Of a stretch of DNA of 64,000 nucleotides, positions 1-64,000 are shown piece after piece. The position numbers and the translations under genes are program-made. This DNA comes from Aneurinibacillus thermoaerophilus. GTDB taxonomy: Bacteria; Bacillota; Bacilli; Aneurinibacillales; Aneurinibacillaceae. Each line of letters begins with the position of its first letter. The stretch's first letter is position 1. The notes below the pieces were generated by a model that worked only from the letters and a program-made list of their open reading frames with translations, was not told the DNA's origin and made no database searches. Location of the stretch: assembly GCF_900099925.1 (NCBI RefSeq), contig NZ_FNDE01000006.1, positions 1 to 64,000 on the forward strand, given 5' to 3'.

Positions 1-3
1 GGT

Positions 4-244
4 CCATGGGCTGCCTGGAAGCTGCTATCTTCCAGCATGGGTTGTCAGAGAGAACAGCCTGCGGGTTAGAAGTACAAACGAGTACCAGGGAAACAGACTT
101 ACGAAGTAGTCAAAGCTACAGGAGGATAGAGAGTTTCCCTGAACGATCCTAAGAATCATTGTCCAGAGACATCATGAAAAGTCCAGTCCCATGATCTGGA
201 TGTGCGTGGTGTCCCCCTCCCCTTCTTTACAGTTACAGGGGAGG
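4..244 (+). promoter_or_regulatory. Structured 5' leader upstream of rng (candidate cis-regulatory RNA)
   Basis: This stretch of about 340 bases before the rng start holds no gene but can form several helices. CTGGAAG 15-21 pairs with CTTCCAG 29-35, and CCATG 4-8 with CATGG 36-40. CAGGGAAAC 86-94 pairs with GTTTCCCTG 133-141. TCCAG/ATCATG (162-176) pairs with CATGAT/CTGGA (190-200). CCTCCCCT 216-223 pairs with AGGGGAGG 237-244. I do not recognise it as a known riboswitch or leader class. RNase E of E. coli controls its own synthesis through leader hairpins, so autoregulation by RNase G is a reasonable inference, but it is not shown here. The sequence could also be the tail of something that begins before the window. 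Confidence 0.45.
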
Positions 245-341
245 AAAATATATCTTGGTTTTTTGGTTAATAGTCTCTCGAATTCAACTGGAAATTCGTG
301 ATTTTGAGGGGCTTAAACATACTATACGAGGAGGACAACTG

Positions 342-1826
342 TTGAAGCAAATAATCATCAACTGTACCGGCCGCGAAGCGAGAGTGGCCATGTTGGAAGG
401 CGGTCGGTTGGTTGAATTATACATCGAACGGCCGGAAGGGCGACGGATCGTCGGCAACATTTATAAAGGACGGGTAGAAAATGTGTTGCCAGGCATGCAG
501 GCGGCATTTATCGATATCGGTATGGAAAAAAATGCGTATTTATACGTAGCTGACTGTTTGCCACCGGAGACAGAGCCTGAGGAAGGGAAGAGGCCCTCCA
601 TTAATGAGCTGATTACGCAAGGCCAAGAGATTATCGTTCAAGTCAGTAAAGAAGCGTTTGGCACGAAAGGTGCTAAAGTAACAACACAGCTCTCTTTGCC
701 TGGGCGCTACATTGTATATTTGCCGAATGTGACCTATATTGGGGTATCACGTCGCATACGCAAGGAAAAAGAACGCGAACGTCTACGCCGGATGGCACGC
801 GAGATTCTGGGACCGAATGAGGGAATCATTATCCGGACGATGGCCGAGGGAATGAGTCGAGCTGAGCTGGAGGCGGACGTTTCATTTCTGAGAGCGTGTT
901 GGGAACAGGTGTGGAGCGAGAAAAAGCATGTTCGCCCGCCCGCGCTCGTCTACCAAGACTTAGATCTTGTCTCCCGCGTGGTGCGCGATTTTGTAGATGA
1001 AGAAGTAGAAGAAATCATGATTGACAGTCGCCCGCGCTACGCGGAAGTTCGAGCATTGCTCGCCCGTTACCGGCCTGAGTGGGAGCAGAAAATTCGATTG
1101 TATACCGGGGCCGAGGAGATTTTTTCTTATTATGGCTTGGACGGGGAAATCGAACGGGCGCTGAGACGGAAAGTATGGCTAAAGAGCGGCGGTTATTTGG
1201 TCATTGATCAGACGGAAGCGATGACCGTTTTTGATGTAAATACCGGCAAGTATACAGGCAGTCATACCCTTGAGGAAACGGTTCTGAAGACCAACCTGGA
1301 AGCATGTCGTGAAATTGTCCGCCAGCTTCGTTTGCGCAACATTGGCGGCATTGTTATTATCGATTTCATTGACATGGAGAAAGAAGAAAATCGGCTCCAG
1401 GTGTTGGAGTGTATGGAAGGGGAGTTGCGGAAAGACAAGACAAAGACACAAGTGCTTGGATTTACCCGCTTGGGGCTGCTTGAACTGACACGCAAAAAAG
1501 AGCGGCAAAATCTTGCTGATATCTTGCTGCGCGTGTGTCCTTGCTGCGAAGGAACAGGCAGAATCACAGCCGAAGAGACGCTTGCGAGTGCGCTGGAACG
1601 CGAACTCGCAAGCTTCAGTCACGATGACCGCGTGGAAGCGGTCTTGCTTGAAGTGCATCCCCATATCGCCCGCGTGTTTGTGGAACGGGACTATATAGAA
1701 GAATTGCGGAATAGCACGAGCATTGCTCTCTATATTGCGGAAAATTCTGCTCTTGATCAACAGCGGTATCGCATCCTGTTTGCGGGGAGTGAAGCAGAAG
1801 CGCGGAGACGCTTACAGAAACAGTGA
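342..1826 (+). CDS. rng: Ribonuclease E/G family endoribonuclease
   Basis: Single-strand-specific, 5'-end-sensing endoribonuclease of RNA processing and decay, 494 aa, close to E. coli RNase G (489 aa). An S1-like RNA-binding domain lies near residues 35-125. The DNase-I-like catalytic part carries VFDVNTG with D298 and IIDFIDM with D341, the same 43-residue spacing as the two metal-binding aspartates of RNase E/G. The zinc-link CPCC (C399, C402) follows. I chose the TTG at 342 because GAGGAGG at 328-334 sits 7 bases ahead; the frame is open from a TTG at 255, but that adds an atypical N-terminus. It lies ahead of rplU, an order that differs from B. subtilis, which has no RNase E/G. Confidence 0.9.
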   Translation: MKQIIINCTGREARVAMLEGGRLVELYIERPEGRRIVGNIYKGRVENVLPGMQAAFIDIGMEKNAYLYVADCLPPETEPEEGKRPSINELITQGQEIIVQVSKEAFGTKGAKVTTQLSLPGRYIVYLPNVTYIGVSRRIRKEKERERLRRMAREILGPNEGIIIRTMAEGMSRAELEADVSFLRACWEQVWSEKKHVRPPALVYQDLDLVSRVVRDFVDEEVEEIMIDSRPRYAEVRALLARYRPEWEQKIRLYTGAEEIFSYYGLDGEIERALRRKVWLKSGGYLVIDQTEAMTVFDVNTGKYTGSHTLEETVLKTNLEACREIVRQLRLRNIGGIVIIDFIDMEKEENRLQVLECMEGELRKDKTKTQVLGFTRLGLLELTRKKERQNLADILLRVCPCCEGTGRITAEETLASALERELASFSHDDRVEAVLLEVHPHIARVFVERDYIEELRNSTSIALYIAENSALDQQRYRILFAGSEAEARRRLQKQ

Positions 1827-1895
1827 TAAACACTTCCTTCTCGCGGTGTTTAGGTTGCTTTTCTTGCAAGAATATGATAAGCTGTTTTTTGTTAA

Positions 1896-2003
1896 CTGGT
1901 GTGCTTGACACCTCAAGCATACTACAACCGCTCGATTAAGGTTTGCAAGCCGGCGTATATGCGCCGCACCGGATATCGGCGAGTCTTAGTATATAGGGGA
2001 GGT
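1896..2003 (+). promoter_or_regulatory. Probable L21 ribosomal-protein leader
   Basis: The gap between rng and rplU contains a possible -10 (TATGAT, 1873-1878) and then a leader that can fold. GGCG 1952-1955 pairs with CGCC 1962-1965 around TATATG, and flanking CGCTCGAT/ATCGGCGAG sequence can close an outer helix. Firmicutes rplU operons commonly carry an autoregulatory L21 leader at this place. The assignment rests on position and folding potential only. Confidence 0.45.
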
Positions 2004-2010
2004 GCAACGA

Positions 2011-2322
2011 ATGTACGCAATTATCGAAACTGGCGGTAAGCAATACAAAGTAGAAAAAGGTACTGAACTGTACATCGAAAAGCTGGCAAACGCTGAGGGT
2101 GAGACAGTTACTTTCGACCGCGTATTGCTGGTGGCTGGCGATGGCGGTGTGAAAGTAGGCGCTCCGGTAGTGGAAGGTGCTACTGTTACTGCGAAAGTAG
2201 AACGTCACGGTAAAGGTAAGAAAATTATCGTGTACAAATACAAAGCAAAGAAAAACTACCGTCGTAAGCAAGGTCACCGTCAACCTTATACGAAGGTTGT
2301 TATCGAAGCGATCAACGCGTAA
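2011..2322 (+). CDS. rplU: Ribosomal protein bL21
   Basis: Large-subunit ribosomal protein of 103 aa. The N-terminus [14 protein letters not shown] and the C-terminal basic [15 protein letters not shown] segment are the family hallmarks. The ATG at 2011 follows a strong AGGGGAGGTG ribosome-binding site; the frame extends three codons further upstream to a GTG inside that site, which is not used. The stop overlaps the start of prp by one base (TAATG), the usual rplU-prp-rpmA coupling in Firmicutes. Confidence 0.97.
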
Positions 2323-2657
2323 TGATTACGGTGCAGGTGAAGCGCCGCGGCGATGACTCCATTGAAGAAATCAAGATTTCCGGACATGCCTATGCTGGGG
2401 AGCCTGGACATGATCTAGTATGTGCCGCCGTATCGGGCATTTCGCTTGGAGGAATCAACGCGGTTGAACTGTTGTTAAACATAGAGCTGCCAGTCAAACA
2501 GGGTGAAAGTGGTTTTCTACATGTGAAAGTACCGGACGACTACGCTCCGGAACTTCAAGAGAAAGTGCAGCTTTTGCTTGAGGGCATGATTGCCTCGTTG
2601 TATTCGGTAGCGTTAAGTAACGGCAAATATGTTCGGGTTATCGACAGATTGAAATAG
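2322..2657 (+). CDS. prp: Ribosomal-processing cysteine protease Prp (YsxB family)
   Basis: A 111-aa protease that removes the N-terminal extension of L27 in Firmicutes. The active-site pair His22 (SGHAYAG) and Cys34 (LVCAAVSG) is intact and at the spacing known for Staphylococcus Prp. Its start overlaps the rplU stop in a TAATG, so translation is probably coupled. The substrate gene rpmA follows 16 bases later and carries a matching cleavage site. Confidence 0.95.
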
Positions 2658-2673
2658 TAAGGAGGTGTCCCTT

Positions 2674-2964
2674 ATGTTAAGAATGGATCTGCAATTCTTC
2701 GCCTCGAAAAAAGGGGTAGGTAGTACCAAAAACGGCCGTGACTCTATCGCGAAGCGTTTGGGTGCCAAGCGTGCGGACGGTCAATTCGTAAAAGCCGGTA
2801 ACATTCTGTACCGTCAACGTGGTACAAAAATTTATCCGGGTGCGAACGTAGGCCGCGGCGGTGACGATACGCTGTTCGCTCTGACTGATGGTATCGTGCG
2901 CTTCAAGCGTCTGGGCCGCGATCGCAAACAAGTGGTTGTTGAACCGGTAGCAAGCGAAGTGTAA
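2674..2964 (+). CDS. rpmA: Ribosomal protein bL27, with Prp-cleaved N-terminal extension
   Basis: Large-subunit protein of 96 aa. The first ten residues, [10 protein letters not shown], form the Firmicutes-type extension that Prp cleaves before SKKGVGS, exposing the mature N-terminus that reaches the peptidyl-transferase centre. The ATG at 2674 has GGAGG at 2661-2665. The preceding in-frame GTG (2665) overlaps that site. It ends the rplU-prp-rpmA operon and is followed by a strong terminator. Confidence 0.97.
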
Positions 2965-2977
2965 TAATCGTTTAAAT

Positions 2978-3014
2978 AAAAAGACCGTTGACGTACGTCA
3001 ACGGTCTTTTTTAT
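2978..3014 (+). terminator. Rho-independent terminator after rpmA
   Basis: A perfect stem AAGACCGTTGACGT / ACGTCAACGGTCTT (2981-3008) is followed by a run of Ts. It ends the ribosomal operon. Confidence 0.93.
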
Positions 3015-3063
3015 CGTACCGAAGGGACACGAAACGGCCGTTTGGCTTTCTTTGAAGAAAAAG

Positions 3064-3097
3064 GACGAGCGGTAACGCCCGCAAGTTTTTCTTGACG
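3064..3097 (+). repeat. Short intergenic repeat, copy A
   Basis: The 34 bases beginning GACGAGCGGTAACGCCCGC and continuing AAGTTTTTCTTGACG match copy B (6910-6942) at nearly all positions, and share the CCGC-AGTTTTTCT core with copy C (18831-18848). All three copies lie just downstream of a gene terminator. Function unknown. Confidence 0.5.
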
Positions 3098-3148
3098 TTT
3101 TGTTTTTTTGTTTTGCGGCACACTAGAAAAAAAGAAAGGGTGCTGCTT

Positions 3149-4858
3149 ATGTTTAGAAAAAATGGGGCAGAAGCACTTGTTGACACGCTGATTGAGTGGG
3201 GAGTTGACCACGTATATGGAATGCCTGGCGATTCGATTAATACGGTTATTGAGGCGTTTCGTCAGAAGAAGGATAAAATTAAGTTCATTCAGGTTCGCCA
3301 TGAAGAAGCGGGGGCCCTGGCCGCCGCTTCCTATGCGAAACTTACCGGCAGGCTTGGCGTATGCCTTGCTGTTGCTGGGCCGGGTGCAATTCATTTGCTG
3401 AACGGTCTTTATGATGCCAAACTGGATCATGCACCGGTGCTGGCAATTACTGGACAGGTAATAACTGATTTATTGGGCCTTGATTATTTCCAAGAAGTGA
3501 ATGTATCGCGTCTTTTTGATGATGTAGCCGTATATAACCAGATGATCGTTTCCCCGGGGCAAATTCCTTCAGTAGTAAATCAGGCGATTCGTACAGCATA
3601 TGCGCGCAAAGGCGTGGCTGTTCTGACCATTCCAGGTGATGTGCCCGATATTGAATTAGACAGAAAAACGCGCTATACGTACGCCAAAGTGGACAGTGGA
3701 CATCTTGAGCCGCGTACGGAAGATATGGATGCCGCTTGTGAGGTTCTCAGCAAGGAAGGAAAAAAAGTCATTCTAGCGGGTAAAGGCGCACGGGGAGCAC
3801 GTGAAGAACTGCTGGCATTCGCGGAAAGGCTTGGGGCGCCCATCGTGGTGACGCTTCCTGGAAAGGGCGTCGTACCGGATAAACACCCGTACTGCCTGGG
3901 AGGGCTTGGTCTAATTGGAACGAGAGCGGCGTACGATGCTATGCAAGAAGCAGATACGTTGTTTATGGTAGGTACTTCGTATCCGTTTACGGGATTTTTA
4001 CCGGAGAAAGCGATGACCATCCAATTGGATACAGAACCTTGCCAAATCGGCAAGCGTTATCCGGTAGATATCGGTCTTATCGGGGAGGCAAAGCATACGC
4101 TTGCCCGATTGACAGAGCGAATTCCTTATCAGGAAAACAGGGAGTTTTTGGCTCGGTGCAAAGAAAAAATGGATAAATGGTGGGGGAAAATGGAGGAGCA
4201 GGAGAAAATCGAAAGCTCCTTGATCATGCCCCAGTATGTAGCACGAACACTGGAAGAGGTAGCGGAGGAGAACGCAGTGCTTTCGTGTGATGTCGGCAAT
4301 GTAACAGTCTGGATGGCCCGCCATTTTCGGGTGACAAATCAATCGTTTATTACGTCCAGCTGGCTGGCTACGCTAGGATGCGGTCTGCCTGGCGCGATTG
4401 CCGCTCAGATTGCGTACCCGGAGCGCCAGGTATTCGCGATTTGTGGTGACGGGGGATTTGGCATGACGATGAACGATTTTGTCACAGCGATCAAATACAA
4501 GCTCCCGATTATTACTGTTGTATTTAATAATCATAAAATCGCCATGATTAAGTTCGAACAGGAAGCTATGGGCAATATTGAATACGCTACGAATTTGGTA
4601 AATCCGAATTTTGCAGCTTACGCAGAAGCGTGCGGTACGGTGGGATTCAGGGTGGAAAAGCGTGAGGAATTGTTGCCTGTTTTACAGAAAGCTGTCGCCG
4701 CCAGGCGTCCATGTATTGTTGACGTATTGGTGGAAGCAGACGAAGCACCGATGCCGCCGAAAATTACCTTTGGTCAGGCAGCAGGGTTTACCAAACATAT
4801 GATAAAAGAATTTGTAGAGGAAGGACGCTTTACGTTACCACCTATACTTCGTGTGTAA
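3149..4858 (+). CDS. Thiamine-diphosphate enzyme of the pyruvate oxidase / acetolactate synthase family (YdaP-like)
   Basis: A three-domain ThDP enzyme of 569 aa. The N-terminal PYR domain carries the catalytic glutamate (RHEEAGALAAASYAK, about residue 50). A central nucleotide-binding domain follows, then a C-terminal PP domain with the ThDP/Mg motif GDGGFGMTMND...NNHKIAMIKFEQE. The start GVDHVYGMPGDSINTV and the overall length resemble B. subtilis YdaP and pyruvate oxidases, suggesting oxidative decarboxylation of pyruvate, but the sequence does not settle pyruvate oxidase versus another 2-oxoacid enzyme. The ATG at 3149 has GAAAGGGTG ahead. It sits alone between the rpmA terminator and spo0B, which are adjacent in B. 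subtilis, so it looks like an insertion into the conserved cluster. Confidence 0.82.
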   Translation: MFRKNGAEALVDTLIEWGVDHVYGMPGDSINTVIEAFRQKKDKIKFIQVRHEEAGALAAASYAKLTGRLGVCLAVAGPGAIHLLNGLYDAKLDHAPVLAITGQVITDLLGLDYFQEVNVSRLFDDVAVYNQMIVSPGQIPSVVNQAIRTAYARKGVAVLTIPGDVPDIELDRKTRYTYAKVDSGHLEPRTEDMDAACEVLSKEGKKVILAGKGARGAREELLAFAERLGAPIVVTLPGKGVVPDKHPYCLGGLGLIGTRAAYDAMQEADTLFMVGTSYPFTGFLPEKAMTIQLDTEPCQIGKRYPVDIGLIGEAKHTLARLTERIPYQENREFLARCKEKMDKWWGKMEEQEKIESSLIMPQYVARTLEEVAEENAVLSCDVGNVTVWMARHFRVTNQSFITSSWLATLGCGLPGAIAAQIAYPERQVFAICGDGGFGMTMNDFVTAIKYKLPIITVVFNNHKIAMIKFEQEAMGNIEYATNLVNPNFAAYAEACGTVGFRVEKREELLPVLQKAVAARRPCIVDVLVEADEAPMPPKITFGQAAGFTKHMIKEFVEEGRFTLPPILRV

Positions 4859-4878
4859 AAGCCAGTTTTGCAGAATGA

Positions 4879-4926
4879 GGAAAACAGGTCGAAAATAAGC
4901 TTTTGCTTTTTGTACCTGTTTTCCCT
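4879..4926 (+). terminator. Possible terminator between the ThDP enzyme gene and spo0B
   Basis: GGAAAACAGGT (4879-4889) pairs perfectly with ACCTGTTTTCC (4914-4924). The downstream sequence is only moderately T-rich, so termination is probable but not certain. A likely spo0B -10 (TGGTAAAAT, TAAAAT at 4969-4974, extended form) follows. Confidence 0.4.
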
Positions 4927-5005
4927 ATTTCTTATGACACGTCATGTCTTCTCTAGCCCTGGATGTGGTAAAATGTACAGAAAAGCCAAAGAGGGTGAAC
5001 GCGGT

Positions 5006-5554
5006 ATGAAGGAATTAATCGAAGTAATTAATCACCAACGGCATGACTGGCTTAATCATATTCAGGTCTTGCTCAGTTATTTGAAACTTGGGAAATATGA
5101 TATGTGCGAGGAATACATACACCGCATCATTGCGGGGGCAAACAGGGACACGTTAGTCTCCCGCCTGGAATACCCTCCTGTTGTGGCTTATCTTCTCTCG
5201 TTTAACGCACTGCATTCCAATATGCGAATAGAAGTGGAAATTCCGGCTTCTTTTTCATTACTCAAGCTTAAAGAAGGAAATTGGCTGGGTGATTTTATTG
5301 TTTCTTTAGTAAAACTATATCAGCAACATGCCCTGTATAATGGCGGGGAAAGTAATACATTTCTGCTTACGTTGCATTACCAGGAAAGCGCTCTTAGAAT
5401 TGTGGCAGATTTTGCGGGTGAACTTGATGTGAAAGGCATCGAAGCCGGGCTGAACGAGTTGTGTGCGCGGATGAGGGCATGTGGTGGCGAAGCATTGCTT
5501 ATGCCTCATACAGCTTCAGAATCGGTTTTGGAGTGTGTCTTTCCTTTTGCCTAG
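5006..5554 (+). CDS. spo0B: Sporulation initiation phosphotransferase Spo0B
   Basis: Phosphorelay protein of 182 aa (192 in B. subtilis) that passes phosphate from Spo0F to Spo0A. The N-terminal helical hairpin contains NHQRHDWLNHIQ, in which His13 is the predicted phosphorylated histidine (RHDW is the Spo0B motif). The rest is the diverged ATPase-like domain. The ATG at 5006 follows GAGGGTG; the frame is open further upstream, but that part does not resemble the family. It lies 36 bases ahead of obgE, the same pair as in B. subtilis, where Obg is needed for the phosphorelay. Confidence 0.88.
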   Translation: MKELIEVINHQRHDWLNHIQVLLSYLKLGKYDMCEEYIHRIIAGANRDTLVSRLEYPPVVAYLLSFNALHSNMRIEVEIPASFSLLKLKEGNWLGDFIVSLVKLYQQHALYNGGESNTFLLTLHYQESALRIVADFAGELDVKGIEAGLNELCARMRACGGEALLMPHTASESVLECVFPFA

Positions 5555-6874
<1,320 letters not shown>

Positions 6875-6904
6875 AAAGCAGGACGAAAAGTCTTGCTTTT
6901 TTTT
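6875..6904 (+). terminator. Terminator after obgE
   Basis: The stem AAAGCAGGAC / GTCTTGCTTT around GAAAA is followed by eight Ts. Confidence 0.9.
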
Positions 6905-6909
6905 ATGGT

Positions 6910-6942
6910 GATGAGCGCCAACGCCCGCGAGTTTTTCTCATG
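6910..6942 (+). repeat. Short intergenic repeat, copy B
   Basis: GATGAGCGCCAACGCCCGC followed by GAGTTTTTCTCATG, nearly the same as copy A. The ends ATGAG and CTCAT are complementary, so the element can fold on itself. It begins five bases after the obgE terminator. Confidence 0.5.
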
Positions 6943-6998
6943 TTTTTCCACTATGGACAGCGTTGAGAGAAAATATTTGAAAAATAAATGAATATCTC

Positions 6999-7027
6999 TT
7001 GTGAAATCAGAAAAAACAAAGTATAAT
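6999..7027 (+). promoter_or_regulatory. Sigma-A promoter of pheB-hom-thr operon
   Basis: TTGTGA (6999-7004), a 17-base spacer and a consensus TATAAT (7022-7027). It is the only strong promoter seen before the pheB-to-ilvE run. Confidence 0.85.
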
Positions 7028-7038
7028 GTCCACTATAT

Positions 7039-7054
7039 ATAAACATTTGTTTAT
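7039..7054 (+). promoter_or_regulatory. Perfect palindrome, candidate operator
   Basis: ATAAACA-TT-TGTTTAT is an inverted repeat that starts about 12 bases after the -10, at or just past the transcription start. A half-site ATAAACA recurs just ahead of hom (about 7536-7542). This is the position of a repressor operator. Which protein binds it is unknown; a threonine-operon regulator or the PheB-linked ACT protein would be guesses. Confidence 0.5.
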
Positions 7055-7068
7055 TCTAGGAGGACGGA

Positions 7069-7515
7069 ATGGGAAAACAGGAAGAACTGTTCTACTTAAT
7101 CCGGGCCGATATTTTGCCTGAATCAATTATAAAAACAATAGAGGCAAAAAAGCTGCTCGATTCCGGAGAAGCGGAGACGGTCAATGAAGCGGTGGAGAGA
7201 GTGGGACTAAGCAGAAGCGCTTATTATAAATACAAAGATGGGATTTTTCCATTTAATTCTATGATGCGTGAAGTGATTATTACCGTATCACTTAATCTAG
7301 AGCATCGCGCAGGTGTGCTGTCCCAGGTATTGAAGTTTGTCGCCGAAAAGGGCGGCAACATCCTGACGATTAATCAGACGATTCCGCTACAGGGTATGGC
7401 CAATGTTGCGATGTCCATTGACACCGGGCAGTTGAACTTACCGACAACTGAGTTTCTTGACGAATTGAACGCGCTCGACGGCGTCAAGCGTGCAGTGATT
7501 GTCGGACGGGGATAA
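7069..7515 (+). CDS. pheB: ACT-domain protein PheB (UPF0735)
   Basis: A small 148-aa protein. An N-terminal part with a helix-turn-helix-like segment (AVERVGLSRSAYYKYKDGIFPF) is followed by an ACT domain (about residues 70-147, ITVSLNLEHRAGVLSQVL). The length is the family's. In B. subtilis it sits between obg and pheA; despite the name it is not chorismate mutase, and a role as an amino-acid-sensing regulator is inferred from its domains. The ATG at 7069 has AGGAGG ahead. It is first in the transcript leading to hom-thrC-thrB-pheA. Confidence 0.9.
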   Translation: MGKQEELFYLIRADILPESIIKTIEAKKLLDSGEAETVNEAVERVGLSRSAYYKYKDGIFPFNSMMREVIITVSLNLEHRAGVLSQVLKFVAEKGGNILTINQTIPLQGMANVAMSIDTGQLNLPTTEFLDELNALDGVKRAVIVGRG

Positions 7516-7576
7516 GCATTTTTTTCATTATATTATTATAAACAAACAAAAATATACACATGGAGGAGAGAGCAGG

Positions 7577-8881
7577 ATGCGAAACAACACAGTAAAAGTA
7601 GGACTTATGGGGCTTGGAACTGTGGGTACGGGCGTCGTACGTATCGTACAGGGTCACCAGGAGGATTTGCAGAAACAGACGGGCTTAGCGATTGAAATCG
7701 CTAAGGTACTGGTGCAGGATCTTGAGAAAGAACGCAACTTGAAACTGGATAGACACATGATTACAACCGATGCTTCTGAACTGTTTGACAACCCGGACAT
7801 CGATGTGATTATCGAAGTGATTGGCGGTATTCATCCAGCGAAAGAATATATTCTGCAAGCCCTTGAGAATGGCAAACATATTGTGACGGCCAACAAAGAC
7901 TTGATGGCGCTCCACGGGGCAGAAATTCTCTCCAAAGCGCAAGAAAAAGGCTGTGACGTATTCTATGAAGCGAGCGTGGCCGGCGGTATTCCGATTCTGC
8001 GCGCGCTGGTGGAGGGGTTTGCGTCTGACCGCATTACGAAAATGATGGGAATTGTGAATGGTACGACCAATTACATCATGACGAAGATGAGTCAGGAAGG
8101 TGCCGATTACAGCGCGGTACTCAAAGAAGCGCAGGCGCTCGGTTACGCGGAAGCGGATCCGACGGCGGATGTGGAAGGTCATGACGCAGCACGGAAGATG
8201 GCTATCTTAAGCACGCTTGGCTTCCATGTCGATATGAGCCTTGAGGATGTAGACTGTAAGGGAATCTCCGAAGTGACAGCAGAAGACATCGCATATGCGA
8301 AAAAGCTGGGCTATGAGATTAAGCTGCTCGGCATCGCGCAGCGCGACGATGATTTGATCGAGGTAAGCGTACAACCAACGCTTATTCATCATACACACCC
8401 GCTTGCATCCGTCAATGGTGTCTTCAACGCGATTTATGTGCACGGCGAAGCGGTGGGAGAGACAATGTTCTACGGTCCAGGAGCGGGCGAGTTGCCGACG
8501 GCAACGGCAGTTGTTTCCGATCTGGTAACAGTTGTGAAAAACATGAAGCTTGGCGTAAACGGACGCGGCAGCGTGGCACCGTATCGCGAGAAGCATTTGA
8601 AAACGGACGACCAGATTGTGTCCAAGTATTTCCTTCGTCTAATCGTGGAAGACAAACGGGGCGTGCTTGCACAAATTACTCGCATTCTCGCTGACCATGA
8701 TGTAAGCTTAGAACAAGTCCTGCAACAACCGTACAATGACGGCAAGCAGTCGGAAATTATTCTGATCACGCACCATGCTTCGCGCAAAAATATTTATGCC
8801 GTACGCAGCCAATTTGAAGAGCTGGAAAGCGTGTTTGAAATAAAAAGCCTGTATCGGGTAGAAGGTGGGGAGGAAAAATAA
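7577..8881 (+). CDS. hom: Homoserine dehydrogenase
   Basis: NAD(P)-dependent reduction of aspartate semialdehyde to homoserine, the branch point to threonine and methionine; 434 aa. The N-terminal Rossmann fold shows [15 protein letters not shown]. The catalytic domain has VTANKDLMA, and [11 protein letters not shown] lies in the substrate region. A C-terminal ACT domain (about 350-430, [16 protein letters not shown]) suggests feedback control by threonine. The ATG at 7577 has GGAGGAGAG ahead; the frame is open earlier but overlaps the end of pheB. The stop overlaps the thrC start (TAATG). Confidence 0.96.
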
Positions 8882-9939
8882 TGGCTGGCATCATTGAGCG
8901 CTACGCAAAATATTTACCGGTGACGGAGAAAACCCCCCGGTTGACGTTGCATGAGGGCAATACGCCGCTCATTTTTGCGCCGAAATTGTCGCAACAATTA
9001 GACTTGGAGATTTATTTCAAATACGAAGGTTTAAATCCAACAGGATCGTTTAAAGACCGGGGGATGGTTATGGCGGTGGCGAAAGCGGTCGAAGAAGGCA
9101 GCCATACGATTATGTGCGCTTCCACAGGAAACACTTCGGCCGCGGCGGCAGCGTATGCAGCGCGCGCGAATCTGCGCTGTATCGTGCTTATCCCGAATAA
9201 CAACATCGCGCTGGGTAAGCTGGCCCAGGCGATGGTTTACGGCGCTGAAATTATCGCCATCGAAGGCAACTTCGACCAAGCGCTGAAAATCGTGCGCGAT
9301 ATTACGGAAAAGCATCCGATTACGCTTGTGAACTCGGTGAATCCGTACCGTCTTGAAGGGCAGAAGACAGCGGCTTTTGAAATTTGCGACGCGCTGGGCA
9401 AGGCACCGGACATCCTTGCGATTCCGGTCGGTAACGCGGGAAACATTTCAGCGTATTGGAAAGGATTTAAAGAATACTATGAAGCAGGGGTTGTCAGAAA
9501 CAGGCCGCGCATGTTCGGGTTTGAAGCGGAAGGAGCGGCCGCGCTTGTCAAAGGCGAAGTGATCGAAAATCCGGAAACGCTGGCGACAGCCATCCGCATT
9601 GGCAATCCGGCTAGCTGGAATCTTGCGCTCAACGCCCGTGATGAGTCCGGCGGTCATATCGACATGGTTACAGATGAAGAAATTTTGGACGCATATCGCA
9701 AGCTGGCCCAGACAGAGGGAATTTTTGCCGAACCGGCTTCCGCGGCATCGCTGGCAGGCATCATAAAGATGCGTAAGCTGGGCCGGATTGAAGCCGGCAA
9801 GCAGGTTGTGTGCGTATTAACCGGAAACGGCCTGAAAGACCCGAACATCGCACTTACGTCTGTGGGAGTGGAGCCGATCGTGGTGGAAAGCACGGAAGAA
9901 GCAGTGCTTGGCATCATCGCCCGGGGAGCGGGTGTATAG
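8881..9939 (+). CDS. thrC: Threonine synthase
   Basis: PLP enzyme that converts O-phosphohomoserine to threonine, 352 aa, the short bacterial class. [12 protein letters not shown] carries the PLP lysine K58, [16 protein letters not shown] is the substrate loop, and [13 protein letters not shown] binds the cofactor phosphate. It overlaps hom by one base and is followed one base later by thrB, giving the compact hom-thrC-thrB order of B. subtilis. Confidence 0.96.
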
Positions 9940-9940
9940 C

Positions 9941-10873
9941 GTGCAGAACGGAAAGGTGAAAGTAAAGGTTCCAGCTAGCACGGCTAATCTCGGCCCCGGA
10001 TTCGACACGATAGGTATGGCTTTCCAACTGTATACCACCATTACGCTGGAGCTTGCGGAAGAAACAACGATTCGTTTGCACGGCCCGAACCTTTCCGGCA
10101 TCCCTGCCGACAAAAGCAACCTTATTTATAAAGTGGCGACCGAAGTGTTTGAGAAAGCTGGCCTCGCGGCGCCGGAGCTTGTGGTTGAGATCGCTTCTGA
10201 TATTCCACTGACCCGCGGGCTCGGTAGCAGTGCGTCCGCCATCGTAGGGGCGCTTGTGGCGGCCAATGAATTGGCTGGCCGGCCTTTTACGAAGGAACAT
10301 CTGTACATGATGGCGACAGAGCGGGAGGGACATCCGGACAATGTAGGAGCTTCGTTATTTGGTGGCATTGTTGTCGCATTAATGGAGCGGGAAAACGTGC
10401 CATATGTGCGGCTTAATGTACCGAAACATCTTGAGGCCATCGCAGTGATTCCAGAATTTATGCTTTCTACTGAAAAATCAAGGAATGTACTCCCATCCAT
10501 GTATAGCCGCCAGGATGTGGTTCATACGGTAAGTCATACCGGCGTGCTCGTGGGAGCGCTGGCGACCGGTAACTTGTCGTTGCTTAAATCCGCGATGCAG
10601 GATGTGGTCCACCAGCCGTACCGCGTGCCGCTTGTGCCGGGACTGGAAAAAATATTGAATGAAGCACACCTGCACGGTGCGCTCGGCGCGGCGCTGTCCG
10701 GCGCTGGTCCAACGATCATCGCGTTTATTGACAATCGGATGCCGGTTGCACCGCTTGAAGCATTTATGGTCAGAACGCTTGCCGGACACGGCGTCGATTG
10801 TACGGTGATGCGGCTTGTACCCGACGAAGCTGGAGTACAGATTGAACACTGCTTCTCGGGTGTGACTGGATAA
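9941..10873 (+). CDS. thrB: Homoserine kinase
   Basis: GHMP-family kinase, 310 aa, phosphorylating homoserine for ThrC. PASTANLGPGFDTIG at the N-terminus and the GHMP phosphate loop PLTRGLGSSASAIVGAL are intact, and GALGAALSGAGPTI is the C-terminal motif. I chose the GTG at 9941. The spacing from GGGGAG (9923-9928) is long, and an in-frame GTG at 9932 is possible but too close to it, so translation probably depends on coupling with thrC. Confidence 0.94.
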   Translation: MQNGKVKVKVPASTANLGPGFDTIGMAFQLYTTITLELAEETTIRLHGPNLSGIPADKSNLIYKVATEVFEKAGLAAPELVVEIASDIPLTRGLGSSASAIVGALVAANELAGRPFTKEHLYMMATEREGHPDNVGASLFGGIVVALMERENVPYVRLNVPKHLEAIAVIPEFMLSTEKSRNVLPSMYSRQDVVHTVSHTGVLVGALATGNLSLLKSAMQDVVHQPYRVPLVPGLEKILNEAHLHGALGAALSGAGPTIIAFIDNRMPVAPLEAFMVRTLAGHGVDCTVMRLVPDEAGVQIEHCFSGVTG

Positions 10874-10887
10874 AGGAGATAACGAAC

Positions 10888-11769
10888 ATGGAGAGAACAT
10901 TCGCGTTTCTGGGCCCGCGCGGCACAAATACGGAAGAAGCCGCGCGTCTGATATTCCAGGAGAAAGGAAATAGATTCCTTCCTTACCGCACAATTCCTGA
11001 CTGTTTGGAAGCGGCCGCGGCGGGAAAAGTAGATTATGCGGTTGTGCCTTGGGAGAATTCGCTGGAAGGATCCGTGAATTTAACGTTAGATTGGATCATT
11101 CATAAAATTGATTTGCCGATTTTAAGCGAGCTTATTATGCCGATTTCCCATCATCTAGTAAGCGCGAAGCGCGAAGAGCCGCTTGCGCTTTCCCAGGTGA
11201 CGAAAGTGCTGTCACATCCGCAGGCGGTAGCACAGTGCCATAGTTATTTGCATGAGCATTTACCGCATGCAGAGATTGAATACGTAAGCAGTACGGCAGA
11301 AGCGGCGCGCCTCGTCAGCGAGCGATTCGAAGAACCTTGGGTGGCGATTTCCGCCATGCAGGCGGTGCATGTGTACCCGGTAACGCTCATCGCCGAAAAC
11401 ATTGAGGATACAGAAAACAATTTTACCCGCTTTATCGTGCTGGGAAAAAAGCCGTTACCATTTCCGGAATCGGAAAAGTATAAGACAACCATTCTCGTGA
11501 CCCTTCCATCCGATTTTCCGGGGGCGCTGCATCAGGTGCTGTCAGCGTTCGCCTGGCGCCGCCTGAACCTGTCACGCATCGAATCACGTCCGACAAAAAC
11601 AGGGTTAGGGAACTACTATTTTGTGATTGATATTGAGCAGAAAATGGATGATGTTCTGCTTCCGGGCGCTTTTGCTGAGATGGAAGCGCTGGGGTGCCAG
11701 GTTCGTTTTCTTGGCACATATCCTGTGTTTGTGAAAGAGCGAAATGGGGCCCGCATCTCGCTCCGGTAG
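10888..11769 (+). CDS. pheA: Prephenate dehydratase
   Basis: Converts prephenate to phenylpyruvate in phenylalanine synthesis; 293 aa. The catalytic part starts FAFLGPRGTNTEEAA and has the conserved NFTRFIVLGK near residue 175. A C-terminal ACT domain includes LSRIESRPTKTGLGNYYF, whose ESRP motif binds phenylalanine for feedback inhibition. AAAGGAGAT lies ahead of the ATG at 10888, 14 bases after thrB, so it is co-transcribed with the thr genes. Confidence 0.96.
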   Translation: MERTFAFLGPRGTNTEEAARLIFQEKGNRFLPYRTIPDCLEAAAAGKVDYAVVPWENSLEGSVNLTLDWIIHKIDLPILSELIMPISHHLVSAKREEPLALSQVTKVLSHPQAVAQCHSYLHEHLPHAEIEYVSSTAEAARLVSERFEEPWVAISAMQAVHVYPVTLIAENIEDTENNFTRFIVLGKKPLPFPESEKYKTTILVTLPSDFPGALHQVLSAFAWRRLNLSRIESRPTKTGLGNYYFVIDIEQKMDDVLLPGAFAEMEALGCQVRFLGTYPVFVKERNGARISLR

Positions 11770-11825
11770 AGATACAGCCAGAGAGCAGGGCAAGTTCGTG
11801 AAAGAATGATGGAGGGTGAATTCTT

Positions 11826-12725
11826 TTGGAACAAAAAATTTATTTAAACGGGGAATTTGTGAAGAAGGAAGACGCGAAAATTTCCGTGTACGATCATGGC
11901 TTTTTGTATGGTGACGGCGTTTTCGAGGGAATCCGGGCGTACAATGGAAATGTGTTCAAATTAAAGGAGCATATTGAACGGCTATATGAATCGGCTAAAT
12001 CCATACTGCTGGACATTGGAATGACACAGGAAGAAATGTGTGAATGCGTGCTGGAGACGGTACGCCAGAACCATCTCAAAAACGCGTACATTCGTCTTGT
12101 CGTCTCTCGCGGTACCGGAGACTTAGGGCTTGACCCGCGCCGCTGTTCCAAACCGAACATTGTCATTATTGCCGAACAGTTGGCGCTGTTTCCGAAGGAA
12201 CTGTATGAGACGGGGATTCGCATTATCACTGTGCCAACCCGACGTAATACACCTGATGCTTTAAACCCGAAGATCAAATCTTTAAACTACCTGAACAATG
12301 TCCTAGTAAAAATTGAAGCGAATAACGCGGGTGTAAATGAAGCGTTGATGCTTAACCAGCAGGGATATATATGCGAAGGATCAGGAGATAATATTTTTAT
12401 CGTTAAGAGGGGCATGATTTACACGCCGCCAGCATATCTGGGAGCGCTAGAAGGCATTACGCGTAATACGATTATTGAGATCGCACGCGAGAAAGGGTAT
12501 GTGGTGAAAGAAGAGCCATTTACCCGTCATGATGTATTCGTTGCGGACGAAATTTTCCTTACAGGTACGGCGGCGGAAGTGATTCCGGTTATTGAGGTAG
12601 ATGCGCGGCAAATCGGGGATGGCAAGCCCGGCGCTGTCACACACGAATTGCTGGCGGCGTTCCGCGAGCGTGTAGAAACAGATGGTATGAAAGTATATGA
12701 ATGTTCAGGAGTGGAAAAGAGATAG
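11826..12725 (+). CDS. ilvE: Branched-chain amino-acid aminotransferase (class IV)
   Basis: PLP fold-type IV transaminase of 299 aa that interconverts branched-chain amino acids and their 2-oxoacids. The N-terminus KIYLNGEFVKKEDAKISVYDHGFLYGDGVFEGIR is typical. The PLP lysine is K151 in NPKIKSLNYLNN, and GSGDNIFIV and TGTAAEVIPV are cofactor and substrate loops. The start is a TTG at 11826, ten bases after GGAGG. It closes the amino-acid gene run, where it may also serve phenylpyruvate transamination. Confidence 0.92.
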   Translation: MEQKIYLNGEFVKKEDAKISVYDHGFLYGDGVFEGIRAYNGNVFKLKEHIERLYESAKSILLDIGMTQEEMCECVLETVRQNHLKNAYIRLVVSRGTGDLGLDPRRCSKPNIVIIAEQLALFPKELYETGIRIITVPTRRNTPDALNPKIKSLNYLNNVLVKIEANNAGVNEALMLNQQGYICEGSGDNIFIVKRGMIYTPPAYLGALEGITRNTIIEIAREKGYVVKEEPFTRHDVFVADEIFLTGTAAEVIPVIEVDARQIGDGKPGAVTHELLAAFRERVETDGMKVYECSGVEKR

Positions 12726-12745
12726 CGATAGATAAACGAAAACAG

Positions 12746-12778
12746 AGGGTGTCCCAAAAAGTGATGGGGCACCCTTTT
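12746..12778 (+). terminator. Terminator after ilvE
   Basis: AGGGTGTCCC pairs with GGGGCACCCT and is followed by TTTT. It ends the pheB-to-ilvE transcript against the convergent yebC. Confidence 0.85.
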
Positions 12779-12868
12779 GCGTTATCGTATATACGTATAG
12801 AAAAACAATACATGATCTATATATATGTTGTGTTCTATTTGAGATCAACCAATCTTTTGAGACAGCCG

Positions 12869-13621
12869 CTACTGCATTTTTTCCAGTTCTTCTTCATCGA
12901 TATCGAAGTTTGTATATACGTCTTGCACATCATCGTTGCTTTCCAACATTTCCACCAGTTTTAGCATTTTTTCCGCGTCTTCTCCCGTCACTTTTACCGT
13001 ATTCTGCGGAATCATGGAAATCTCGGCTGTATCGAGTTCATACCCTGCCTCTTCGAGCGAGGTGCGCACCGTTTCGAAATCTTCCGGCGTGGTCTTAATT
13101 TCAAAGCTTTCCTCGGTTGCTTCGAAATCTTCCGCTCCAGCATCAAGCGCTGCCATCATTACGGAATCTTCGTCCAAATCTTTGTTTTCGCGGCTGATTT
13201 CAATAATGCCTTTCCGATCAAACATGAAGCTAACACAGCCCGATTCACCCAGATTTCCTCCATTTTTTGTGAAAATGTGGCGCACGTCTGCAGCGGTACG
13301 ATTTCGATTATCGGTTAACGCTTCCACCATAACTGCTACGCCGCCTGGGCCATAGCCTTCATAGATGATTTCCTCATATGATACACCGTCGAGCTGGCCG
13401 GTGGCTTTTTTTATAGTCCGTTCAATATTTTCGCTTGGAATATTAGCATCTTTCGCTTTCGCGATGGCATGTTTAAGACGCGGGTTCGTATTTGGATCCG
13501 CGCCGCCTGCCCGTGCTGCCTGATAGATTTCTTTGGAGATTTTTGTGAAAAGTTTTGCTTTTGCCGCGTCCTGGCGGCCTTTGCGGTGTTGGATGTTTTT
13601 CCACTTGGAATGACCCGCCAT
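12869..13621 (-). CDS. yebC: YebC/PmpR family regulator (YrbC)
   Basis: A 250-aa member of the YebC family. The N-terminus [19 protein letters not shown] and the acidic middle ([21 protein letters not shown]) are diagnostic. The family has been described both as transcription regulators and as a translation factor easing difficult peptide bonds. It is monocistronic and convergent with ilvE. AGAGGG stands ahead of the ATG. Confidence 0.95.
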
Positions 13622-13778
13622 ACATCAATCCCTCTTTCTTCTATATTGCTCGCGCGCTGTTTGTACGGCGCAAAAATCCATTTTTCAGTGTAGCACAAGA
13701 ACGGAAAAAGGGCAAAGCGTTTATATATTGCGCGAACAAATGAAAGACTAGGGCGCTTGATGGAGCACTGGTTGAGGA

Positions 13779-14780
13779 TTAGACATAGTTGTTATAGATA
13801 AAATTCTCGTATCCAGCGAAGAAACGCTCCCTGTGCTGCCAATTTTTCATAATGATACGCAAATAATATTCCACCTGGTTTTCTTGGAAGTTTTTCCGCT
13901 TTTCAAACACGCCAGTCACTTCCCGTATAAAGTTGTCCGGGAAACGAAGCAGAAGGAAAATGAGCGCGACTTGTGCTTCAGAAAGAGGAAGAATTTGGCG
14001 ATATGTTTCGATCGCTTCTGTAAACACGTTCAAATCCCATCGCTGAAGCACGAGCGCTCGGCTGATTAATTGAACGATATCGACAAGCGGTGTGTCGTAA
14101 GCGGCTGTGTCTAAGTCGATGATCGACTGACGGAAAGCGCTGATAAGGAAGTTGTGGCTGGCTAAATCTTTGTGCGCAATGTGCTGGCGGTAGAGTGCGC
14201 TCGTATATTCAGCAGCAAGTCCAGAACAGCGGGCAACGTCAAGCGTATATTTCGCTTCTTTGAGAATGGTAGGCGCATTGCGCTGTACAAGATATGTCAG
14301 ACGACTCGGCTTGATTCTTCCGCTTTCAATCTCCTGTTGGATGCAAAGGAATGATTCATAGCGCTTTTCCCATTTTACAATAAGAGGAATGCCTTCTTCC
14401 GGCGGTGGCCCTTGTGGAATACGGACGCTATACTTGTGGAATTCTGCCAGTTTTCGAAGCGAAAGCATGACATCCGATTTATGAAAATAACTTCCCTCTC
14501 TTCCTGGCATGCGTTCCATTACGGTCATATACGTATTGTTCCATTTAAAAACGGGAACGCCCTGAATCGTTGGAAGATAACGAACGACATCGAGAAATCC
14601 ACGATCGTGTAGCGTACGTGACAGATACGTGACCCATGCGGCTTTTTGAAAGTCGGAATAACCTTTGACAACCCAGGTGCCTCGATCTGTTTCACAGAGC
14701 CAGACGGTGCGTTTTGGCTTTAAGCTTTTTACGCGGCAGCGGTACATCTTTTCAATGGCGGCGGCTAGTTCCTGGTTCAT
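13779..14780 (-). CDS. CotS/YsxE-family spore-coat-associated kinase-like protein
   Basis: A 333-aa protein of the aminoglycoside-phosphotransferase-like fold. HKDLASHNFLIS has the catalytic HxDxxxxN signature, and IIDLDTAAYD is the metal-binding segment. Its N-terminal ATP lobe includes TDRGTWVVKGY. In B. subtilis, CotS and YsxE are coat-associated members of this fold, and ysxE is paired with the LysM coat protein gene spoVID. Here it follows safA on the same strand, which supports a role in coat assembly in the mother cell. The phosphorylated substrate is unknown. Confidence 0.8.
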   Translation of the reverse strand: MNQELAAAIEKMYRCRVKSLKPKRTVWLCETDRGTWVVKGYSDFQKAAWVTYLSRTLHDRGFLDVVRYLPTIQGVPVFKWNNTYMTVMERMPGREGSYFHKSDVMLSLRKLAEFHKYSVRIPQGPPPEEGIPLIVKWEKRYESFLCIQQEIESGRIKPSRLTYLVQRNAPTILKEAKYTLDVARCSGLAAEYTSALYRQHIAHKDLASHNFLISAFRQSIIDLDTAAYDTPLVDIVQLISRALVLQRWDLNVFTEAIETYRQILPLSEAQVALIFLLLRFPDNFIREVTGVFEKRKNFQENQVEYYLRIIMKNWQHRERFFAGYENFIYNNYV

Positions 14781-14884
14781 AAAATATCCTCCTGCTTTAT
14801 ATAAATACGACTTATGATGTGATCATCCTTTATTTGGTATGAAGTTGGGAACAAGGAGTTCATCGTTTGATCTGTGACTGCTAA

Positions 14885-14916
14885 AAGAGCGGACTCCCGG
14901 TAGAGAAGGAGTCCGC
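14885..14916 (-). terminator. Terminator after safA
   Basis: GCGGACTCC (14889-14897) pairs with GGAGTCCGC (14908-14916). Read on the minus strand it is followed by CTCTTTTAG. It separates safA from the kinase-like gene, which may be reached by read-through or have its own promoter. Confidence 0.75.
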
Positions 14917-14924
14917 CTGGGCGA

Positions 14925-16043
14925 TCAGCAGTCTGATGAGCCTAGAGCAGAGCTGCTTTCTCGGCAATCACAACTGTCTTTATAAGCAGGTGTTTCCATT
15001 CCCGTATATGGATGATAGCCATGCGACATATGCGGGAAGTAGTAAGAAGTCATTTGCGGTGCTGACGGAGATGCAAACGAGGGCGCATACGGGTTCATCA
15101 TGCTTGATGTTGCGGGCGGATAGTCCATAGATGGCATCATGCCAGAAGGTGCTCCCATGGAAGGTGGGGCATACGGTGGTACGTGTGTCATCGCGGGCGA
15201 TTCATATGAATCATATATCATCTCTTCTTTTTTTACTTCGTTTTCTTGCATTGACATTACCGGATACGGCATTGCCGGCATCATCGGTTGTGTTGGGTAG
15301 GCACACTCAGGTATGTGCGACATTGGCTGCGGTTGAAGCGGTTTGTATTCGGCCGGCATTTGCGCTTGCGGCATCGGTTGACTCGGCATGGGCATCATCG
15401 GGTGCGGCATGGGCATCATTGGGCAAGGCATCATGTATGGCATATCCGCTATATGAGAATCGTTATCTTCGTAGCATGGATAAGGCATTACCATATGCGG
15501 TGGCGGACACATCGGCATTGGCGGACACATCGGCATTGGCGGCGCACAATATTGCGGTTGCACTATGGGCACGTGTGGCATGGGCACAGGGGCTGGCATT
15601 GGAGCCGGAGCCGGCATAGGTGCTATGGGAGCGGGTGAAGGTTTGGGTATTTCTTTTGCCGGCGGTTTCATTTTGGGTTTGGGTGCCGGAGCAGGCATCT
15701 CTTTTTTTGGTATTTCTTTTGCCGGCTTTTCTTTTTCGGACATTGGAGCCATTTGAATATTAATGCTCATATCTGTATCCATGTCAATCGTCAGATCCGG
15801 GTTTTCCGGTTGCGGTTTCGGCGTATGCGGAGTTGTTGGCAATTCAGGCGCTACCGGCATTTCCTTCGGCATTTCGCTTTTCAGCGGTACATCGCTTGTC
15901 GGCACTTTTACTTTCATACCGGGAATAATTTTATCCGGATTTTTAATATGCACATTAATTTTTTTCAATGTTTCAAAGTCCACATTATATTTTTGAGCGA
16001 TTTTCCATAGGGTGTCTCCCTTTTTTACGATATGGATTTTCAT
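14925..16043 (-). CDS. safA: Spore coat assembly protein SafA (LysM)
   Basis: A 372-aa morphogenetic protein of the inner coat. A single LysM domain opens the protein (MKIHIVKKGDTLWKIAQKYNVDFETLKKIN, residues 1-50) and targets the spore cortex/coat boundary. The rest is low complexity, rich in Pro, Met and Tyr, with MPMCPP and MPMPHPMMP repeats and a Cys/Ser C-terminus (KDSCDCRESSSALGSSDC). SafA of B. subtilis has 387 aa and the same layout. I start at 16043 because AAAGGA is then 11 bases away; the ATG four codons upstream touches it. It is divergent from bofC. Confidence 0.92.
   Translation of the reverse strand: MKIHIVKKGDTLWKIAQKYNVDFETLKKINVHIKNPDKIIPGMKVKVPTSDVPLKSEMPKEMPVAPELPTTPHTPKPQPENPDLTIDMDTDMSINIQMAPMSEKEKPAKEIPKKEMPAPAPKPKMKPPAKEIPKPSPAPIAPMPAPAPMPAPVPMPHVPIVQPQYCAPPMPMCPPMPMCPPPHMVMPYPCYEDNDSHIADMPYMMPCPMMPMPHPMMPMPSQPMPQAQMPAEYKPLQPQPMSHIPECAYPTQPMMPAMPYPVMSMQENEVKKEEMIYDSYESPAMTHVPPYAPPSMGAPSGMMPSMDYPPATSSMMNPYAPSFASPSAPQMTSYYFPHMSHGYHPYTGMETPAYKDSCDCRESSSALGSSDC
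15502..15542 (-). repeat. 18-bp tandem repeat inside safA
   Basis: GGCGGACACATCGGCATT occurs twice in a row (15502-15519, 15520-15537) with a partial third copy. On the coding strand it encodes repeated PPMPMC, so slippage here changes the length of the Met/Pro-rich region without shifting the frame. Confidence 0.85.
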
Positions 16044-16191
16044 GTATTTGACCATCCTTTCATAGAAAATTACCTTACATCATATGCATGGGCGGGCGTT
16101 TTGCCACGGGTAGGCGAGCGTTATGTATAAAATTTCTACAGATTGGAAATGCTAGGGAATAAAAAGTTCGTCCTGAAAAGAAGGGGTAAGG

Positions 16192-16764
16192 ATGGTCCGC
16201 AAACAATTGCCGAAACATTGGAGAACACTGCTGGCTTTATCGCTTTTGTTCATCACCGTTATAAGCAGTGGAACATGGTATTTATACAATAAGATTCAAG
16301 AACTAAAAGGGAATGAAGCATCAACGCAAACCGTCGATGTTGTGCTGAAGCGAGAATACATTTGCGGTGAGACGGAAAAAGAAACGCGCCGGGAAACAGT
16401 ATCCTCTTCGGAGGAATTGCTTCAGCGCTATCATGACTGGGATTTTGTTTCCCGCGACCGCAATGTATACACATTCGAGAAGAAAATTAATGATCTTTCT
16501 CCACGCTGCAAGGAACACGCTTATTTCGGCATCAATGAAAATGGGGAGCTGACCTTATTTGATGGACTCCCGGAGAAAGGTCAAATTATCCAGACATTTT
16601 TCCAACTGGATACGAAAAAGCTGGAATCCAGCCTTCCGCCAGAGGAATTGGATCTGTTGCGCAAAGGGATTCATATTTCCAATGCGGCGGAATATAATTC
16701 TATCATCTCAACGTACAGTGAGTTTACGAACGAAGAAAAAGAGACAGCGGTGCATGCGCATTAG
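16192..16764 (+). CDS. bofC: BofC, forespore regulator of pro-sigma-K processing
   Basis: A 190-aa protein with an N-terminal membrane anchor or signal (about residues 11-32, LLALSLLFITVISSGTWYLY), then the BofC N-terminal domain (VVLKREYICGETEKE) and a second small domain. In B. subtilis BofC is secreted from the forespore into the intermembrane space and restrains the SpoIVB protease that triggers sigma-K activation. The ATG at 16192 follows AAGAAGGGG. The neighbours safA upstream and ruvA downstream match the B. subtilis order. Confidence 0.9.
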   Translation: MVRKQLPKHWRTLLALSLLFITVISSGTWYLYNKIQELKGNEASTQTVDVVLKREYICGETEKETRRETVSSSEELLQRYHDWDFVSRDRNVYTFEKKINDLSPRCKEHAYFGINENGELTLFDGLPEKGQIIQTFFQLDTKKLESSLPPEELDLLRKGIHISNAAEYNSIISTYSEFTNEEKETAVHAH

Positions 16765-16766
16765 AG

Positions 16767-16807
16767 AAGAAAAAGGGGCGAAACAGGAGGCTTCGCCTCT
16801 TTTTCTT
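16767..16807 (+). terminator. Terminator after bofC
   Basis: AGAAAAAGGGGCGAA pairs with TTCGCCTCTTTTTCT with one mismatch, ending in Ts. Confidence 0.88.
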
Positions 16808-16888
16808 ATGTAAAATACATGTTCGCCTTTTTTAAGATAGTGTAAAATAAAAGAATCAGGTTTATGGCAAAAGCAGGGGGAAAATGAC

Positions 16889-17527
16889 ATGATTGATTTT
16901 ATTGAGGGACAGGTCGCCTATGTGGAAGCTGATTCAATTGTAATCGTCTCCCATGGTATTGGCTACCGTATATTTTCGGGGAATCCTTTTCAATATAGAG
17001 AGGGAGAAACAAGGCAGGTGCGTGTCTATACGCACCATTATGTGCGCGAGGATGCGATGCATCTCTACGGGTTCCCGACGCGGGGTGAGCGCGATTTGTT
17101 CCGCAAGCTGCTCGACGTCTCTGGCATTGGACCGAAGGGAGCGTTGGCGATGGTGTCAGCCGGAACACCTGAGCAAATTATCGCCGCTGTGGCCCGTGAG
17201 GATATCGGATTTTTGACGCGTTTTCCTGGTATCGGCAAAAAGACGGCCCAGCGTATTATTCTCGATTTGAAAGACAAGCTGAAGGCGATGTCAAACGTAG
17301 AACAAACGGCGCTGAAAGTGGCTGATCGGCTGGAGGCAACGGATCAGCCAACACTGCTTCATGCATTTGATGAGCCGAAGCAGGAAGCGATGGAGGCGCT
17401 CGCCGCGCTTGGCTACAGTCAGGCGGAAATTCAGAAAGCGATGAAAAAGCTGGAGAAAGAAGGGGCTGATTTGGCTTCTACCGATAAAATCGTAAAGCGT
17501 GCTTTGCAATTCTTTTTGACAACATAA
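16889..17527 (+). CDS. ruvA: Holliday junction helicase subunit RuvA
   Basis: DNA-binding tetramer subunit of RuvAB, 212 aa. An OB fold starts at [19 protein letters not shown]. Tandem helix-hairpin-helix motifs follow ([16 protein letters not shown] and [17 protein letters not shown]). A C-terminal three-helix domain ([20 protein letters not shown]) contacts RuvB. AGCAGGGGG lies ahead of the ATG at 16889, and ruvB follows after 13 bases. Confidence 0.97.
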
Positions 17528-17540
17528 GGGGGGAGATAGT

Positions 17541-18545
17541 ATGGAAGAGCGAATCATATCTGCCCATGCGCACGATATGGAAGAATACAACATAGAATTC
17601 AGCCTTCGTCCCCGGTATCTGGCCGAATATATCGGCCAGAAGCAGATTAAGGAGAATCTGAAAGTATTTATTGAAGCGGCTAAGCTTCGGAATGAGGCGC
17701 TTGACCATGTGTTGTTGTACGGCCCGCCGGGGCTTGGGAAAACAACATTGTCCGCGATTATTGCCAACGAGCTGGGAGTCAATTTGCGAACGACATCAGG
17801 TCCGGCGATTGAGCGCCCTGGCGATTTGGCGGCGATTCTGACTGGTCTTGCGCCGGGGGACGTATTGTTCATCGATGAGATTCACCGTCTGCCGCGCAGC
17901 GTAGAGGAAGTGCTGTATCCGGCAATGGAGGATTTTGCGCTGGACATTGTCATTGGGAAAGGACCAGGGGCAAAATCGGTGCGTCTTGACCTCCCACCAT
18001 TTACGTTGGTGGGGGCTACGACTCGAGCCGGAATGCTGTCCGCGCCACTGCGTGACCGATTTGGTGTAGTGAGTCGTCTGGAGTATTATGCCGTAGATGA
18101 ACTCACATACATTGTGATGCGGGCGGCGGAGATTTTCGGCGTCGAAATTCGCGGAGAAGGAGCGGAGGAAATCGCACGGCGCTCTCGCGGTACGCCAAGG
18201 ATTGCGAACCGCCTTTTGAAGCGGGTGCGCGATTTTGCCCAGGTTCAGGGCGATGGAGTGATTACCGGCGAGTTGGCCTGCGAAGCGCTGGAACGTATTC
18301 AAGTGGATCGGTTAGGACTGGACGAGATTGATCATAAATTGCTGTTATCTATTATAGACTTGTTCGGGGGAGGCCCGGTTGGGCTGGATACATTGGCGGC
18401 CACTGTGAGTGAAGAAGCGGAGACGATTGAAGATGTGTGCGAACCTTATTTGATGCAGATCGGTTTTTTGCAGCGCACACCGCGCGGGCGCGTGGCAACG
18501 CCGCTCGCGTACCAGTATTTCGGCAAGGAGGTGCCGGGCGTATGA
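17541..18545 (+). CDS. ruvB: Holliday junction branch-migration ATPase RuvB
   Basis: AAA+ motor of branch migration, 334 aa. Walker A is GPPGLGKTT, Walker B is LFIDEIHRL, sensor 1 is [10 protein letters not shown] and the arginine finger lies in PLRDRFGV. The C-terminal winged helix ends with [15 protein letters not shown]. It follows ruvA, and its stop overlaps the next gene by four bases (ATGA). Confidence 0.98.
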
Positions 18546-18760
18546 ATCCAGTAGCGAAAATGCTGATTGTTGTTGGAGTTGTATTGATTGTTCTTGGTTT
18601 TCTTTGGCAAGTAGGAGGACGTTTTCTGAATTTGGGGCGTTTGCCGGGCGATATCGTGATAGAAAAAGAAAATTTCCGCTTTTATTTCCCGGTAATGACC
18701 AGTATCGTTCTGAGTATCGTGCTTTCGCTTCTGTTTTATTTGTTCCGGCTGTTTCGTTGA
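18542..18760 (+). CDS. DUF2905 two-helix membrane protein
   Basis: A 72-aa protein with two transmembrane segments (about residues 6-26 and 47-70) joined by a short loop with the family motif [20 protein letters not shown]. The ATG at 18542 lies inside the ruvB stop (ATGA), so translation is coupled. Such genes often follow ruvB in Firmicutes. The function is unknown. Confidence 0.88.
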
Positions 18761-18765
18761 TAGAC

Positions 18766-18807
18766 GAAAGCCACGAGCCCTCATCTTCGATGGCTCGTGG
18801 CTTTTTC
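18766..18807 (+). terminator. Terminator after the ruvAB operon
   Basis: AAAGCCACGAGCC pairs with GGCTCGTGGCTTT and is followed by Ts. Confidence 0.9.
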
Positions 18808-18810
18808 TTC

Positions 18811-18848
18811 GTGAGTAAACAAGGAAACAACCGCGAGTTTTTCTCATG
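18811..18848 (+). repeat. Short intergenic repeat, copy C
   Basis: CCGCGAGTTTTTCTCATG (18831-18848) is identical to the end of copy B. A preceding GTGAG can pair with CTCAT as in copy B, but the middle differs. It overlaps the last codons and stop of the minus-strand yczE-like gene. Confidence 0.45.
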
Positions 18849-19524
18849 AGCGGCGTGCCGCAGCCTTAATCGACGCCACTTTCTGAAGTTTGGTCGGTTT
18901 AGCGACCGACGGCACCAATTGCTTGCGCCAGAAGAGCAGGGAAACCTGCATGACCGGGCCGATGAGAAATACTGAAAGTAGAGTGCCGATAAAGATAGGG
19001 CCGTGCACCAGCCAGCCAAGAAAAAGGGCGATGCCTTCCAGCATTGTGCGCACGCGGCTAATGGACCAGCCGAGGCGGTCGGACAGTACTAGCGTAAGAC
19101 CGTCCCTCGGGCCGGCACCAAGGCCGGAAGCGACATACATGCCTGCGCCAAATCCCATAAGCACAATTCCGAAAATAAGCATAATGAGATTAAGCCAGAA
19201 ATTGTGCAGAGAGGTAATGATATGCAGGGACAAAATCCAATTGATAAAGAAACCGATAAGGACAATATTGAGTACGGTGCCGACAGAAGGAAATTTACGT
19301 TCTAGATAGCAGGTAAGCGCGATAACAATAATGCCGACGATTTGCACCCATGTACCCATGGATAATGACGTCATTTGTGTAAGACCGATGTGCAGCACAT
19401 CCCAAGAGTTAACCCCCAAACCTGCCTGCATCATTATGACGACACCTAGCGAAAGAATGAACAGGCCCGCGATAAACAAGATGAACCGTGTCAGATACCT
19501 GCCCGCTTTTTGGTGTTGGTTCAT
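18844..19524 (-). CDS. YczE/YitT-family integral membrane protein
   Basis: A 226-aa protein with about five to six transmembrane helices and the family motifs MMQAGLGVNSWDVLHIGL and ASGLGAGPRDGLTLVLSDR. Family members such as B. subtilis YczE are of unclear biochemical function. GGAGGG precedes the ATG. It follows the marR gene by 30 bases on the same strand and is probably its co-transcribed target, so transport or efflux under MarR control is an inference. Confidence 0.82.
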   Translation of the reverse strand: MNQHQKAGRYLTRFILFIAGLFILSLGVVIMMQAGLGVNSWDVLHIGLTQMTSLSMGTWVQIVGIIVIALTCYLERKFPSVGTVLNIVLIGFFINWILSLHIITSLHNFWLNLIMLIFGIVLMGFGAGMYVASGLGAGPRDGLTLVLSDRLGWSISRVRTMLEGIALFLGWLVHGPIFIGTLLSVFLIGPVMQVSLLFWRKQLVPSVAKPTKLQKVASIKAAARRS

Positions 19525-19554
19525 GTTGACAACCCTCCTTCTCTCCCATCCTTT

Positions 19555-19968
19555 TTATTTTTCATTTAAGTTTTTTACCATTTGCTCCAACACACAGGTG
19601 AATATCCTTAAATCTTCTTCCTTAATTCCTTTGAGTGCCTGCGTTTCTACCATTTCGGACGCTTTTTCCAAGACGGGAAGCATTTCATACGCTTTCTGCG
19701 ACAATTTCACTTTTCGTTCACGTCTGTCTGTTCCTTCTTCACGGGTAATCCATCCCCCCTGTTCCATGCGGGCAAGCGTACGCGTCATCGTGGGCGGTTC
19801 TACACACAGCTCGTTGCATAGTTCAACTTGCGTAGATGTTCCGTTTTCCCGTAAACGAAGGATAACGGCCCATTGGGCATTATATAAATCGAGTGGAGCA
19901 AGGTGTTCATTCAACTTTTTAACAAAATGTCTGGCTGCCTGATTGATGCGGTGGCCGTATACATTCAT
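19555..19968 (-). CDS. MarR-family transcriptional regulator
   Basis: A 137-aa winged-helix repressor. The recognition region VELCNELCVEPPTMTRTLARMEQGGWI and the wing TDRRERKVKLS are typical of MarR. The effector is unknown. It has a near-consensus promoter with a palindrome just past the -10, pointing to autoregulation, and is followed by the yczE-like membrane gene. Confidence 0.9.
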   Translation of the reverse strand: MNVYGHRINQAARHFVKKLNEHLAPLDLYNAQWAVILRLRENGTSTQVELCNELCVEPPTMTRTLARMEQGGWITREEGTDRRERKVKLSQKAYEMLPVLEKASEMVETQALKGIKEEDLRIFTCVLEQMVKNLNEK

Positions 19969-19989
19969 AACACAAAAAACCCCTTATCA

Positions 19990-20005
19990 CTAATTAATTA
20001 CCTAG
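19990..20005 (-). promoter_or_regulatory. Candidate MarR operator
   Basis: The 16-base partial palindrome CTA-nn-TAATTA-nn-TAG lies immediately downstream of the marR -10, where a bound repressor would block transcription. Its TAATTA core fits MarR-type sites. Binding is inferred. Confidence 0.45.
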
Positions 20006-20008
20006 CTA

Positions 20009-20037
20009 AATATAAGGAAAAACAAGATAAATGTCAA
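20009..20037 (-). promoter_or_regulatory. Sigma-A promoter of marR-yczE
   Basis: On the minus strand: TTGACA (20032-20037), a 17-base spacer, TATATT (20009-20014). Confidence 0.85.
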
Positions 20038-20179
20038 TATACAATGATGCTTCAGTTAACCATCGTCCGCTATTTATTATGGATTGCAAACGATGGATAG
20101 ATTCCTGTAAAGTAAGAGGTATCGTATATAAATATAGCTTGATAGATCGGCATTCAATATTATGAAGGGGATAAAAATA

Positions 20180-21001
20180 ATGAAACAGGAAAGCGGTTTG
20201 TTCGGCCATACCGAATGGCGGATTATTGATCAGACGAAAACCCATCCGTCTTTTCATGCGTTGTATTCCTTTGCGATGGATGATACGTTGTGCACATCAG
20301 TTCGCCTGCGACATAGTCCGGCGGTGATGCGTGGCTGGGTGCATCATAATAATGTCGTGCTGGGAAACGTGGACTATAAATTAAGCGGCATCCGAGAAGG
20401 ACTGGCTTATCTGAAGGAAAAAGGATATTTGCCTATCGTACGTAACTCTGGAGGCGCAGCGGTTGTGCTGGACGCTGGCGTTTTGAATTTGTCGCTTATC
20501 CTTCCCGCTGAAGATGCATTTGCCGATATTCACGCTGGCTACCGGACAATGGCAGAGTTTATTCGCCTCATGCTAGAACCTTATGGCGTGCGAGTAGAGA
20601 CGGGAGAAGTTGCTGGCTCTTACTGTCCGGGTGATTTTGACGTAAACATTGATGGGCGAAAATTCGGTGGACTGGCGCAGCGTCGAAGACGGGGCGCGGT
20701 AGCTGTGCAGGCGTTTTTGCTGGCCGATGGAAGCGGCAGTGCGAGAGCCGAGCTGGTTCGGGGCTTTTATGATAAAGCGGCATGTCCAAATGATACGTTT
20801 CCTTTTGTCCGCCCGGAGACAGTCGCTTCGTTATCCGAACTAATTGGACGGGAGATTTCCTCTCAAGATTTAATGCAGCGAGCGGTGAAAGTGATAGAGA
20901 GCCGAGCTGAGCGGGTCGAGTTCTCTCAGCTTTTGTCAGAGGAAACGGAAGAGTTTGCGGTTAATGTAGCTAGTATGGAAGCGAGAAATCCCCATTTATA
21001 A
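20180..21001 (+). CDS. lipL: Octanoyl-[GcvH]:protein N-octanoyltransferase LipL
   Basis: Amidotransferase that moves octanoyl from GcvH to E2 subunits in Bacillus-type lipoate synthesis; 273 aa (281 in B. subtilis). SFAMDDTLC near the N-terminus, VRNSGGAAVVLDAGVLNLSL, and GSYCPGDFDVNIDGRKFGGLAQRR match LipL, with Cys149 as the predicted acyl-carrying nucleophile. I start at ATG 20180, nine bases after AAGGGG, rather than the ATG at 20162 that precedes this site. It is a single gene between marR and the SpoIID-like gene. Confidence 0.9.
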   Translation: MKQESGLFGHTEWRIIDQTKTHPSFHALYSFAMDDTLCTSVRLRHSPAVMRGWVHHNNVVLGNVDYKLSGIREGLAYLKEKGYLPIVRNSGGAAVVLDAGVLNLSLILPAEDAFADIHAGYRTMAEFIRLMLEPYGVRVETGEVAGSYCPGDFDVNIDGRKFGGLAQRRRRGAVAVQAFLLADGSGSARAELVRGFYDKAACPNDTFPFVRPETVASLSELIGREISSQDLMQRAVKVIESRAERVEFSQLLSEETEEFAVNVASMEARNPHL

Positions 21002-21226
21002 GAGAATCTGGTTATTTGATATTCATATTTTACTACATAGAGAATTCGCCAGGCGCAAAATTTGGTATAGACTTTGGATTTTTCTTAGTAAATTTTGGGC
21101 GACTTTCTTTCTTTTTGGACGTCTAATTTAATTAAAGTTGATAGAATAGAATTGTGGCACGAATGCCCAGTGTACAATTGTTAAAATATCAAATCAGGTG
21201 GATAGAGGAGAAAGGTTGCGAGAAAG

Positions 21227-22639
21227 ATGAAACTGGGGAAAGTATTTTCGGTAGTTTTGAGTATAGGTTTGCTGTTGCCGTTTTCCGGCCAAGCGCAAGC
21301 GATGGACGAACCAATGGTGAGAGTAGAATTGGTGACTCCGTTTGCGTCAGGAAGTGAGGAAGCGTTAACGAATCTTTCATTTACGATAGAAAGCAATTAT
21401 ATCATAGAGAACCACCCGAATGTTATGTTGCTAGCAGGGCAGAAGTATTTTGTACAAATCGAAAATGGAACGCTTAGTTTATACCAATACGGGTCAATTG
21501 GTTTGCCTGTGCCGCTTCTGCAAGGGCAGAGCACAATTCGGGCTGTTCCGGTAATACAGGAAGCGAAAAATTCAATCATACAAGTGCAGGGAAAGAGTAA
21601 GAGCTTCAAGTACCGCGGAGCCATGGAATTTCAGCTTGGATATAAAGGAACGAAGCCCCGCATTATTCCTATTAACGAGCTTGGAATGGAAAACTATTTA
21701 AAAGGTGTTGTTCCGCGAGAGATGAGCGCTTCCTGGGAGCGGGAAGCGCTGAAAGCGCAAGCGGTTGCTGCCCGTACGTATGCTATGCGCCAAATGATAG
21801 CAAAGCACGGTGCGGCTATTAACGATACGACTCAATATCAGGCGTACCAGGGAGTCTCGATTGAGCATCCGAATTCCAACGCCGCAGTAGAAGAGACGAG
21901 AGGTCAAGTTCTTTCATATAATGGCGAATTAATCGAAGCGTTATATGCGTCTAGCAACGGCGGACATAGCGAAGCACCGGAGAATGTGTGGAAAAACTCT
22001 AAAGGCGCACCGTACTTAACAGCCAAGCCTGATCCGTATGACGCCAAAATTTCGCCGTATAAAAATTGGCAGGAGACGATGACCATTGCCCAGTTGCAGG
22101 AAAAACTTAAAAATCGCACGCCTGCGATTGGTACGATAAAAAAGGTAGAAGTAAAGCAAACGTATCCCTCTGGACGTATCGCTGATTTGATGATTGAAGG
22201 CGATAAAGGTACGGTACACTTGACCAAAGATGAGGCGCGTTCCGTGCTGGGCCTGAAAAGTTCATTGTATCATGTACAGGTCAATTATAATGCGCCTGTT
22301 TCGCCAAAAGAGTTGCTGTCCGCTTACAATGGGGTGACTACCGAGCGCAAAGACATAGGTTCATTAACAATAACAAACGGAACCACGGAAAAAACAGTCG
22401 CTGGTTCTGGGCTTGTGTTGCAAGGGGCCGATCAGAAAAAAACGCTCGATCAGGGAAGTAGCGATCCGGCAGTCAAACCGGTTTCAGTTACGTTTATTGG
22501 AAGCGGTTGGGGCCATGGTGTTGGCATGAGTCAATGGGGAGCAAGACAAATGGCCAAAGAAGGAATGAACTATCAGGACATTTTACAATTTTATTATGCT
22601 CCCGCACAAATTAGCGAAAATTATGAAGCAGGAAATTAA
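21227..22639 (+). CDS. SpoIID/LytB-domain secreted protein
   Basis: A 470-aa exported protein. An N-terminal signal peptide (residues 1-25, cut after FSGQAQA) is followed by a SpoIID/LytB domain with GVVPREMSASWEREALKAQ, in which the PREM glutamate corresponds to the catalytic Glu of SpoIID lytic transglycosylase. The closing motif GSGWGHGVGMSQWGARQMA ends the domain, so an insert of about 100 residues separates the two halves. It is longer than B. subtilis SpoIID (343 aa), and I call it by domain only. A role in peptidoglycan processing, possibly in sporulation, is inferred. The 225-base gap ahead has no clear sigma-A promoter. Confidence 0.82.
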   Translation: MKLGKVFSVVLSIGLLLPFSGQAQAMDEPMVRVELVTPFASGSEEALTNLSFTIESNYIIENHPNVMLLAGQKYFVQIENGTLSLYQYGSIGLPVPLLQGQSTIRAVPVIQEAKNSIIQVQGKSKSFKYRGAMEFQLGYKGTKPRIIPINELGMENYLKGVVPREMSASWEREALKAQAVAARTYAMRQMIAKHGAAINDTTQYQAYQGVSIEHPNSNAAVEETRGQVLSYNGELIEALYASSNGGHSEAPENVWKNSKGAPYLTAKPDPYDAKISPYKNWQETMTIAQLQEKLKNRTPAIGTIKKVEVKQTYPSGRIADLMIEGDKGTVHLTKDEARSVLGLKSSLYHVQVNYNAPVSPKELLSAYNGVTTERKDIGSLTITNGTTEKTVAGSGLVLQGADQKKTLDQGSSDPAVKPVSVTFIGSGWGHGVGMSQWGARQMAKEGMNYQDILQFYYAPAQISENYEAGN

Positions 22640-22657
22640 CAGTTTTATGTCTATTCC

Positions 22658-22686
22658 TTGCACATAAGGGAAAAAATCGGTATGAT
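22658..22686 (+). promoter_or_regulatory. Sigma-A promoter of queA-tgt-yajC
   Basis: TTGCAC (22658-22663), a 17-base spacer, TATGAT (22681-22686). Confidence 0.82.
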
Positions 22687-22732
22687 AGAGGACGTTATAC
22701 TGATGATTTAAAATAAAGCTGAGGGATAGGCC

Positions 22733-23761
22733 GTGAACGTCAACGATTTCGATTTTTATTTACCAGAAGAACTTATCGCGCAGAATCCGCTTCCGGAGAG
22801 AACCGCTTCCAGACTGCTTGTGCTGAACAAGCAGACAGGAGCAGTTGAGCACCGACAATTCACCGATTTGAAGGGATATTTAAAAGCCGGCGATACCCTC
22901 GTGTTAAATGATACGAGGGTAATTCCTGCCCGGCTTTTTGGCGTGAAAGAAGGAACAGGTGCCCATATTGAGGTGCTGTTGCTTAAACCGCTTGGTGATG
23001 ATTGTTGGGAGACGCTTGTAAAACCGGGGAAAAGGGTCAAACCCGGCACGCGTATTCTCTTCGGCGATGGCTTACTTACGGCCGAATGCTTGGATAGTAC
23101 GGAAGTGGGCGGGCGAATGATTCGTTTCGAATATAAAGGGATTTTCAACGAGCTTCTGGATCAATTAGGAGAAATGCCGCTGCCTCCGTACATTAAAGCG
23201 CAGTTGAATGATAGCGAGCGGTATCAGACCGTATATGCCAAGCATCGTGGTTCTGCAGCGGCGCCGACGGCGGGCCTTCATTTTACGAAAGAGTATTTGG
23301 CAGAGCTGAAGGCGATGGGGATAAATCTTGCGTTTTTGACGCTTCATGTTGGGCTTGGAACGTTCCGGCCGGTCATGGCGGAAACGGTGGAAGAGCACGA
23401 GATGCACAGCGAATATTATATGCTGAATGAGGAAAATGCTCGCATTATTAATGAAACCAAAGCGCGTGGCGGACGTATTGTAGCCGTAGGGACTACTTCC
23501 TGCCGCACGCTGGAGACCATCGGCAAAAAGCATGGCGGAAAGCTGGTCGCAGAAGAAGGCTGGACAAATATTTTTATTTATCCCGGCTATACGTTCAGCG
23601 TCATTGATGGACTTGTGACAAACTTTCACCTGCCAAAGTCAACTCTTGTCATGCTTGTAAGCGCACTTGCGGGACGTGAAAATATTCTTCGCGCCTATGA
23701 AGAAGCCATTCGTCTGAAATATCGTTTCTTCAGTTTTGGTGATGCGATGCTGATTTTGTAA
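22733..23761 (+). CDS. queA: S-adenosylmethionine:tRNA ribosyltransferase-isomerase
   Basis: Makes epoxyqueuosine in the wobble base of GUN-anticodon tRNAs; 342 aa. The N-terminus [26 protein letters not shown] and motifs [13 protein letters not shown] and [10 protein letters not shown] are the family's. The start is a GTG at 22733 after GAGGGATAGG. It is first in queA-tgt-yajC, the standard order. Confidence 0.96.
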
Positions 23762-23768
23762 GAAGTAG

Positions 23769-24911
<1,143 letters not shown>

Positions 24912-25029
24912 AATTTTTGGTATATGAAGCCCGCCTAGTTCTATGTTTTTTTTTAAAATAATAAAGAAAACGTTTTAGGAAAAAACGTGGACTGGCAAGA
25001 ATATAAGTAATGAAAAAAGGAGGAATACC

Positions 25030-25314
25030 ATGAGTGCGGGTATGCAGCAAGTAATTTTGTGGGTTGTATTGTTTGCTATCTTTTATTTTCTTTTGATTCG
25101 TCCGAATCAAAAGCGCCAGAAGCAGCGAAATGCGATGCTGGCCGCCCTGAAAAAAGGGGATCGTGTTGTCACAATTGGTGGATTGCACGGCACGATTGAT
25201 TTAATCAACGATGAAAACAATACAATCGTAATCAATGCCGGCGGCCATAAGCTGACGTTTGAAAAGATGGCGGTACAGTCCGTCATCGGCGAAAGCGTGC
25301 AGAAGTCGCAATAG
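25030..25314 (+). CDS. yajC: Preprotein translocase accessory subunit YajC
   Basis: A 94-aa protein with one N-terminal membrane helix (about 7-25, VILWVVLFAIFYFLLIRP) and a small soluble domain (KGDRVVTIGGLHGTIDLI). It associates with SecDF. AAGGAGG precedes the ATG. In this window secD and secF lie 4 kb away, not adjacent. A palindrome, ACGTTTT-AGGAA-AAAACGT, is in the gap before it. Confidence 0.94.
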   Translation: MSAGMQQVILWVVLFAIFYFLLIRPNQKRQKQRNAMLAALKKGDRVVTIGGLHGTIDLINDENNTIVINAGGHKLTFEKMAVQSVIGESVQKSQ

Positions 25315-25318
25315 TAAA

Positions 25319-25350
25319 GAAAGCGGGAAGCGCTCATGCTCCCGCTTTTT
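25319..25350. terminator. Bidirectional terminator between yajC and yrzE
   Basis: AAGCGGGA and TCCCGCTT form the stem. A T-run follows on the plus strand, and TTTCTTT follows on the minus strand. Confidence 0.85.
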
Positions 25351-25351
25351 T

Positions 25352-25729
25352 TTACCTCTTTGTTATATTTACTCCGATAATGCCTCCAATAGCGGCTATA
25401 AGGAAGGAAAGAAGAAGAGAGTAGAGGTGACTTACGCCGAATTTGGCGTCAAAACCAAGGAAGCTGAGCAGAAGCACGAAAAGGTAATAAAATAGTCCTG
25501 TCATTCCACCATAGTACCAGCCTTTTTCGCCTCCGCGCTTGCCGGATACAAAACCGCCGAAAAACAATGCCAGGCCATTTACCGCGTAAACAAAGGTGGG
25601 AAGGGAAGCTTCGCGCGTGCCAGTAAACGCAAGAATAAGTGAAAAAAGGACAGCACCGATGAATACAATGACAAACGTATAGATGAAGCCGGCTACTACT
25701 GGAAGCTTTACTTGACTTATTTTCAACAT
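25352..25729 (-). CDS. yrzE: TIGR04086-family membrane protein (YrzE-like)
   Basis: A 125-aa protein with four predicted membrane helices. FGGFVSGKRGGEKGWYYGGMTGL is the conserved middle segment. I start at 25729, where GAGGTG lies ahead; the open frame continues 52 codons upstream without family likeness. In B. subtilis yrzE occupies the same place near yajC and spoVB. Function unknown. Confidence 0.83.
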   Translation of the reverse strand: MLKISQVKLPVVAGFIYTFVIVFIGAVLFSLILAFTGTREASLPTFVYAVNGLALFFGGFVSGKRGGEKGWYYGGMTGLFYYLFVLLLSFLGFDAKFGVSHLYSLLLSFLIAAIGGIIGVNITKR

Positions 25730-25908
25730 CGGACACACCTCGCTTTTTTGTACAAATCCTATGAACGAAATGGACGGATTATGCTCAGCAGATCTACCCG
25801 CTTCCTCTATAAATTCCATCTGAAAACACGGAAGAATTTTTCGAATGATGGTAAAATGAAAACAACTGCACAATGCTTTTTGCATTGCATTTCAGGGGGT
25901 GAAAATCC

Positions 25909-26880
25909 GTGATTAAAACATATTTTTATAATCATTCACAACAAACGATGCACCATGATGTCGATTTAAGCCAGGTGCATAGTTTTCTTCGTTCGCCGGA
26001 AGATTTGCTGTGGATTGATCTGTATGATGTAGGCAATGATGAACTACAATATGTGGCCGATATTTTCAACTTTCACCCGCTGGCGATCGAAGACTGTTTA
26101 CATGTAAGTCCCCGCGCGAAAGTAGATGACTATGAAAACTATTATTTTTTCGTCATTCATGCGTTGAGGTATAACGAAGAGAGCGATAATGAAATTACGA
26201 CGCTTGAATTAAATGTGTTTTTAGGTTCTAACTATATTGTTACGATTCATAAGAAGCCAATGCCAAGTATTGGGCGGATTGCAGCTGTTAGTCTGCACAG
26301 CAAAAAATACATGAATCGAGGCCCGGATTTTCTCCTGTATTCCATTGTAGACGGTATTACTGACGAGTATTTTCCGATTATGGATCGGATTAGCGCGCGG
26401 ATTGATGAGTTAGAAGATGAGATGTATGAGCATCAGATGGAAGCCATTACGGAAGAGTTCCTGGCCCTAAAGCGTACCATTATCCTGATTCGTCGCGTAA
26501 TTTTGCCGCAAAAACGGATTTTCGCACCGGTGAACGGAACTATGCTATTCAAAATTAATGAAGAAAATATTCCATTCTATATTGACTTGGTGGACCATCT
26601 TGAACGGCTTGTGGATTCCGCAGAGACGTCCCGCGATCTCGTAAACGGTGCGCTCGATACGTATTATTCGATCGTTAGCGCCAAAACGACTGAAACGATG
26701 CAGATTCTTACCATTATTTCCACCATTATGATGCCGCTCACTTTTATTACTGGTCTTATGGGTATGAATGTCCATTTGCCTGGACAGGATTCGCCTTACA
26801 GTTTCTGGGCGATTATGGGGATATTGTTTACGGTTATTGCTCTTATGCTTCTCTATTTTAAGCGCAAGCGCTGGTTGTAG
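25909..26880 (+). CDS. corA: CorA-family magnesium/divalent cation transporter
   Basis: A 323-aa channel. A long cytoplasmic N-terminal domain leads to two C-terminal membrane helices, and the first ends in the diagnostic GMN motif (LMGMNVHLPGQ). The start is a GTG at 25909 with CAGGGGGTG ahead. A small perfect hairpin CAATGC-TTTTT-GCATTG (25871-25887) lies just before the ribosome-binding site and could affect translation, but nothing ties it to a known Mg riboswitch. Confidence 0.93.
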   Translation: MIKTYFYNHSQQTMHHDVDLSQVHSFLRSPEDLLWIDLYDVGNDELQYVADIFNFHPLAIEDCLHVSPRAKVDDYENYYFFVIHALRYNEESDNEITTLELNVFLGSNYIVTIHKKPMPSIGRIAAVSLHSKKYMNRGPDFLLYSIVDGITDEYFPIMDRISARIDELEDEMYEHQMEAITEEFLALKRTIILIRRVILPQKRIFAPVNGTMLFKINEENIPFYIDLVDHLERLVDSAETSRDLVNGALDTYYSIVSAKTTETMQILTIISTIMMPLTFITGLMGMNVHLPGQDSPYSFWAIMGILFTVIALMLLYFKRKRWL

Positions 26881-26916
26881 CGAAATCAGCCTGTTCATCC
26901 ATATCCCATTCTTCTT

Positions 26917-26993
26917 AGCAAAAGCGGCGTCCGTAAAGCATTCGGATCGCGTTCAAGGATGGAGACAGTTGTGGACGCTTCTGCGCTTTTGCT
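26917..26993. repeat. Long inverted repeat between corA and spoVB
   Basis: AGCAAAAGCG+GCGTCC (26917-26932) pairs with GGACGC and CGCTTTTGCT (26973-26993) with a five-base bulge, giving 16 base pairs. It sits between convergent genes and could act as a shared transcript-end structure, although no T-run follows. Confidence 0.6.
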
Positions 26994-27001
26994 TGAACCG
27001 C

Positions 27002-28579
27002 TTATCGTTTAGACAGGAAGTGGGCGAGCGCCGGGCCGATCCACGGAATGCGTTCGACGTCCTGTTTACCGAGCACTTTGAGCCAGACGAGAAGAAGCGC
27101 ATAAACAATAAGAGCAAGTCCGGTTCCGAGCAGTATCGCTTGCCAAAGTTCCATTACGTGTGACCAGTGACGCGTCATATGTAGCGCGGCGTAACTTGCC
27201 AGCACTACACTGACAATAACTTTTAGCAAATCTTTTATCTCGACTGTAAAGCCTGTTACTTTGCTAAGGCTGAAGAAATGGAGCAATGTCACCGATAAAA
27301 TACTGATATTCACCGACAGAACCACCCCGTCGAATCCGAATTCCGGACGGGAAGCGAGCAGGAAGATGGCCGCTGTTTTTAATAATGCCCCGATAATGGT
27401 GTTTCGCATGGCTACTCCTGCGTAATCAAGCCCTTGTAACGCAGCCTGAAGCGGTGCCTGAAAGTACAGGAAAATCGAGTAAGGGGCCATCAGTTTAAGG
27501 AAATGTCCGACTTTTTCGTCATGATACAGCAAAGAAGCAAGCGGTTCGGCAAATACGTAAAGCAGGGCGGCGCATGGGGCGCTGATGACAAGCGCCAGCC
27601 TTATCGACTGATAGATGCGGCGGTGGATAAGCTGATCGTTTTTTTGCGCTGCCGCTTCCGCGACGGCAGGAACAAGCGAAACCGAGAGCGAATACGTAAT
27701 AAATGTCGGAAAAATTAAGAGAGGAATCGCCATTCCAGCCAATTGCCCGTAAAAGCTGGTTGCGGCGCTGGCTGAAATGCCGGCGAGCATCAAGCTTTGC
27801 GCCACGATAATTGGTTCGATAAAAAACGTAAGGGAAGACACAATCCGGCTTGTGGTTACCGGAACGGAAATATCGAGCAGACTGCGGAATGTTCCGCGGT
27901 TCCGCTCCAACGTTTCGGACAGGCTGCGCTGCTGGAAAATCCGCGGTAGACGTTGCCTGCGAAATTGCAAGAGCAGGCTCAACATTCCGCATCCTTCCCC
28001 GATAACCACGCCCACCATCGCGCCGGCCGCCGCATATTCAACGCCGCGCGGCATAAGCCAAGAAGCAAGAATAATAACCGTAAACATGCGAACGATTTGT
28101 TCAACCACTTGCGAACTGGCTGTTGGTACCATGTTTTGTTTGCCCTGGAAGTACCCGCGCAATACGGAGGAGACAGCGACAAGCGGAACGATGGGAGCGA
28201 TGGCGATCAGCGGGTAAAACGCTCGTTCATCCGTAAGAAAGTAACGCGAGATAATGGAAGCGCCGATAGTCATGACAGCAGTAAATATCAGGCTAAGTAT
28301 TGAAACGATAACGAGCGAAATTTGCAGAATGGAGCGGACTTTTCCGCTTTCGCCCCGCGCGTCCGCTTCGGCAACCAGCTTGGACACCGAAACGTTCAGG
28401 CCGAATGTCGCGAGCGAAATAATAAGAATTAGCGTTGGTACCGCCATCTGGTATAGGCCAAGCCCTTCTGCGCCAATGATGCGGGCCAGCATAATGCGGT
28501 TGATGAAGCCCAATACTTTTACAATCAGGCCGGCGAGAACAAGAATTATCGTTCCTTTGATAAACGTTTGTTTCGTCAT
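27002..28579 (-). CDS. spoVB: Stage V sporulation protein B (MOP-superfamily flippase)
   Basis: A 525-aa integral membrane protein with about 14 helices, of the polysaccharide-biosynthesis/MATE-like superfamily. KGTIILVLAGLIVKVLGFINRIMLARIIGAEGLGLY at the start is typical of SpoVB (518 aa in B. subtilis). It is required for spore cortex synthesis and probably moves a lipid-linked precursor. GAGGG precedes the ATG. The place between yrzE and comN matches B. subtilis. Confidence 0.9.
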   Translation of the reverse strand: MTKQTFIKGTIILVLAGLIVKVLGFINRIMLARIIGAEGLGLYQMAVPTLILIISLATFGLNVSVSKLVAEADARGESGKVRSILQISLVIVSILSLIFTAVMTIGASIISRYFLTDERAFYPLIAIAPIVPLVAVSSVLRGYFQGKQNMVPTASSQVVEQIVRMFTVIILASWLMPRGVEYAAAGAMVGVVIGEGCGMLSLLLQFRRQRLPRIFQQRSLSETLERNRGTFRSLLDISVPVTTSRIVSSLTFFIEPIIVAQSLMLAGISASAATSFYGQLAGMAIPLLIFPTFITYSLSVSLVPAVAEAAAQKNDQLIHRRIYQSIRLALVISAPCAALLYVFAEPLASLLYHDEKVGHFLKLMAPYSIFLYFQAPLQAALQGLDYAGVAMRNTIIGALLKTAAIFLLASRPEFGFDGVVLSVNISILSVTLLHFFSLSKVTGFTVEIKDLLKVIVSVVLASYAALHMTRHWSHVMELWQAILLGTGLALIVYALLLVWLKVLGKQDVERIPWIGPALAHFLSKR

Positions 28580-28681
28580 CCTATGCCCTCACTTTTCTCA
28601 TGCGTATTTGTTGACAGCATATGCATGTACCCTGTGCAAACATGCCTTAAACTAACTTGTAAGAACAGGAGGCTTTGTGAA

Positions 28682-28939
28682 ATGGCAAACTATCCGCTTG
28701 ACGAACAGTTGGCTTATGTATGCGAAATCAAGGCACAGGAGTTCGCCATGCTCGGCTATGAGGATATTACAATAGAGGAAATTTGGGAGTGTGTATCAGA
28801 GAAATATAAGGAAATGCCCCCGCTTTATAAAATTGTCAACGATATTTTGTCACTAAAACCCGGTCTCTGGATGAATTGGATGACGATGCGCGCCTATCGG
28901 GAAGAACCGCTAGCAATCGACTTGAAGAAAGTGGAATGA
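28682..28939 (+). CDS. comN: Post-transcriptional regulator ComN
   Basis: An 85-aa protein of the ComN/YrzD family (DEQLAYVCEIKAQEFAMLGYEDITIEEIWECV). In B. subtilis it promotes accumulation of comE transcripts and so competence. AGGAGG precedes the ATG at 28682. The frame is open further upstream, but there it overlaps the spoVB promoter region. It lies between spoVB and secDF, as in B. subtilis. Confidence 0.85.
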   Translation: MANYPLDEQLAYVCEIKAQEFAMLGYEDITIEEIWECVSEKYKEMPPLYKIVNDILSLKPGLWMNWMTMRAYREEPLAIDLKKVE

Positions 28940-28983
28940 TTTGTAACAGTCTATTTAAGAAACCAATCGCTTATTTATGCGTA

Positions 28984-29036
28984 AAAGAAAAACGAGCCGT
29001 ATTGATATTTGTCATATGCGCTCGTTTTTCTTTTTG
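28984..29036 (+). terminator. Terminator after comN
   Basis: AAAGAAAAACGAGC (28984-28997) pairs with GCTCGTTTTTCTTT (29020-29033), then more Ts. Confidence 0.88.
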
Positions 29037-29108
29037 TTCTTACGTATGATGCGGGGACTAAAAGACGAGCTTGTCTGTCAGCTGTCTTATTTTCCATTGG
29101 ACCTTAAA

Positions 29109-29138
29109 TTGACAGTAAAAAATAAGGGCGACTATAAT
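29109..29138 (+). promoter_or_regulatory. Sigma-A promoter of secD-secF
   Basis: Consensus TTGACA (29109-29114), an 18-base spacer, consensus TATAAT (29133-29138). Confidence 0.87.
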
Positions 29139-29174
29139 AGAGTGTATTGGTTGAAAAAGGAGGAAGTACGGCTA

Positions 29175-30413
29175 ATGATTAATTGGAGTCGGATCGTCAC
29201 TTTTCTCCTTATTACGCTGCTTGTTTTCGGCGTGATTGGAGTGTATGGGGAAAAAGTGGCGAAAAGCACTACGCTCGGTCTCGATTTGCGCGGAGGATTT
29301 GAAATCTTATACGAAGTGTCTCCGCTTGAACCGGGTGCCAAAATGACGCAGCAGACGGTGAAAGATGCGGTTTATGCAATCGAGAGACGCGTCAATGTAC
29401 TTGGTGTAACCGAGCCTGAGATTACGGTGGAGGGGACGAATCGGATTCGCGTTAAGTTGGCCGGTGTGCATGATCAGGAGCAAGCGCGCAACGTAATTGG
29501 TAAGCCTGCCAATTTGACATTCCGTGACATGCAGGGTCATATCCTGATGAAAGGATCGGATCTTGCAGAGAACGGGGCTAAAGGTGTATTGGATCCTCAG
29601 ACACAGCAACCGGTTGTTACTCTGCAGTTTAAAGACGCGAAAAAATTCGCTGAAGTTACGCAGAAGTATGTGGGACAGCCGATGGGGATTTATCTTGACG
29701 AAAAAATGCTGACTGCGCCTACCATCCGCGAAGTGATCCCGAACGGAAGCGCTCAGATTGACGGTCAGGAAAGCATACAGGAAGCGAAAAATTTGGCTGC
29801 TTTGCTGAATGCGGGCGCGCTGCCGGTAAAAATGAAAGAAGTGTTCTCGACAAGCGTTGGCGCGAAGCTGGGCACTCAATCATTGCAGAACGGAATTAAA
29901 GCCGGGGTTATCGGAATCGCCCTTGTATACATTTTTATGCTGGCAGTATATCGTCTGCCGGGCGTTATCGCCTGCATCATGATTTCTGCTTATATGTTTC
30001 TTTTGCTGCTCGTGCAGAACTTGATGGACGTTACGCTGACGCTGCCGGGAATCGCGGCGTTTATTCTTGGGGTCGGCATGGCGGTGGACGCCAATATTAT
30101 CATGTATGAGCGCATCAAGGAAGAGCTGCGCAGCGGCAAAACGATTCTGTCGGCGCTTAGGGTAGGCTCCCAGCGTTCGTTGAGCACGATTCTCGACGCG
30201 AACATTACGACCATTATCGCAGCGCTTGTGTTGTTCCAGTTTGGTTCTAGTTCGGTAAAAGGCTTTGCCGTCATCCTGATTCTGAGTATCGTGATGAGCA
30301 TGCTTACATCAGTGGTGGGAAGTCGGCTCCTGCTGAACTTGGTGGTACGTTCCAATCTGTTCAAAAAACCGGCGTATTTCGGGGTAAGGGAGCGTGACAT
30401 CCGTGAACTCTAA
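29175..30413 (+). CDS. secD: Protein translocase subunit SecD
   Basis: Membrane motor subunit that helps proteins finish export using the proton gradient; 412 aa. Helix 1 is at about 7-27. The extracytoplasmic domain carries TTLGLDLRGGFEILYEV, and five C-terminal helices include LPGIAAFILGVGMAVDANIIMYERI. I start at ATG 29175 after AAGGAGG; the frame is open to 28977 through the comN terminator, which is not coding. In B. subtilis SecD and SecF are one fused protein; here they are two genes. Confidence 0.95.
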   Translation: MINWSRIVTFLLITLLVFGVIGVYGEKVAKSTTLGLDLRGGFEILYEVSPLEPGAKMTQQTVKDAVYAIERRVNVLGVTEPEITVEGTNRIRVKLAGVHDQEQARNVIGKPANLTFRDMQGHILMKGSDLAENGAKGVLDPQTQQPVVTLQFKDAKKFAEVTQKYVGQPMGIYLDEKMLTAPTIREVIPNGSAQIDGQESIQEAKNLAALLNAGALPVKMKEVFSTSVGAKLGTQSLQNGIKAGVIGIALVYIFMLAVYRLPGVIACIMISAYMFLLLLVQNLMDVTLTLPGIAAFILGVGMAVDANIIMYERIKEELRSGKTILSALRVGSQRSLSTILDANITTIIAALVLFQFGSSSVKGFAVILILSIVMSMLTSVVGSRLLLNLVVRSNLFKKPAYFGVRERDIREL

Positions 30414-31317
30414 TTTTGATTTCGTGAAAAACCGAAAATATTACTTTATTGTTTCGCTTATCTTGGTTCTCATCGGCGTGGTTTCGCTTTTGACGATGGG
30501 GATGAATCTCGGCGTCGACTTTAAGGGCGGTTCGCGCGTTCAGGTGCACGTCGGCAAGACGTTTTCTGAGGAGCAGATCAAAAAGGACGCGGAGCAGCTT
30601 GGATTGAAGCCGGGCAGTGTTACGACCGCCGGTGACAATCGGGACATTGCGGTCATTCAGTTTGCGGACCCGATTACGAAAGAGGACTATGCGAAGCTAA
30701 CCAAAGCGATGCAGAGCAAATACGGAAAACATGTCGATCTGCAACAGAGTACAGTTGACTCTATGGTTAGCCGTGAGCTGGCGCGTTCCGCGCTGTATGC
30801 GGTGCTTATCGCTTCCATAGGGATTATTATCTATATTACCATACGCTTTGAGTTTAAGTTTGCTTTTGCGGCTGTCCTCGCGTTGTTGCACGACGCGTTT
30901 CTTGTTATTACGATTTTCAGCCTGTTCCACATCGAAGTGGACTTGCCTTTCATTGCGGCGATTTTGACGATTGTTGGTTATTCGATTAATGACACGATCG
31001 TTATTTTTGACCGCATCCGCGATAATTTGAAGAAGACAAAAATCAAAAAGATTCAGGACATTGAGGACATGGTGAATCTCAGTATTCGTCAGACGCTCAC
31101 ACGTTCTATCAATACGGTTCTGACCGTGCTTGTATGCGCGATTGCCCTCTTCATTTTCGGCGGCGAAAGCATCCGTTCGTTTACGCTTGCTTTGATTATC
31201 GGCCTTGTATTCGGGGCGTACTCATCTATCTTTATCGCCAGCCAGATTTGGGTATCGCTAAAAGAGCGCGAATTGAAGAAAAAGAAAAAATTGGCGCCTG
31301 CTAATAATGAAGCGTAA
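30403..31317 (+). CDS. secF: Protein translocase subunit SecF
   Basis: Partner of SecD, 304 aa, six membrane helices. GMNLGVDFKGGSRVQV is in the first periplasmic segment, and TIVGYSINDTIVIFDRIRDNLKK in the fourth/fifth helix region. I choose the GTG at 30403, ten bases after AAGGGAG, which overlaps secD by 11 bases. A GTG at 30394 is in frame but too close to that site. A large terminator follows. Confidence 0.94.
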   Translation: MNSNFDFVKNRKYYFIVSLILVLIGVVSLLTMGMNLGVDFKGGSRVQVHVGKTFSEEQIKKDAEQLGLKPGSVTTAGDNRDIAVIQFADPITKEDYAKLTKAMQSKYGKHVDLQQSTVDSMVSRELARSALYAVLIASIGIIIYITIRFEFKFAFAAVLALLHDAFLVITIFSLFHIEVDLPFIAAILTIVGYSINDTIVIFDRIRDNLKKTKIKKIQDIEDMVNLSIRQTLTRSINTVLTVLVCAIALFIFGGESIRSFTLALIIGLVFGAYSSIFIASQIWVSLKERELKKKKKLAPANNEA

Positions 31318-31342
31318 GACCAGCCATACTACAGGGAGATAG

Positions 31343-31404
31343 AAAAAAGAGGGTGACCCAAAAGGAACTAAAAATTTCCTTTGAGGGTTCACCCTCTTTT
31401 TTTT
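31343..31404 (+). terminator. Terminator after secDF
   Basis: A long nested hairpin: AAAAAAGAGGGTG...CACCCTCTTTTTT on the outside and AAAGGAA...TTCCTTT inside, ending in eight Ts. Confidence 0.88.
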
Positions 31405-31411
31405 AAATATA

Positions 31412-31479
31412 AAAGAGAATCGCTCCATTTGGCAAAATTGAAGTGACGAAACAACAACCACCAAAGGAACGGTTCTCTT
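31412..31479. repeat. Imperfect inverted repeat, probable mobile-element debris
   Basis: AAAGAGAATCGCTCCATTTGG (31412-31432) and the reverse complement of CCAAAGGAACGGTTCTCTT (31461-31479) match at most positions. The sequence right after it reads ATGAAACATGATCATATTTCC and then breaks off. It may be the end of an insertion sequence, but I cannot name the family. Confidence 0.35.
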
Positions 31480-31506
31480 ATGAAACATGATCATATTTCC
31501 TTTTTC

Positions 31507-31625
31507 TGAACCGTTGGGACAACGGGGTTAGCTTGGTAAATTGCTAAACGTATCTGCGTTGGCAGGTATTACCCAAGAAGCCCCCACTTCAAGCGATAGC
31601 TAAGTGGTGGGGAGTCCACCGTAAA
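31507..31625 (+). mobile_element. Solitary IS200/IS605-type right end (tnpB tail / omega-RNA scar)
   Basis: The stretch contains CCGTTG-GGA-CAACGG (31511-31525) and then GAAG + CCCCCACTT (31581-31589), pairing with AAGTGG-T-GGG (31602-31611). The layout GAAGCCCCCACTTCAAGC...AAGTGGTGGGGAGT is what I know from the right ends of IS605-group elements, where the sequence is also the 3' part of the TnpB guide RNA. In the frame before it, the translation reads as a degraded TnpB tail with a stop inside. No tnpA, tnpB or left end is present. This 315-base gap between secF and the next gene otherwise holds only the terminator and the inverted repeat above. Confidence 0.6.
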
Positions 31626-31632
31626 GATTATC

Positions 31633-32052
31633 TTAAAACATGTTACGTTCGTACAAGTCAGAAACAGTGCGCCATTTGCTATTAGTGAAAGCTTGAGAAA
31701 GATTGAAGCTTTGACTTATGCCTCGTCCTTCAATAGACATATACGCATACTTCTTGGAACGTTGCTGAAGACGTTCCATTGTTTGTTGGTACGCTTTTTC
31801 ATCCAACAAACCTAACTCCCCGGCTCTTTCTTCTACTTGAACAAACAGTTCGCTAGTTCCGTTTGAACGCTTCCAGTTTGCATCTGCTGTAGATACTTGC
31901 TTAACGTTATCTGGATTTATGGGTTCTTTCGTATTTAACATTGCATCCTTAAAATCTTGATATTTTCCCTTATATCCATAGAAAGCGTGAAGAAAAAAGT
32001 AACCAGATCTCATTTCTAAATCAGAACGACTTTTTAGGAATCCTGTATCCAT
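31633..32052 (-). CDS. Hypothetical protein, 139 aa (accessory)
   Basis: I do not recognise this protein. It is soluble, with no signal peptide or membrane helix, fairly basic and rich in Ser/Lys/Gln. It ends with a tract of possible helices (EERAGELGLLDEKAYQQTMERLQQRSKKY). A good ribosome-binding site, AAAGGAG, precedes the ATG, so it is probably translated. The base composition is more AT-rich than the flanking core genes. It is divergent from the next secreted-protein gene and ends beside the IS605-type scar, so acquisition by transfer is likely. Confidence 0.6.
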   Translation of the reverse strand: MDTGFLKSRSDLEMRSGYFFLHAFYGYKGKYQDFKDAMLNTKEPINPDNVKQVSTADANWKRSNGTSELFVQVEERAGELGLLDEKAYQQTMERLQQRSKKYAYMSIEGRGISQSFNLSQAFTNSKWRTVSDLYERNMF

Positions 32053-32203
32053 TTTATAACTCCTTTATTTAATTGCTTTTCTTACCACTAATAATATCGG
32101 ATAAATTCAAATAATTGATTTGCATTTTTTTACTTTAATCTACAATAAAATGTTATATAATGGTTTTTTAAATCCATATCAAACTATTTTTGGTAGATAA
32201 AAG

Positions 32204-32623
32204 ATGAAGAAAAAGTTTAAGCTTTCCATTCTTGCAACTTTAATGTGTTTCAGCATCTCTGGTATTATCCAAGCTGCTACACAAGCGGAAAAAAAGACTG
32301 ATAAGGAGTTGTCAGTAGTTGAACATTTTGAAAAAGATACAAAGAAGAAGTATCCGAACTTGGAAATTAAACAGATAACACCGGAGGAATCAATTAAAAT
32401 CAAGGAAGAAATGCGCACGAAAGTAGAAAAAGAAGCAAAACAAGAAGTGCAGCTATCTGGCATTAGTGCATTTGACTCCGCGCCGCCTGTTACAGTTCTA
32501 TATATTGATCAAATTGTATGGGACGAGCCGAACGGCCATAAGTATATTTATGGTGATTTAACAGCTCCTGCTATAAAAGGATACACTGAAATGTCATTAT
32601 GTGATTGTGGATGTGAAAATTAG
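32204..32623 (+). CDS. Hypothetical secreted protein, 139 aa (possibly truncated at its C-terminus)
   Basis: It opens with a signal peptide (MKKKFKLSILATLMCFSISG, cleavage near residue 25, IQAATQA), then a Lys/Glu-rich stretch and a C-terminal part with VTVLYIDQIVWDEPNGHKYIYGD. A -10 TATAAT lies at 32156-32161, but the ribosome-binding site is weak. The last residues, SLCDCGCEN, are read out of frame through sequence that also encodes the cation-efflux remnant, so the natural end of this protein may have been lost at the insertion junction. Not recognised; AT-rich. Confidence 0.55.
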   Translation: MKKKFKLSILATLMCFSISGIIQAATQAEKKTDKELSVVEHFEKDTKKKYPNLEIKQITPEESIKIKEEMRTKVEKEAKQEVQLSGISAFDSAPPVTVLYIDQIVWDEPNGHKYIYGDLTAPAIKGYTEMSLCDCGCEN

Positions 32624-32822
32624 CCTGGATGCCAATATTACGGTAGAAGAAGGGCGCCGTATCGGAAAACATGTAAAAAAAGCATTACTGGAGAATTTTT
32701 CGAACATGCAGAATGTATTTGTACATGTCAACCCGTATGCACGCACCCTTGAAGACGATCTGCAACGTATCCCCTTTTACAAAACGGAAACAAATGAACA
32801 CGAAGGTTCGATTTTGCATTAA
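32601..32822 (+). pseudogene. Cation diffusion facilitator (CDF), C-terminal remnant
   Basis: The 73 codons from about 32601 (VDVKISLDANITVEEG...VFVHVNPYART) are the cytoplasmic dimerisation domain that ends CDF metal-efflux proteins. The six-helix membrane part is absent; upstream is the accessory secreted-protein gene. A complete gene of this type would fit between secF and recJ. The island at 31405-32600 therefore appears to have replaced its first three quarters. The ORF has no good ribosome-binding site and is presumably dead, although its reading frame is still clean, so the event may be recent. Confidence 0.75.
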
Positions 32823-32829
32823 ACGGCAG

Positions 32830-32859
32830 TTGCCCAATTTTTCCCCCCTCTAGTATAAT
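32830..32859 (+). promoter_or_regulatory. Sigma-A promoter of recJ-apt
   Basis: TTGCCC (32830-32835), an 18-base spacer, TATAAT (32854-32859), just after the CDF remnant. Confidence 0.78.
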
Positions 32860-32892
32860 GAACAAGTGTTTAGAGGGAGGTGGGGAAAGACG

Positions 32893-35235
32893 TTGGTAAA
32901 ATCTAAGACCCGCTGGAAAATAGAAGAAATTGATCAAGAGCTTGCACTGCGCTTGCAGCAGCGATTACATATTCCACCGCTAATTGCCCAACTTCTTGTT
33001 GGACGAGGTATTTGTACGTTGGAAGAGGCTGAAAAATTCCTGGGTGGCAGCGTGCACGACTTTTATGATCCTTTTTTGTTGGACGGAATGGACACAGCTG
33101 TCACCCGTGTGAAGGAAGCGATTGAAGCGGGAGAAACGATTTTGATTTACGGCGACTATGACGCAGACGGCGTGACCAGCACCAGTATTATGATTCACAC
33201 GATGCGCATGGCGGGCGCGACGTTTCAATATTATATCCCAAACCGGTTTACAGAAGGGTACGGATTGAATGAGGGGGCACTTACGAAAGCAGCGGAAAAT
33301 GGGTTTGCGGTTGTGCTGACGGTCGACACGGGAATCAGCGCGGTAAAAGAGGCGGAACTCGCGAAAGAACTCGGCCTTGATCTGATTATTACTGACCATC
33401 ATGAGCCACCTGAGGTGCTGCCGGATGCGTACGCGGTAATTAATCCAAAGAAGCCCGGTTGTCCGTATCCGTTTAAAATGCTGGCCGGAGCTGGAGTCGC
33501 TTTTAAATTTGCACACGCTTTGCTCGGCGAGTTTCCGTATCACTTGCTCGAAATTGCCGCCATTGGAACGATTGCTGACCTCGTTCCGCTTGTTGATGAA
33601 AACCGCCTTATTTCTAAACTGGGTCTAAAAGCGCTTGAGCATTCTGCTAATCCTGGCATTCAGGCGTTGAAGAAGGTGTGCGGTATCGAAGGCAAAGTTT
33701 CTGCTTATCACGTCGGATTCGGTATAGGTCCGCGCATTAACGCAAGTGGACGGCTGGAAACGGCGGATCGAGCGGTCAAAATGTTTATTACGAACAATCC
33801 GGAAGATGCCGAAAAATACGCATATGAGCTGGACATGCTAAACAAAGAGCGACAGGATCTGGTGGAAGCGATTGCAGCGGAGGCGGAGCAGCTAGTGCTT
33901 GCGATGCCGGAGGAAGAAACGAATGTACTAGTCGTGGCGAAGGAAGGATGGAACGAGGGCGTGATCGGCATCGTCGCTTCTAGGCTTGTAGAAAAGTTTT
34001 ACCGTCCAGCGATCGTGCTTAGCGTCAAGGCGGACGAAAACAAGGCAAAAGGGTCGGCACGCAGTATTGCCGGCTTTAATATGTATGAAGCACTCACAGA
34101 ATGCGATGATATTTTGCCGCATTACGGCGGCCATCCAATGGCAGCGGGGATGACGCTCGCGGTTTCCGATGTACCAGAATTGCGCCGTCGTTTAAACGAA
34201 TTGGCGCGAGATTGGCTAACGAAAGAAGATTACATTCCGATTACCAAAGTGGACGCTGTATGCCGGCTTGCTGACGCGAATCTGGAGACGATTGAGCAGC
34301 TGGAGCGGCTTGCTCCGTTCGGTGTTGGCAATCCCAGCCCTCGCATTTTGATCGAAGACGTAGAAATTGTGGATCTGCGCATCATCGGCAAAGATGGGAA
34401 CCACATCAAATGCCAGTTCCATCAAGATGGTGTCACGCTGGATGGAATCGGTTTTAAAATGGCCGATATTAGCGCCGACCTGTCGCTTCGTGATGAAGCA
34501 AATATTGTGGGCGAACTGGCGGTGAATGAATGGAATAACCAGCGCAGAGTCCAGTTTATTTTGAAAGATTTGGCCATACCGGGAATGCAGATCTTCGATT
34601 GGCGCGGTACGCGCGGTAAGGCGGATAAGTTAAAAGCCTTGGACGGGGAGGTGCGTGCACGTGTCGTCGCGTTTCGGCCGCGCGGACAGGAACAGCTAGA
34701 GCGGCAATCCGCTTCTTGGCGCACGCTTTATCTTGAGCCGAAGCCAGGGACGCGCCAGCTTGTGCTATATGATTTGCCGCGTTCTTTCGCTGAGCTGAAA
34801 GAAGTTCTGAACGCTTGTTCGACCTTGGAGCGGCTGTATTGTCTGTTCGGGGAGGAGCCGGATTCTTTGCCTGCTTTGCCTTCGCGTGAGCAGTTTAAAG
34901 AAGTGTATAAGGCGGTTTATCAGCATAAAAAACTGGCGCATAAAGACATTCCGTTGCTTGCCAAAGCGAAGAAGCTTATGCCGTCGGCTGTGTCTTTCAT
35001 TCTGGAAGTTTTTCTTGAGCTTGGTTTTCTTTCCGACGACGGAGAAGTGTACGAGCTAGTGAAAAAAACGGAAAAGCGGGATCTGACCGAATCCCGCGTT
35101 TACCAGCGGAAGAAAGAAGCCCTGGAACTTGAAACCGAGCTGTTATATTCTTCATATCAATCATTGCGTGCGTTTTTGAAGCAATTGGTGCTACAGGACG
35201 CCGGGACAAAGGAGAAGATGTATCATGGACTTTAA
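32893..35235 (+). CDS. recJ: Single-stranded-DNA exonuclease RecJ
   Basis: 5'-3' exonuclease of recombination and mismatch repair, 780 aa (786 in B. subtilis). The DHH-family motifs [15 protein letters not shown] and [13 protein letters not shown] lie in the first third, and the DHHA1 motif [13 protein letters not shown] near 410. An OB-type domain and a Firmicutes-specific C-terminal domain follow. The start is a TTG at 32893, ten bases after GGGAGGTG; an upstream GTG (32866) has no such site. It overlaps apt by 11 bases. Confidence 0.95.
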
Positions 35236-35740
35236 AGAAAAAATTCGGGTCATTCCGGACTATCCACATGAAGGCATTCGCTTTAAGGATATTACGACAC
35301 TTTTAAAAGATGGCCCGGCTTACAAAGCTGCCATTGAAAAATTGGCCGAATTTGCACGTGAGAAAAAGCCGGATCTTATTGTAGGGCCGGAAGCGCGCGG
35401 CTTTGTTGTAGGTTGTCCGCTTGCCATTCAACTTGGAGCCGGATTTGTGCCGGTTCGCAAAAAGGGGAAACTGCCTTGTGAAACCGTCCAGGCGGAGTAC
35501 TCCCTCGAATATGGAAAAGATGCGCTTGCGATGCACAAAGACGCTATTCAACCTGGGCAGCGTGTACTTATTGCTGATGATTTGCTTGCTACCGGCGGGA
35601 CAATTCAAACGACGCTTAACCTTGTTAAGCAGCTTGGCGGCGAAATCGTTGGCTTTGCTTTCCTGATCGAACTTACGTATTTGAACGGCCGCGAGAAACT
35701 TGGTGATGAACACGATATCTTTACATTGATACAGTATTGA
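35225..35740 (+). CDS. apt: Adenine phosphoribosyltransferase
   Basis: Salvages adenine to AMP with PRPP; 171 aa. [15 protein letters not shown] and the PRPP-binding [14 protein letters not shown] are intact. AAAGGAG precedes the ATG, which lies inside the end of recJ. The recJ-apt-rel order is that of B. subtilis. Confidence 0.96.
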
Positions 35741-35770
35741 TTTTGCGACCCTTTCGCGATGCAGACAAAC

Positions 35771-35805
35771 ATCCTTCCTCACACATGACAAGGAAGGATT
35801 TTTTC
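35771..35805 (+). terminator. Terminator after apt
   Basis: ATCCTTCCT (35771-35779) pairs with AGGAAGGAT (35791-35799), followed by Ts. Confidence 0.88.
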
Positions 35806-35883
35806 CTTCCTCTTTACTTTCCCATGTAATTCACAGATAATAAAAGGTAATATTCTAGGGGAGTGACAAAGGAGATTAATGTC

Positions 35884-38073
35884 ATGAGCACCGAAACGAC
35901 GATTGAGAGCGCGATCGATCAAGTCATAGAAAAAGCAAAGGCGTATTTACCGGAAAAAGATGTCGAATTTCTTTGGAAGGCTTATGAATTCGCGCGTAAA
36001 GCCCATGACGGGCAGGTGCGGAAATCAGGAGAACCATATATTATCCATCCGATTGCAGTAGCCGGCATTCTGATTAATTTGCAGATGGATGCGGTTACGG
36101 TGGCCGCCGCGTTTTTGCATGATGTGGTAGAGGATACGGAAGTAACGAGCGAACAGATTGCCGAAGAATTTGGGACGGAAGTGGCAAATCTGGTTGAAGG
36201 CGTTACGAAGCTTGGACGGATTAAGTTCAAATCAAAAGAGCAGCAGCAGGCGGAAAACCACCGGAAAATGTTCCTCGCTATGGCGAAAGACTTGCGTGTC
36301 ATGCTAATTAAGCTGGCAGACAGGTTGCACAATATGCGGACGCTTAAGCATCTTCCGGAAGCGAAACAGCGCCAGATTTCGGATGAGACACTAGAAATTT
36401 TTGCACCGCTGGCACATCGACTTGGAATCGCTTCCATTAAATGGGAGATGGAGGACACGGGCTTACGCTACATCAATCCGCAGCAATATTATCGAATTGT
36501 CAATTTAATGAAAAAGAAACGGGCTGAACGGGAGAAGTATATTGAAGGTGTTATCAAGACACTTGAAGAGAAGCTGAAGGAAATTAATATCAAGTCGGAG
36601 ATTTCCGGACGCCCTAAACATATTTATAGCATCTATCGTAAGATGGTTAAGCAAAACAAAGAATTTAACGAAATTTATGACTTGCTGGCCGTTCGAATTA
36701 TTGTGGATGATATACGCGATTGTTACGCAGCGCTTGGGATCGTTCATACGCTGTGGAAGCCGATGCCAGGCCGATTTAAAGATTACATTGCCATGCCAAA
36801 AGCGAATATGTACCAGTCGCTCCATACGACGGTTATCGGGCCTAATGGTGAACCGCTGGAAGTGCAAATCCGCACATATGAGATGCATAGGATTGCCGAG
36901 TACGGTATTGCCGCTCACTGGGCCTATAAGGAAGGAAAAACAGTCGGGGATGAGAACAGTTTTGAGCGGAAGCTGTCTTGGTTCCGTCAAATTTTAGAAT
37001 GGCAGAATGAGACGAGAGATGCGCAAGAGTTCATGGAGTCATTGAAAATGGACTTGTTTGCCGATCACGTATTTGTTTTTACGCCAAAAGGGGATGTCAT
37101 CGAATTACCAAAAGGCTCTGTTCCGCTCGATTTTGCCTACCGCATTCACTCTGAAGTCGGCAACAGGACGATTGGTGCCAAGGTCAATGGCAAAATTGTT
37201 CCGCTTGATCATGAGCTGAAGACAGGAGATATCGTCGAAGTTCTTACTTCGAAGCATAGCTATGGGCCGAGCCGCGATTGGTTGAAGATTACGAAGTCTT
37301 CCCACGCCCGCAACAAAATTAAGCAGTGGTTCAAGAAGGAAAAACGGGAAGAAAACGTGGCAAAAGGCCGTGAAATGGTAGAAAATGAACTGAAGAAAAA
37401 TAACTATGAACCGAAAGAGATCATGACTGCGGAAAATTTGCAGGAGGTAGCGAACAAGTTTAACTTTCAGGGTGAAGAAGATATGTTTGCCGCGGTTGGA
37501 TACGGTGGCATTACAGCGGCGCAAATCGCTACCCGTCTGACGGACAGAATTCGTAAAGAGCGAGAAGAACAGCAATCCAACGTAACCGAGATTAAGCAGG
37601 ATGCGCCGCGCAAGCGTCCGGATCAGGGAGTAAGCGTAAAAGGTGTCGATAATCTGCTGATCCGTTTTTCGCGCTGCTGTAATCCCGTACCAGGTGATGA
37701 CATTGTTGGGTTTATTACGCGTGGTCGCGGAGTTTCTGTCCATCGCCAGGATTGCTTGAATATTCAAGCCTGTAGTGAAGAAGATAGGGCGCGCCTTATT
37801 TCGGTTGAATGGGACGCCGATCTTAAACATGAGTACAATGTGGACATCGAAATTACCGGTCATGACCGAAGCGGTTTGTTGAATGAAGTGCTGGCGACGG
37901 TAGCTGATATGAAGACGAGGATTACGGCCGTTTCTGGCAAATCGGATAAAAATCGTGTGGCGAAAATCAATATGACGATTTCCATCCAGAATTTAGATCA
38001 TCTTCACAAGGTAGTGGAGCGGATCAAGAAAATTCGCGATGTGTATTCCGTTCGTCGTGTAATGAATACGTAG
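35884..38073 (+). CDS. relA: Bifunctional (p)ppGpp synthetase/hydrolase Rel
   Basis: Stringent-response enzyme, 729 aa (734 in B. subtilis). The HD hydrolase domain has [12 protein letters not shown] with H79/D80. The synthetase domain has [26 protein letters not shown] domain ([18 protein letters not shown], near 395), a Cys-containing zinc-finger region ([18 protein letters not shown]) and a C-terminal ACT domain follow. The intact HD motif indicates both making and breaking of (p)ppGpp. The ATG at 35884 is nine bases after AAAGGAG. Confidence 0.96.
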
Positions 38074-38089
38074 AAAGGACTGGCACACA

Positions 38090-38557
38090 ATGCGAGTAGT
38101 TGTTCAACGTTCCAAACGAGCATCCGTTACAGTAAATCATAAGATGATCGGCAAAATTGACAGCGGGCTTGTTCTTTTGGTTGGCATTACGCATAATGAT
38201 ACGAAGAAAGATGCGGAGTATGTCGCGGAAAAAATCGCCAATTTGCGCATTTTTGAGGATGAGAACGGAAAGATGAACCGCTCTGTAAAAGATGTGTGCG
38301 GGGCGATTCTTTCCGTTTCGCAGTTTACGCTGTATGGCGATACGCGCAAAGGACGTCGCCCCAGCTTTGTGGAAGCAGCTCGACCTGAGCAGGCGCAACC
38401 GCTGTATGATTTTTTTAATGAGAAGCTTCGTGAGCAGGGCTTGAAGGTCGAGACCGGTATCTTTGGAGCAATGATGGAAGTAGCTCTTATCAATGATGGA
38501 CCGGTTACCTTGATTGTCGAAAGTCCCCCCTGTTCTTCTCGTTCGCTACCCTCTTAA
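38090..38557 (+). CDS. dtd: D-aminoacyl-tRNA deacylase
   Basis: Removes D-amino acids from mischarged tRNA; 155 aa. [15 protein letters not shown], the catalytic-pocket motif [17 protein letters not shown] and the cross-subunit [11 protein letters not shown] are present. The C-terminus runs about eight residues past the usual end ([10 protein letters not shown]). It follows rel by 16 bases, as in other Bacillales. Confidence 0.95.
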
Positions 38558-38585
38558 CGGAAAGTGCTGATAAAGGAGTTATTTC

Positions 38586-40103
38586 ATGATTATACAGGTA
38601 GTAGGTGCGGCGGAATTATTCCGCCAGCCGTTAGAACATATTGTTCAACTGTTTTTTGAAGAAGCACAGATTTGGTTTGGAATAAGTGCGGAAGATAGAA
38701 CGCCGGATGTAAATATCGAGCTTACGCTTACAGGGGAACAGGAACTGTACGCGCATGCCCGCCTGACGGAAAAGCGGAGCGGAAAGGTATATGAAGCATC
38801 GTATTTGCGCCGGATTTCGTATTGTCAGGAGGATAAAGAATGGCGAAAACAGGCCAAGCAGGTGATAAGCCACCCGCTGCTTGACGTGTTGGAACGCTAT
38901 ACGGGTATTGAACAGCCCTGGGGCATTCTCACCGGAATCCGGCCAACGAAGCTGTTGCATCGCAAAGTTCAGCGAAATGTACCGCGTGAGCAAGCGCACC
39001 GTGAGTTGCGCGAGGATTTTTTGATTCGCCAGGAAAAAATTGATCTTATGCAACAAATCGTTGACCGCCAGTTGACGATGGTGCCTGACTTGTATCATTT
39101 GCGGGGAGAAGTCAGCATTTATATCGGCATTCCGTTTTGCCCGACCAAATGTGCGTATTGCACGTTTCCAGCCTATGCGATTAGCGGAAAGCAGGGCTCT
39201 GTTGACTCCTTTCTCGGCGGATTACATTATGAAATGCGCGAGATCGGACGCTGGCTAAAAGAGCATGATATGAAAATTACAACGATTTATTTCGGAGGGG
39301 GGACGCCAACAAGCATTACCGCCGAAGAGATGGATAGGCTATATGAAGAAATGTACGCTTCTTTCCCTCATATGGATAAAGTACGAGAGCTTACGGTGGA
39401 GGCGGGCCGCCCGGACACAATTACGCTAGAAAAGCTGGAAGTGCTGAAAAAATGGAAGATTGACCGTATTAGCATCAATCCGCAATCGTATATTGAAGAA
39501 ACACTGAAAGCTATCGGGCGTCACCACACGGTGCAGGAAACGATCGATAAGTTCCGCCTCGCACGCGAAGCTGGGATGAACAATATCAACATGGATTTGA
39601 TTATCGGTTTGCCTGGCGAAGGTGTGACTGAATTTGAACATACGCTTGCGGAAACGGAGAAGCTAATGCCGGAGTCGGTGACGGTGCATACGTTATCCTT
39701 TAAGCGCGCTTCGGAAATGACACGCAATAAAGAAAAATACAAAGTCGCAAGCCGCGAAGAAATCCAGGAGATGATGAAGCGGGCGGAGGAATGGACGAAA
39801 GCGCGCGGCTATGTACCATACTACCTTTATCGCCAGAAAAATATCCTTGGGAATTTGGAGAATGTTGGTTACGCAAAGCCGGGTCAGGAAAGCCTGTACA
39901 ATATTATGATCATGGAAGAAATGCAAACCATTATCGGTCTGGGATGTGGCGCGGCCAGCAAATGGGTTCATCCTATGACCGGGGCTATTTCCCGCTTTGC
40001 CAATCCGAAAGAGCCGAAAGCTTACAACGAAAACTACAAACATTACACTGAAGCCAAAATCAAAGTTCTTGATGATTTGTTTGGAATCAAGACAGGAGTA
40101 TAA
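38586..40103 (+). CDS. hemZ: Radical-SAM coproporphyrinogen dehydrogenase-like protein HemZ
   Basis: A 505-aa radical SAM enzyme of the HemN/HemZ group (HemZ of B. subtilis has about 500 aa). The cluster motif CPTKCAYCTFP gives C185, C189 and C192. FGGGTPTSITAEEM and SINPQSYIEETLKAIGRHH are SAM and substrate motifs. The long N-terminal extension is typical of HemZ. An oxygen-independent step in haem synthesis is the reported role, but the exact reaction of the HemZ branch is less certain than for HemN. AAAGGAG precedes the ATG. Confidence 0.9.
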   Translation: MIIQVVGAAELFRQPLEHIVQLFFEEAQIWFGISAEDRTPDVNIELTLTGEQELYAHARLTEKRSGKVYEASYLRRISYCQEDKEWRKQAKQVISHPLLDVLERYTGIEQPWGILTGIRPTKLLHRKVQRNVPREQAHRELREDFLIRQEKIDLMQQIVDRQLTMVPDLYHLRGEVSIYIGIPFCPTKCAYCTFPAYAISGKQGSVDSFLGGLHYEMREIGRWLKEHDMKITTIYFGGGTPTSITAEEMDRLYEEMYASFPHMDKVRELTVEAGRPDTITLEKLEVLKKWKIDRISINPQSYIEETLKAIGRHHTVQETIDKFRLAREAGMNNINMDLIIGLPGEGVTEFEHTLAETEKLMPESVTVHTLSFKRASEMTRNKEKYKVASREEIQEMMKRAEEWTKARGYVPYYLYRQKNILGNLENVGYAKPGQESLYNIMIMEEMQTIIGLGCGAASKWVHPMTGAISRFANPKEPKAYNENYKHYTEAKIKVLDDLFGIKTGV

Positions 40104-40113
40104 TCCCCCACTC

Positions 40114-40142
40114 TTGACAAACACTGTCGAAATAAGTAATAT
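40114..40142 (+). promoter_or_regulatory. Sigma-A promoter of the hisS-aspS T-box transcript
   Basis: TTGACA (40114-40119), a 17-base spacer, TAATAT (40137-40142). Confidence 0.85.
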
Positions 40143-40149
40143 AAAAAAC

Positions 40150-40417
40150 AATTGTGACAAAAGGATATTGATCTGATGAAGGGCACAAAGTAGTCAGGAA
40201 GTACTGCCGCACAGAGAGGAATGTCAGAGGCTGGAAGCATTCCCGACAGCTCTTGATGAACGACAACCCGGAAGACCTTGTGGAAACAAACACATGGCGT
40301 GTTCCCGCGTTACGGGATATAGAGCGGGATATTTATATATCCAAGCAGGGTGGTACCACGGGAATAAATAGCAATCTCTCGTCCCTGACAACTGTGTCAG
40401 TGGCGGGAGATTTTTTA
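40150..40417 (+). promoter_or_regulatory. T-box leader of hisS-aspS, apparent Asp specifier
   Basis: This leader fills the gap between hemZ and hisS. Stem I shows CAGAGAG followed by GGAATG...CATTCC. The T-box sequence AGCAGGGTGGTACCACGGG lies near 40345-40362, and the terminator AATCTCTCGTCCC...GGCGGGAGATT plus Ts at 40373-40417. Placed against the alaS T-box in this window (GAA-T-GCT), the specifier position reads GAA-C-GAC, so the codon is GAC (Asp) at 40262-40264; I see no His codon (CAC) there. Uncharged tRNA would stabilise the antiterminator and switch on both synthetase genes. Confidence 0.88.
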
Positions 40418-40516
40418 ATGTGGAAGGAGACAGGAGAAAAAAGGTCGGATGCAATCGTCGAACCGCTCATTCTTCTTCCATGTTTATACATTTTTAATTT
40501 TTAAGGAGGGCCAATG

Positions 40517-41797
40517 ATGATCCAGGTTCCACGAGGAACAGCTGATGTTCTGCCTGGCGAGATCGAACTGTGGCAGTATATTGAAGATAAGGCGCGAGAC
40601 ATTTGTCGTCGTTACAATTATTCGGAAATTAGAACGCCGGTTTTTGAACATACTGAGCTGTTTCAGCGCGGTGTCGGCGAGACGACGGACATTGTGGAAA
40701 AGGAAATGTACACGTTTGAAGACCGAGGCGGCCGCAGTCTAACCTTGCGCCCGGAGGGGACCGCTTCGACGGTACGCGCTTACATTGAACACAAAATGTA
40801 TGGCTCCCCGCAGCAACCAACAAAACTATATTACATAGGACCCATGTTCCGTTACGAGCGCCCGCAGGCGGGCCGGATGCGCCAGTTTACGCAGTTTGGT
40901 GTCGAAGCGATTGGCAGCAATGATCCAGCGATTGACGCGGAGGTCATTGCGCTGGCAATGCGATTGTACGAAGAACTCGGCCTGAAAAAACTGCACGTTG
41001 AACTCAACAGCTTGGGTGACGCGGAAAGCCGCAAAGCGCACCGTGAAGCGCTCATCAAACACTTTACGCCACACATCCATGAGTTTTGTTCCGATTGTCA
41101 GTCGCGCCTTACGCGTAATCCACTGCGTATTCTTGATTGCAAAAAAGATGCGGACAAAGAAGTAATGAAAACGGCGCCTACTATTCTTGATTATTTAAAT
41201 GAAGCATCCAAGTCGTATTTCGAGAAAGTGAAAAAGCATCTGGATGATTTAGGAATCGCATATGTAGTTAATCCGAATCTGGTACGTGGTCTTGACTATT
41301 ATACACACACTGCGTTTGAGATTATGGAACGCGGCATCGGCGCCGTCAGCACCATCTGCGGTGGCGGACGTTACAACGGCCTTGTGCAGGAAATCGGCGG
41401 CAACGATATGCCAGGAATCGGTTTTGCTATGAGTATTGAGCGGGTGCTGCTCGCGTTGAAAACCCAAGGCGTAGAACTTCCAATTGACCAAGGACTGGAT
41501 TGCTTTGTCATTGGCCTTGGGGAAGCAGCGGAGGAGAAGGCGTTTCTGCTTTTGAACGAGATGCGCCGTCAAGGGCTTACTGCTGATAAGGATTACTTGG
41601 GTCGGAAGATGAAGGCTCAGATGAAAGCGGCAGATCGTTTGCAGGCGAAAGTTGTGGTTATCATAGGAGAGGATGAACTTTCGCGGGATATCGTCGTTCT
41701 CAAAAACATGGAGACAGGCGATCAGCAGGAAGTGGCTTTTGACAAAGTTATAGCAAAAGTCCAGGAAATTACTAAAAACGATAAGCAAGGAAGGTAG
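40517..41797 (+). CDS. hisS: Histidyl-tRNA synthetase
   Basis: Class II synthetase, 426 aa. [12 protein letters not shown] opens the protein. Motif 2 is [19 protein letters not shown], and the HisRS-specific motifs are [13 protein letters not shown] and [16 protein letters not shown]-terminal anticodon-binding domain follows. The codons ATGATG begin at 40514. I take the second (40517), seven bases after GGAGG, but the first is possible. It is followed by aspS after eight bases, and the pair is governed by the T-box. Confidence 0.96.
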
Positions 41798-41805
41798 GAA
41801 GAGAA

Positions 41806-43593
41806 ATGGAATTCCAACAACGAAACGTATTTTGCGGCACGCTCCGCAGAACAGATGTGGGCAAAGAGGTTGTCTTAAACGGATGGGTGCAGAAGCGCCG
41901 CGACTTGGGGGGGGTTATCTTTGTCGATTTGCGCGATCGTACGGGTATTGTGCAAATCGTATTTAATCCTGAGATTAATCCGGAAGCGCATGCGGTTGGT
42001 GATAAGCTGCGCAGTGAATATGTTGTCAGCGTAAAAGGAAAAGTCGTAGAGCGAGATCCGGAAACAGTGAATCCGAACTTGGAAACCGGGGAAATTGAAG
42101 TACAGGTAAATGAAATTGAAATCATTAACCAGGCAAAAACGCCACCGTTCTTTATTGAAGATAATATCGATGTAGATGAACAAATTCGCTTAAAGTATCG
42201 TTATTTGGATCTGCGTCGTCCGGAAATGTATAAAACGATGGAACTGCGCCATAAAGTGACGAAGTTGTTCCGCGATTATCTGGATAGCAAAGGTTTTCTT
42301 GAAATCGAAACGCCTATGCTTACCAAAAGTACGCCGGAGGGAGCGCGTGACTATCTGGTGCCTAGCCGCGTGAACCCGGGTGAATTTTTCGCGCTGCCGC
42401 AGTCGCCGCAGATTTTTAAGCAATTGCTGATGGTGGCGGGCTATGAACGCTATTTCCAAATTGTGCGTTGTTTCCGTGACGAAGACTTGCGTGCAGATCG
42501 CCAGCCGGAGTTTACACAGGTCGATATTGAGACATCGTTCCTTAACATGGAGGAGTTAATGTCCATGATGGAAGAAATGATGGCAAAAGTTTGCAAAGAA
42601 GTGCTCAATATCGACATTGAAACACCGTTCCAGCGCCTAACATACGCGGAAGCTATGGATCGTTACGGCTCAGACAAGCCTGATCTTCGCTTCGGTATGG
42701 AATTAGTAGATATCTCGGACATCGCAGAAAACTGTGGCTTCCAGGTGTTCAGCAGCACAATGAAAAAAGGCGGGCAAGTAAAAGGCATCAACGTAAAAGG
42801 GTGCGCGCACTACTCCCGCAAAGATGTGGATGAATTGATGAAATTTGCGGGCCGCTATGGTGCGAAAGGCCTGGCATGGATGGCGTTTAAAGATGATGAA
42901 ATAAAAGGGCCGATCGCCAAATTTTTTACGGAAGAAGAAATTGCCGCTATCAAAGATCGCATGCAGGTAGAGAACAATGACCTGTTGTTATTTGTGGCGG
43001 ACAAGCCGAAAGTCGTGGCCGATTCTCTCGGTGCGCTGCGTCTGAAATTCGGTAAAGAGCTCGGTCTCATTGATGAAAGCAAGTTTGCCTTTGCATGGGT
43101 TGTGGATTTCCCATTGCTTGAATGGGATGAAGAGGCAAAGCGGTATGTGGCGCTGCACCATCCGTTTACCCGCCCGCGTCCGGAAGATGTGGAATTGTTC
43201 GATACCGATCCTGGGAAAATTCGCGCTCAAGCGTACGACATGGTACTGAACGGTTTTGAGATCGGCGGCGGCAGCATGCGTATTTATAAGCGCGATGTGC
43301 AAGAGAAAATGTTTAAAGCGCTTGGCTTTAGCCAGGAAGAAGCACAGGAGAAATTCGGCTTCCTTCTGGATGCATTCGAGTATGGTACGCCTCCGCACGG
43401 CGGTATCGCGTTTGGCCTGGATCGTATCGTAATGATTTTGGCCGGTCGAAGCAGTCTGCGCGACACGATCGCATTCCCGAAAACGGCAAGTGCCCGTGAT
43501 TTTATGACGGACGCACCGAGCACGGTCGATCCGAAGCAGTTGGAAGAGTTATCGATCCGCGTTTTTATGCCAAAGAAGTCAGATGATAAATAA
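41806..43593 (+). CDS. aspS: Aspartyl-tRNA synthetase
   Basis: Class II synthetase, 595 aa, bacterial type with the GAD insertion domain. The N-terminal OB-fold anticodon domain has [22 protein letters not shown]. Motif 2 is [16 protein letters not shown], and motif 3 [16 protein letters not shown]. Co-transcribed with hisS. The sequence does not show whether it also charges tRNA-Asn. Confidence 0.97.
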
Positions 43594-43636
43594 GTAACTT
43601 GGTAATAATTAGTGAAAATTGGGCCGAATTTACCGC

Positions 43637-43665
43637 TTGAAATCGTTTTCAAAATTGTGTAAGAT
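43637..43665 (+). promoter_or_regulatory. Promoter of 6S RNA
   Basis: TTGAAA (43637-43642), a 17-base spacer, TAAGAT (43660-43665). Confidence 0.8.
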
Positions 43666-43682
43666 GAAGTCACAACAAAGTT

Positions 43683-43867
43683 AAGAACCCTGTGATGTGC
43701 GTGAGCGACCCGTTTGTTTTGTACCAACACTAATGAAAAGGGAAACTGGGGTTCCGCTGTGGCGCAGAAGCCGCCCTGAATTGAGCGGACCTGTAAAGCA
43801 GCGGACAGGTCTCCCACCTGCCAGAGCAGGTTCAAAACACAGGCATCACGGCATTCCTGGGGTTCTT
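43683..43867 (+). ncRNA. ssrS: 6S RNA (bsrA type)
   Basis: The ends AAGAACCC (43683-43690) and GGGGTTCTT (43859-43867) close a long, mostly self-complementary rod of about 185 nt. A promoter stands upstream and a terminator downstream. The gene for 6S-1 RNA in B. subtilis occupies exactly this place, between aspS and the tcdA (yrvM) gene. 6S RNA mimics an open promoter and binds the housekeeping RNA polymerase. The exact 5' end is uncertain by about ten bases. Confidence 0.87.
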
Positions 43868-43887
43868 ACTTTTATTGTTAATGCTGC

Positions 43888-43924
43888 GGCCCGCAGAGGA
43901 TTTCTCTCTGCGGGCTTTCTTTTA
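43888..43924 (+). terminator. Terminator after 6S RNA
   Basis: CCCGCAGAG (43890-43898) pairs with CTCTGCGGG (43906-43914), followed by CTTTCTTTT. Confidence 0.9.
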
Positions 43925-43958
43925 CCATATAAGAAAACAAAATGAAAAGGAGATCGTT

Positions 43959-44726
43959 ATGCTGCATCAATTTTCTCGCACAGAGCTTGCAGTCGGTCGC
44001 GAAGGAATCGAATTGTTTAGGGACAGCGCCGTCGCCGTGCTGGGTGTAGGGGGGGTCGGTTCCTTTACCGTCGAATCGCTCGCCCGTACTGGTATCGGCA
44101 AACTGGTTCTTATCGACAAGGACGATGTCGACATCACGAATTGTAACCGGCAAATTCCGGCGACGCTTGAGACGATCGGGCAGTCAAAAGTGGATATAAT
44201 GAAAAAGCGGATTGCGAGCATTAATCCAGAATGTGAAGTTGTTACGTTAAAAATGTTCTACAACGAGGAAACGTATGAGCAATTGTTTAAACATAAGCTT
44301 GATTATGTAGCTGACGCGATGGATACCATCTCGGCCAAGTTGCACTTGATTCTTCAGTGTCGTGAGCGCGGCATTCCGCTTATCAGCAGCATGGGAGCAG
44401 CCAATAAGCTGGATCCTACGCGTTTTCAGGTAGCGGATTTGTTTGAAACTTCTTATGATCCGATAGCTAAAGTGCTACGCCGGGAGCTGCGCAAAAAAGG
44501 GATCAAGAAAGGTGTAAAAGTGGTATATTCTACTGAAACGCCGGTCGCGGCCCGTGAAGAGGTATTGAAAGAGGTTGTGCAGGATCCGAATTCCCCGATC
44601 CGCAAAGCGATCCGTCCACCGGCGAGCGTGGCGTTTGTACCATCTGTCGCCGGATTAATCATGACAAGTGTCATTATTCGTGACCTGCTGGAGAAAGCCG
44701 GTATCGAAGTGTTGCGGGAAGACTAA
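43959..44726 (+). CDS. tcdA: tRNA threonylcarbamoyladenosine dehydratase (YrvM)
   Basis: E1-like enzyme that cyclises t6A37 of tRNA to ct6A using ATP; 255 aa. VLGVGGVGSFTVESLARTGI is the nucleotide-binding loop, and IDKDDVDITNCNRQ the ThiF/MoeB motif. AAAGGAG precedes the ATG at 43959; the frame is open back into the 6S terminator, which is not coding. Confidence 0.95.
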   Translation: MLHQFSRTELAVGREGIELFRDSAVAVLGVGGVGSFTVESLARTGIGKLVLIDKDDVDITNCNRQIPATLETIGQSKVDIMKKRIASINPECEVVTLKMFYNEETYEQLFKHKLDYVADAMDTISAKLHLILQCRERGIPLISSMGAANKLDPTRFQVADLFETSYDPIAKVLRRELRKKGIKKGVKVVYSTETPVAAREEVLKEVVQDPNSPIRKAIRPPASVAFVPSVAGLIMTSVIIRDLLEKAGIEVLRED

Positions 44727-44732
44727 GATAGG

Positions 44733-44796
44733 AAAAAAAGCAAGGAAAGGGTGCTGGTTTTGTGGCGGCATCCTTTACTTATGCTTATTTTTTTTC
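44733..44796 (+). terminator. Terminator after tcdA
   Basis: AAAGGGTGC pairs with GCATCCTTT, and AAGCA with TGCTT outside it; a run of eight Ts follows. Confidence 0.78.
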
Positions 44797-44802
44797 TATA
44801 AT
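44774..44802 (+). promoter_or_regulatory. Probable promoter of rarA
   Basis: TTTACT (44774-44779), a 17-base spacer, TATAAT (44797-44802). It overlaps the end of the tcdA terminator. Confidence 0.6.
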
Positions 44803-44842
44803 TAGTAGGATTTAGGAATGAGGCGCAAGGAGGGGGCGACGA

Positions 44843-46174
44843 ATGGACTTATTCTCCTACGCTCAAGAAGAAGAAAATGAGCGCGGACAAAGCAGACACC
44901 AGCCGCTGGCGGATCGCATGCGACCGCGCACGCTGGACGAGTTTGTTGGACAGAATCACATTCTTGGTGAAGGGAAGCTTCTGCGCCGTGCGATCGAAGC
45001 TGATCGCATATCTTCGCTTATTTTTCACGGGCCGCCAGGCACCGGAAAAACGACGCTCGCCCGCATCATTGCTCGGACGACGCAAACGCACTTCACCGAT
45101 ATGAATGCCGTCACCGCGGGTGTGGCGGATATCCGGCGGGTAGTGGAAGAAGCAAAGCAGCGCCGAGAGATGTACGGACAAGGGACAACGCTGTTTGTGG
45201 ATGAAATCCACCGTTTCAATAAATCCCAGCAAGATGCGTTATTGCCGTATGTGGAAGATGGAACCATCCGGCTAATTGGCGCGACAACTGAGAATCCTTT
45301 TTTTGAAGTAAACGCTGCGCTGCTTTCCCGTTCCCAACTGTTTCAGTTGCGCGCGTTAACGGAGGAAGACATGAACCGGGTGATTGACCGGGCGCTTACC
45401 GATAAGGAACGGGGATATGGTAAACTTTCTGTACAATTAGATGAGGAAGCGCGTCATCATTTTATCCGGTATGCGGAAGGAGATGGCCGCCGCTTGCTGA
45501 ATGCGCTGGAACTGGCTGTTGCGACAACACCGAGAGACAGTGAGGGAAATGTGCGCATTACGCTGGACATAGCGGTTGATTCTATCCAGCGGCGCGCGGT
45601 GCGGTATGATAAGACAGGAGACAACCATTATGATACGATTTCCGCATACATTAAATCCATTCGTGGTTCTGACCCGGATGCGGCGCTGTATTGGCTGGCG
45701 CGCATGATTGATGCCGGGGAAGATCCGCGATTTATCGCGCGTCGGCTGGTCATTGCTGCTTCTGAAGATGTAGGTAATGGCGATCCGCGGGCCTTGCAGG
45801 TGGCGATCGCAGCATTCCAAGCGCTGGAGCTTGTTGGCATGCCGGAAGGACGCATTCCGCTGGCGCAGGCGACTACATACCTCGCTTCGGCGCCTAAAAG
45901 CAACGCTGCGTACGAGGGAATCAATGCTGCGCTTCGTTACGTTCGGCAGCACGGGCATGGTGCTGTACCGCTGCATTTGCGGGACAAGCATTACAAAGGT
46001 GCCGAGAAACTCGGACATGGGGAGGGATATCTGTATCCGCATGATTATCCGAATTCATATGTGAAACAACAATACTTGCCCGAAGGGGTAAACGAGACAT
46101 TTTACCGGCCGAAAGAAATTGGCTATGAACGCCATATGAAGGAGTATTTGCGTACCATAAGGAAAGAAAAATAG
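44843..46174 (+). CDS. rarA: AAA+ ATPase RarA/MgsA
   Basis: Replication-associated recombination ATPase, 443 aa. LADRMRPRTLDEFVGQNHIL opens the AAA+ module, with Walker A GPPGTGKTTLARII, Walker B FVDEIHRFNKSQQDALL and sensor 1 IGATTENPFFEV. The C-terminal tetramerisation domain includes YLASAPKSNAAYEGINAAL. It acts at stalled forks. CAAGGAGGGGG precedes the ATG. Confidence 0.95.
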   Translation: MDLFSYAQEEENERGQSRHQPLADRMRPRTLDEFVGQNHILGEGKLLRRAIEADRISSLIFHGPPGTGKTTLARIIARTTQTHFTDMNAVTAGVADIRRVVEEAKQRREMYGQGTTLFVDEIHRFNKSQQDALLPYVEDGTIRLIGATTENPFFEVNAALLSRSQLFQLRALTEEDMNRVIDRALTDKERGYGKLSVQLDEEARHHFIRYAEGDGRRLLNALELAVATTPRDSEGNVRITLDIAVDSIQRRAVRYDKTGDNHYDTISAYIKSIRGSDPDAALYWLARMIDAGEDPRFIARRLVIAASEDVGNGDPRALQVAIAAFQALELVGMPEGRIPLAQATTYLASAPKSNAAYEGINAALRYVRQHGHGAVPLHLRDKHYKGAEKLGHGEGYLYPHDYPNSYVKQQYLPEGVNETFYRPKEIGYERHMKEYLRTIRKEK

Positions 46175-46192
46175 AAAGAAGGGTGGATTTAT

Positions 46193-46612
46193 TTGAGAAT
46201 ATCAACAAAAGGAAGATATGGTTTGACTATTATGATGGAACTGGCGAACCGATATGGGGAAGGCCAGATGTCGTTGAAGGCGATCGCACAGAAACATGAT
46301 TTATCAGAACATTATCTTGAGCAGCTTGTGGCTCCGCTCCGGAATGCTGGACTTGTAAAAAGCATCCGCGGCGCTTATGGTGGATATATTCTTGCTCGTC
46401 CGCCGGAAGAGATTACGGCAGGCGATGTTATTCGCGTGCTGGAAGGCCCGATCAGTCCAGTTGAATTTGAAGAGGAAGAAGATCCAGCCAAGCGCAATTT
46501 ATGGATTCGCATCCGTGACAGTATCAGTCAGGTGCTCGATACGACTACGTTGCAGGATTTGATCTCTTATAAAGACGAAAATCAGACGGATTCGTATATG
46601 TTTTATATTTAA
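46193..46612 (+). CDS. cymR: Cysteine-metabolism repressor CymR (Rrf2 family)
   Basis: A 139-aa Rrf2-type winged-helix regulator. MRISTKGRYGLTIMMELA and LSEHYLEQLVAPLRNAGLVKSIRGAYGGY match CymR closely, as does the C-terminal RDSISQVLDTTTLQDL...SYMFYI. It lacks the three cysteines that hold the cluster in IscR, as expected for CymR, which works together with the cysteine synthase CysK. The start is a TTG at 46193 after AGAAGGGTGG. It lies directly ahead of the cysteine desulfurase gene. Confidence 0.93.
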   Translation: MRISTKGRYGLTIMMELANRYGEGQMSLKAIAQKHDLSEHYLEQLVAPLRNAGLVKSIRGAYGGYILARPPEEITAGDVIRVLEGPISPVEFEEEEDPAKRNLWIRIRDSISQVLDTTTLQDLISYKDENQTDSYMFYI

Positions 46613-46647
46613 CACAGGTAAATTGATGAATGGTAAGGAGAGACACC

Positions 46648-47781
46648 ATGCAAGAAATTTATTTGGATCATGCGGCGACCACTCCTGTTCATCCTGAAGT
46701 GCTGGAAGCAATGCTTCCGTATTATCGTGACATGCATGGCAATCCGTCTAGCATGCATAGATTCGGACAGCGTGTACGACATACCGTTGATGAAGCGCGT
46801 TCCATTATCGCACGTTGCGTGAATGCAGAACCGGGAGAAATTATTTTTACGAGCGGTGGTACTGAAGCCGATAATATGGCGCTTATTGGCGTGATGACGG
46901 CCAACCGGGATAAAGGCAAGCATTTGATTACGAGCCAGATTGAGCACCACGCCGTTTTGCATACATGCGAATATCTTGAGTCTCTCGGTTATGAGGTGAC
47001 GTATTTGCCTGTCGATGAGACGGGACGCGTGGCTGTTGAAGATGTAGCGCAGGCGATCCGTCCGGACACGGTGATGATTAGCATTATGTTTGGCAACAAT
47101 GAAGTTGGTACGTTGCAACACATCGGTAAAATCGGCAAGCTAGCCAAAGAGCGAGGCGTATATTTCCATACGGACGCGGTGCAGGCGTTTGGGATTGAAG
47201 AAGTGGATGTGAAACGCTTGCATGTGGATTTGCTGTCGATTTCTGCCCATAAAGTCAACGGGCCGAAAGGTGTTGGCTCCCTTTACGCAAGACGCGGAAT
47301 TAAAATTGCTTCCTATATACACGGTGGCAATCAGGAAAAAAAGCGGCGTGCCGGAACGGAAAATGTAGCCGGTATTGTCGGATTTGCCCGCGCAGCTGAG
47401 CTCGCTATAAATACACGGGAAGAGAGGCGCGCGCATTATGAGAAGCTGCGTCGGATGATGATGGCCGTTTGGGATGAACAAAGTGTTGATTACGTAGTGA
47501 ACGGACATCCCAAGTTTTATATGCCGCATATTTTGAATGTAAGTTTTCCTGGTACGAAGACGGAAGCGATGCTGATGAAGCTCGATATCGCGGGCGTTGC
47601 CGCTGCGAGCGGTTCAGCATGCATGTCCGGATCGCTGGAAATTTCTCATGTGCTGCGCGCTATGAACCTGCCGGAAGATCGGCTCATTTCTGCCATTCGT
47701 TTCAGCTTTGGTTACGGCAATACGGAAGAGCAAGTGCGGGAAGCTGCGGAACGAATTGCGCGAATTGTGAATAAGGGATGA
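46648..47781 (+). CDS. Cysteine desulfurase (YrvO/IscS-like)
   Basis: PLP enzyme of 377 aa that takes sulfur from cysteine as a bound persulfide. YLDHAATTPVHPEVLEAM opens the protein. The PLP lysine is K202 in SISAHKVNGPKG, and the sulfur-accepting cysteine C325 lies in AASGSACMSGSLEISHVL. TAAGGAG precedes the ATG at 46648. In B. subtilis the homologue yrvO is paired with mnmA and supplies sulfur for 2-thiouridine in tRNA. Here mnmA does not follow; the next gene is a PRC-barrel protein. Confidence 0.93.
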   Translation: MQEIYLDHAATTPVHPEVLEAMLPYYRDMHGNPSSMHRFGQRVRHTVDEARSIIARCVNAEPGEIIFTSGGTEADNMALIGVMTANRDKGKHLITSQIEHHAVLHTCEYLESLGYEVTYLPVDETGRVAVEDVAQAIRPDTVMISIMFGNNEVGTLQHIGKIGKLAKERGVYFHTDAVQAFGIEEVDVKRLHVDLLSISAHKVNGPKGVGSLYARRGIKIASYIHGGNQEKKRRAGTENVAGIVGFARAAELAINTREERRAHYEKLRRMMMAVWDEQSVDYVVNGHPKFYMPHILNVSFPGTKTEAMLMKLDIAGVAAASGSACMSGSLEISHVLRAMNLPEDRLISAIRFSFGYGNTEEQVREAAERIARIVNKG

Positions 47782-47852
47782 TTGGTATCCTTTTTGTAGC
47801 ATAGTCTCACCTCTTTGCCCCATACTAAAGGATATGGAAGGAGATGATCGCT

Positions 47853-48332
47853 ATGCAGCGGGCACGCGACATCATTGGACTTCCTGTTATTGAACTGAAG
47901 CGGGGCAAAGAGGTGGGCTATGTCCATGATCTTCTGTTCAATGAACGGATGGAGCTGGCCGGGCTTTTGCTTGTGGAGAAAAACTTTCTTAGGAAGGGAA
48001 AGTATGTGCCAGCGGAAGCGATTTGTGCGATAGGTGCCGATTGCGTAACGATAACTGAGAGGGCGATGGTACTCTTTTCTTCTCTTCCTTCTAACTGGAT
48101 ATGTGTTCAGACCGGAAAGGCTCACATGCAGAATCGAATGTTTATCACGGACACTGGCGAGCAGTTGGGGTTTGTGGAAGATGTTTATTTTTCTGCGGAA
48201 ACGGGGAGAATAGTAGGGTACGAATTGTCTAACGGAATTTTGTCGGATATTATGGACGGTCGTAAAATGATTCGGAGCGCGCCGAATATAAAAATGGGCG
48301 AGGATACGGTAATTGTCTCCCCTGGGGAGTAA
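47853..48332 (+). CDS. yrrD: PRC-barrel domain protein (YrrD-like)
   Basis: A 159-aa protein made of two PRC-barrel repeats, one from about residue 5 (DIIGLPVIELKRGKEVGYVHDLLF) and one from about 90 (MFITDTGEQLGFVEDVYFSAETGRIVGYELS). PRC barrels occur in RNA-processing and photosynthetic proteins, but the function of YrrD is unknown. I start at ATG 47853, nine bases after AAGGAG; the ATG at 47844 touches that site. A weak hairpin (AAGGGAT/ATCCTTT, 47773-47793) follows the desulfurase gene. Confidence 0.85.
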   Translation: MQRARDIIGLPVIELKRGKEVGYVHDLLFNERMELAGLLLVEKNFLRKGKYVPAEAICAIGADCVTITERAMVLFSSLPSNWICVQTGKAHMQNRMFITDTGEQLGFVEDVYFSAETGRIVGYELSNGILSDIMDGRKMIRSAPNIKMGEDTVIVSPGE

Positions 48333-48365
48333 GGCGGCCCTTCCGCGTACAGGAGGAAAAAAGGA

Positions 48366-48569
48366 ATGATAAATTGCCCTAACTGTCAGTCAAAAGATAT
48401 CGGTAAAATCGGTACCAATCAGTACTATTGCTGGAACTGCTACATTGAATTTACGACTTCAGGGAATAAAGTATCGTCCGTTTTCCAGGTGGAAGAAGAC
48501 GGAACTTTGCATTCGCTGAATGATTTGTTTTTTGAAGATTGCCCACCGCCGTTTGAGACTAATATGTAA
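48366..48569 (+). CDS. Small zinc-ribbon protein, 67 aa
   Basis: Two CxxC knuckles, CPNC (residues 4-7) and CWNC (22-25), form a likely zinc ribbon, followed by an acidic tail with DGTLHSLNDLF. AGGAGG precedes the ATG. It lies between yrrD and another small gene, and resembles the short uncharacterised protein YrzR that B. subtilis has near yrrD, but I give no symbol because I cannot check. Function unknown; metal or nucleic-acid binding is possible. Confidence 0.78.
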   Translation: MINCPNCQSKDIGKIGTNQYYCWNCYIEFTTSGNKVSSVFQVEEDGTLHSLNDLFFEDCPPPFETNM

Positions 48570-48582
48570 GGAGATGAGTGCG

Positions 48583-48792
48583 GTGAACCGTTCACTTTGG
48601 ATGGGAGCTGCGATACTGGTCGCAATGAGCCTTGTCGGAATCATGCGGCGGGCGAGACGAAGCCGTGCGGAGCGTATTTTCCGTTTCGGAAATCGTATGC
48701 TGCGCAATTTTAGATTCGCCGGGATGTTAAACATTTCGCCACGCTTTATGACAGGCGCCGGCATGCGGATGCTGCGAAAGGCGTTTCGATAA
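48583..48792 (+). CDS. Small basic single-helix membrane protein, 69 aa
   Basis: One N-terminal membrane helix (about 6-20, WMGAAILVAMSLVGI) and then an arginine-rich tail (RRARRSRAERIFRFGNRMLRNFRF). I start at the GTG at 48583, nine bases after TAAGGAG; the ATG at 48574 touches that site. It follows the zinc-ribbon gene by 13 bases and is probably in the same transcript. Not recognised. Confidence 0.65.
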   Translation: MNRSLWMGAAILVAMSLVGIMRRARRSRAERIFRFGNRMLRNFRFAGMLNISPRFMTGAGMRMLRKAFR

Positions 48793-48797
48793 AAACG

Positions 48798-48876
48798 AAA
48801 ACGAGGAGCAACACGTGTTGTCTTTTTCCCTGCTTGGGACATAGACTTTTCGCGTGCATGCTTCCTCGTTTTTTAT
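48798..48876. terminator. Bidirectional terminator between the small-gene cluster and the MCP
   Basis: AAAACGAGG (48798-48806) pairs with CCTCGTTTT (48864-48872), with an inner GCA/TGC. Ts follow on both strands. Confidence 0.75.
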
Positions 48877-48888
48877 TGCTTCGGTTTC

Positions 48889-50862
48889 TTATACTTTGAA
48901 TTTAAGGGCTTCTTGATGGGCTCGTGCGGCCAGTTCAGACAATGATTCGATATTTAAGGACATATCTTCAGCTGTTTGACTTTGCTCTTGGATGGAAGCG
49001 GAGATTTCACGTAATCCGCCCGAGGTTTCCCGGCTCACTGCCGCAACAAACCGGATTCGCTCGTGCAAATTTTCTACCATTTGATGAACTTCTTCTTGTT
49101 TTTGTTTAATTTTTTCCATCTCTTTTTTTGTTTGGTTCGTTTTCTCCACAATGTTGAATAGAGCCCTTTCCCCTTGATTAATGATGGAGATTTGGCGCTG
49201 TACTTGCTCCACATTCATTTCCATTGAGCGGATAGTAACCGCTGTTTCGCTTTGGATATGTTTCACCAAATTCACAATTTCCTGTGCCGCTTTTGCCGCT
49301 TCTTCTGCCAGCTTCCGCACTTCTCCTGCGACGACCGCAAATCCTTTTCCATGTTGACCGGCCCGCGCGGCTTCGATAGTGGCATTTAGTGCCAATAGAT
49401 TGGTCTGCTCGGCAATGGAGGAAATCATATGCACGACATTTCCGATCTCTTCCGAGCGTTGCCCTAATTTTTGAATGGTTTCTGTGGTGGAGATAACGGC
49501 TTGGGCTACCGTATCAAGGTGCTGGATCGCTTCATTAACAGACGCCATTCCCTCATTTGCGGCTCGGCGTGTCTCCTCGGCCACTTGCAGCGCCTGAGAC
49601 GCGGCGGTCGTGGTATCCTTGACTTTTTCATGGGCATGGTTCATCTCTACATGAACATGGTCAACCGCTTCTGCCTGTTCATTAATATTTTTCGCGATTT
49701 GCTGTATCGTATGGGCAATTTGCAAGGCGGAGGCGCCGGTCTCTTCAGCGGTGGCGGCCAATTGTTCGGAGGTGGAAGATACTTCTTCTGCCGAGCGCTG
49801 CATGGTAGCTACCAGATTGCGTAAGTCACCGGTCATTTGATTAAAACCACGCGCCAGATGCCCTAGCTCGTCTTCGCGTACAATATGCGCCTGTGTTGTC
49901 AAATCGCCGCTTGCGGCTATTTTAAAGCATTCCTGAACATGCTGAATGGGTTTTACGAGCGTACGTTTCATAATGAATGATAGAATAAGCAGCAAAACAA
50001 GAAGGGAAATCAGGGAAATCATTAAAATGATGTAACGGGTCTGCGCAATGGCCGCGTACGCTTCTTGACTTTCCATTGTAATAGCCACAATCCACCCGGT
50101 TTGTTCGATGGGCCGAAATGATACGAGGTTGGATTTTCCTTCAAACGTGTATTCCAGTTGCCCCTTTTTCATCTTTAGCATGGCTTGACCGAAGTTTTGT
50201 TTGTTTATCCGGAGTTTGGCCACGTGTTTTTTCAGTGGATGCGCCAATATGAGACCATTTTTATCAACCAAATAAGCGTATCCCGTTTTCCCCATTTTTA
50301 TTCGCGCAATATGCGAACCGATAGCGTCCAGCCGTATGGCAGCCACAAGGAAGCTGCGTCCATTGTTAACCGGCTCTGTCAAATAAAGCAAAGGACTTCC
50401 ATCCTCTCCATAGCGCACATTGCTAATGATGCGTTTTCCCGCTTTTTGCGCTGTTTGTAATACATCAAGTTCGGGAAACGTTTGGCCAATCATGTATCCG
50501 TTTGAGCCGGCAATGATGTTTCCTTCCGGCATCGTAATATACAACGCTTCGTATTCAGGTTGATTTCTAGTAATGGAAGTCAGAAAACGGCCCGCTTCAT
50601 CCGCTCGGTCTGACCGGGTGTCAACCGCTTTAATTATGGGAAATTGGGCCAATTGAAACAGCGATTGTTGCCTGTCAGTCAAATCCTTGCCGACAAGGAT
50701 GGCAGCTTCGCTTGAAGCTTGGTCCATCCCTTGCAAAGTAGCGGCGCGCAGCGATTGGGTGACGCTTCGTTCCACGAAAAAGTACAGGGTAGCGAAAGCG
50801 ATGACCGTTACTACTGTCAATAAAATCATTAATCTTGTCTGGAGAGTTATATGTTTTTTCAT
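48889..50862 (-). CDS. Methyl-accepting chemotaxis protein with Cache-type sensor
   Basis: A 657-aa transmembrane receptor. Helix 1 is at about 9-30, and an extracellular dCache-like sensor fills about 35-270. Helix 2 ([20 protein letters not shown]) is near 278-298. A HAMP domain follows (about 300-355) and then a long signalling coiled coil, with the hairpin tip [20 protein letters not shown] contacting CheW/CheA. The ligand is unknown; many Cache sensors bind amino or organic acids. It is monocistronic. The 265-base AT-rich gap upstream holds no other gene. Confidence 0.92.
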
Positions 50863-51127
50863 GATTCTTCCGCCTTAATATGCTAGAATTATTCTTCTTT
50901 ATTGAGGTCTTAAGAACTAATTTAATGTTTATGATAGCAGGGTAATTTTGGGTATATATTAATACAATATAAAAATTTGGTTAAATTGAATGGGAAATGG
51001 TTCTTCACCATAAGTTACGCTTGAGGAAAGAATAAGGCAAAATAATTTCTCAGTCATTTTTTTAAAAATGTAGTTGATATAGGATGAAGGCGAAGCTATG
51101 TGGTAAAATAAGGATGGAGGTGCATCT

Positions 51128-51577
51128 ATGGGGAAATTTATTAATGGCTGGTTGATGATTACTCTTTGCTATTTTACGGTCTTTTTAATGGCTACAACTT
51201 TATATGGACTAATTACTGGGCTTCCTATTGATCGCTATCGAATCTATTCAGGTACTTATCTTGGAATTTTGTTAATTATTGTACCCTATTTTTTAACTGG
51301 TATATATGCTCGGATGTTTTTTTCTCATCCTGTAAAAAGCGCGTTTTGGCTAAGTGTTGTACCAGTAGTATGTGAGAAGGTACTCATCTATTTTATTGGA
51401 GCTGTTTTGCTTGCAGCTGGAGGAGATGGGGATACCAGTGGAGTAACAGTAATGAACTTTATTGAAGCTGAAGCAGCTCCATATTTCACCCCTGTTTATG
51501 TTATTTTAGGATTTTTAAGTATTCCCTTTAGTATGTGGATTGCCAGCCGAAAAAAGGTCTCTGTTCAATCAATGTGA
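51128..51577 (+). CDS. Hypothetical four-helix membrane protein, 149 aa
   Basis: Four predicted membrane segments (about 7-29, 42-60, 75-97 and 120-140) with short loops; the only marked loop is GGDGDTSGVTVMNF. A good ribosome-binding site GGAGGTG precedes the ATG, and TAAAAT lies upstream. Not recognised. The AT-rich composition, the adjacent IS605-type scar and the absence of this gene from the conserved order suggest acquisition. Confidence 0.65.
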   Translation: MGKFINGWLMITLCYFTVFLMATTLYGLITGLPIDRYRIYSGTYLGILLIIVPYFLTGIYARMFFSHPVKSAFWLSVVPVVCEKVLIYFIGAVLLAAGGDGDTSGVTVMNFIEAEAAPYFTPVYVILGFLSIPFSMWIASRKKVSVQSM

Positions 51578-51599
51578 TTTAAGAACATGTCGTTGTTTT

Positions 51600-51670
51600 T
51601 TTGGACTTGCTTACGCCAACTCAACTACCCCCACTTAACGGATCACACCGTTTGAAATGGGGGCTTGTAT
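51600..51670 (-). mobile_element. Solitary IS200/IS605-type right end, second copy
   Basis: On the minus strand it reads AAGCCCCCATTTCAAACGG, then TGTGAT, then CCGTTAAGTGGGGG and TAGTTGA. CCCCCATTT pairs with AAGTGGGGG (plus-strand positions 51655-51663 and 51628-51636) and AACGG with CCGTT, a two-tier hairpin like the right ends of IS605-group elements. No tnpB or tnpA is near. It differs in sequence from the scar at 31507-31625, so the two are not copies of one recent event. Confidence 0.6.
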
Positions 51671-51736
51671 CTTTTCAGTCATGTAGTCGTGGTAAATCAT
51701 TCCGACTCGGCTGCTTGACAAATATCGATGAAACAG

Positions 51737-52363
51737 CTAATCCAATAATGAAATTTTGACGATTAATAACCACTTGGCAGTTTTCAAAGCTTGCTCGGGG
51801 GAACTTGTTGATATGCTATTTTCATCCGTTGCTTGAATTCCCCAAACAGCAACATCTGCATTATCAGCGATAGCTAAGTCTTGTTTTAGATTCACTACGC
51901 CATGTATATGGTGCTGTGCATTCTTATTAAGATGAAAAGTAGAGCTTGAGTATCCTCCCTCATGAATAAGAGCAGAAGTGACAGTATATTGAGGTTTCGT
52001 CTTTTCAATGGTTTCTTCTTGAAATGAAAAAGCGAGCTCTCCGTTAAATTCCCCCTGTTTACTAAAAATGTCAGTCTCTTCTCCACCTATCGTTTGAGTT
52101 TTTTTTCCGTTTTCCCAAAGCTCAATGGTAGATTTTAGTTTTCGTTTGTTACCTTTGTATTTTATTTTTACTGCGCCGGATAGAGGACCAAGGAAAGCTT
52201 GAAATTTTGCTGCATCTCCTTCAAATAAATCCGTTGGTGATATATAAAGAAAGTTATTCTTGATAGTGGAAGTATGTTCCGAATTAGGAGTAGGACTCGG
52301 AGGCTTCGAACATGCTGAAAGCAGTAAGATGATGAGAAGAATAACAAAGATAAATTTTTTCAT
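51737..52363 (-). CDS. Hypothetical lipoprotein, 208 aa
   Basis: The N-terminus MKKFIFVILLIILLLSACSK is a lipoprotein signal with the lipobox LSAC, so the mature protein begins at Cys18 and is anchored outside the membrane. The body is Ser/Thr/Lys-rich and probably a beta-sandwich, with no motif I recognise. AAGGAAG precedes the ATG. It converges on the membrane-protein gene, with the IS605-type scar between them. AT-rich and probably acquired. Confidence 0.7.
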   Translation of the reverse strand: MKKFIFVILLIILLLSACSKPPSPTPNSEHTSTIKNNFLYISPTDLFEGDAAKFQAFLGPLSGAVKIKYKGNKRKLKSTIELWENGKKTQTIGGEETDIFSKQGEFNGELAFSFQEETIEKTKPQYTVTSALIHEGGYSSSTFHLNKNAQHHIHGVVNLKQDLAIADNADVAVWGIQATDENSISTSSPEQALKTAKWLLIVKISLLD

Positions 52364-52505
52364 TGGTAAACTTCCTTTTTCTTTTCATTTTTTCTTAATA
52401 CAGATAAGTTTCTCCGTATTGCTTAAGTAGTTTACTGTATTCTTTTGAACTTTCCTGTACCCAGCATAGCGACTCCCCTTTATTTCCATATCACTTTTTA
52501 TGCAT

Positions 52506-52546
52506 CAGTGCCTGTCTTATAGTAAAAAGAGGTTGGATAGGCACTG
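52506..52546. repeat. Inverted repeat in the yrrI upstream gap
   Basis: CAGTGCCT (52506-52513) and AGGCACTG (52539-52546) form a perfect 8-bp stem with a 25-base loop. The whole 390-base stretch 52364-52753 has no convincing gene; it contains this repeat and the hairpin at 52701-52733. Confidence 0.55.
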
Positions 52547-52700
52547 CCTAAAGCTTTGGAAGAAAGGAGTGACGGTCTATCTTTCATTGCTTCTTTACAC
52601 ATGGGTGGTTTATATATTGTCAGTTGTTTCTACTTGTATGTTCGCGCCCTTCTAAAAAAATCCTGCTACATCGTGGAAAATAGTTCCATGAATTTCTTTC

Positions 52701-52733
52701 CCTTTTTGGCGCATACTAGAAACGCCAAAAAGG
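52701..52733 (+). promoter_or_regulatory. Perfect 11-bp hairpin ahead of yrrI
   Basis: CCTTTTTGGCG (52701-52711) and CGCCAAAAAGG (52723-52733) form a perfect stem around CATACTAGAAA, 20 bases before the yrrI start. No T-run follows, so it is more likely a leader structure affecting translation or stability than a terminator. Confidence 0.5.
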
Positions 52734-52753
52734 TTATGCATGGGCGGAAGTGA

Positions 52754-53845
52754 ATGAACATGGAACGGATTACGCGAACCAACTGGTTGTATTTTCTGCT
52801 AATCATTTCTCTTGCTTTGCTTATTCTTTTTTTGCTGGGTAAAGTGGGCGTATTTTTTATCGGAGCATTTGAGATTGCAAAAAAAGTGTTAACGCCGTTT
52901 TTTTTCGCGTTGATTATCGCTTATTTGCTGAATCCTATCGTTACGTTTTTGATGCGCCGTCATTTTCCTCGCAGCCTGGCCATTCTCCTGATTTACACTT
53001 TATTTTTTCTGTTTCTTCTATTCCTTATTGTCAATGCCGGGCCGATCCTTATTCGCGAATACAAAGAATTATCGGCTAAATTTCCCGAACTTGTCGGAAC
53101 GTACAGGGATTGGATTGGTTATATGCGCATCCGGCAGGCGCAGACGCCATTTTCTTTGCACGGAGGGTTAACCGCGGGTATCCAACAGATTGAGATTGCG
53201 ATGACCAACTATGTAAATGGATTATTTACTGGCGTAGACAGTTGGTTGGAAAAAATCTTGTTTGTTTTGCTTGTACCGTTTATCGTTTTTTATATGCTAA
53301 AAGACATGAAGCCAATGCAAAAAGGTATGTTGCTGCTTGTGCCCAAACGGCATCGACCGACCGTACGCAGGATGCTGCATGATATTGATACAGCGCTCGG
53401 GCAATATATTCGCGGTCAGCTTATCGTGTGCGTAGCAGTAGGGGCGCTGGCGTATGCCGGGTATTTTTTCGTCGGTTTACCGTACGCGATTGTGTTTGCT
53501 TCATTTGTTGCCATTACAAACATTATTCCATACATTGGTCCGGTATTCGGCGCGGCGCCCGCTGTTTTGTTTGCACTGACGATTTCCTGGAAAATGGCGC
53601 TCTATGCGCTTATTGTTAACGCGGTCATTCAAGTGCTGGAAGGCAACATTGTGTCTCCGATGATTGTTGGGAGATCGCTTCATATGCATCCGCTGTTGAT
53701 TATTTTGTCGGTAATGATCGGTGGAGAAATCGCCGGCATCGCTGGATTAATTCTTGCGGTGCCGATCGTGGCAAGCTTGAAAGTGGTCATTCAGCATATC
53801 ATTATCCATACAATACGCAGATCGGAATGTCCAGAAGAGGGTTAA
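52754..53845 (+). CDS. yrrI: AI-2E-family transporter (YrrI-like permease)
   Basis: A 363-aa membrane protein with about eight helices of the AI-2E/UPF0118 family. LTPFFFALIIAYLLNPIV is near the start, and the family signature NIIPYIGPVFGAAPAVLFAL and LEGNIVSPMIVGRSLHMHPL in the second half. Family members include autoinducer exporters and Na+/H+ antiporters, so the substrate is open. The ribosome-binding site (GGAAGTGA) is modest. It stands ahead of alaS as in B. subtilis. Confidence 0.88.
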   Translation: MNMERITRTNWLYFLLIISLALLILFLLGKVGVFFIGAFEIAKKVLTPFFFALIIAYLLNPIVTFLMRRHFPRSLAILLIYTLFFLFLLFLIVNAGPILIREYKELSAKFPELVGTYRDWIGYMRIRQAQTPFSLHGGLTAGIQQIEIAMTNYVNGLFTGVDSWLEKILFVLLVPFIVFYMLKDMKPMQKGMLLLVPKRHRPTVRRMLHDIDTALGQYIRGQLIVCVAVGALAYAGYFFVGLPYAIVFASFVAITNIIPYIGPVFGAAPAVLFALTISWKMALYALIVNAVIQVLEGNIVSPMIVGRSLHMHPLLIILSVMIGGEIAGIAGLILAVPIVASLKVVIQHIIIHTIRRSECPEEG

Positions 53846-53875
53846 TTGACAGGAAAGATGGTAAATCTGTATAAT
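53846..53875 (+). promoter_or_regulatory. Sigma-A promoter of the alaS T-box transcript
   Basis: TTGACA (53846-53851) begins one base after the yrrI stop; an 18-base spacer and TATAAT (53870-53875) follow. Confidence 0.85.
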
Positions 53876-53884
53876 AAATTATAC

Positions 53885-54153
53885 TGTATCATTAGAAATA
53901 TCGCTAAATCGTTGAAGGAATGAGTAGACGGCAGCCCTTGTCACAGAGAGAAGATTCCATGGTTGAGAGAATCTTTACAAGAAGAGCCGTTGAATGCTAC
54001 TCCTGAGAGCAGGGCGCAAAATCCTGCCGGGTTAAAAAGCCCGTTATCTGTAAAATAAGGCGATCCGTGCTATATGTGCGGGTAAGCAGGGTGGTACCGC
54101 GTGAGAAGATAAGCTCTCGTCCCTGAAGAAACTCTGGGATGGAGGGCTTTTTT
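53885..54153 (+). promoter_or_regulatory. T-box leader of alaS, Ala specifier
   Basis: It shows the stem I motif CAGAGAGAAGATT...AATCTT and the specifier GCT (Ala) at 53996-53998 in GTTGAATGCTACTCC. The T-box sequence AGCAGGGTGGTACCGCG lies near 54085-54101, and the terminator GCTCTCGTCCC...GGGATGGAGGGC plus Ts at 54111-54153. Uncharged tRNA-Ala would favour the antiterminator and expression of alaS. Confidence 0.95.
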
Positions 54154-54225
54154 GATGGATAAGACGCTGTTTCTTATCCGTAAAGAGTGCTATTATATAC
54201 ACTTTTATGGAGGGGTAAGATTGAA

Positions 54226-56862
54226 ATGAAACAAATGTCATCCGCTGAGATTCGCCAGAAGTTTCTGGACTTCTTCGTCAGCAAGGGGCACAAAGTAGAG
54301 CCTAGTGCACCGCTGATTCCGGTTGACGATCCTTCGTTGCTCTGGATTAATAGCGGTGTTGCCACGTTGAAAAAATATTTCGACGGCCGCGTTGTGCCGG
54401 AAAATCCGCGCATTACAAACTCGCAAAAATCAATTCGTACAAACGACATTGAAAACGTAGGAAAAACGGCGCGTCATCATACATTTTTTGAAATGCTCGG
54501 CAATTTCTCCATTGGCGATTATTTTAAAGAAGAAGCGATTCTGTGGGCATGGGAATTCCTAACCAGCCCGGAGTGGATCGGTTTCGATCCGGAGAAATTG
54601 TCTGTAACCATTCACCCGGAAGACGATGAAGCGTATGAAATCTGGAATAAAAAAGTGGGCATTCCGGATGAACGCATCGTGCGTTTGGAAGGGAATTTTT
54701 GGGATATTGGAGAAGGGCCGTGTGGACCAAACAGCGAGATTTTTTATGATCGCGGAGAAAAATACGGCAATGACCCGAATGATCCGGAATTGTATCCGGG
54801 AGGTGAAAATGAGCGCTATCTTGAAATCTGGAATCTTGTGTTTTCGCAGTATAACCATAATCCTGACGGTTCTTACACGCCGCTGCCAAAGAAAAACATC
54901 GATACAGGCATGGGGCTTGAACGTATGGCGTCCATTATGCAAGACGTGGACAATAACTTTGAAACGGATCTTTTGTTCCCGATTATTGAAGCAACTTGCA
55001 ATATCGCTGGCGTAAAATACGGTCAATCGCCGGAGAAGGATGTGGCTTTAAAAGTTATTGCCGACCACTCGCGCACAGTTGTGTTTGCCATCGGCGATGG
55101 GGCCCTTCCGTCTAATGAAGGTCGCGGCTACGTAATTCGTCGTTTGTTGCGTCGCGCGGTTCGGTATGGAAAAGTACTCGGCATCGATAAGTCGTTCCTG
55201 TACACATTGACCTCGGTTGTGGGAGAAATTATGAAATCCTACTATCCAGAAATACTAGAGAAGCGTGAGTTTATTGAGCGCGTAATCAAAAATGAAGAAG
55301 AGCGTTTCCGTGAAACGCTGAATGAAGGTCTGCACATTCTGGAGCAAATGGTAACGGAAGCGAAAAAAGAAGGCAAAACGCAAATCAGTGGGCCAGAAGC
55401 GTTTAAATTGTATGATACGTACGGCTTTCCATTTGATTTGACGGAAGACTTTGCGACTGAACAGGGGATGACTGTTGATCGCGAAGGATTTGAAGCGGCG
55501 ATGGAAGAGCAGCGCGCCCGTGCGCGGGCAGCCCGCCAGGATGAAGACAGCATGCAGGTACAGGGCGGCGTACTCGGCGATATTAAAGTGAAGAGCGAAT
55601 TCGTCGGTTACAGTGAACTTGTTAGCAGCGCCAAAGTTGTGGCCATTGTTCACGAAAACCGATCAGTCGACATGGTGGGAGCTGGAACAGAGTGCCAGGT
55701 TATTCTTGACCGTACACCATTCTATGCTGAATCAGGTGGACAGGTAGCGGACAAAGGGCTTTTGAGTGCGGGCGACATGCAGGCGAAAGTCGAAGATACG
55801 CAAAAGGGACCAAACGGTCAGCATGTGCATACGGTGCTTGTGGAAAACGGCACACTAAAAGTGGGTGATACAGTTGAAGCTGCTGTGAACCGTGCAGCCC
55901 GCGCCGATATTATTAAGAACCATACCGCAACGCACCTGTTGCATCAGGCGTTGAAAGACGTGCTGGGCAAGCATGTGAATCAGGCCGGTTCGCTTGTCGC
56001 TCCAGACCGTCTCCGCTTTGACTTTTCGCACTTCGGCGCAGTGACCCCGGAAGAGCTGGAGCAAATCGAAGCGAAAGTCAATGAGCAAATATGGTGCAAC
56101 ATGGATGTCCATATTATGCATAAGCCGCTTCAGGAAGCGAAAGCGATGGGGGCGATGGCCCTATTTGGCGAAAAATACGGCGATATCGTTCGTGTTGTTC
56201 AGGTAGGTGACTACAGCCTTGAGCTGTGCGGCGGTTGCCATGTGGGTAACACCGCGGAAATTGGTCTGTTCAAGATTGTAAGTGAAGCGGGCATCGGCGC
56301 AGGTACACGCCGCATCGAAGCAGTAACTGGCCGTATGGCTTACGAATATTTGAATACACAGCTGCAAACGCTGAGAATGGTGGCTGATGAGCTGAAGACA
56401 ACCATTGTCAACGTGCCGCAGCGCATTGAAGCGCTGAAAGCAGAAATGAAAAACCTAGAGCGTGAAAACGAATCGTTGCGTGCTAAATTAAGCAATCTGG
56501 AAGCGGCTTCCCTTACCGAACAAGTGCAAGAAATAAAGGGAATCAAGGTTCTTGCTGCGAAAGTAAACGGCGTTGATATGGACAACTTGCGCAACATGGT
56601 AGACGACCTGAAGCAGAAGCTTGGTTCTGTTGTTGTCGTACTGGGTTCCGTAAAAGACGAAAAAGTAAACATCGTTGCGGGCGTAACTGCTGATCTGGTG
56701 AAGCAGGGGATTCATGCAGGTAAGGTTGTAAAGGAAGTGGCTGTTCGCTGCGGTGGTGGCGGTGGCGGCCGTCCAGACATGGCGCAGGCTGGCGGCAAGA
56801 ATCCGGCGCAGCTCGTTGAAGCACTGGCATTTGTGAAACAGTGGGTAAGCGAACAAATTTAG
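54226..56862 (+). CDS. alaS: Alanyl-tRNA synthetase
   Basis: Class II synthetase, 878 aa, the same length as in B. subtilis. [19 protein letters not shown] opens the catalytic domain, and [25 protein letters not shown] lies in the tRNA-recognition part. The editing domain has the zinc ligands [11 protein letters not shown] and [13 protein letters not shown]. The C-Ala domain ends with [18 protein letters not shown] start at 54226 after GGAGGGG. It is controlled by the T-box ahead. A hairpin CGTTGAA...TTCAACG follows the stop without a T-run. Confidence 0.97.
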
Positions 56863-56940
56863 TGTATCGTTGAAAAAGGGAATTCAACGGGTGAGGGCGA
56901 ATATGAAAGGAATAAGATCCTTTGAAAGAGGTGCTAGGCA

Positions 56941-57201
56941 GTGAGTTCCATGGATCATACAATGAAATTTAACTTTAAGCAGGACGAAGTCGAGGTAGAT
57001 GCCCGGGAAGTCCTGTTGCAAGTATACGAGGCGCTCGAAGAAAAAGGATATAACCCGATTAACCAAATTGTCGGCTATTTAATCTCCGGCGACCCAGCCT
57101 ACATCCCGCGCCACAATAACGCCCGCACGCTTATCCGCAAGCTGGAGCGCGATGAATTAATTGAGGAGCTTGTCCGTTCATATCTTCGCTCGAACCAATA
57201 A
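56941..57201 (+). CDS. ireB: IreB-family regulatory protein (YrzL, DUF965)
   Basis: A small 86-aa protein. DREVLLQ-type helices and the conserved [25 protein letters not shown] identify the family. IreB of Enterococcus is a phosphorylation target of the IreK kinase and a negative regulator of cephalosporin resistance. In Bacillales the gene sits between alaS and ruvX, as here. The start is a GTG at 56941 after GAGGTG. Confidence 0.92.
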
Positions 57202-57226
57202 CAAGGGGGAATTCCTTGAACGCGTA

Positions 57227-57258
57227 GCCCGGTTTTTTCTAGATGACAAAAGCCGGGC
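57227..57258 (+). terminator. Possible hairpin between ireB and ruvX
   Basis: GCCCGG (57227-57232) and CCGGGC (57253-57258) pair, and TTTT/AAAA can extend the stem with a bulge. No T-run follows, so strong termination is unlikely; it may be an attenuating or processing structure. Confidence 0.4.
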
Positions 57259-57290
57259 ATGACACGCGCGGATATGTTGAGGGAGAATGT

Positions 57291-57701
57291 ATGCGTATCA
57301 TGGGACTAGATGTTGGAGAGAAAACTATCGGCGTCGCAATCAGCGACGAACTTGGCTGGACAGCGCAGGGAATTGAGACGATTCAGCGGGAAAGCAGAAA
57401 AAAAGATTATCTCCGCATCGAAGAACTCATAAAGCAGTATGATGTTGGAGAAATTATTGTTGGATTGCCGAAAAATATGAATGGTACAATCGGCCCGCGA
57501 GGTGAAATGTGCCAGGTTTTCGCGGAGTATCTGCACAACCGTTCGCGTCTTCCTGTCAAACTGTGGGATGAACGCTTAACGACAATGGCGGCGGAAAAGG
57601 TGTTGCTCTCAGCTGACGTCAGCCGTAAAAAACGAAAACAAGTGATTGATAAAATGGCAGCGGTAATGATTTTGCAAAATTACCTGGATGCCCAGAAATA
57701 G
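57291..57701 (+). CDS. ruvX: Putative pre-16S rRNA nuclease / Holliday-junction resolvase-like YqgF (RuvX)
   Basis: A 136-aa RNase-H-fold protein. [16 protein letters not shown] holds the first catalytic Asp, [14 protein letters not shown] the second motif, and [11 protein letters not shown] the third acidic site. YqgF processes the 5' end of 16S rRNA in E. coli. I start at 57291 after GAGGGAG; the longer frame upstream lacks family likeness. It is followed by the DUF1292 genes, as in other Firmicutes. Confidence 0.93.
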
Positions 57702-57713
57702 GAGGTTATCCGT

Positions 57714-58001
57714 ATGGATTTGGACAAAATGGGAATCGAAGTGGGCGAATACATCACGCTTACGGATGAAGAATCAGGTCATGAATATGAATATCTTGTC
57801 ATGTATATTTTTGAAATCGAAGATCGGGTGTACCTCTGCCTTGTTCCGGCCGATCAGGAAGATCAGGAAGAGTACGAAGTAGAATTCCTTCGTTACGATG
57901 GAACGGATACACTACAGCCGATTGAGGACGAGAAGGAATGGGAGCAGGTAGAAGCCACATTTGAAACACTCATGAACGAGCTGGATAACGAGGAAGTCTA
58001 A
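57714..58001 (+). CDS. yrzB: DUF1292 protein (YrzB-like)
   Basis: A very acidic 95-aa protein: EYITLTDEESGHEYEYLVMYIFEIEDRVYLCLVP followed by a Glu/Asp-rich stretch and EDEKEWEQVEATFETLM. These are the marks of DUF1292, which almost always accompanies ruvX and mltG in Firmicutes. Function unknown. AGGAGG precedes the ATG. Confidence 0.9.
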   Translation: MDLDKMGIEVGEYITLTDEESGHEYEYLVMYIFEIEDRVYLCLVPADQEDQEEYEVEFLRYDGTDTLQPIEDEKEWEQVEATFETLMNELDNEEV

Positions 58002-58004
58002 TCC

Positions 58005-58313
58005 GTGCGGAAAAAAACGGGCCACGCGGTGGAGGTAAGGCATTTGCGCGATTCCTGGGGAAACCAAGTCGAGTGGTATGATGAGCAGCTAGGACGAACA
58101 GAACGATATGATATCGCGTTTGAAATGAGGGTGAATGAGCAGACGTATGCGTTGCTTCAACCCGCAAGCTTTGCTGATCCGCATCCGTACCTTTTTAAGT
58201 ATTCTTTTTCGCAGAACGGAACTCCCGCCCTTGCGCCGATTGAAGCGGAAGATGAATGGGAGCGCGCGGCTGACGCGTTTGCAGATTGGCTGAAGGATAA
58301 TTCGTTCCAATGA
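58005..58313 (+). CDS. Second DUF1292-like protein
   Basis: A 102-aa protein with the same plan as its upstream neighbour (RYDIAFEMRVNEQTYALLQPA ... PIEAEDEWERAADAFADWL), but more diverged, with a basic start. It begins at a GTG three bases after the first DUF1292 gene, with GAGGAAG ahead, so the two are co-expressed and probably arose by tandem duplication. Function unknown. Confidence 0.83.
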   Translation: MRKKTGHAVEVRHLRDSWGNQVEWYDEQLGRTERYDIAFEMRVNEQTYALLQPASFADPHPYLFKYSFSQNGTPALAPIEAEDEWERAADAFADWLKDNSFQ

Positions 58314-58335
58314 ACATTCATAGGGCTAAACGAAG

Positions 58336-58377
58336 AAACCCGGATTTTGGCTGAAAATGGTCGAATTCCGGGTTTTT
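58336..58377 (+). terminator. Terminator after the alaS-to-DUF1292 cluster
   Basis: AAACCCGGA (58336-58344) pairs with TCCGGGTTT (58367-58375), followed by more Ts. Confidence 0.88.
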
Positions 58378-58480
58378 GCTGTAATGACTGTTATCGGATA
58401 TGCACCTCGCTTCTCCAAGAAGGGGATTTCATTATTTTTGTATAATCTTATTAATATGTCATTTTAAAAGGGGGAGAAAA

Positions 58481-59029
58481 ATGAGCATTCAAAATGAATA
58501 CTTACAATGTGTCATTGCTAATTTCAAAACTATCAAAGATTTAGGAGAAAAAACCATTTCTCAACTAGACATCGAGGAATTACACTGGTGTCCAACGAGT
58601 CAGTCAAACAGTATCGCCATTATTATCAAACATCTCAGTGGAAATATGCTTTCAAGATGGACGGACTTCCTAACAACAGATGGTGAAAAGCCTAATAGAA
58701 ACCGGGATGATGAGTTTAAAGGAGGATACCCAACAAAAAAAGCCCTTCTTCAAGCATGGGAGGATGGGTGGAACACTCTCTTTACTACCTTGCACAGTTT
58801 AACGGAGAATGACCTATTAAAAACTATTTATATTCGCGGCGAAGCTCACTCTGTTGTAAAAGCCATACAAAGGCAAATTTCCCACTATTCATACCATATT
58901 GGACAAATTGTTTACATTGGTAAGCAAATTAAAAATGAAAACTGGTCCTCTTTAAGTATTCCTAAAGGAAAGTCTATAGAATACTTAGAAGATATGCTTA
59001 AACAACATCCACAAAAGCTAAGAGAGTAA
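58481..59029 (+). CDS. DinB-like / DUF1572 family protein
   Basis: A 182-aa four-helix-bundle protein. The histidines in IIIKHLSGNMLSRWTDFL and in QISHYSYHIGQIVYIGKQ are the metal-site positions of the DinB/DUF1572 superfamily. Members include thiol-dependent transferases, but this branch is uncharacterised. AAGGGGGAG precedes the ATG at 58481, and TATAAT lies at 58441-58446. It is more AT-rich than the flanking genes, is bounded by a terminator and an IS remnant, and separates DUF1292 from mltG, which are normally adjacent. It is probably a transferred gene. Confidence 0.82.
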   Translation: MSIQNEYLQCVIANFKTIKDLGEKTISQLDIEELHWCPTSQSNSIAIIIKHLSGNMLSRWTDFLTTDGEKPNRNRDDEFKGGYPTKKALLQAWEDGWNTLFTTLHSLTENDLLKTIYIRGEAHSVVKAIQRQISHYSYHIGQIVYIGKQIKNENWSSLSIPKGKSIEYLEDMLKQHPQKLRE

Positions 59030-59049
59030 AAACAAGCATTGCTTGCTTC

Positions 59050-59447
59050 GTCCCTTTCTTTAGTCATCGTAAAGGGGGCCAACGCAATCCATGCTTCTCC
59101 TTTAAATATGCAAATACGTGTTCAACCATTTATTTCCATTATGCATACAGGCGTTTATTCACTTCTGTATCGCAGATGCTTTGCTTCGTCCAAGTAATTC
59201 GCCCAAATGTGTCGATTCCCCGTTTTGCAGCCTCCGGTTTTCCTACATGTTCCACGACTTGTTCAAAAACGTCCGAAAAGATTTGACTGTCATGGACATT
59301 AGCTGCGGTGACCATAACGCTTATGACAAAGCCATTCTGGTCGCTTCCTTCATGGAAATAATAAAAAAACGCTCTGGATAGCACACAGGTTGTGTGCTTC
59401 CAGCAAACCCCTAAGCGATGAAGCATATGACAATACCGGAACGTCAC
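59050..59447 (-). pseudogene. IS1182-type transposase remnant
   Basis: On the minus strand the frame ending at 59139 encodes FFYYFHEGSDQNGFVISVMVTAANVHDSQIF, close to the DDE-domain segment of IS1182-family transposases. After a stop and a change of frame, the sequence near 59061-59125 reads VEHVFAYLKEKHGLRW, which matches the C-terminal part of the same family. The N-terminal half is missing and there are breaks between the pieces, so the element is dead. It occupies most of the 540-base gap between the DinB-like gene and mltG. Confidence 0.75.
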
Positions 59448-59570
59448 ATCATAACGGAAAAACGTTCTTCTTGGCCCTCTTCGTCCCTCGTTTTTCCGTA
59501 CGACGTTTCGATAAGTTTGTTGTATAATAAAGCGATGGAAAACGATAGAGAAAGAGAGAGGATATTGCCA

Positions 59571-60635
59571 ATGCGAAATCAGAAAGGAAGCGTTGTGCGT
59601 AAGACCATTACATTTGCGTTTACAACTTTGCTCTTGTTTGCGCTTGTAATAGGTGGAATTTATTACTATATTTGGAATGGTCTTCAGCCTGTCAAGGAGG
59701 AAAAAGGGAAGAAGAAAGTAGTGGAAATTCCTCCGAATTCATCGGTGGGCCGGATAGGAAAAATTCTTGAAGAGAACAATTTGATTAAAGACGCGCACCT
59801 TTTTTCCCTTTATGCAAAAATAAAAGGCAAAGGCTCTGACCTAAAAGCCGGGAAATATCAGTTAACCGTAGGGCAGTCGATCGACGAATTACTTGTGAAA
59901 ATGTCAAACGGGGATGTTTATAAAGATACTATTACTGTGACCATTCCGGAGGGCTTTACGGTTGAACAGATTGCTGCACGACTTTCGGAAAAAGGGCTTG
60001 TTAAAAAAGATGCTTTTTTGCGCGAAGTAAACCAGGGAAAGTTCGCTCAGGAAATTGTAAAAGGCATTCCAGCAGACAAGCGAATGAAGTACAGACTGGA
60101 AGGATATTTGTTTCCAGATACGTATGAGTTTAAAAAAGGAATAACAGAGCATGAAATTATCGGGCGGATGCTTGACCGTTTTGAAGAAGTGTGGAACGAA
60201 GAATGGGAAGACAAATTGAAACAGCGTAATTTGAGTAAACATCAGGCAATTACGCTTGCGTCCATTGTCGAACGAGAGGTACGCGCTGAGAATGAACGCA
60301 AAAAAGTAGCAGGTGTCTATTTTAACCGCCTAGCGAAGCAAATGCCCTTGCAGGCGGATGCAACGATACAGTACTTATTCGATAAACAGAAGGAACGGAT
60401 AACGTATAGCGATCTGAAAATGGACAATCCGTACAACACCTATAAAGTAAAAGGACTCCCACCGGGACCGATCGCCAATCCTGGCGAAGCGGCGCTTGAT
60501 GCGGTCGTCAACGCGGAGAAGCATAACTATTTGTTTTATGTAACGAAAAAGGACGGCACAGGCCAGCATTATTTTGCGACAACATATGAGGAACACCTCA
60601 GAAATATTGACAAAAGCAAAGCAAACCAAAAATAG
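59571..60635 (+). CDS. mltG: Endolytic peptidoglycan transglycosylase MltG (YrrL)
   Basis: Membrane-bound transglycosylase that releases nascent glycan chains; 354 aa. A short cytoplasmic start is followed by one membrane helix (about 12-32). A LysM-like part comes next, and then the YceG domain with the catalytic Glu at E234 (LASIVEREVRAENE) and KVKGLPPGPIANPGEAAL near the end. I take the ATG at 59571; an ATG at 59535 is in frame and would add 12 basic and acidic residues. TATAAT lies at 59523-59528. Confidence 0.92.
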   Translation: MRNQKGSVVRKTITFAFTTLLLFALVIGGIYYYIWNGLQPVKEEKGKKKVVEIPPNSSVGRIGKILEENNLIKDAHLFSLYAKIKGKGSDLKAGKYQLTVGQSIDELLVKMSNGDVYKDTITVTIPEGFTVEQIAARLSEKGLVKKDAFLREVNQGKFAQEIVKGIPADKRMKYRLEGYLFPDTYEFKKGITEHEIIGRMLDRFEEVWNEEWEDKLKQRNLSKHQAITLASIVEREVRAENERKKVAGVYFNRLAKQMPLQADATIQYLFDKQKERITYSDLKMDNPYNTYKVKGLPPGPIANPGEAALDAVVNAEKHNYLFYVTKKDGTGQHYFATTYEEHLRNIDKSKANQK

Positions 60636-60637
60636 AT

Positions 60638-60666
60638 TTTACACTATGGATATGTTATTATATAAA
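60638..60666 (+). promoter_or_regulatory. Sigma-A promoter of trmR-trhP1-trhP2
   Basis: TTTACA (60638-60643), a 17-base spacer, TATAAA (60661-60666). Confidence 0.75.
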
Positions 60667-60697
60667 AGTTTATAAAGAAACGATGGGGTGTAAAATA

Positions 60698-61345
60698 ATG
60701 ATAACCTCAAACAAAGTCAATCGTTATATGGAGTCGCTCATTCCGCCGCGTGCGGAACTTCTTATGCGGATGGAACGCGAAGCTGCTGCGGAGCGCATCC
60801 CGATTATCCAGTTGCCCAGTATTCAGTTTATCCGCTTTTTGCTCACTATGCATAAGCCGAAGCGGATTCTAGAAGTAGGTATGGCGATCGGGTATTCTAC
60901 CATTTGGCTTGCGCAGGCGGCGCCGGACGCCCACATTACGTCCATTGAGATTTCGGAGGAAATGGTGCGGCGCGCACGGCAAAACTTCGCTGAAGCGGGT
61001 GTAAGCGACCGGATTACCGTGTTTCATCAGGATGCACGGGACGGGCTCGATGGCGAGCCTCGTTTTGATTGCATCTTTTTCGATGCGGCTAAGGGGCAGT
61101 ATCACACTTATTTTGATACGTATGTGCCGTATTTAGTGGAAGGCGGGCTTTTAATTTGTGATAACGTCTTTTTTCGCGGCATGATCGCTGAAGCAGACGA
61201 AGATGTTCCTAAAAGCAGGCGCGGCATGATAAAAAAATTGCGCGCGTTTAATCACTTTTTGGCTGAACATCCGGCGCTTGAGACGTCATTTGTTTCCATA
61301 GGAGATGGATTAGCTTTATGCATAAAACGGGGGGAAGTAATGTGA
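60698..61345 (+). CDS. trmR: tRNA 5-hydroxyuridine methyltransferase TrmR (YrrM)
   Basis: Class I SAM methyltransferase of the O-methyltransferase family, 215 aa. RILEVGMAIGYSTIWLAQAAP is the SAM-binding motif I, and FDCIFFDAAKGQYHTYF the metal/substrate motif. In B. subtilis YrrM methylates ho5U34 to mo5U34 in tRNA. I start at 60698, seven bases after GATGGGGTG. The stop overlaps trhP1 by four bases, tying it to the enzymes that make its substrate. Confidence 0.92.
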   Translation: MITSNKVNRYMESLIPPRAELLMRMEREAAAERIPIIQLPSIQFIRFLLTMHKPKRILEVGMAIGYSTIWLAQAAPDAHITSIEISEEMVRRARQNFAEAGVSDRITVFHQDARDGLDGEPRFDCIFFDAAKGQYHTYFDTYVPYLVEGGLLICDNVFFRGMIAEADEDVPKSRRGMIKKLRAFNHFLAEHPALETSFVSIGDGLALCIKRGEVM

Positions 61346-62268
61346 AAAAACCGGAATTGCTCTGTACGGCTGCCGATCTGGATGAGCTTGTACGGGTCAT
61401 TGACGCCGGAGCAGATGCGGTAAGTATCGGCCATGAACGATTTGGCCTCCGGGTCGCGGGAAATTTTGAACTGGATGATATTCGCCAGGCGACGGAGCTC
61501 GCGCATGGGCGGAAGGCAAAAGTATATATCTCGGTTAATGCTTTATTTCATAATGATGATTTAGCAGAGTTGCCCGGATACTTGCGTGCGCTTGAAGACA
61601 TCGGTGTGGATGCGATTGTTTTCGGCGATACCGCGGTTCTTGTAACGGCGCGTCAGCTTGGGCTGAAAACACCGCTGCACTGGAATGCGGAAGTGCTGAC
61701 GACAAACTATGAGACGATTAACTATTGGGGTAGCAAAGGTGCGACGCGCGCGTTTGTGGCGCGTGAGTTGAATATGGACGCGATTCTTGAAATTAAAGAA
61801 AACGCGGATGTGGAAATTCAGGTACAGGTACACGGGATGACGTGTATTTTCCATTCCCGTCGTGACCTGGTGTCTAACTACGAAAAATTCAAAGGCCAGG
61901 AAGCCAAATCGGCTGGAATGGATCGCAGGTTGTTCATTACGGAAGAAAAGCGTGAGGATTTACATTATCCGATTTATGAAGATAGGAACGGCACTCATAT
62001 TATGAGCGCAGAAGACATCTGCATCCTTGAGTATCTCGATGAACTGATGGAAGCGGAAATTGACAGCTTTAAGATTGAAGGAATTATGAAGGACACAGAC
62101 TATAACGTAAAAGTCGTTTCCATTTACCGCCGTGCGATTGACGCGTACGCCGAAAGTCCGGATAAATTCAGGGACATAGTAGGTGGATTAATGGAAGAAT
62201 TGCGCGCCATTCAGCCGGCCGATCGGGAACTTACGACAGGCTTTTTCTTTAAAGAGCAAGTTTATTAA
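61342..62268 (+). CDS. trhP1: U32-family protein TrhP1 (YrrN), tRNA uridine hydroxylation
   Basis: A 308-aa peptidase-U32-family protein (309 in B. subtilis). LLCTAADLDELVRVIDAGADAVSIG opens the TIM-barrel, and VQVHGMTCIFHSRRDLVSNY is the U32 signature region. The neighbour TrhP2 has extra cysteines in the corresponding part. With TrhP2 it is needed for prephenate-dependent hydroxylation of U34 in tRNA. The start is a GTG at 61342 overlapping the trmR stop (GTGA). Confidence 0.9.
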   Translation: MKKPELLCTAADLDELVRVIDAGADAVSIGHERFGLRVAGNFELDDIRQATELAHGRKAKVYISVNALFHNDDLAELPGYLRALEDIGVDAIVFGDTAVLVTARQLGLKTPLHWNAEVLTTNYETINYWGSKGATRAFVARELNMDAILEIKENADVEIQVQVHGMTCIFHSRRDLVSNYEKFKGQEAKSAGMDRRLFITEEKREDLHYPIYEDRNGTHIMSAEDICILEYLDELMEAEIDSFKIEGIMKDTDYNVKVVSIYRRAIDAYAESPDKFRDIVGGLMEELRAIQPADRELTTGFFFKEQVY

Positions 62269-62282
62269 TGAGGTGATAATCC

Positions 62283-63587
62283 ATGACGGAAATAAACGTC
62301 ATTTCCGATAAAAAAATTGTAACGCCGCGCCGAACCATTCTGAAAAAGCCGGAAGTGCTGGCGCCGGCCGGCAATTTGGAAAAGCTGAAATTTGCAGTGC
62401 GTTACGGTGCGGACGCAGTATATATTGGTGGCCAAAGCCTTGGCCTGCGCGCGAACGCGGACAACTTCTCATTTGATGAAATGCAGGCGGCTGTCGAATT
62501 TGCGCATGAGCATGGCGCAAAAGTATTTGTGGCGACCAACATTATCGCACACAATGAAGATTTGCATCAGGTGGACGATTTTATGCGCAACTTGCAGCGT
62601 GTCGGCATCGACGCGATCATTGTAGCCGACCCTGCGCTAATTGAGCGCACGAAACAGGCGGCGCCCGATTTGGAGCTCCATTTGAGCACTCAGGCTTCGA
62701 CTACGAACTGGCAGACAGTGCAGTTTTGGAAAGATGAGGGTGTAAGTCGCGTAGTGCTTGCACGTGAAGTCTCTATCCGCGAAATCTGTGAGATCAAAAA
62801 GCATGTTGATATTGAAATCGAGGCGTTTGTACACGGAGCGATGTGCATTTCCTATTCTGGGCGCTGCGTGCTATCCAACCACTTTACGGCGCGCGACTCA
62901 AATCGCGGCGGGTGTTCGCAATCCTGTCGCTGGCAGTATGATATGTTCGAGGAGTTACCGAAAGATGATGAATCAATGGAACAAATCGGCAAAAAAGCGC
63001 TGCCGATGTTTAGTGAGAACGATCCACAATTTACGATGAGTTCGAAAGATATGTGTATGCTTGAATTCCTGCCAGACATGATTGAAGCGGGTGTAGACAG
63101 TTTCAAAATCGAAGGGCGGATGAAGAGCATTCATTATGTGGCGACCGTAACCAACCAGTACCGCCGGGCGGTGGATGCGTACTGTGCTGACCCGGATAAC
63201 TACAAGCTGAACCCAGAATGGATGGAAGAAATCAGGAAAGCATCCCATCGTTCGCTAACGACAGGTTTCTTTTATGGCGTACCGACAGAGAAAGATCAAT
63301 TATACGGAGAAAATGAAGAGATGCCGCAATACGATTTTGCGGGTCTTGTGCTTGATTATGATCCAGAAACTGGAATTGCGACGCTGCAGCAGCGCAATAA
63401 ATTCAGCGTGGGAGATACGGTCGAATTTTTCGGTCCGACGCTTGATCGTTTTGCGCAGAAGGTAAAAGAAATGTGGAATGAGGACGGGGAGGAAATTGCG
63501 TCCGCACCGCACGCAATGCAGACTATAAAGCTGCGCGTAGCTCGTCCGGTCAGCCGTTATGATATGATGCGCAAGGAGAAAAAGTAA
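62283..63587 (+). CDS. trhP2: U32-family protein TrhP2 (YrrO), tRNA uridine hydroxylation
   Basis: A 434-aa peptidase-U32-family protein. [29 protein letters not shown] is the N-terminal signature. [22 protein letters not shown] and [12 protein letters not shown] hold the cysteines that bind an iron-sulfur cluster in this group. A C-terminal beta domain includes [10 protein letters not shown]. It acts with TrhP1 and TrmR to make 5-methoxyuridine at the wobble position. It follows trhP1 by 14 bases. Confidence 0.93.
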
Positions 63588-63589
63588 GA

Positions 63590-64000
63590 ATGGTAACACC
63601 TGTTATTATTGGTGTGGCGGGCGGCACTGGCTCCGGCAAAACGACGGTCGCTCGCGAGATTTACCGTCGGTTTGAAAATATGAACGTCGTGATGATTGAA
63701 CAGGATTCTTATTATAAGGATCAATCTCATCTTACGTTTGAAGAAAGGACGAAAACGAACTACGATCATCCCATGGCGTTTGATACTGATCTGCTTATTG
63801 AGCACTTGAAGTGTCTGCGTCGACGCGAACCGATTGAGAAGCCCGTATATGACTATAAACGGCATACAAGGGCCAAAGAAAAGGTATGGATCGAACCGAA
63901 AGATGTTATTATTCTTGAAGGCATTCTTATTTTAGAAGATGAGCGGCTCCGTAACTTGCTGGATATTAAAGTATTTGTGGATACGGACGCAGATGTGCGC
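63590..64000 (+). CDS. udk: Uridine kinase (partial, runs off the window)
   Basis: The first 137 codons of uridine/cytidine kinase. The P-loop [15 protein letters not shown] is near the start. IEQDSYYKD and NYDHPMAFD bind substrate, and VYDYKRHTR and IILEGILIL follow as in the family. AAGGAG precedes the ATG at 63590, two bases after the trhP2 stop, so it is co-transcribed. The rest lies beyond the window. Confidence 0.96.

What the first reader, a model, noticed from the sequence alone, without database searches (positions are those of the whole stretch)
4..244. Multi-helix leader upstream of RNase G gene
Four separate helices with perfect stems of 5 to 9 bp are packed into 240 bases with no ORF: 15-21/29-35, 86-94/133-141, 162-176/190-200 and 216-223/237-244. 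The last one hides a GGGGAGG just ahead of an in-frame TTG at 255. RNase E homologues often control their own mRNA through leader structures, but no such element is known to me in the Firmicutes rng context. It could be a new class of cis-regulatory RNA or the 3' part of a separate small RNA.
Basis: partly seen in the sequence, partly recalled or inferred. Interest (0 to 1): 0.55.

Follow-up and report, generated by a model that had tools for sequence, protein, structure and literature searches.

The report
RNA-guided transposon end at ribosome-binding site
The folded stretch in front of the RNase G gene is not a switch for that gene but the end of a jumping gene (IS110 family) whose guide RNA, read from the opposite strand, carries a copy of the ribosome's start-site-finding sequence and so appears to steer the element into the start signals of genes.

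Summary
Window base 1 is a contig edge. Bases 1-328 are the left end (LE) of an IS110-family insertion sequence, repeated in this genome (same genus as Aneurinibacillus danicus) and inserted between spoIVFB and rng. The structured RNA is real but on the MINUS strand: the element's bridge RNA. Across 19 left ends its helices covary (45 double-change cells, 0 of 500 shuffles; 41 G-U versus 5 A-C cells). Its target loop carries CCUCCU and ..AAG, matching Shine-Dalgarno (SD) AAGGAGG. All seven readable LEs here end at an SD (rng, gpsA, xseB, cobQ, cstA, kdpC, a relic at hfq). In 48 of 61 LE junctions a start codon with an open frame lies 10-13 nt away (background 7.6%). Guides and targets vary together (p = 5e-5, the permutation floor), as do donor guide and right end. 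Joined ends form TTGACA-17-TATA(A/G/C)T. Five of seven joined sites are continuous in another Heyndrickxia genome. rng starts at TTG 342. SD targeting is published for IS900 and bridge RNAs in 2024; an anti-SD bridge-RNA guide was not found in my searches. Transcription and activity are untested.

The parts
1..328 (-). Left-end (LE) noncoding region of an IS110-family insertion sequence, cut at the contig edge; the transposase would lie beyond base 1, reading leftwards
   Evidence: Dispersed repeat; same sequence directly upstream of an IS110 transposase in G002/A. danicus; LE starts CT-CGTATA in 30 of 32 related loci
1..185 (-). Bridge RNA, part present in the window (206-nt homologous stretch is complete to ..ATACGCGA in the copy at contig C35); true RNA ends not mapped
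   Evidence: Covarying structure, G-U bias to the minus strand, model hit at 1-185 minus, 172.5 bits
142..160 (-). Hairpin 5' of the target-binding loop (AATGATTCTTAGGATCGTT)
   Evidence: Helix 1
86..141 (-). Target-binding loop: basal stem 86-94/133-141, invariant inner hairpin 106-119
   Evidence: Helices 2 and 3; an alternative partner for the foot of the stem is equally supported
120..128 (-). Left target guide (LTG) UAUCCUC-CU, an anti-Shine-Dalgarno sequence
   Evidence: Position by analogy with IS621 layout (passages); matches left flanks element by element
98..105 (-). Right target guide (RTG) UUCGUA-AG
   Evidence: Matches right flanks (CTTACG.. in 3 of 7 own right ends); concordance over elements
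56..65 (-). Left donor guide (LDG) CCCGCAGGCT, resembling the element's right end ACCGCAGGACT
   Evidence: Three variable bases follow the right end in 20 elements, p = 5e-5
1..49 (-).
   Evidence: Helices 5-7, 8 pairs with changes on both sides
216..244 (-). Spacer hairpin between LE start and bridge RNA, not conserved in sequence
286..296 (-). AATTTCCAGTT, conserved near the LE; a similar AATTTCCAATT lies near the right end
   Evidence: Alignments; function unknown
321..326 (-). TATAGT, -10-like box that would pair with TTGACA of the right end (17-nt spacer) only in the excised circle
   Evidence: promoter activity not tested
329..330 (.). Core dinucleotide (CT on the element strand, AG on the rng strand) shared by element and target
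   Evidence: Both ends plus single-CT empty sites
329..334 (+). Shine-Dalgarno AGGAGG of rng: core AG plus target-derived GAGG
   Evidence: Sequence; 35 of 61 LE junctions read AGGAGG
342..1826 (+). rng (RNase G family), 494 aa, start TTG 342
   Evidence: PF10150, TIGR00757; homology with six relatives from residue 1 or 2

Best explanation
Window 1-328 is the left end of an IS110-family insertion sequence that recombined into the Shine-Dalgarno sequence of rng. In the excised circle the right and left ends would join and form a sigma-70-type promoter reading into the left end (sequence shown, activity inferred). The transcript would contain a bridge RNA of about 200 nt on the window's minus strand (structure shown by covariation, transcription inferred). 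Its target-binding loop holds an anti-Shine-Dalgarno guide: LTG ..CCUC-CU pairs with the SD strand and RTG ..A-AG with the other strand (concordance shown, pairing inferred). Its donor-binding loop matches the element's own right end (LDG concordance shown). The DEDD recombinase loaded with this RNA then inserts the circle at CCTC/CT/TT, in one orientation, with the left end next to the start codon. The gene keeps AGGAGG at its old distance from the start codon, so translation initiation is probably spared, while the operon is split by an element of about 1.8 kb (length known from relatives, not in this genome).
For: Dispersed repeat with all seven readable LE ends at SDs; seven exact right ends in the same genome, four with the expected upstream gene (SpoIVFB, PlsY, XseA, KdpB) in the flank; IS110 transposase next to the same LE in a relative and Pfam/NCBIfam/PDB matches to IS110 and IS621 for related full-length transposases; covariation and G-U bias; start codon near 48 of 61 junctions against 7.6% background; guide-target concordance and donor concordance; empty sites in 5 of 7 cases; uninterrupted spoIVFB-rng in 6 of 6 relatives.
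Against: No transcript, protein or mobility data. The transposase N-terminus was not found in this genome's contigs and the gap between contigs C40 and C51 is not assembled, so a complete copy at rng is inferred. 13 of 61 junctions lack a start codon with an open frame of 50 codons; a few of these are probably false junctions, others (such as L023, L051, L057) look like SD-like sites without a clear gene. AGGAGG sites in the window have such a start in 11 of 22 cases, so part of the gene-start bias would follow from the motif alone. Own LTG and flanks share mainly CCTC, little beyond. Related elements are not independent, which permutation over elements only partly handles. Positions of the guides rest on analogy with IS621.
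Confidence: 0.88

Rival explanations
1. A cis-regulatory leader RNA of rng on the plus strand.
For: Stable stems in 1-244 directly upstream of rng.
Against: Same sequence before six other genes; absent in six of six relatives; G-U 41 against A-C 5 cells puts the RNA on the other strand.
Confidence: 0.02
2. Only a solo left-end relic stands at rng (as at hfq), with no complete element between spoIVFB and rng.
For: The hfq copy is such a fragment (about 200 nt, next to miaA); the gap between C40 and C51 is not assembled; the transposase N-terminus was not found in the contigs.
Against: The rng copy is identical or nearly so to the kdpC and gpsA copies, and a right end sits on the contig that carries spoIVFB, so both ends are present; contig breaks are what a repeated element produces.
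Confidence: 0.05
3. The element goes to gene starts because of protein-based recognition, promoter proximity or selection against other sites, and the CCUCCU in the RNA is incidental.
For: Selection against disruptive insertions would also enrich gene starts; the CCTC part is shared by most elements and so cannot be tested by variation.
Against: Both guide halves vary with the target at -4, -5 and at +2, +3, +5, including AGGAGA, AGGAGC and other variants; orientation and distance to the start codon are fixed.
Confidence: 0.07

Closest known systems
IS621 and other IS110-group elements with bridge RNA (PMC11208160, passages seen)
   Same: Noncoding LE upstream of the recombinase gene, structured RNA with target and donor loops, CT core, promoter formed across the circle junction, DEDD recombinase
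   Different: IS621 is guided to REP elements (ATCAGGCCTAC); here the guide is an anti-SD, the RNA is not recognised by Rfam, and the LE is longer (about 370-630 nt to the transposase in most loci)
IS900 of Mycobacterium avium subsp. paratuberculosis (PMC8141618, passages seen; Doran 1997 seen only as a title in its reference list)
   Same: IS110 family; published target motif CATGNNNNNNTCTCCTT reads as antisense start codon plus anti-SD
   Different: Another phylum; I did not have its sequence, so whether its RNA carries an anti-SD guide is untested
IS1111-type elements with seekRNA (PMC11187229, abstract and passages seen)
   Same: RNA from a noncoding end selects the target
   Different: Their noncoding region lies downstream of the transposase gene; here it lies upstream

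Membership tests
IS110 family (IS110 group) | DEDD_Tnp_IS110 plus Transposase_20 domains | tested here: met
   Full-length relatives L041 and L050: PF01548 and PF02371, NF033542 above cut-off; the A. danicus fragment has PF01548. The own transposase is not assembled; only its C-terminal end is seen at contig edges
IS110 family (IS110 group) | Long noncoding left end upstream of the transposase | tested here: met
IS110 family (IS110 group) | Insertion at a short core without further duplication | tested here: met
   5 of 7 single-CT joined sites of H. coagulans 36D1 continuous in strain DSM 1
IS110 bridge RNA | Conserved structured RNA in the LE on the transposase strand | tested here: met
IS110 bridge RNA | Guides matching target and donor | tested here: met
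   (statistical concordance; pairing itself not shown)
IS110 bridge RNA | Promoter across the circle junction | tested here: inconclusive
   TTGACA-17-TATA(A/G/C)T in 17 of 20 junctions; in the other three a wrong LE was picked, and their LE reads TATAGT, TATATT, TATAGT. Activity not testable here
IS110 bridge RNA | RNA is expressed and bound by the recombinase | not testable with these tools
   No expression data
SD-targeting element like IS900 | Insertion at the SD in fixed orientation with the antisense start codon on one side | tested here: met
   48 of 61 junctions; 3 of 3 fetched plasmid elements abut annotated gene starts
cis-regulatory leader of rng | Conservation upstream of rng in relatives | tested here: not met
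   Absent in 6 of 6 relatives

The most novel reading that the evidence does not exclude
A Firmicutes-wide clade of IS110 elements has turned the ribosome's anti-Shine-Dalgarno into a DNA guide, so that very many gene starts are mild landing sites, and the same CCUCCU loop also works as antisense RNA: it pairs with the AGGAGG in front of the element's own transposase in the junction transcript and keeps transposase translation low until the bridge RNA is loaded or cut off.
Probability: 0.12. Interest if true: 0.75.

Novelty: new member of a known kind. Interest (0 to 1): 0.55.

Why it matters
It offers a direct explanation of why some IS110 elements sit exactly at ribosome-binding sites: the guide RNA holds an anti-SD. 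One short guide then addresses a signal shared by many genes, in one orientation, with SD and spacing kept, which should reduce damage to the host. Natural guides drift together with SD variants (AGGAGG, AGGAGA, AGGAGC), a ready data set for bridge-RNA targeting rules. It also points to an annotation trap: structured antisense RNA of an IS in front of host genes such as rng, hfq or gpsA can be mistaken for a leader.

Tried and rejected
Introns, TnpB/IscB guide RNAs and similar elements were considered from the sequence (recall, no separate test) and dropped: Rfam gave nothing in 1-400 except a chance miRNA match on the minus strand (E 1.2), and the neighbouring protein is IS110. DNA searches found the LE in 3 of 7 genomes of the genus and 3 of 15 of the order. 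A promoter scan found no sigma-70-like site in 1-340, so how rng is transcribed past the element is open. A plasmid search with the LE gave 3 partial matches. Six paper searches listed no paper whose title or abstract describes an anti-SD bridge-RNA guide; I read passages of five papers only, and subscription papers and preprints are not held. The Geobacillus IS paper (passages) reports DDE-type elements; the JIII-386 genome paper (passages) uses Shine-Dalgarno in another sense.

Errors on the way: the join of the rng flanks was offset by two bases; the right join follows. One search used a pattern that shifted the LTG by one base in newly added elements and gave p = 0.16 (all) and 0.06 (one Anoxybacillus element) for LTG; one search repeats it with the register fixed, the reason being that the base next to the core was visibly missing in the printed guides. 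The first test (32 LT insertions of 19 elements, 30 RT insertions of 16 elements) had given p = 0.006 and 0.0002. In one search three elements (L033, L041, L044) had a wrong LE picked, which affects the junction column only.

Rows dropped: alignment A1 holds the own copy plus 18 of the 32 loci; L028, L034 and L049 failed the pattern and 11 were identical copies. One search used the set (L034 had no guides) plus 23 of the 41 loci; the rest were duplicates, fragments or did not fit the pattern (L097 and L101 by eye show an anti-SD guide at an SD). One search counts all 61 junctions that an automatic pattern found, including some that are probably not LE junctions (L048 minus strand, L091). Of 423 plasmid records with a transposase match (30 listed) I opened three.

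Full report
What was claimed and what is there. The inverted repeats are at the given positions, but folding alone is only mildly unusual (z -1.90). Window base 1 is the first base of contig C51, and a search of the same genome shows that 1-335 is a dispersed repeat: near-identical copies at the ends of C35 and C32, its last 93 bases at the ends of C43, C21 and C14, a 79% fragment in C69 and a partial one in C9. The assembly breaks at this repeat.

The copies end at gene starts. In all seven places where the end of the repeat could be read it stops at ..CATACTATACGAGGAGG just before a start codon: rng, gpsA, xseB, cobQ, cstA, kdpC and, in the older fragment, hfq (identities). For rng the start is therefore TTG 342 with AGGAGG 329-334, not TTG 255.

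What the repeat is. In another genome of the genus (G002; its contig matches Aneurinibacillus danicus NBRC 102444 in length and sequence) the first 137 bases of the repeat lie directly upstream of an IS110 transposase fragment reading the other way. A scan of bacterial genomes with that protein gave 32 loci, all in Firmicutes by their titles; in 30 of 32 the region upstream of the transposase begins CT-CGTAT. Right ends, read in 26 loci, typically finish ..TTGACATATTACCGCAGGA-CT (L043 lacks one), and the own genome has seven exact copies of that sequence. Four of their flanks carry the 3' end of the gene expected before one of the targets: an M50 peptidase (SpoIVFB) for rng, PlsY for gpsA, XseA for xseB, KdpB for kdpC (PlsY, SpoIVFB and KdpB are named from sequence and position, the family search giving only broad domains or not run for PlsY). 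In six of six relatives of the genus the SpoIVFB homologue ends 37-47 nt before rng with nothing between.

Exact insertion. Flanks of seven insertions in Heyndrickxia coagulans 36D1, joined with a single CT, match a stretch spanning the joint in strain DSM 1 = ATCC 7050 for five of seven (90-100% identity; two gave no match). The element is 1,781 bp there and leaves no duplication beyond the core. Its length in the window's genome is unknown, since the middle is not assembled: a search with the transposase N-terminus found nothing in the own contigs, and only the C-terminal end is seen at contig edges.

The RNA is on the minus strand. Nineteen left ends aligned in transposase orientation support a structure of 34 pairs: 96.3% of cells paired, 12 pairs with changes on both sides, 45 such cells, none of 500 shuffles as high on these, and the signal collapses when partners are slid; the count of further pair types does not exceed shuffles (164 of 500). 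G-U cells number 41 against 5 A-C cells and 19 other mismatches, as expected for the minus strand of the window only. An alternative pairing of the bases at the foot of the target-binding loop is supported as well. Rfam 15 has no matching family at this place. A covariance model finds the RNA in 23 of 398 genomes of the class, the own genome and G002 included.

Guides. In the layout published for IS621 (PMC11208160, passages) LTG has the sequence of the left target, RTG is complementary to the right target, and the core is in both. Here LTG reads ..UAUCCUC-CU and RTG UUCGUA-AG. Flanks were compared with each element's own guides and with guides of other elements. Over 55 insertions of 29 elements the LTG match is 5.09 of 8 against 4.34 permuted; over 48 insertions of 23 elements the RTG match is 3.40 of 6 against 2.44; p = 5e-5 in both, the floor of 20,000 permutations, and unchanged with one Anoxybacillus element only (an earlier misregistered run is told under Tried and rejected). 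The gain lies at -4 and -5 and at +2, +3 and +5. The donor guide follows the right end likewise: 2.65 of 3 variable bases against 1.95 in 20 elements, p = 5e-5.

Why gene starts. The target CCTC-CT-TT is the antisense of AAGGAGG. Of 61 distinct LE junctions, 48 have a start codon (42 ATG) within 9-13 nt of the core, in fact at 10-13 nt and mostly at 11 or 12, followed by at least 50 open codons or a frame open to the end of the locus; the background for any position of the window is 9,618 of 125,800 (7.6%), and 11 of 22 for AGGAGG sites. The 13 failures include probable false junctions and SD-like sites without a clear gene. Three plasmid elements that I opened, from Enterococcus faecium, Bacillus arachidis and Priestia megaterium, abut gene starts annotated by others, and distant relatives found by the model show the same layout by eye (L096, L097, L100, L101). 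One of the 61 sites is the start of another IS110-type transposase gene (L111).

The protein. Full-length relatives carry both IS110 domains and match the NCBI model 'IS110 family RNA-guided transposase'; the nearest solved structure by sequence is IS621 (8wt6, E 2.6e-9), clear in the C-terminal part and weak in the N-terminal part.

Consequence for rng. The gene keeps AGGAGG with unchanged spacing. What transcribes it is unknown: no sigma-70-like promoter was found in 1-340.

What is known. Bridge RNAs and seekRNAs of this family were published in 2024, and IS900 has a published target motif CATGNNNNNNTCTCCTT (PMC8141618, passage), which reads as antisense start codon plus anti-SD. My searches of an open-access library without preprints listed no paper that joins the two as an anti-SD guide. 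I therefore file it as a new member of a known kind, with an explanation of SD targeting that may be new but is a natural extension of published work.

Noticed in passing
window 1916-1996, 40167-40389, 43684-43867: Rfam finds an L21 leader (before rplU), a T-box leader and 6S RNA in the window; ordinary.
   Followed up: no
L016-L021 (own genome contigs C9, C41, C47, C14, C73, C58): Six other IS110-type transposase matches lie in this genome; none matched the query fragment and their targets were not studied.
   Followed up: no
window 286-296 and right ends: AATTTCCA is conserved near both ends of these elements as a direct repeat flanking the junction promoter; perhaps a binding site.
   Followed up: no
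window 216-244 and the same spacer in relatives: 10 of 20 elements have a perfect hairpin of 10 bp or more between LE start and bridge RNA, with differing sequences; purpose unknown.
   Followed up: partly
L010 4700-4900 (C69, between miaA and hfq): A decayed LE fragment still supplies the GAGGAGG before hfq, with no right end seen nearby.
   Followed up: partly
L061 (C6 end): The xseA frame reads into the SD of xseB, so the insertion should replace the last few residues of XseA by element-encoded ones.
   Followed up: no
L111 (G368): One element sits at the start of another IS110-type transposase gene, so relatives of the element are themselves targets.
   Followed up: no
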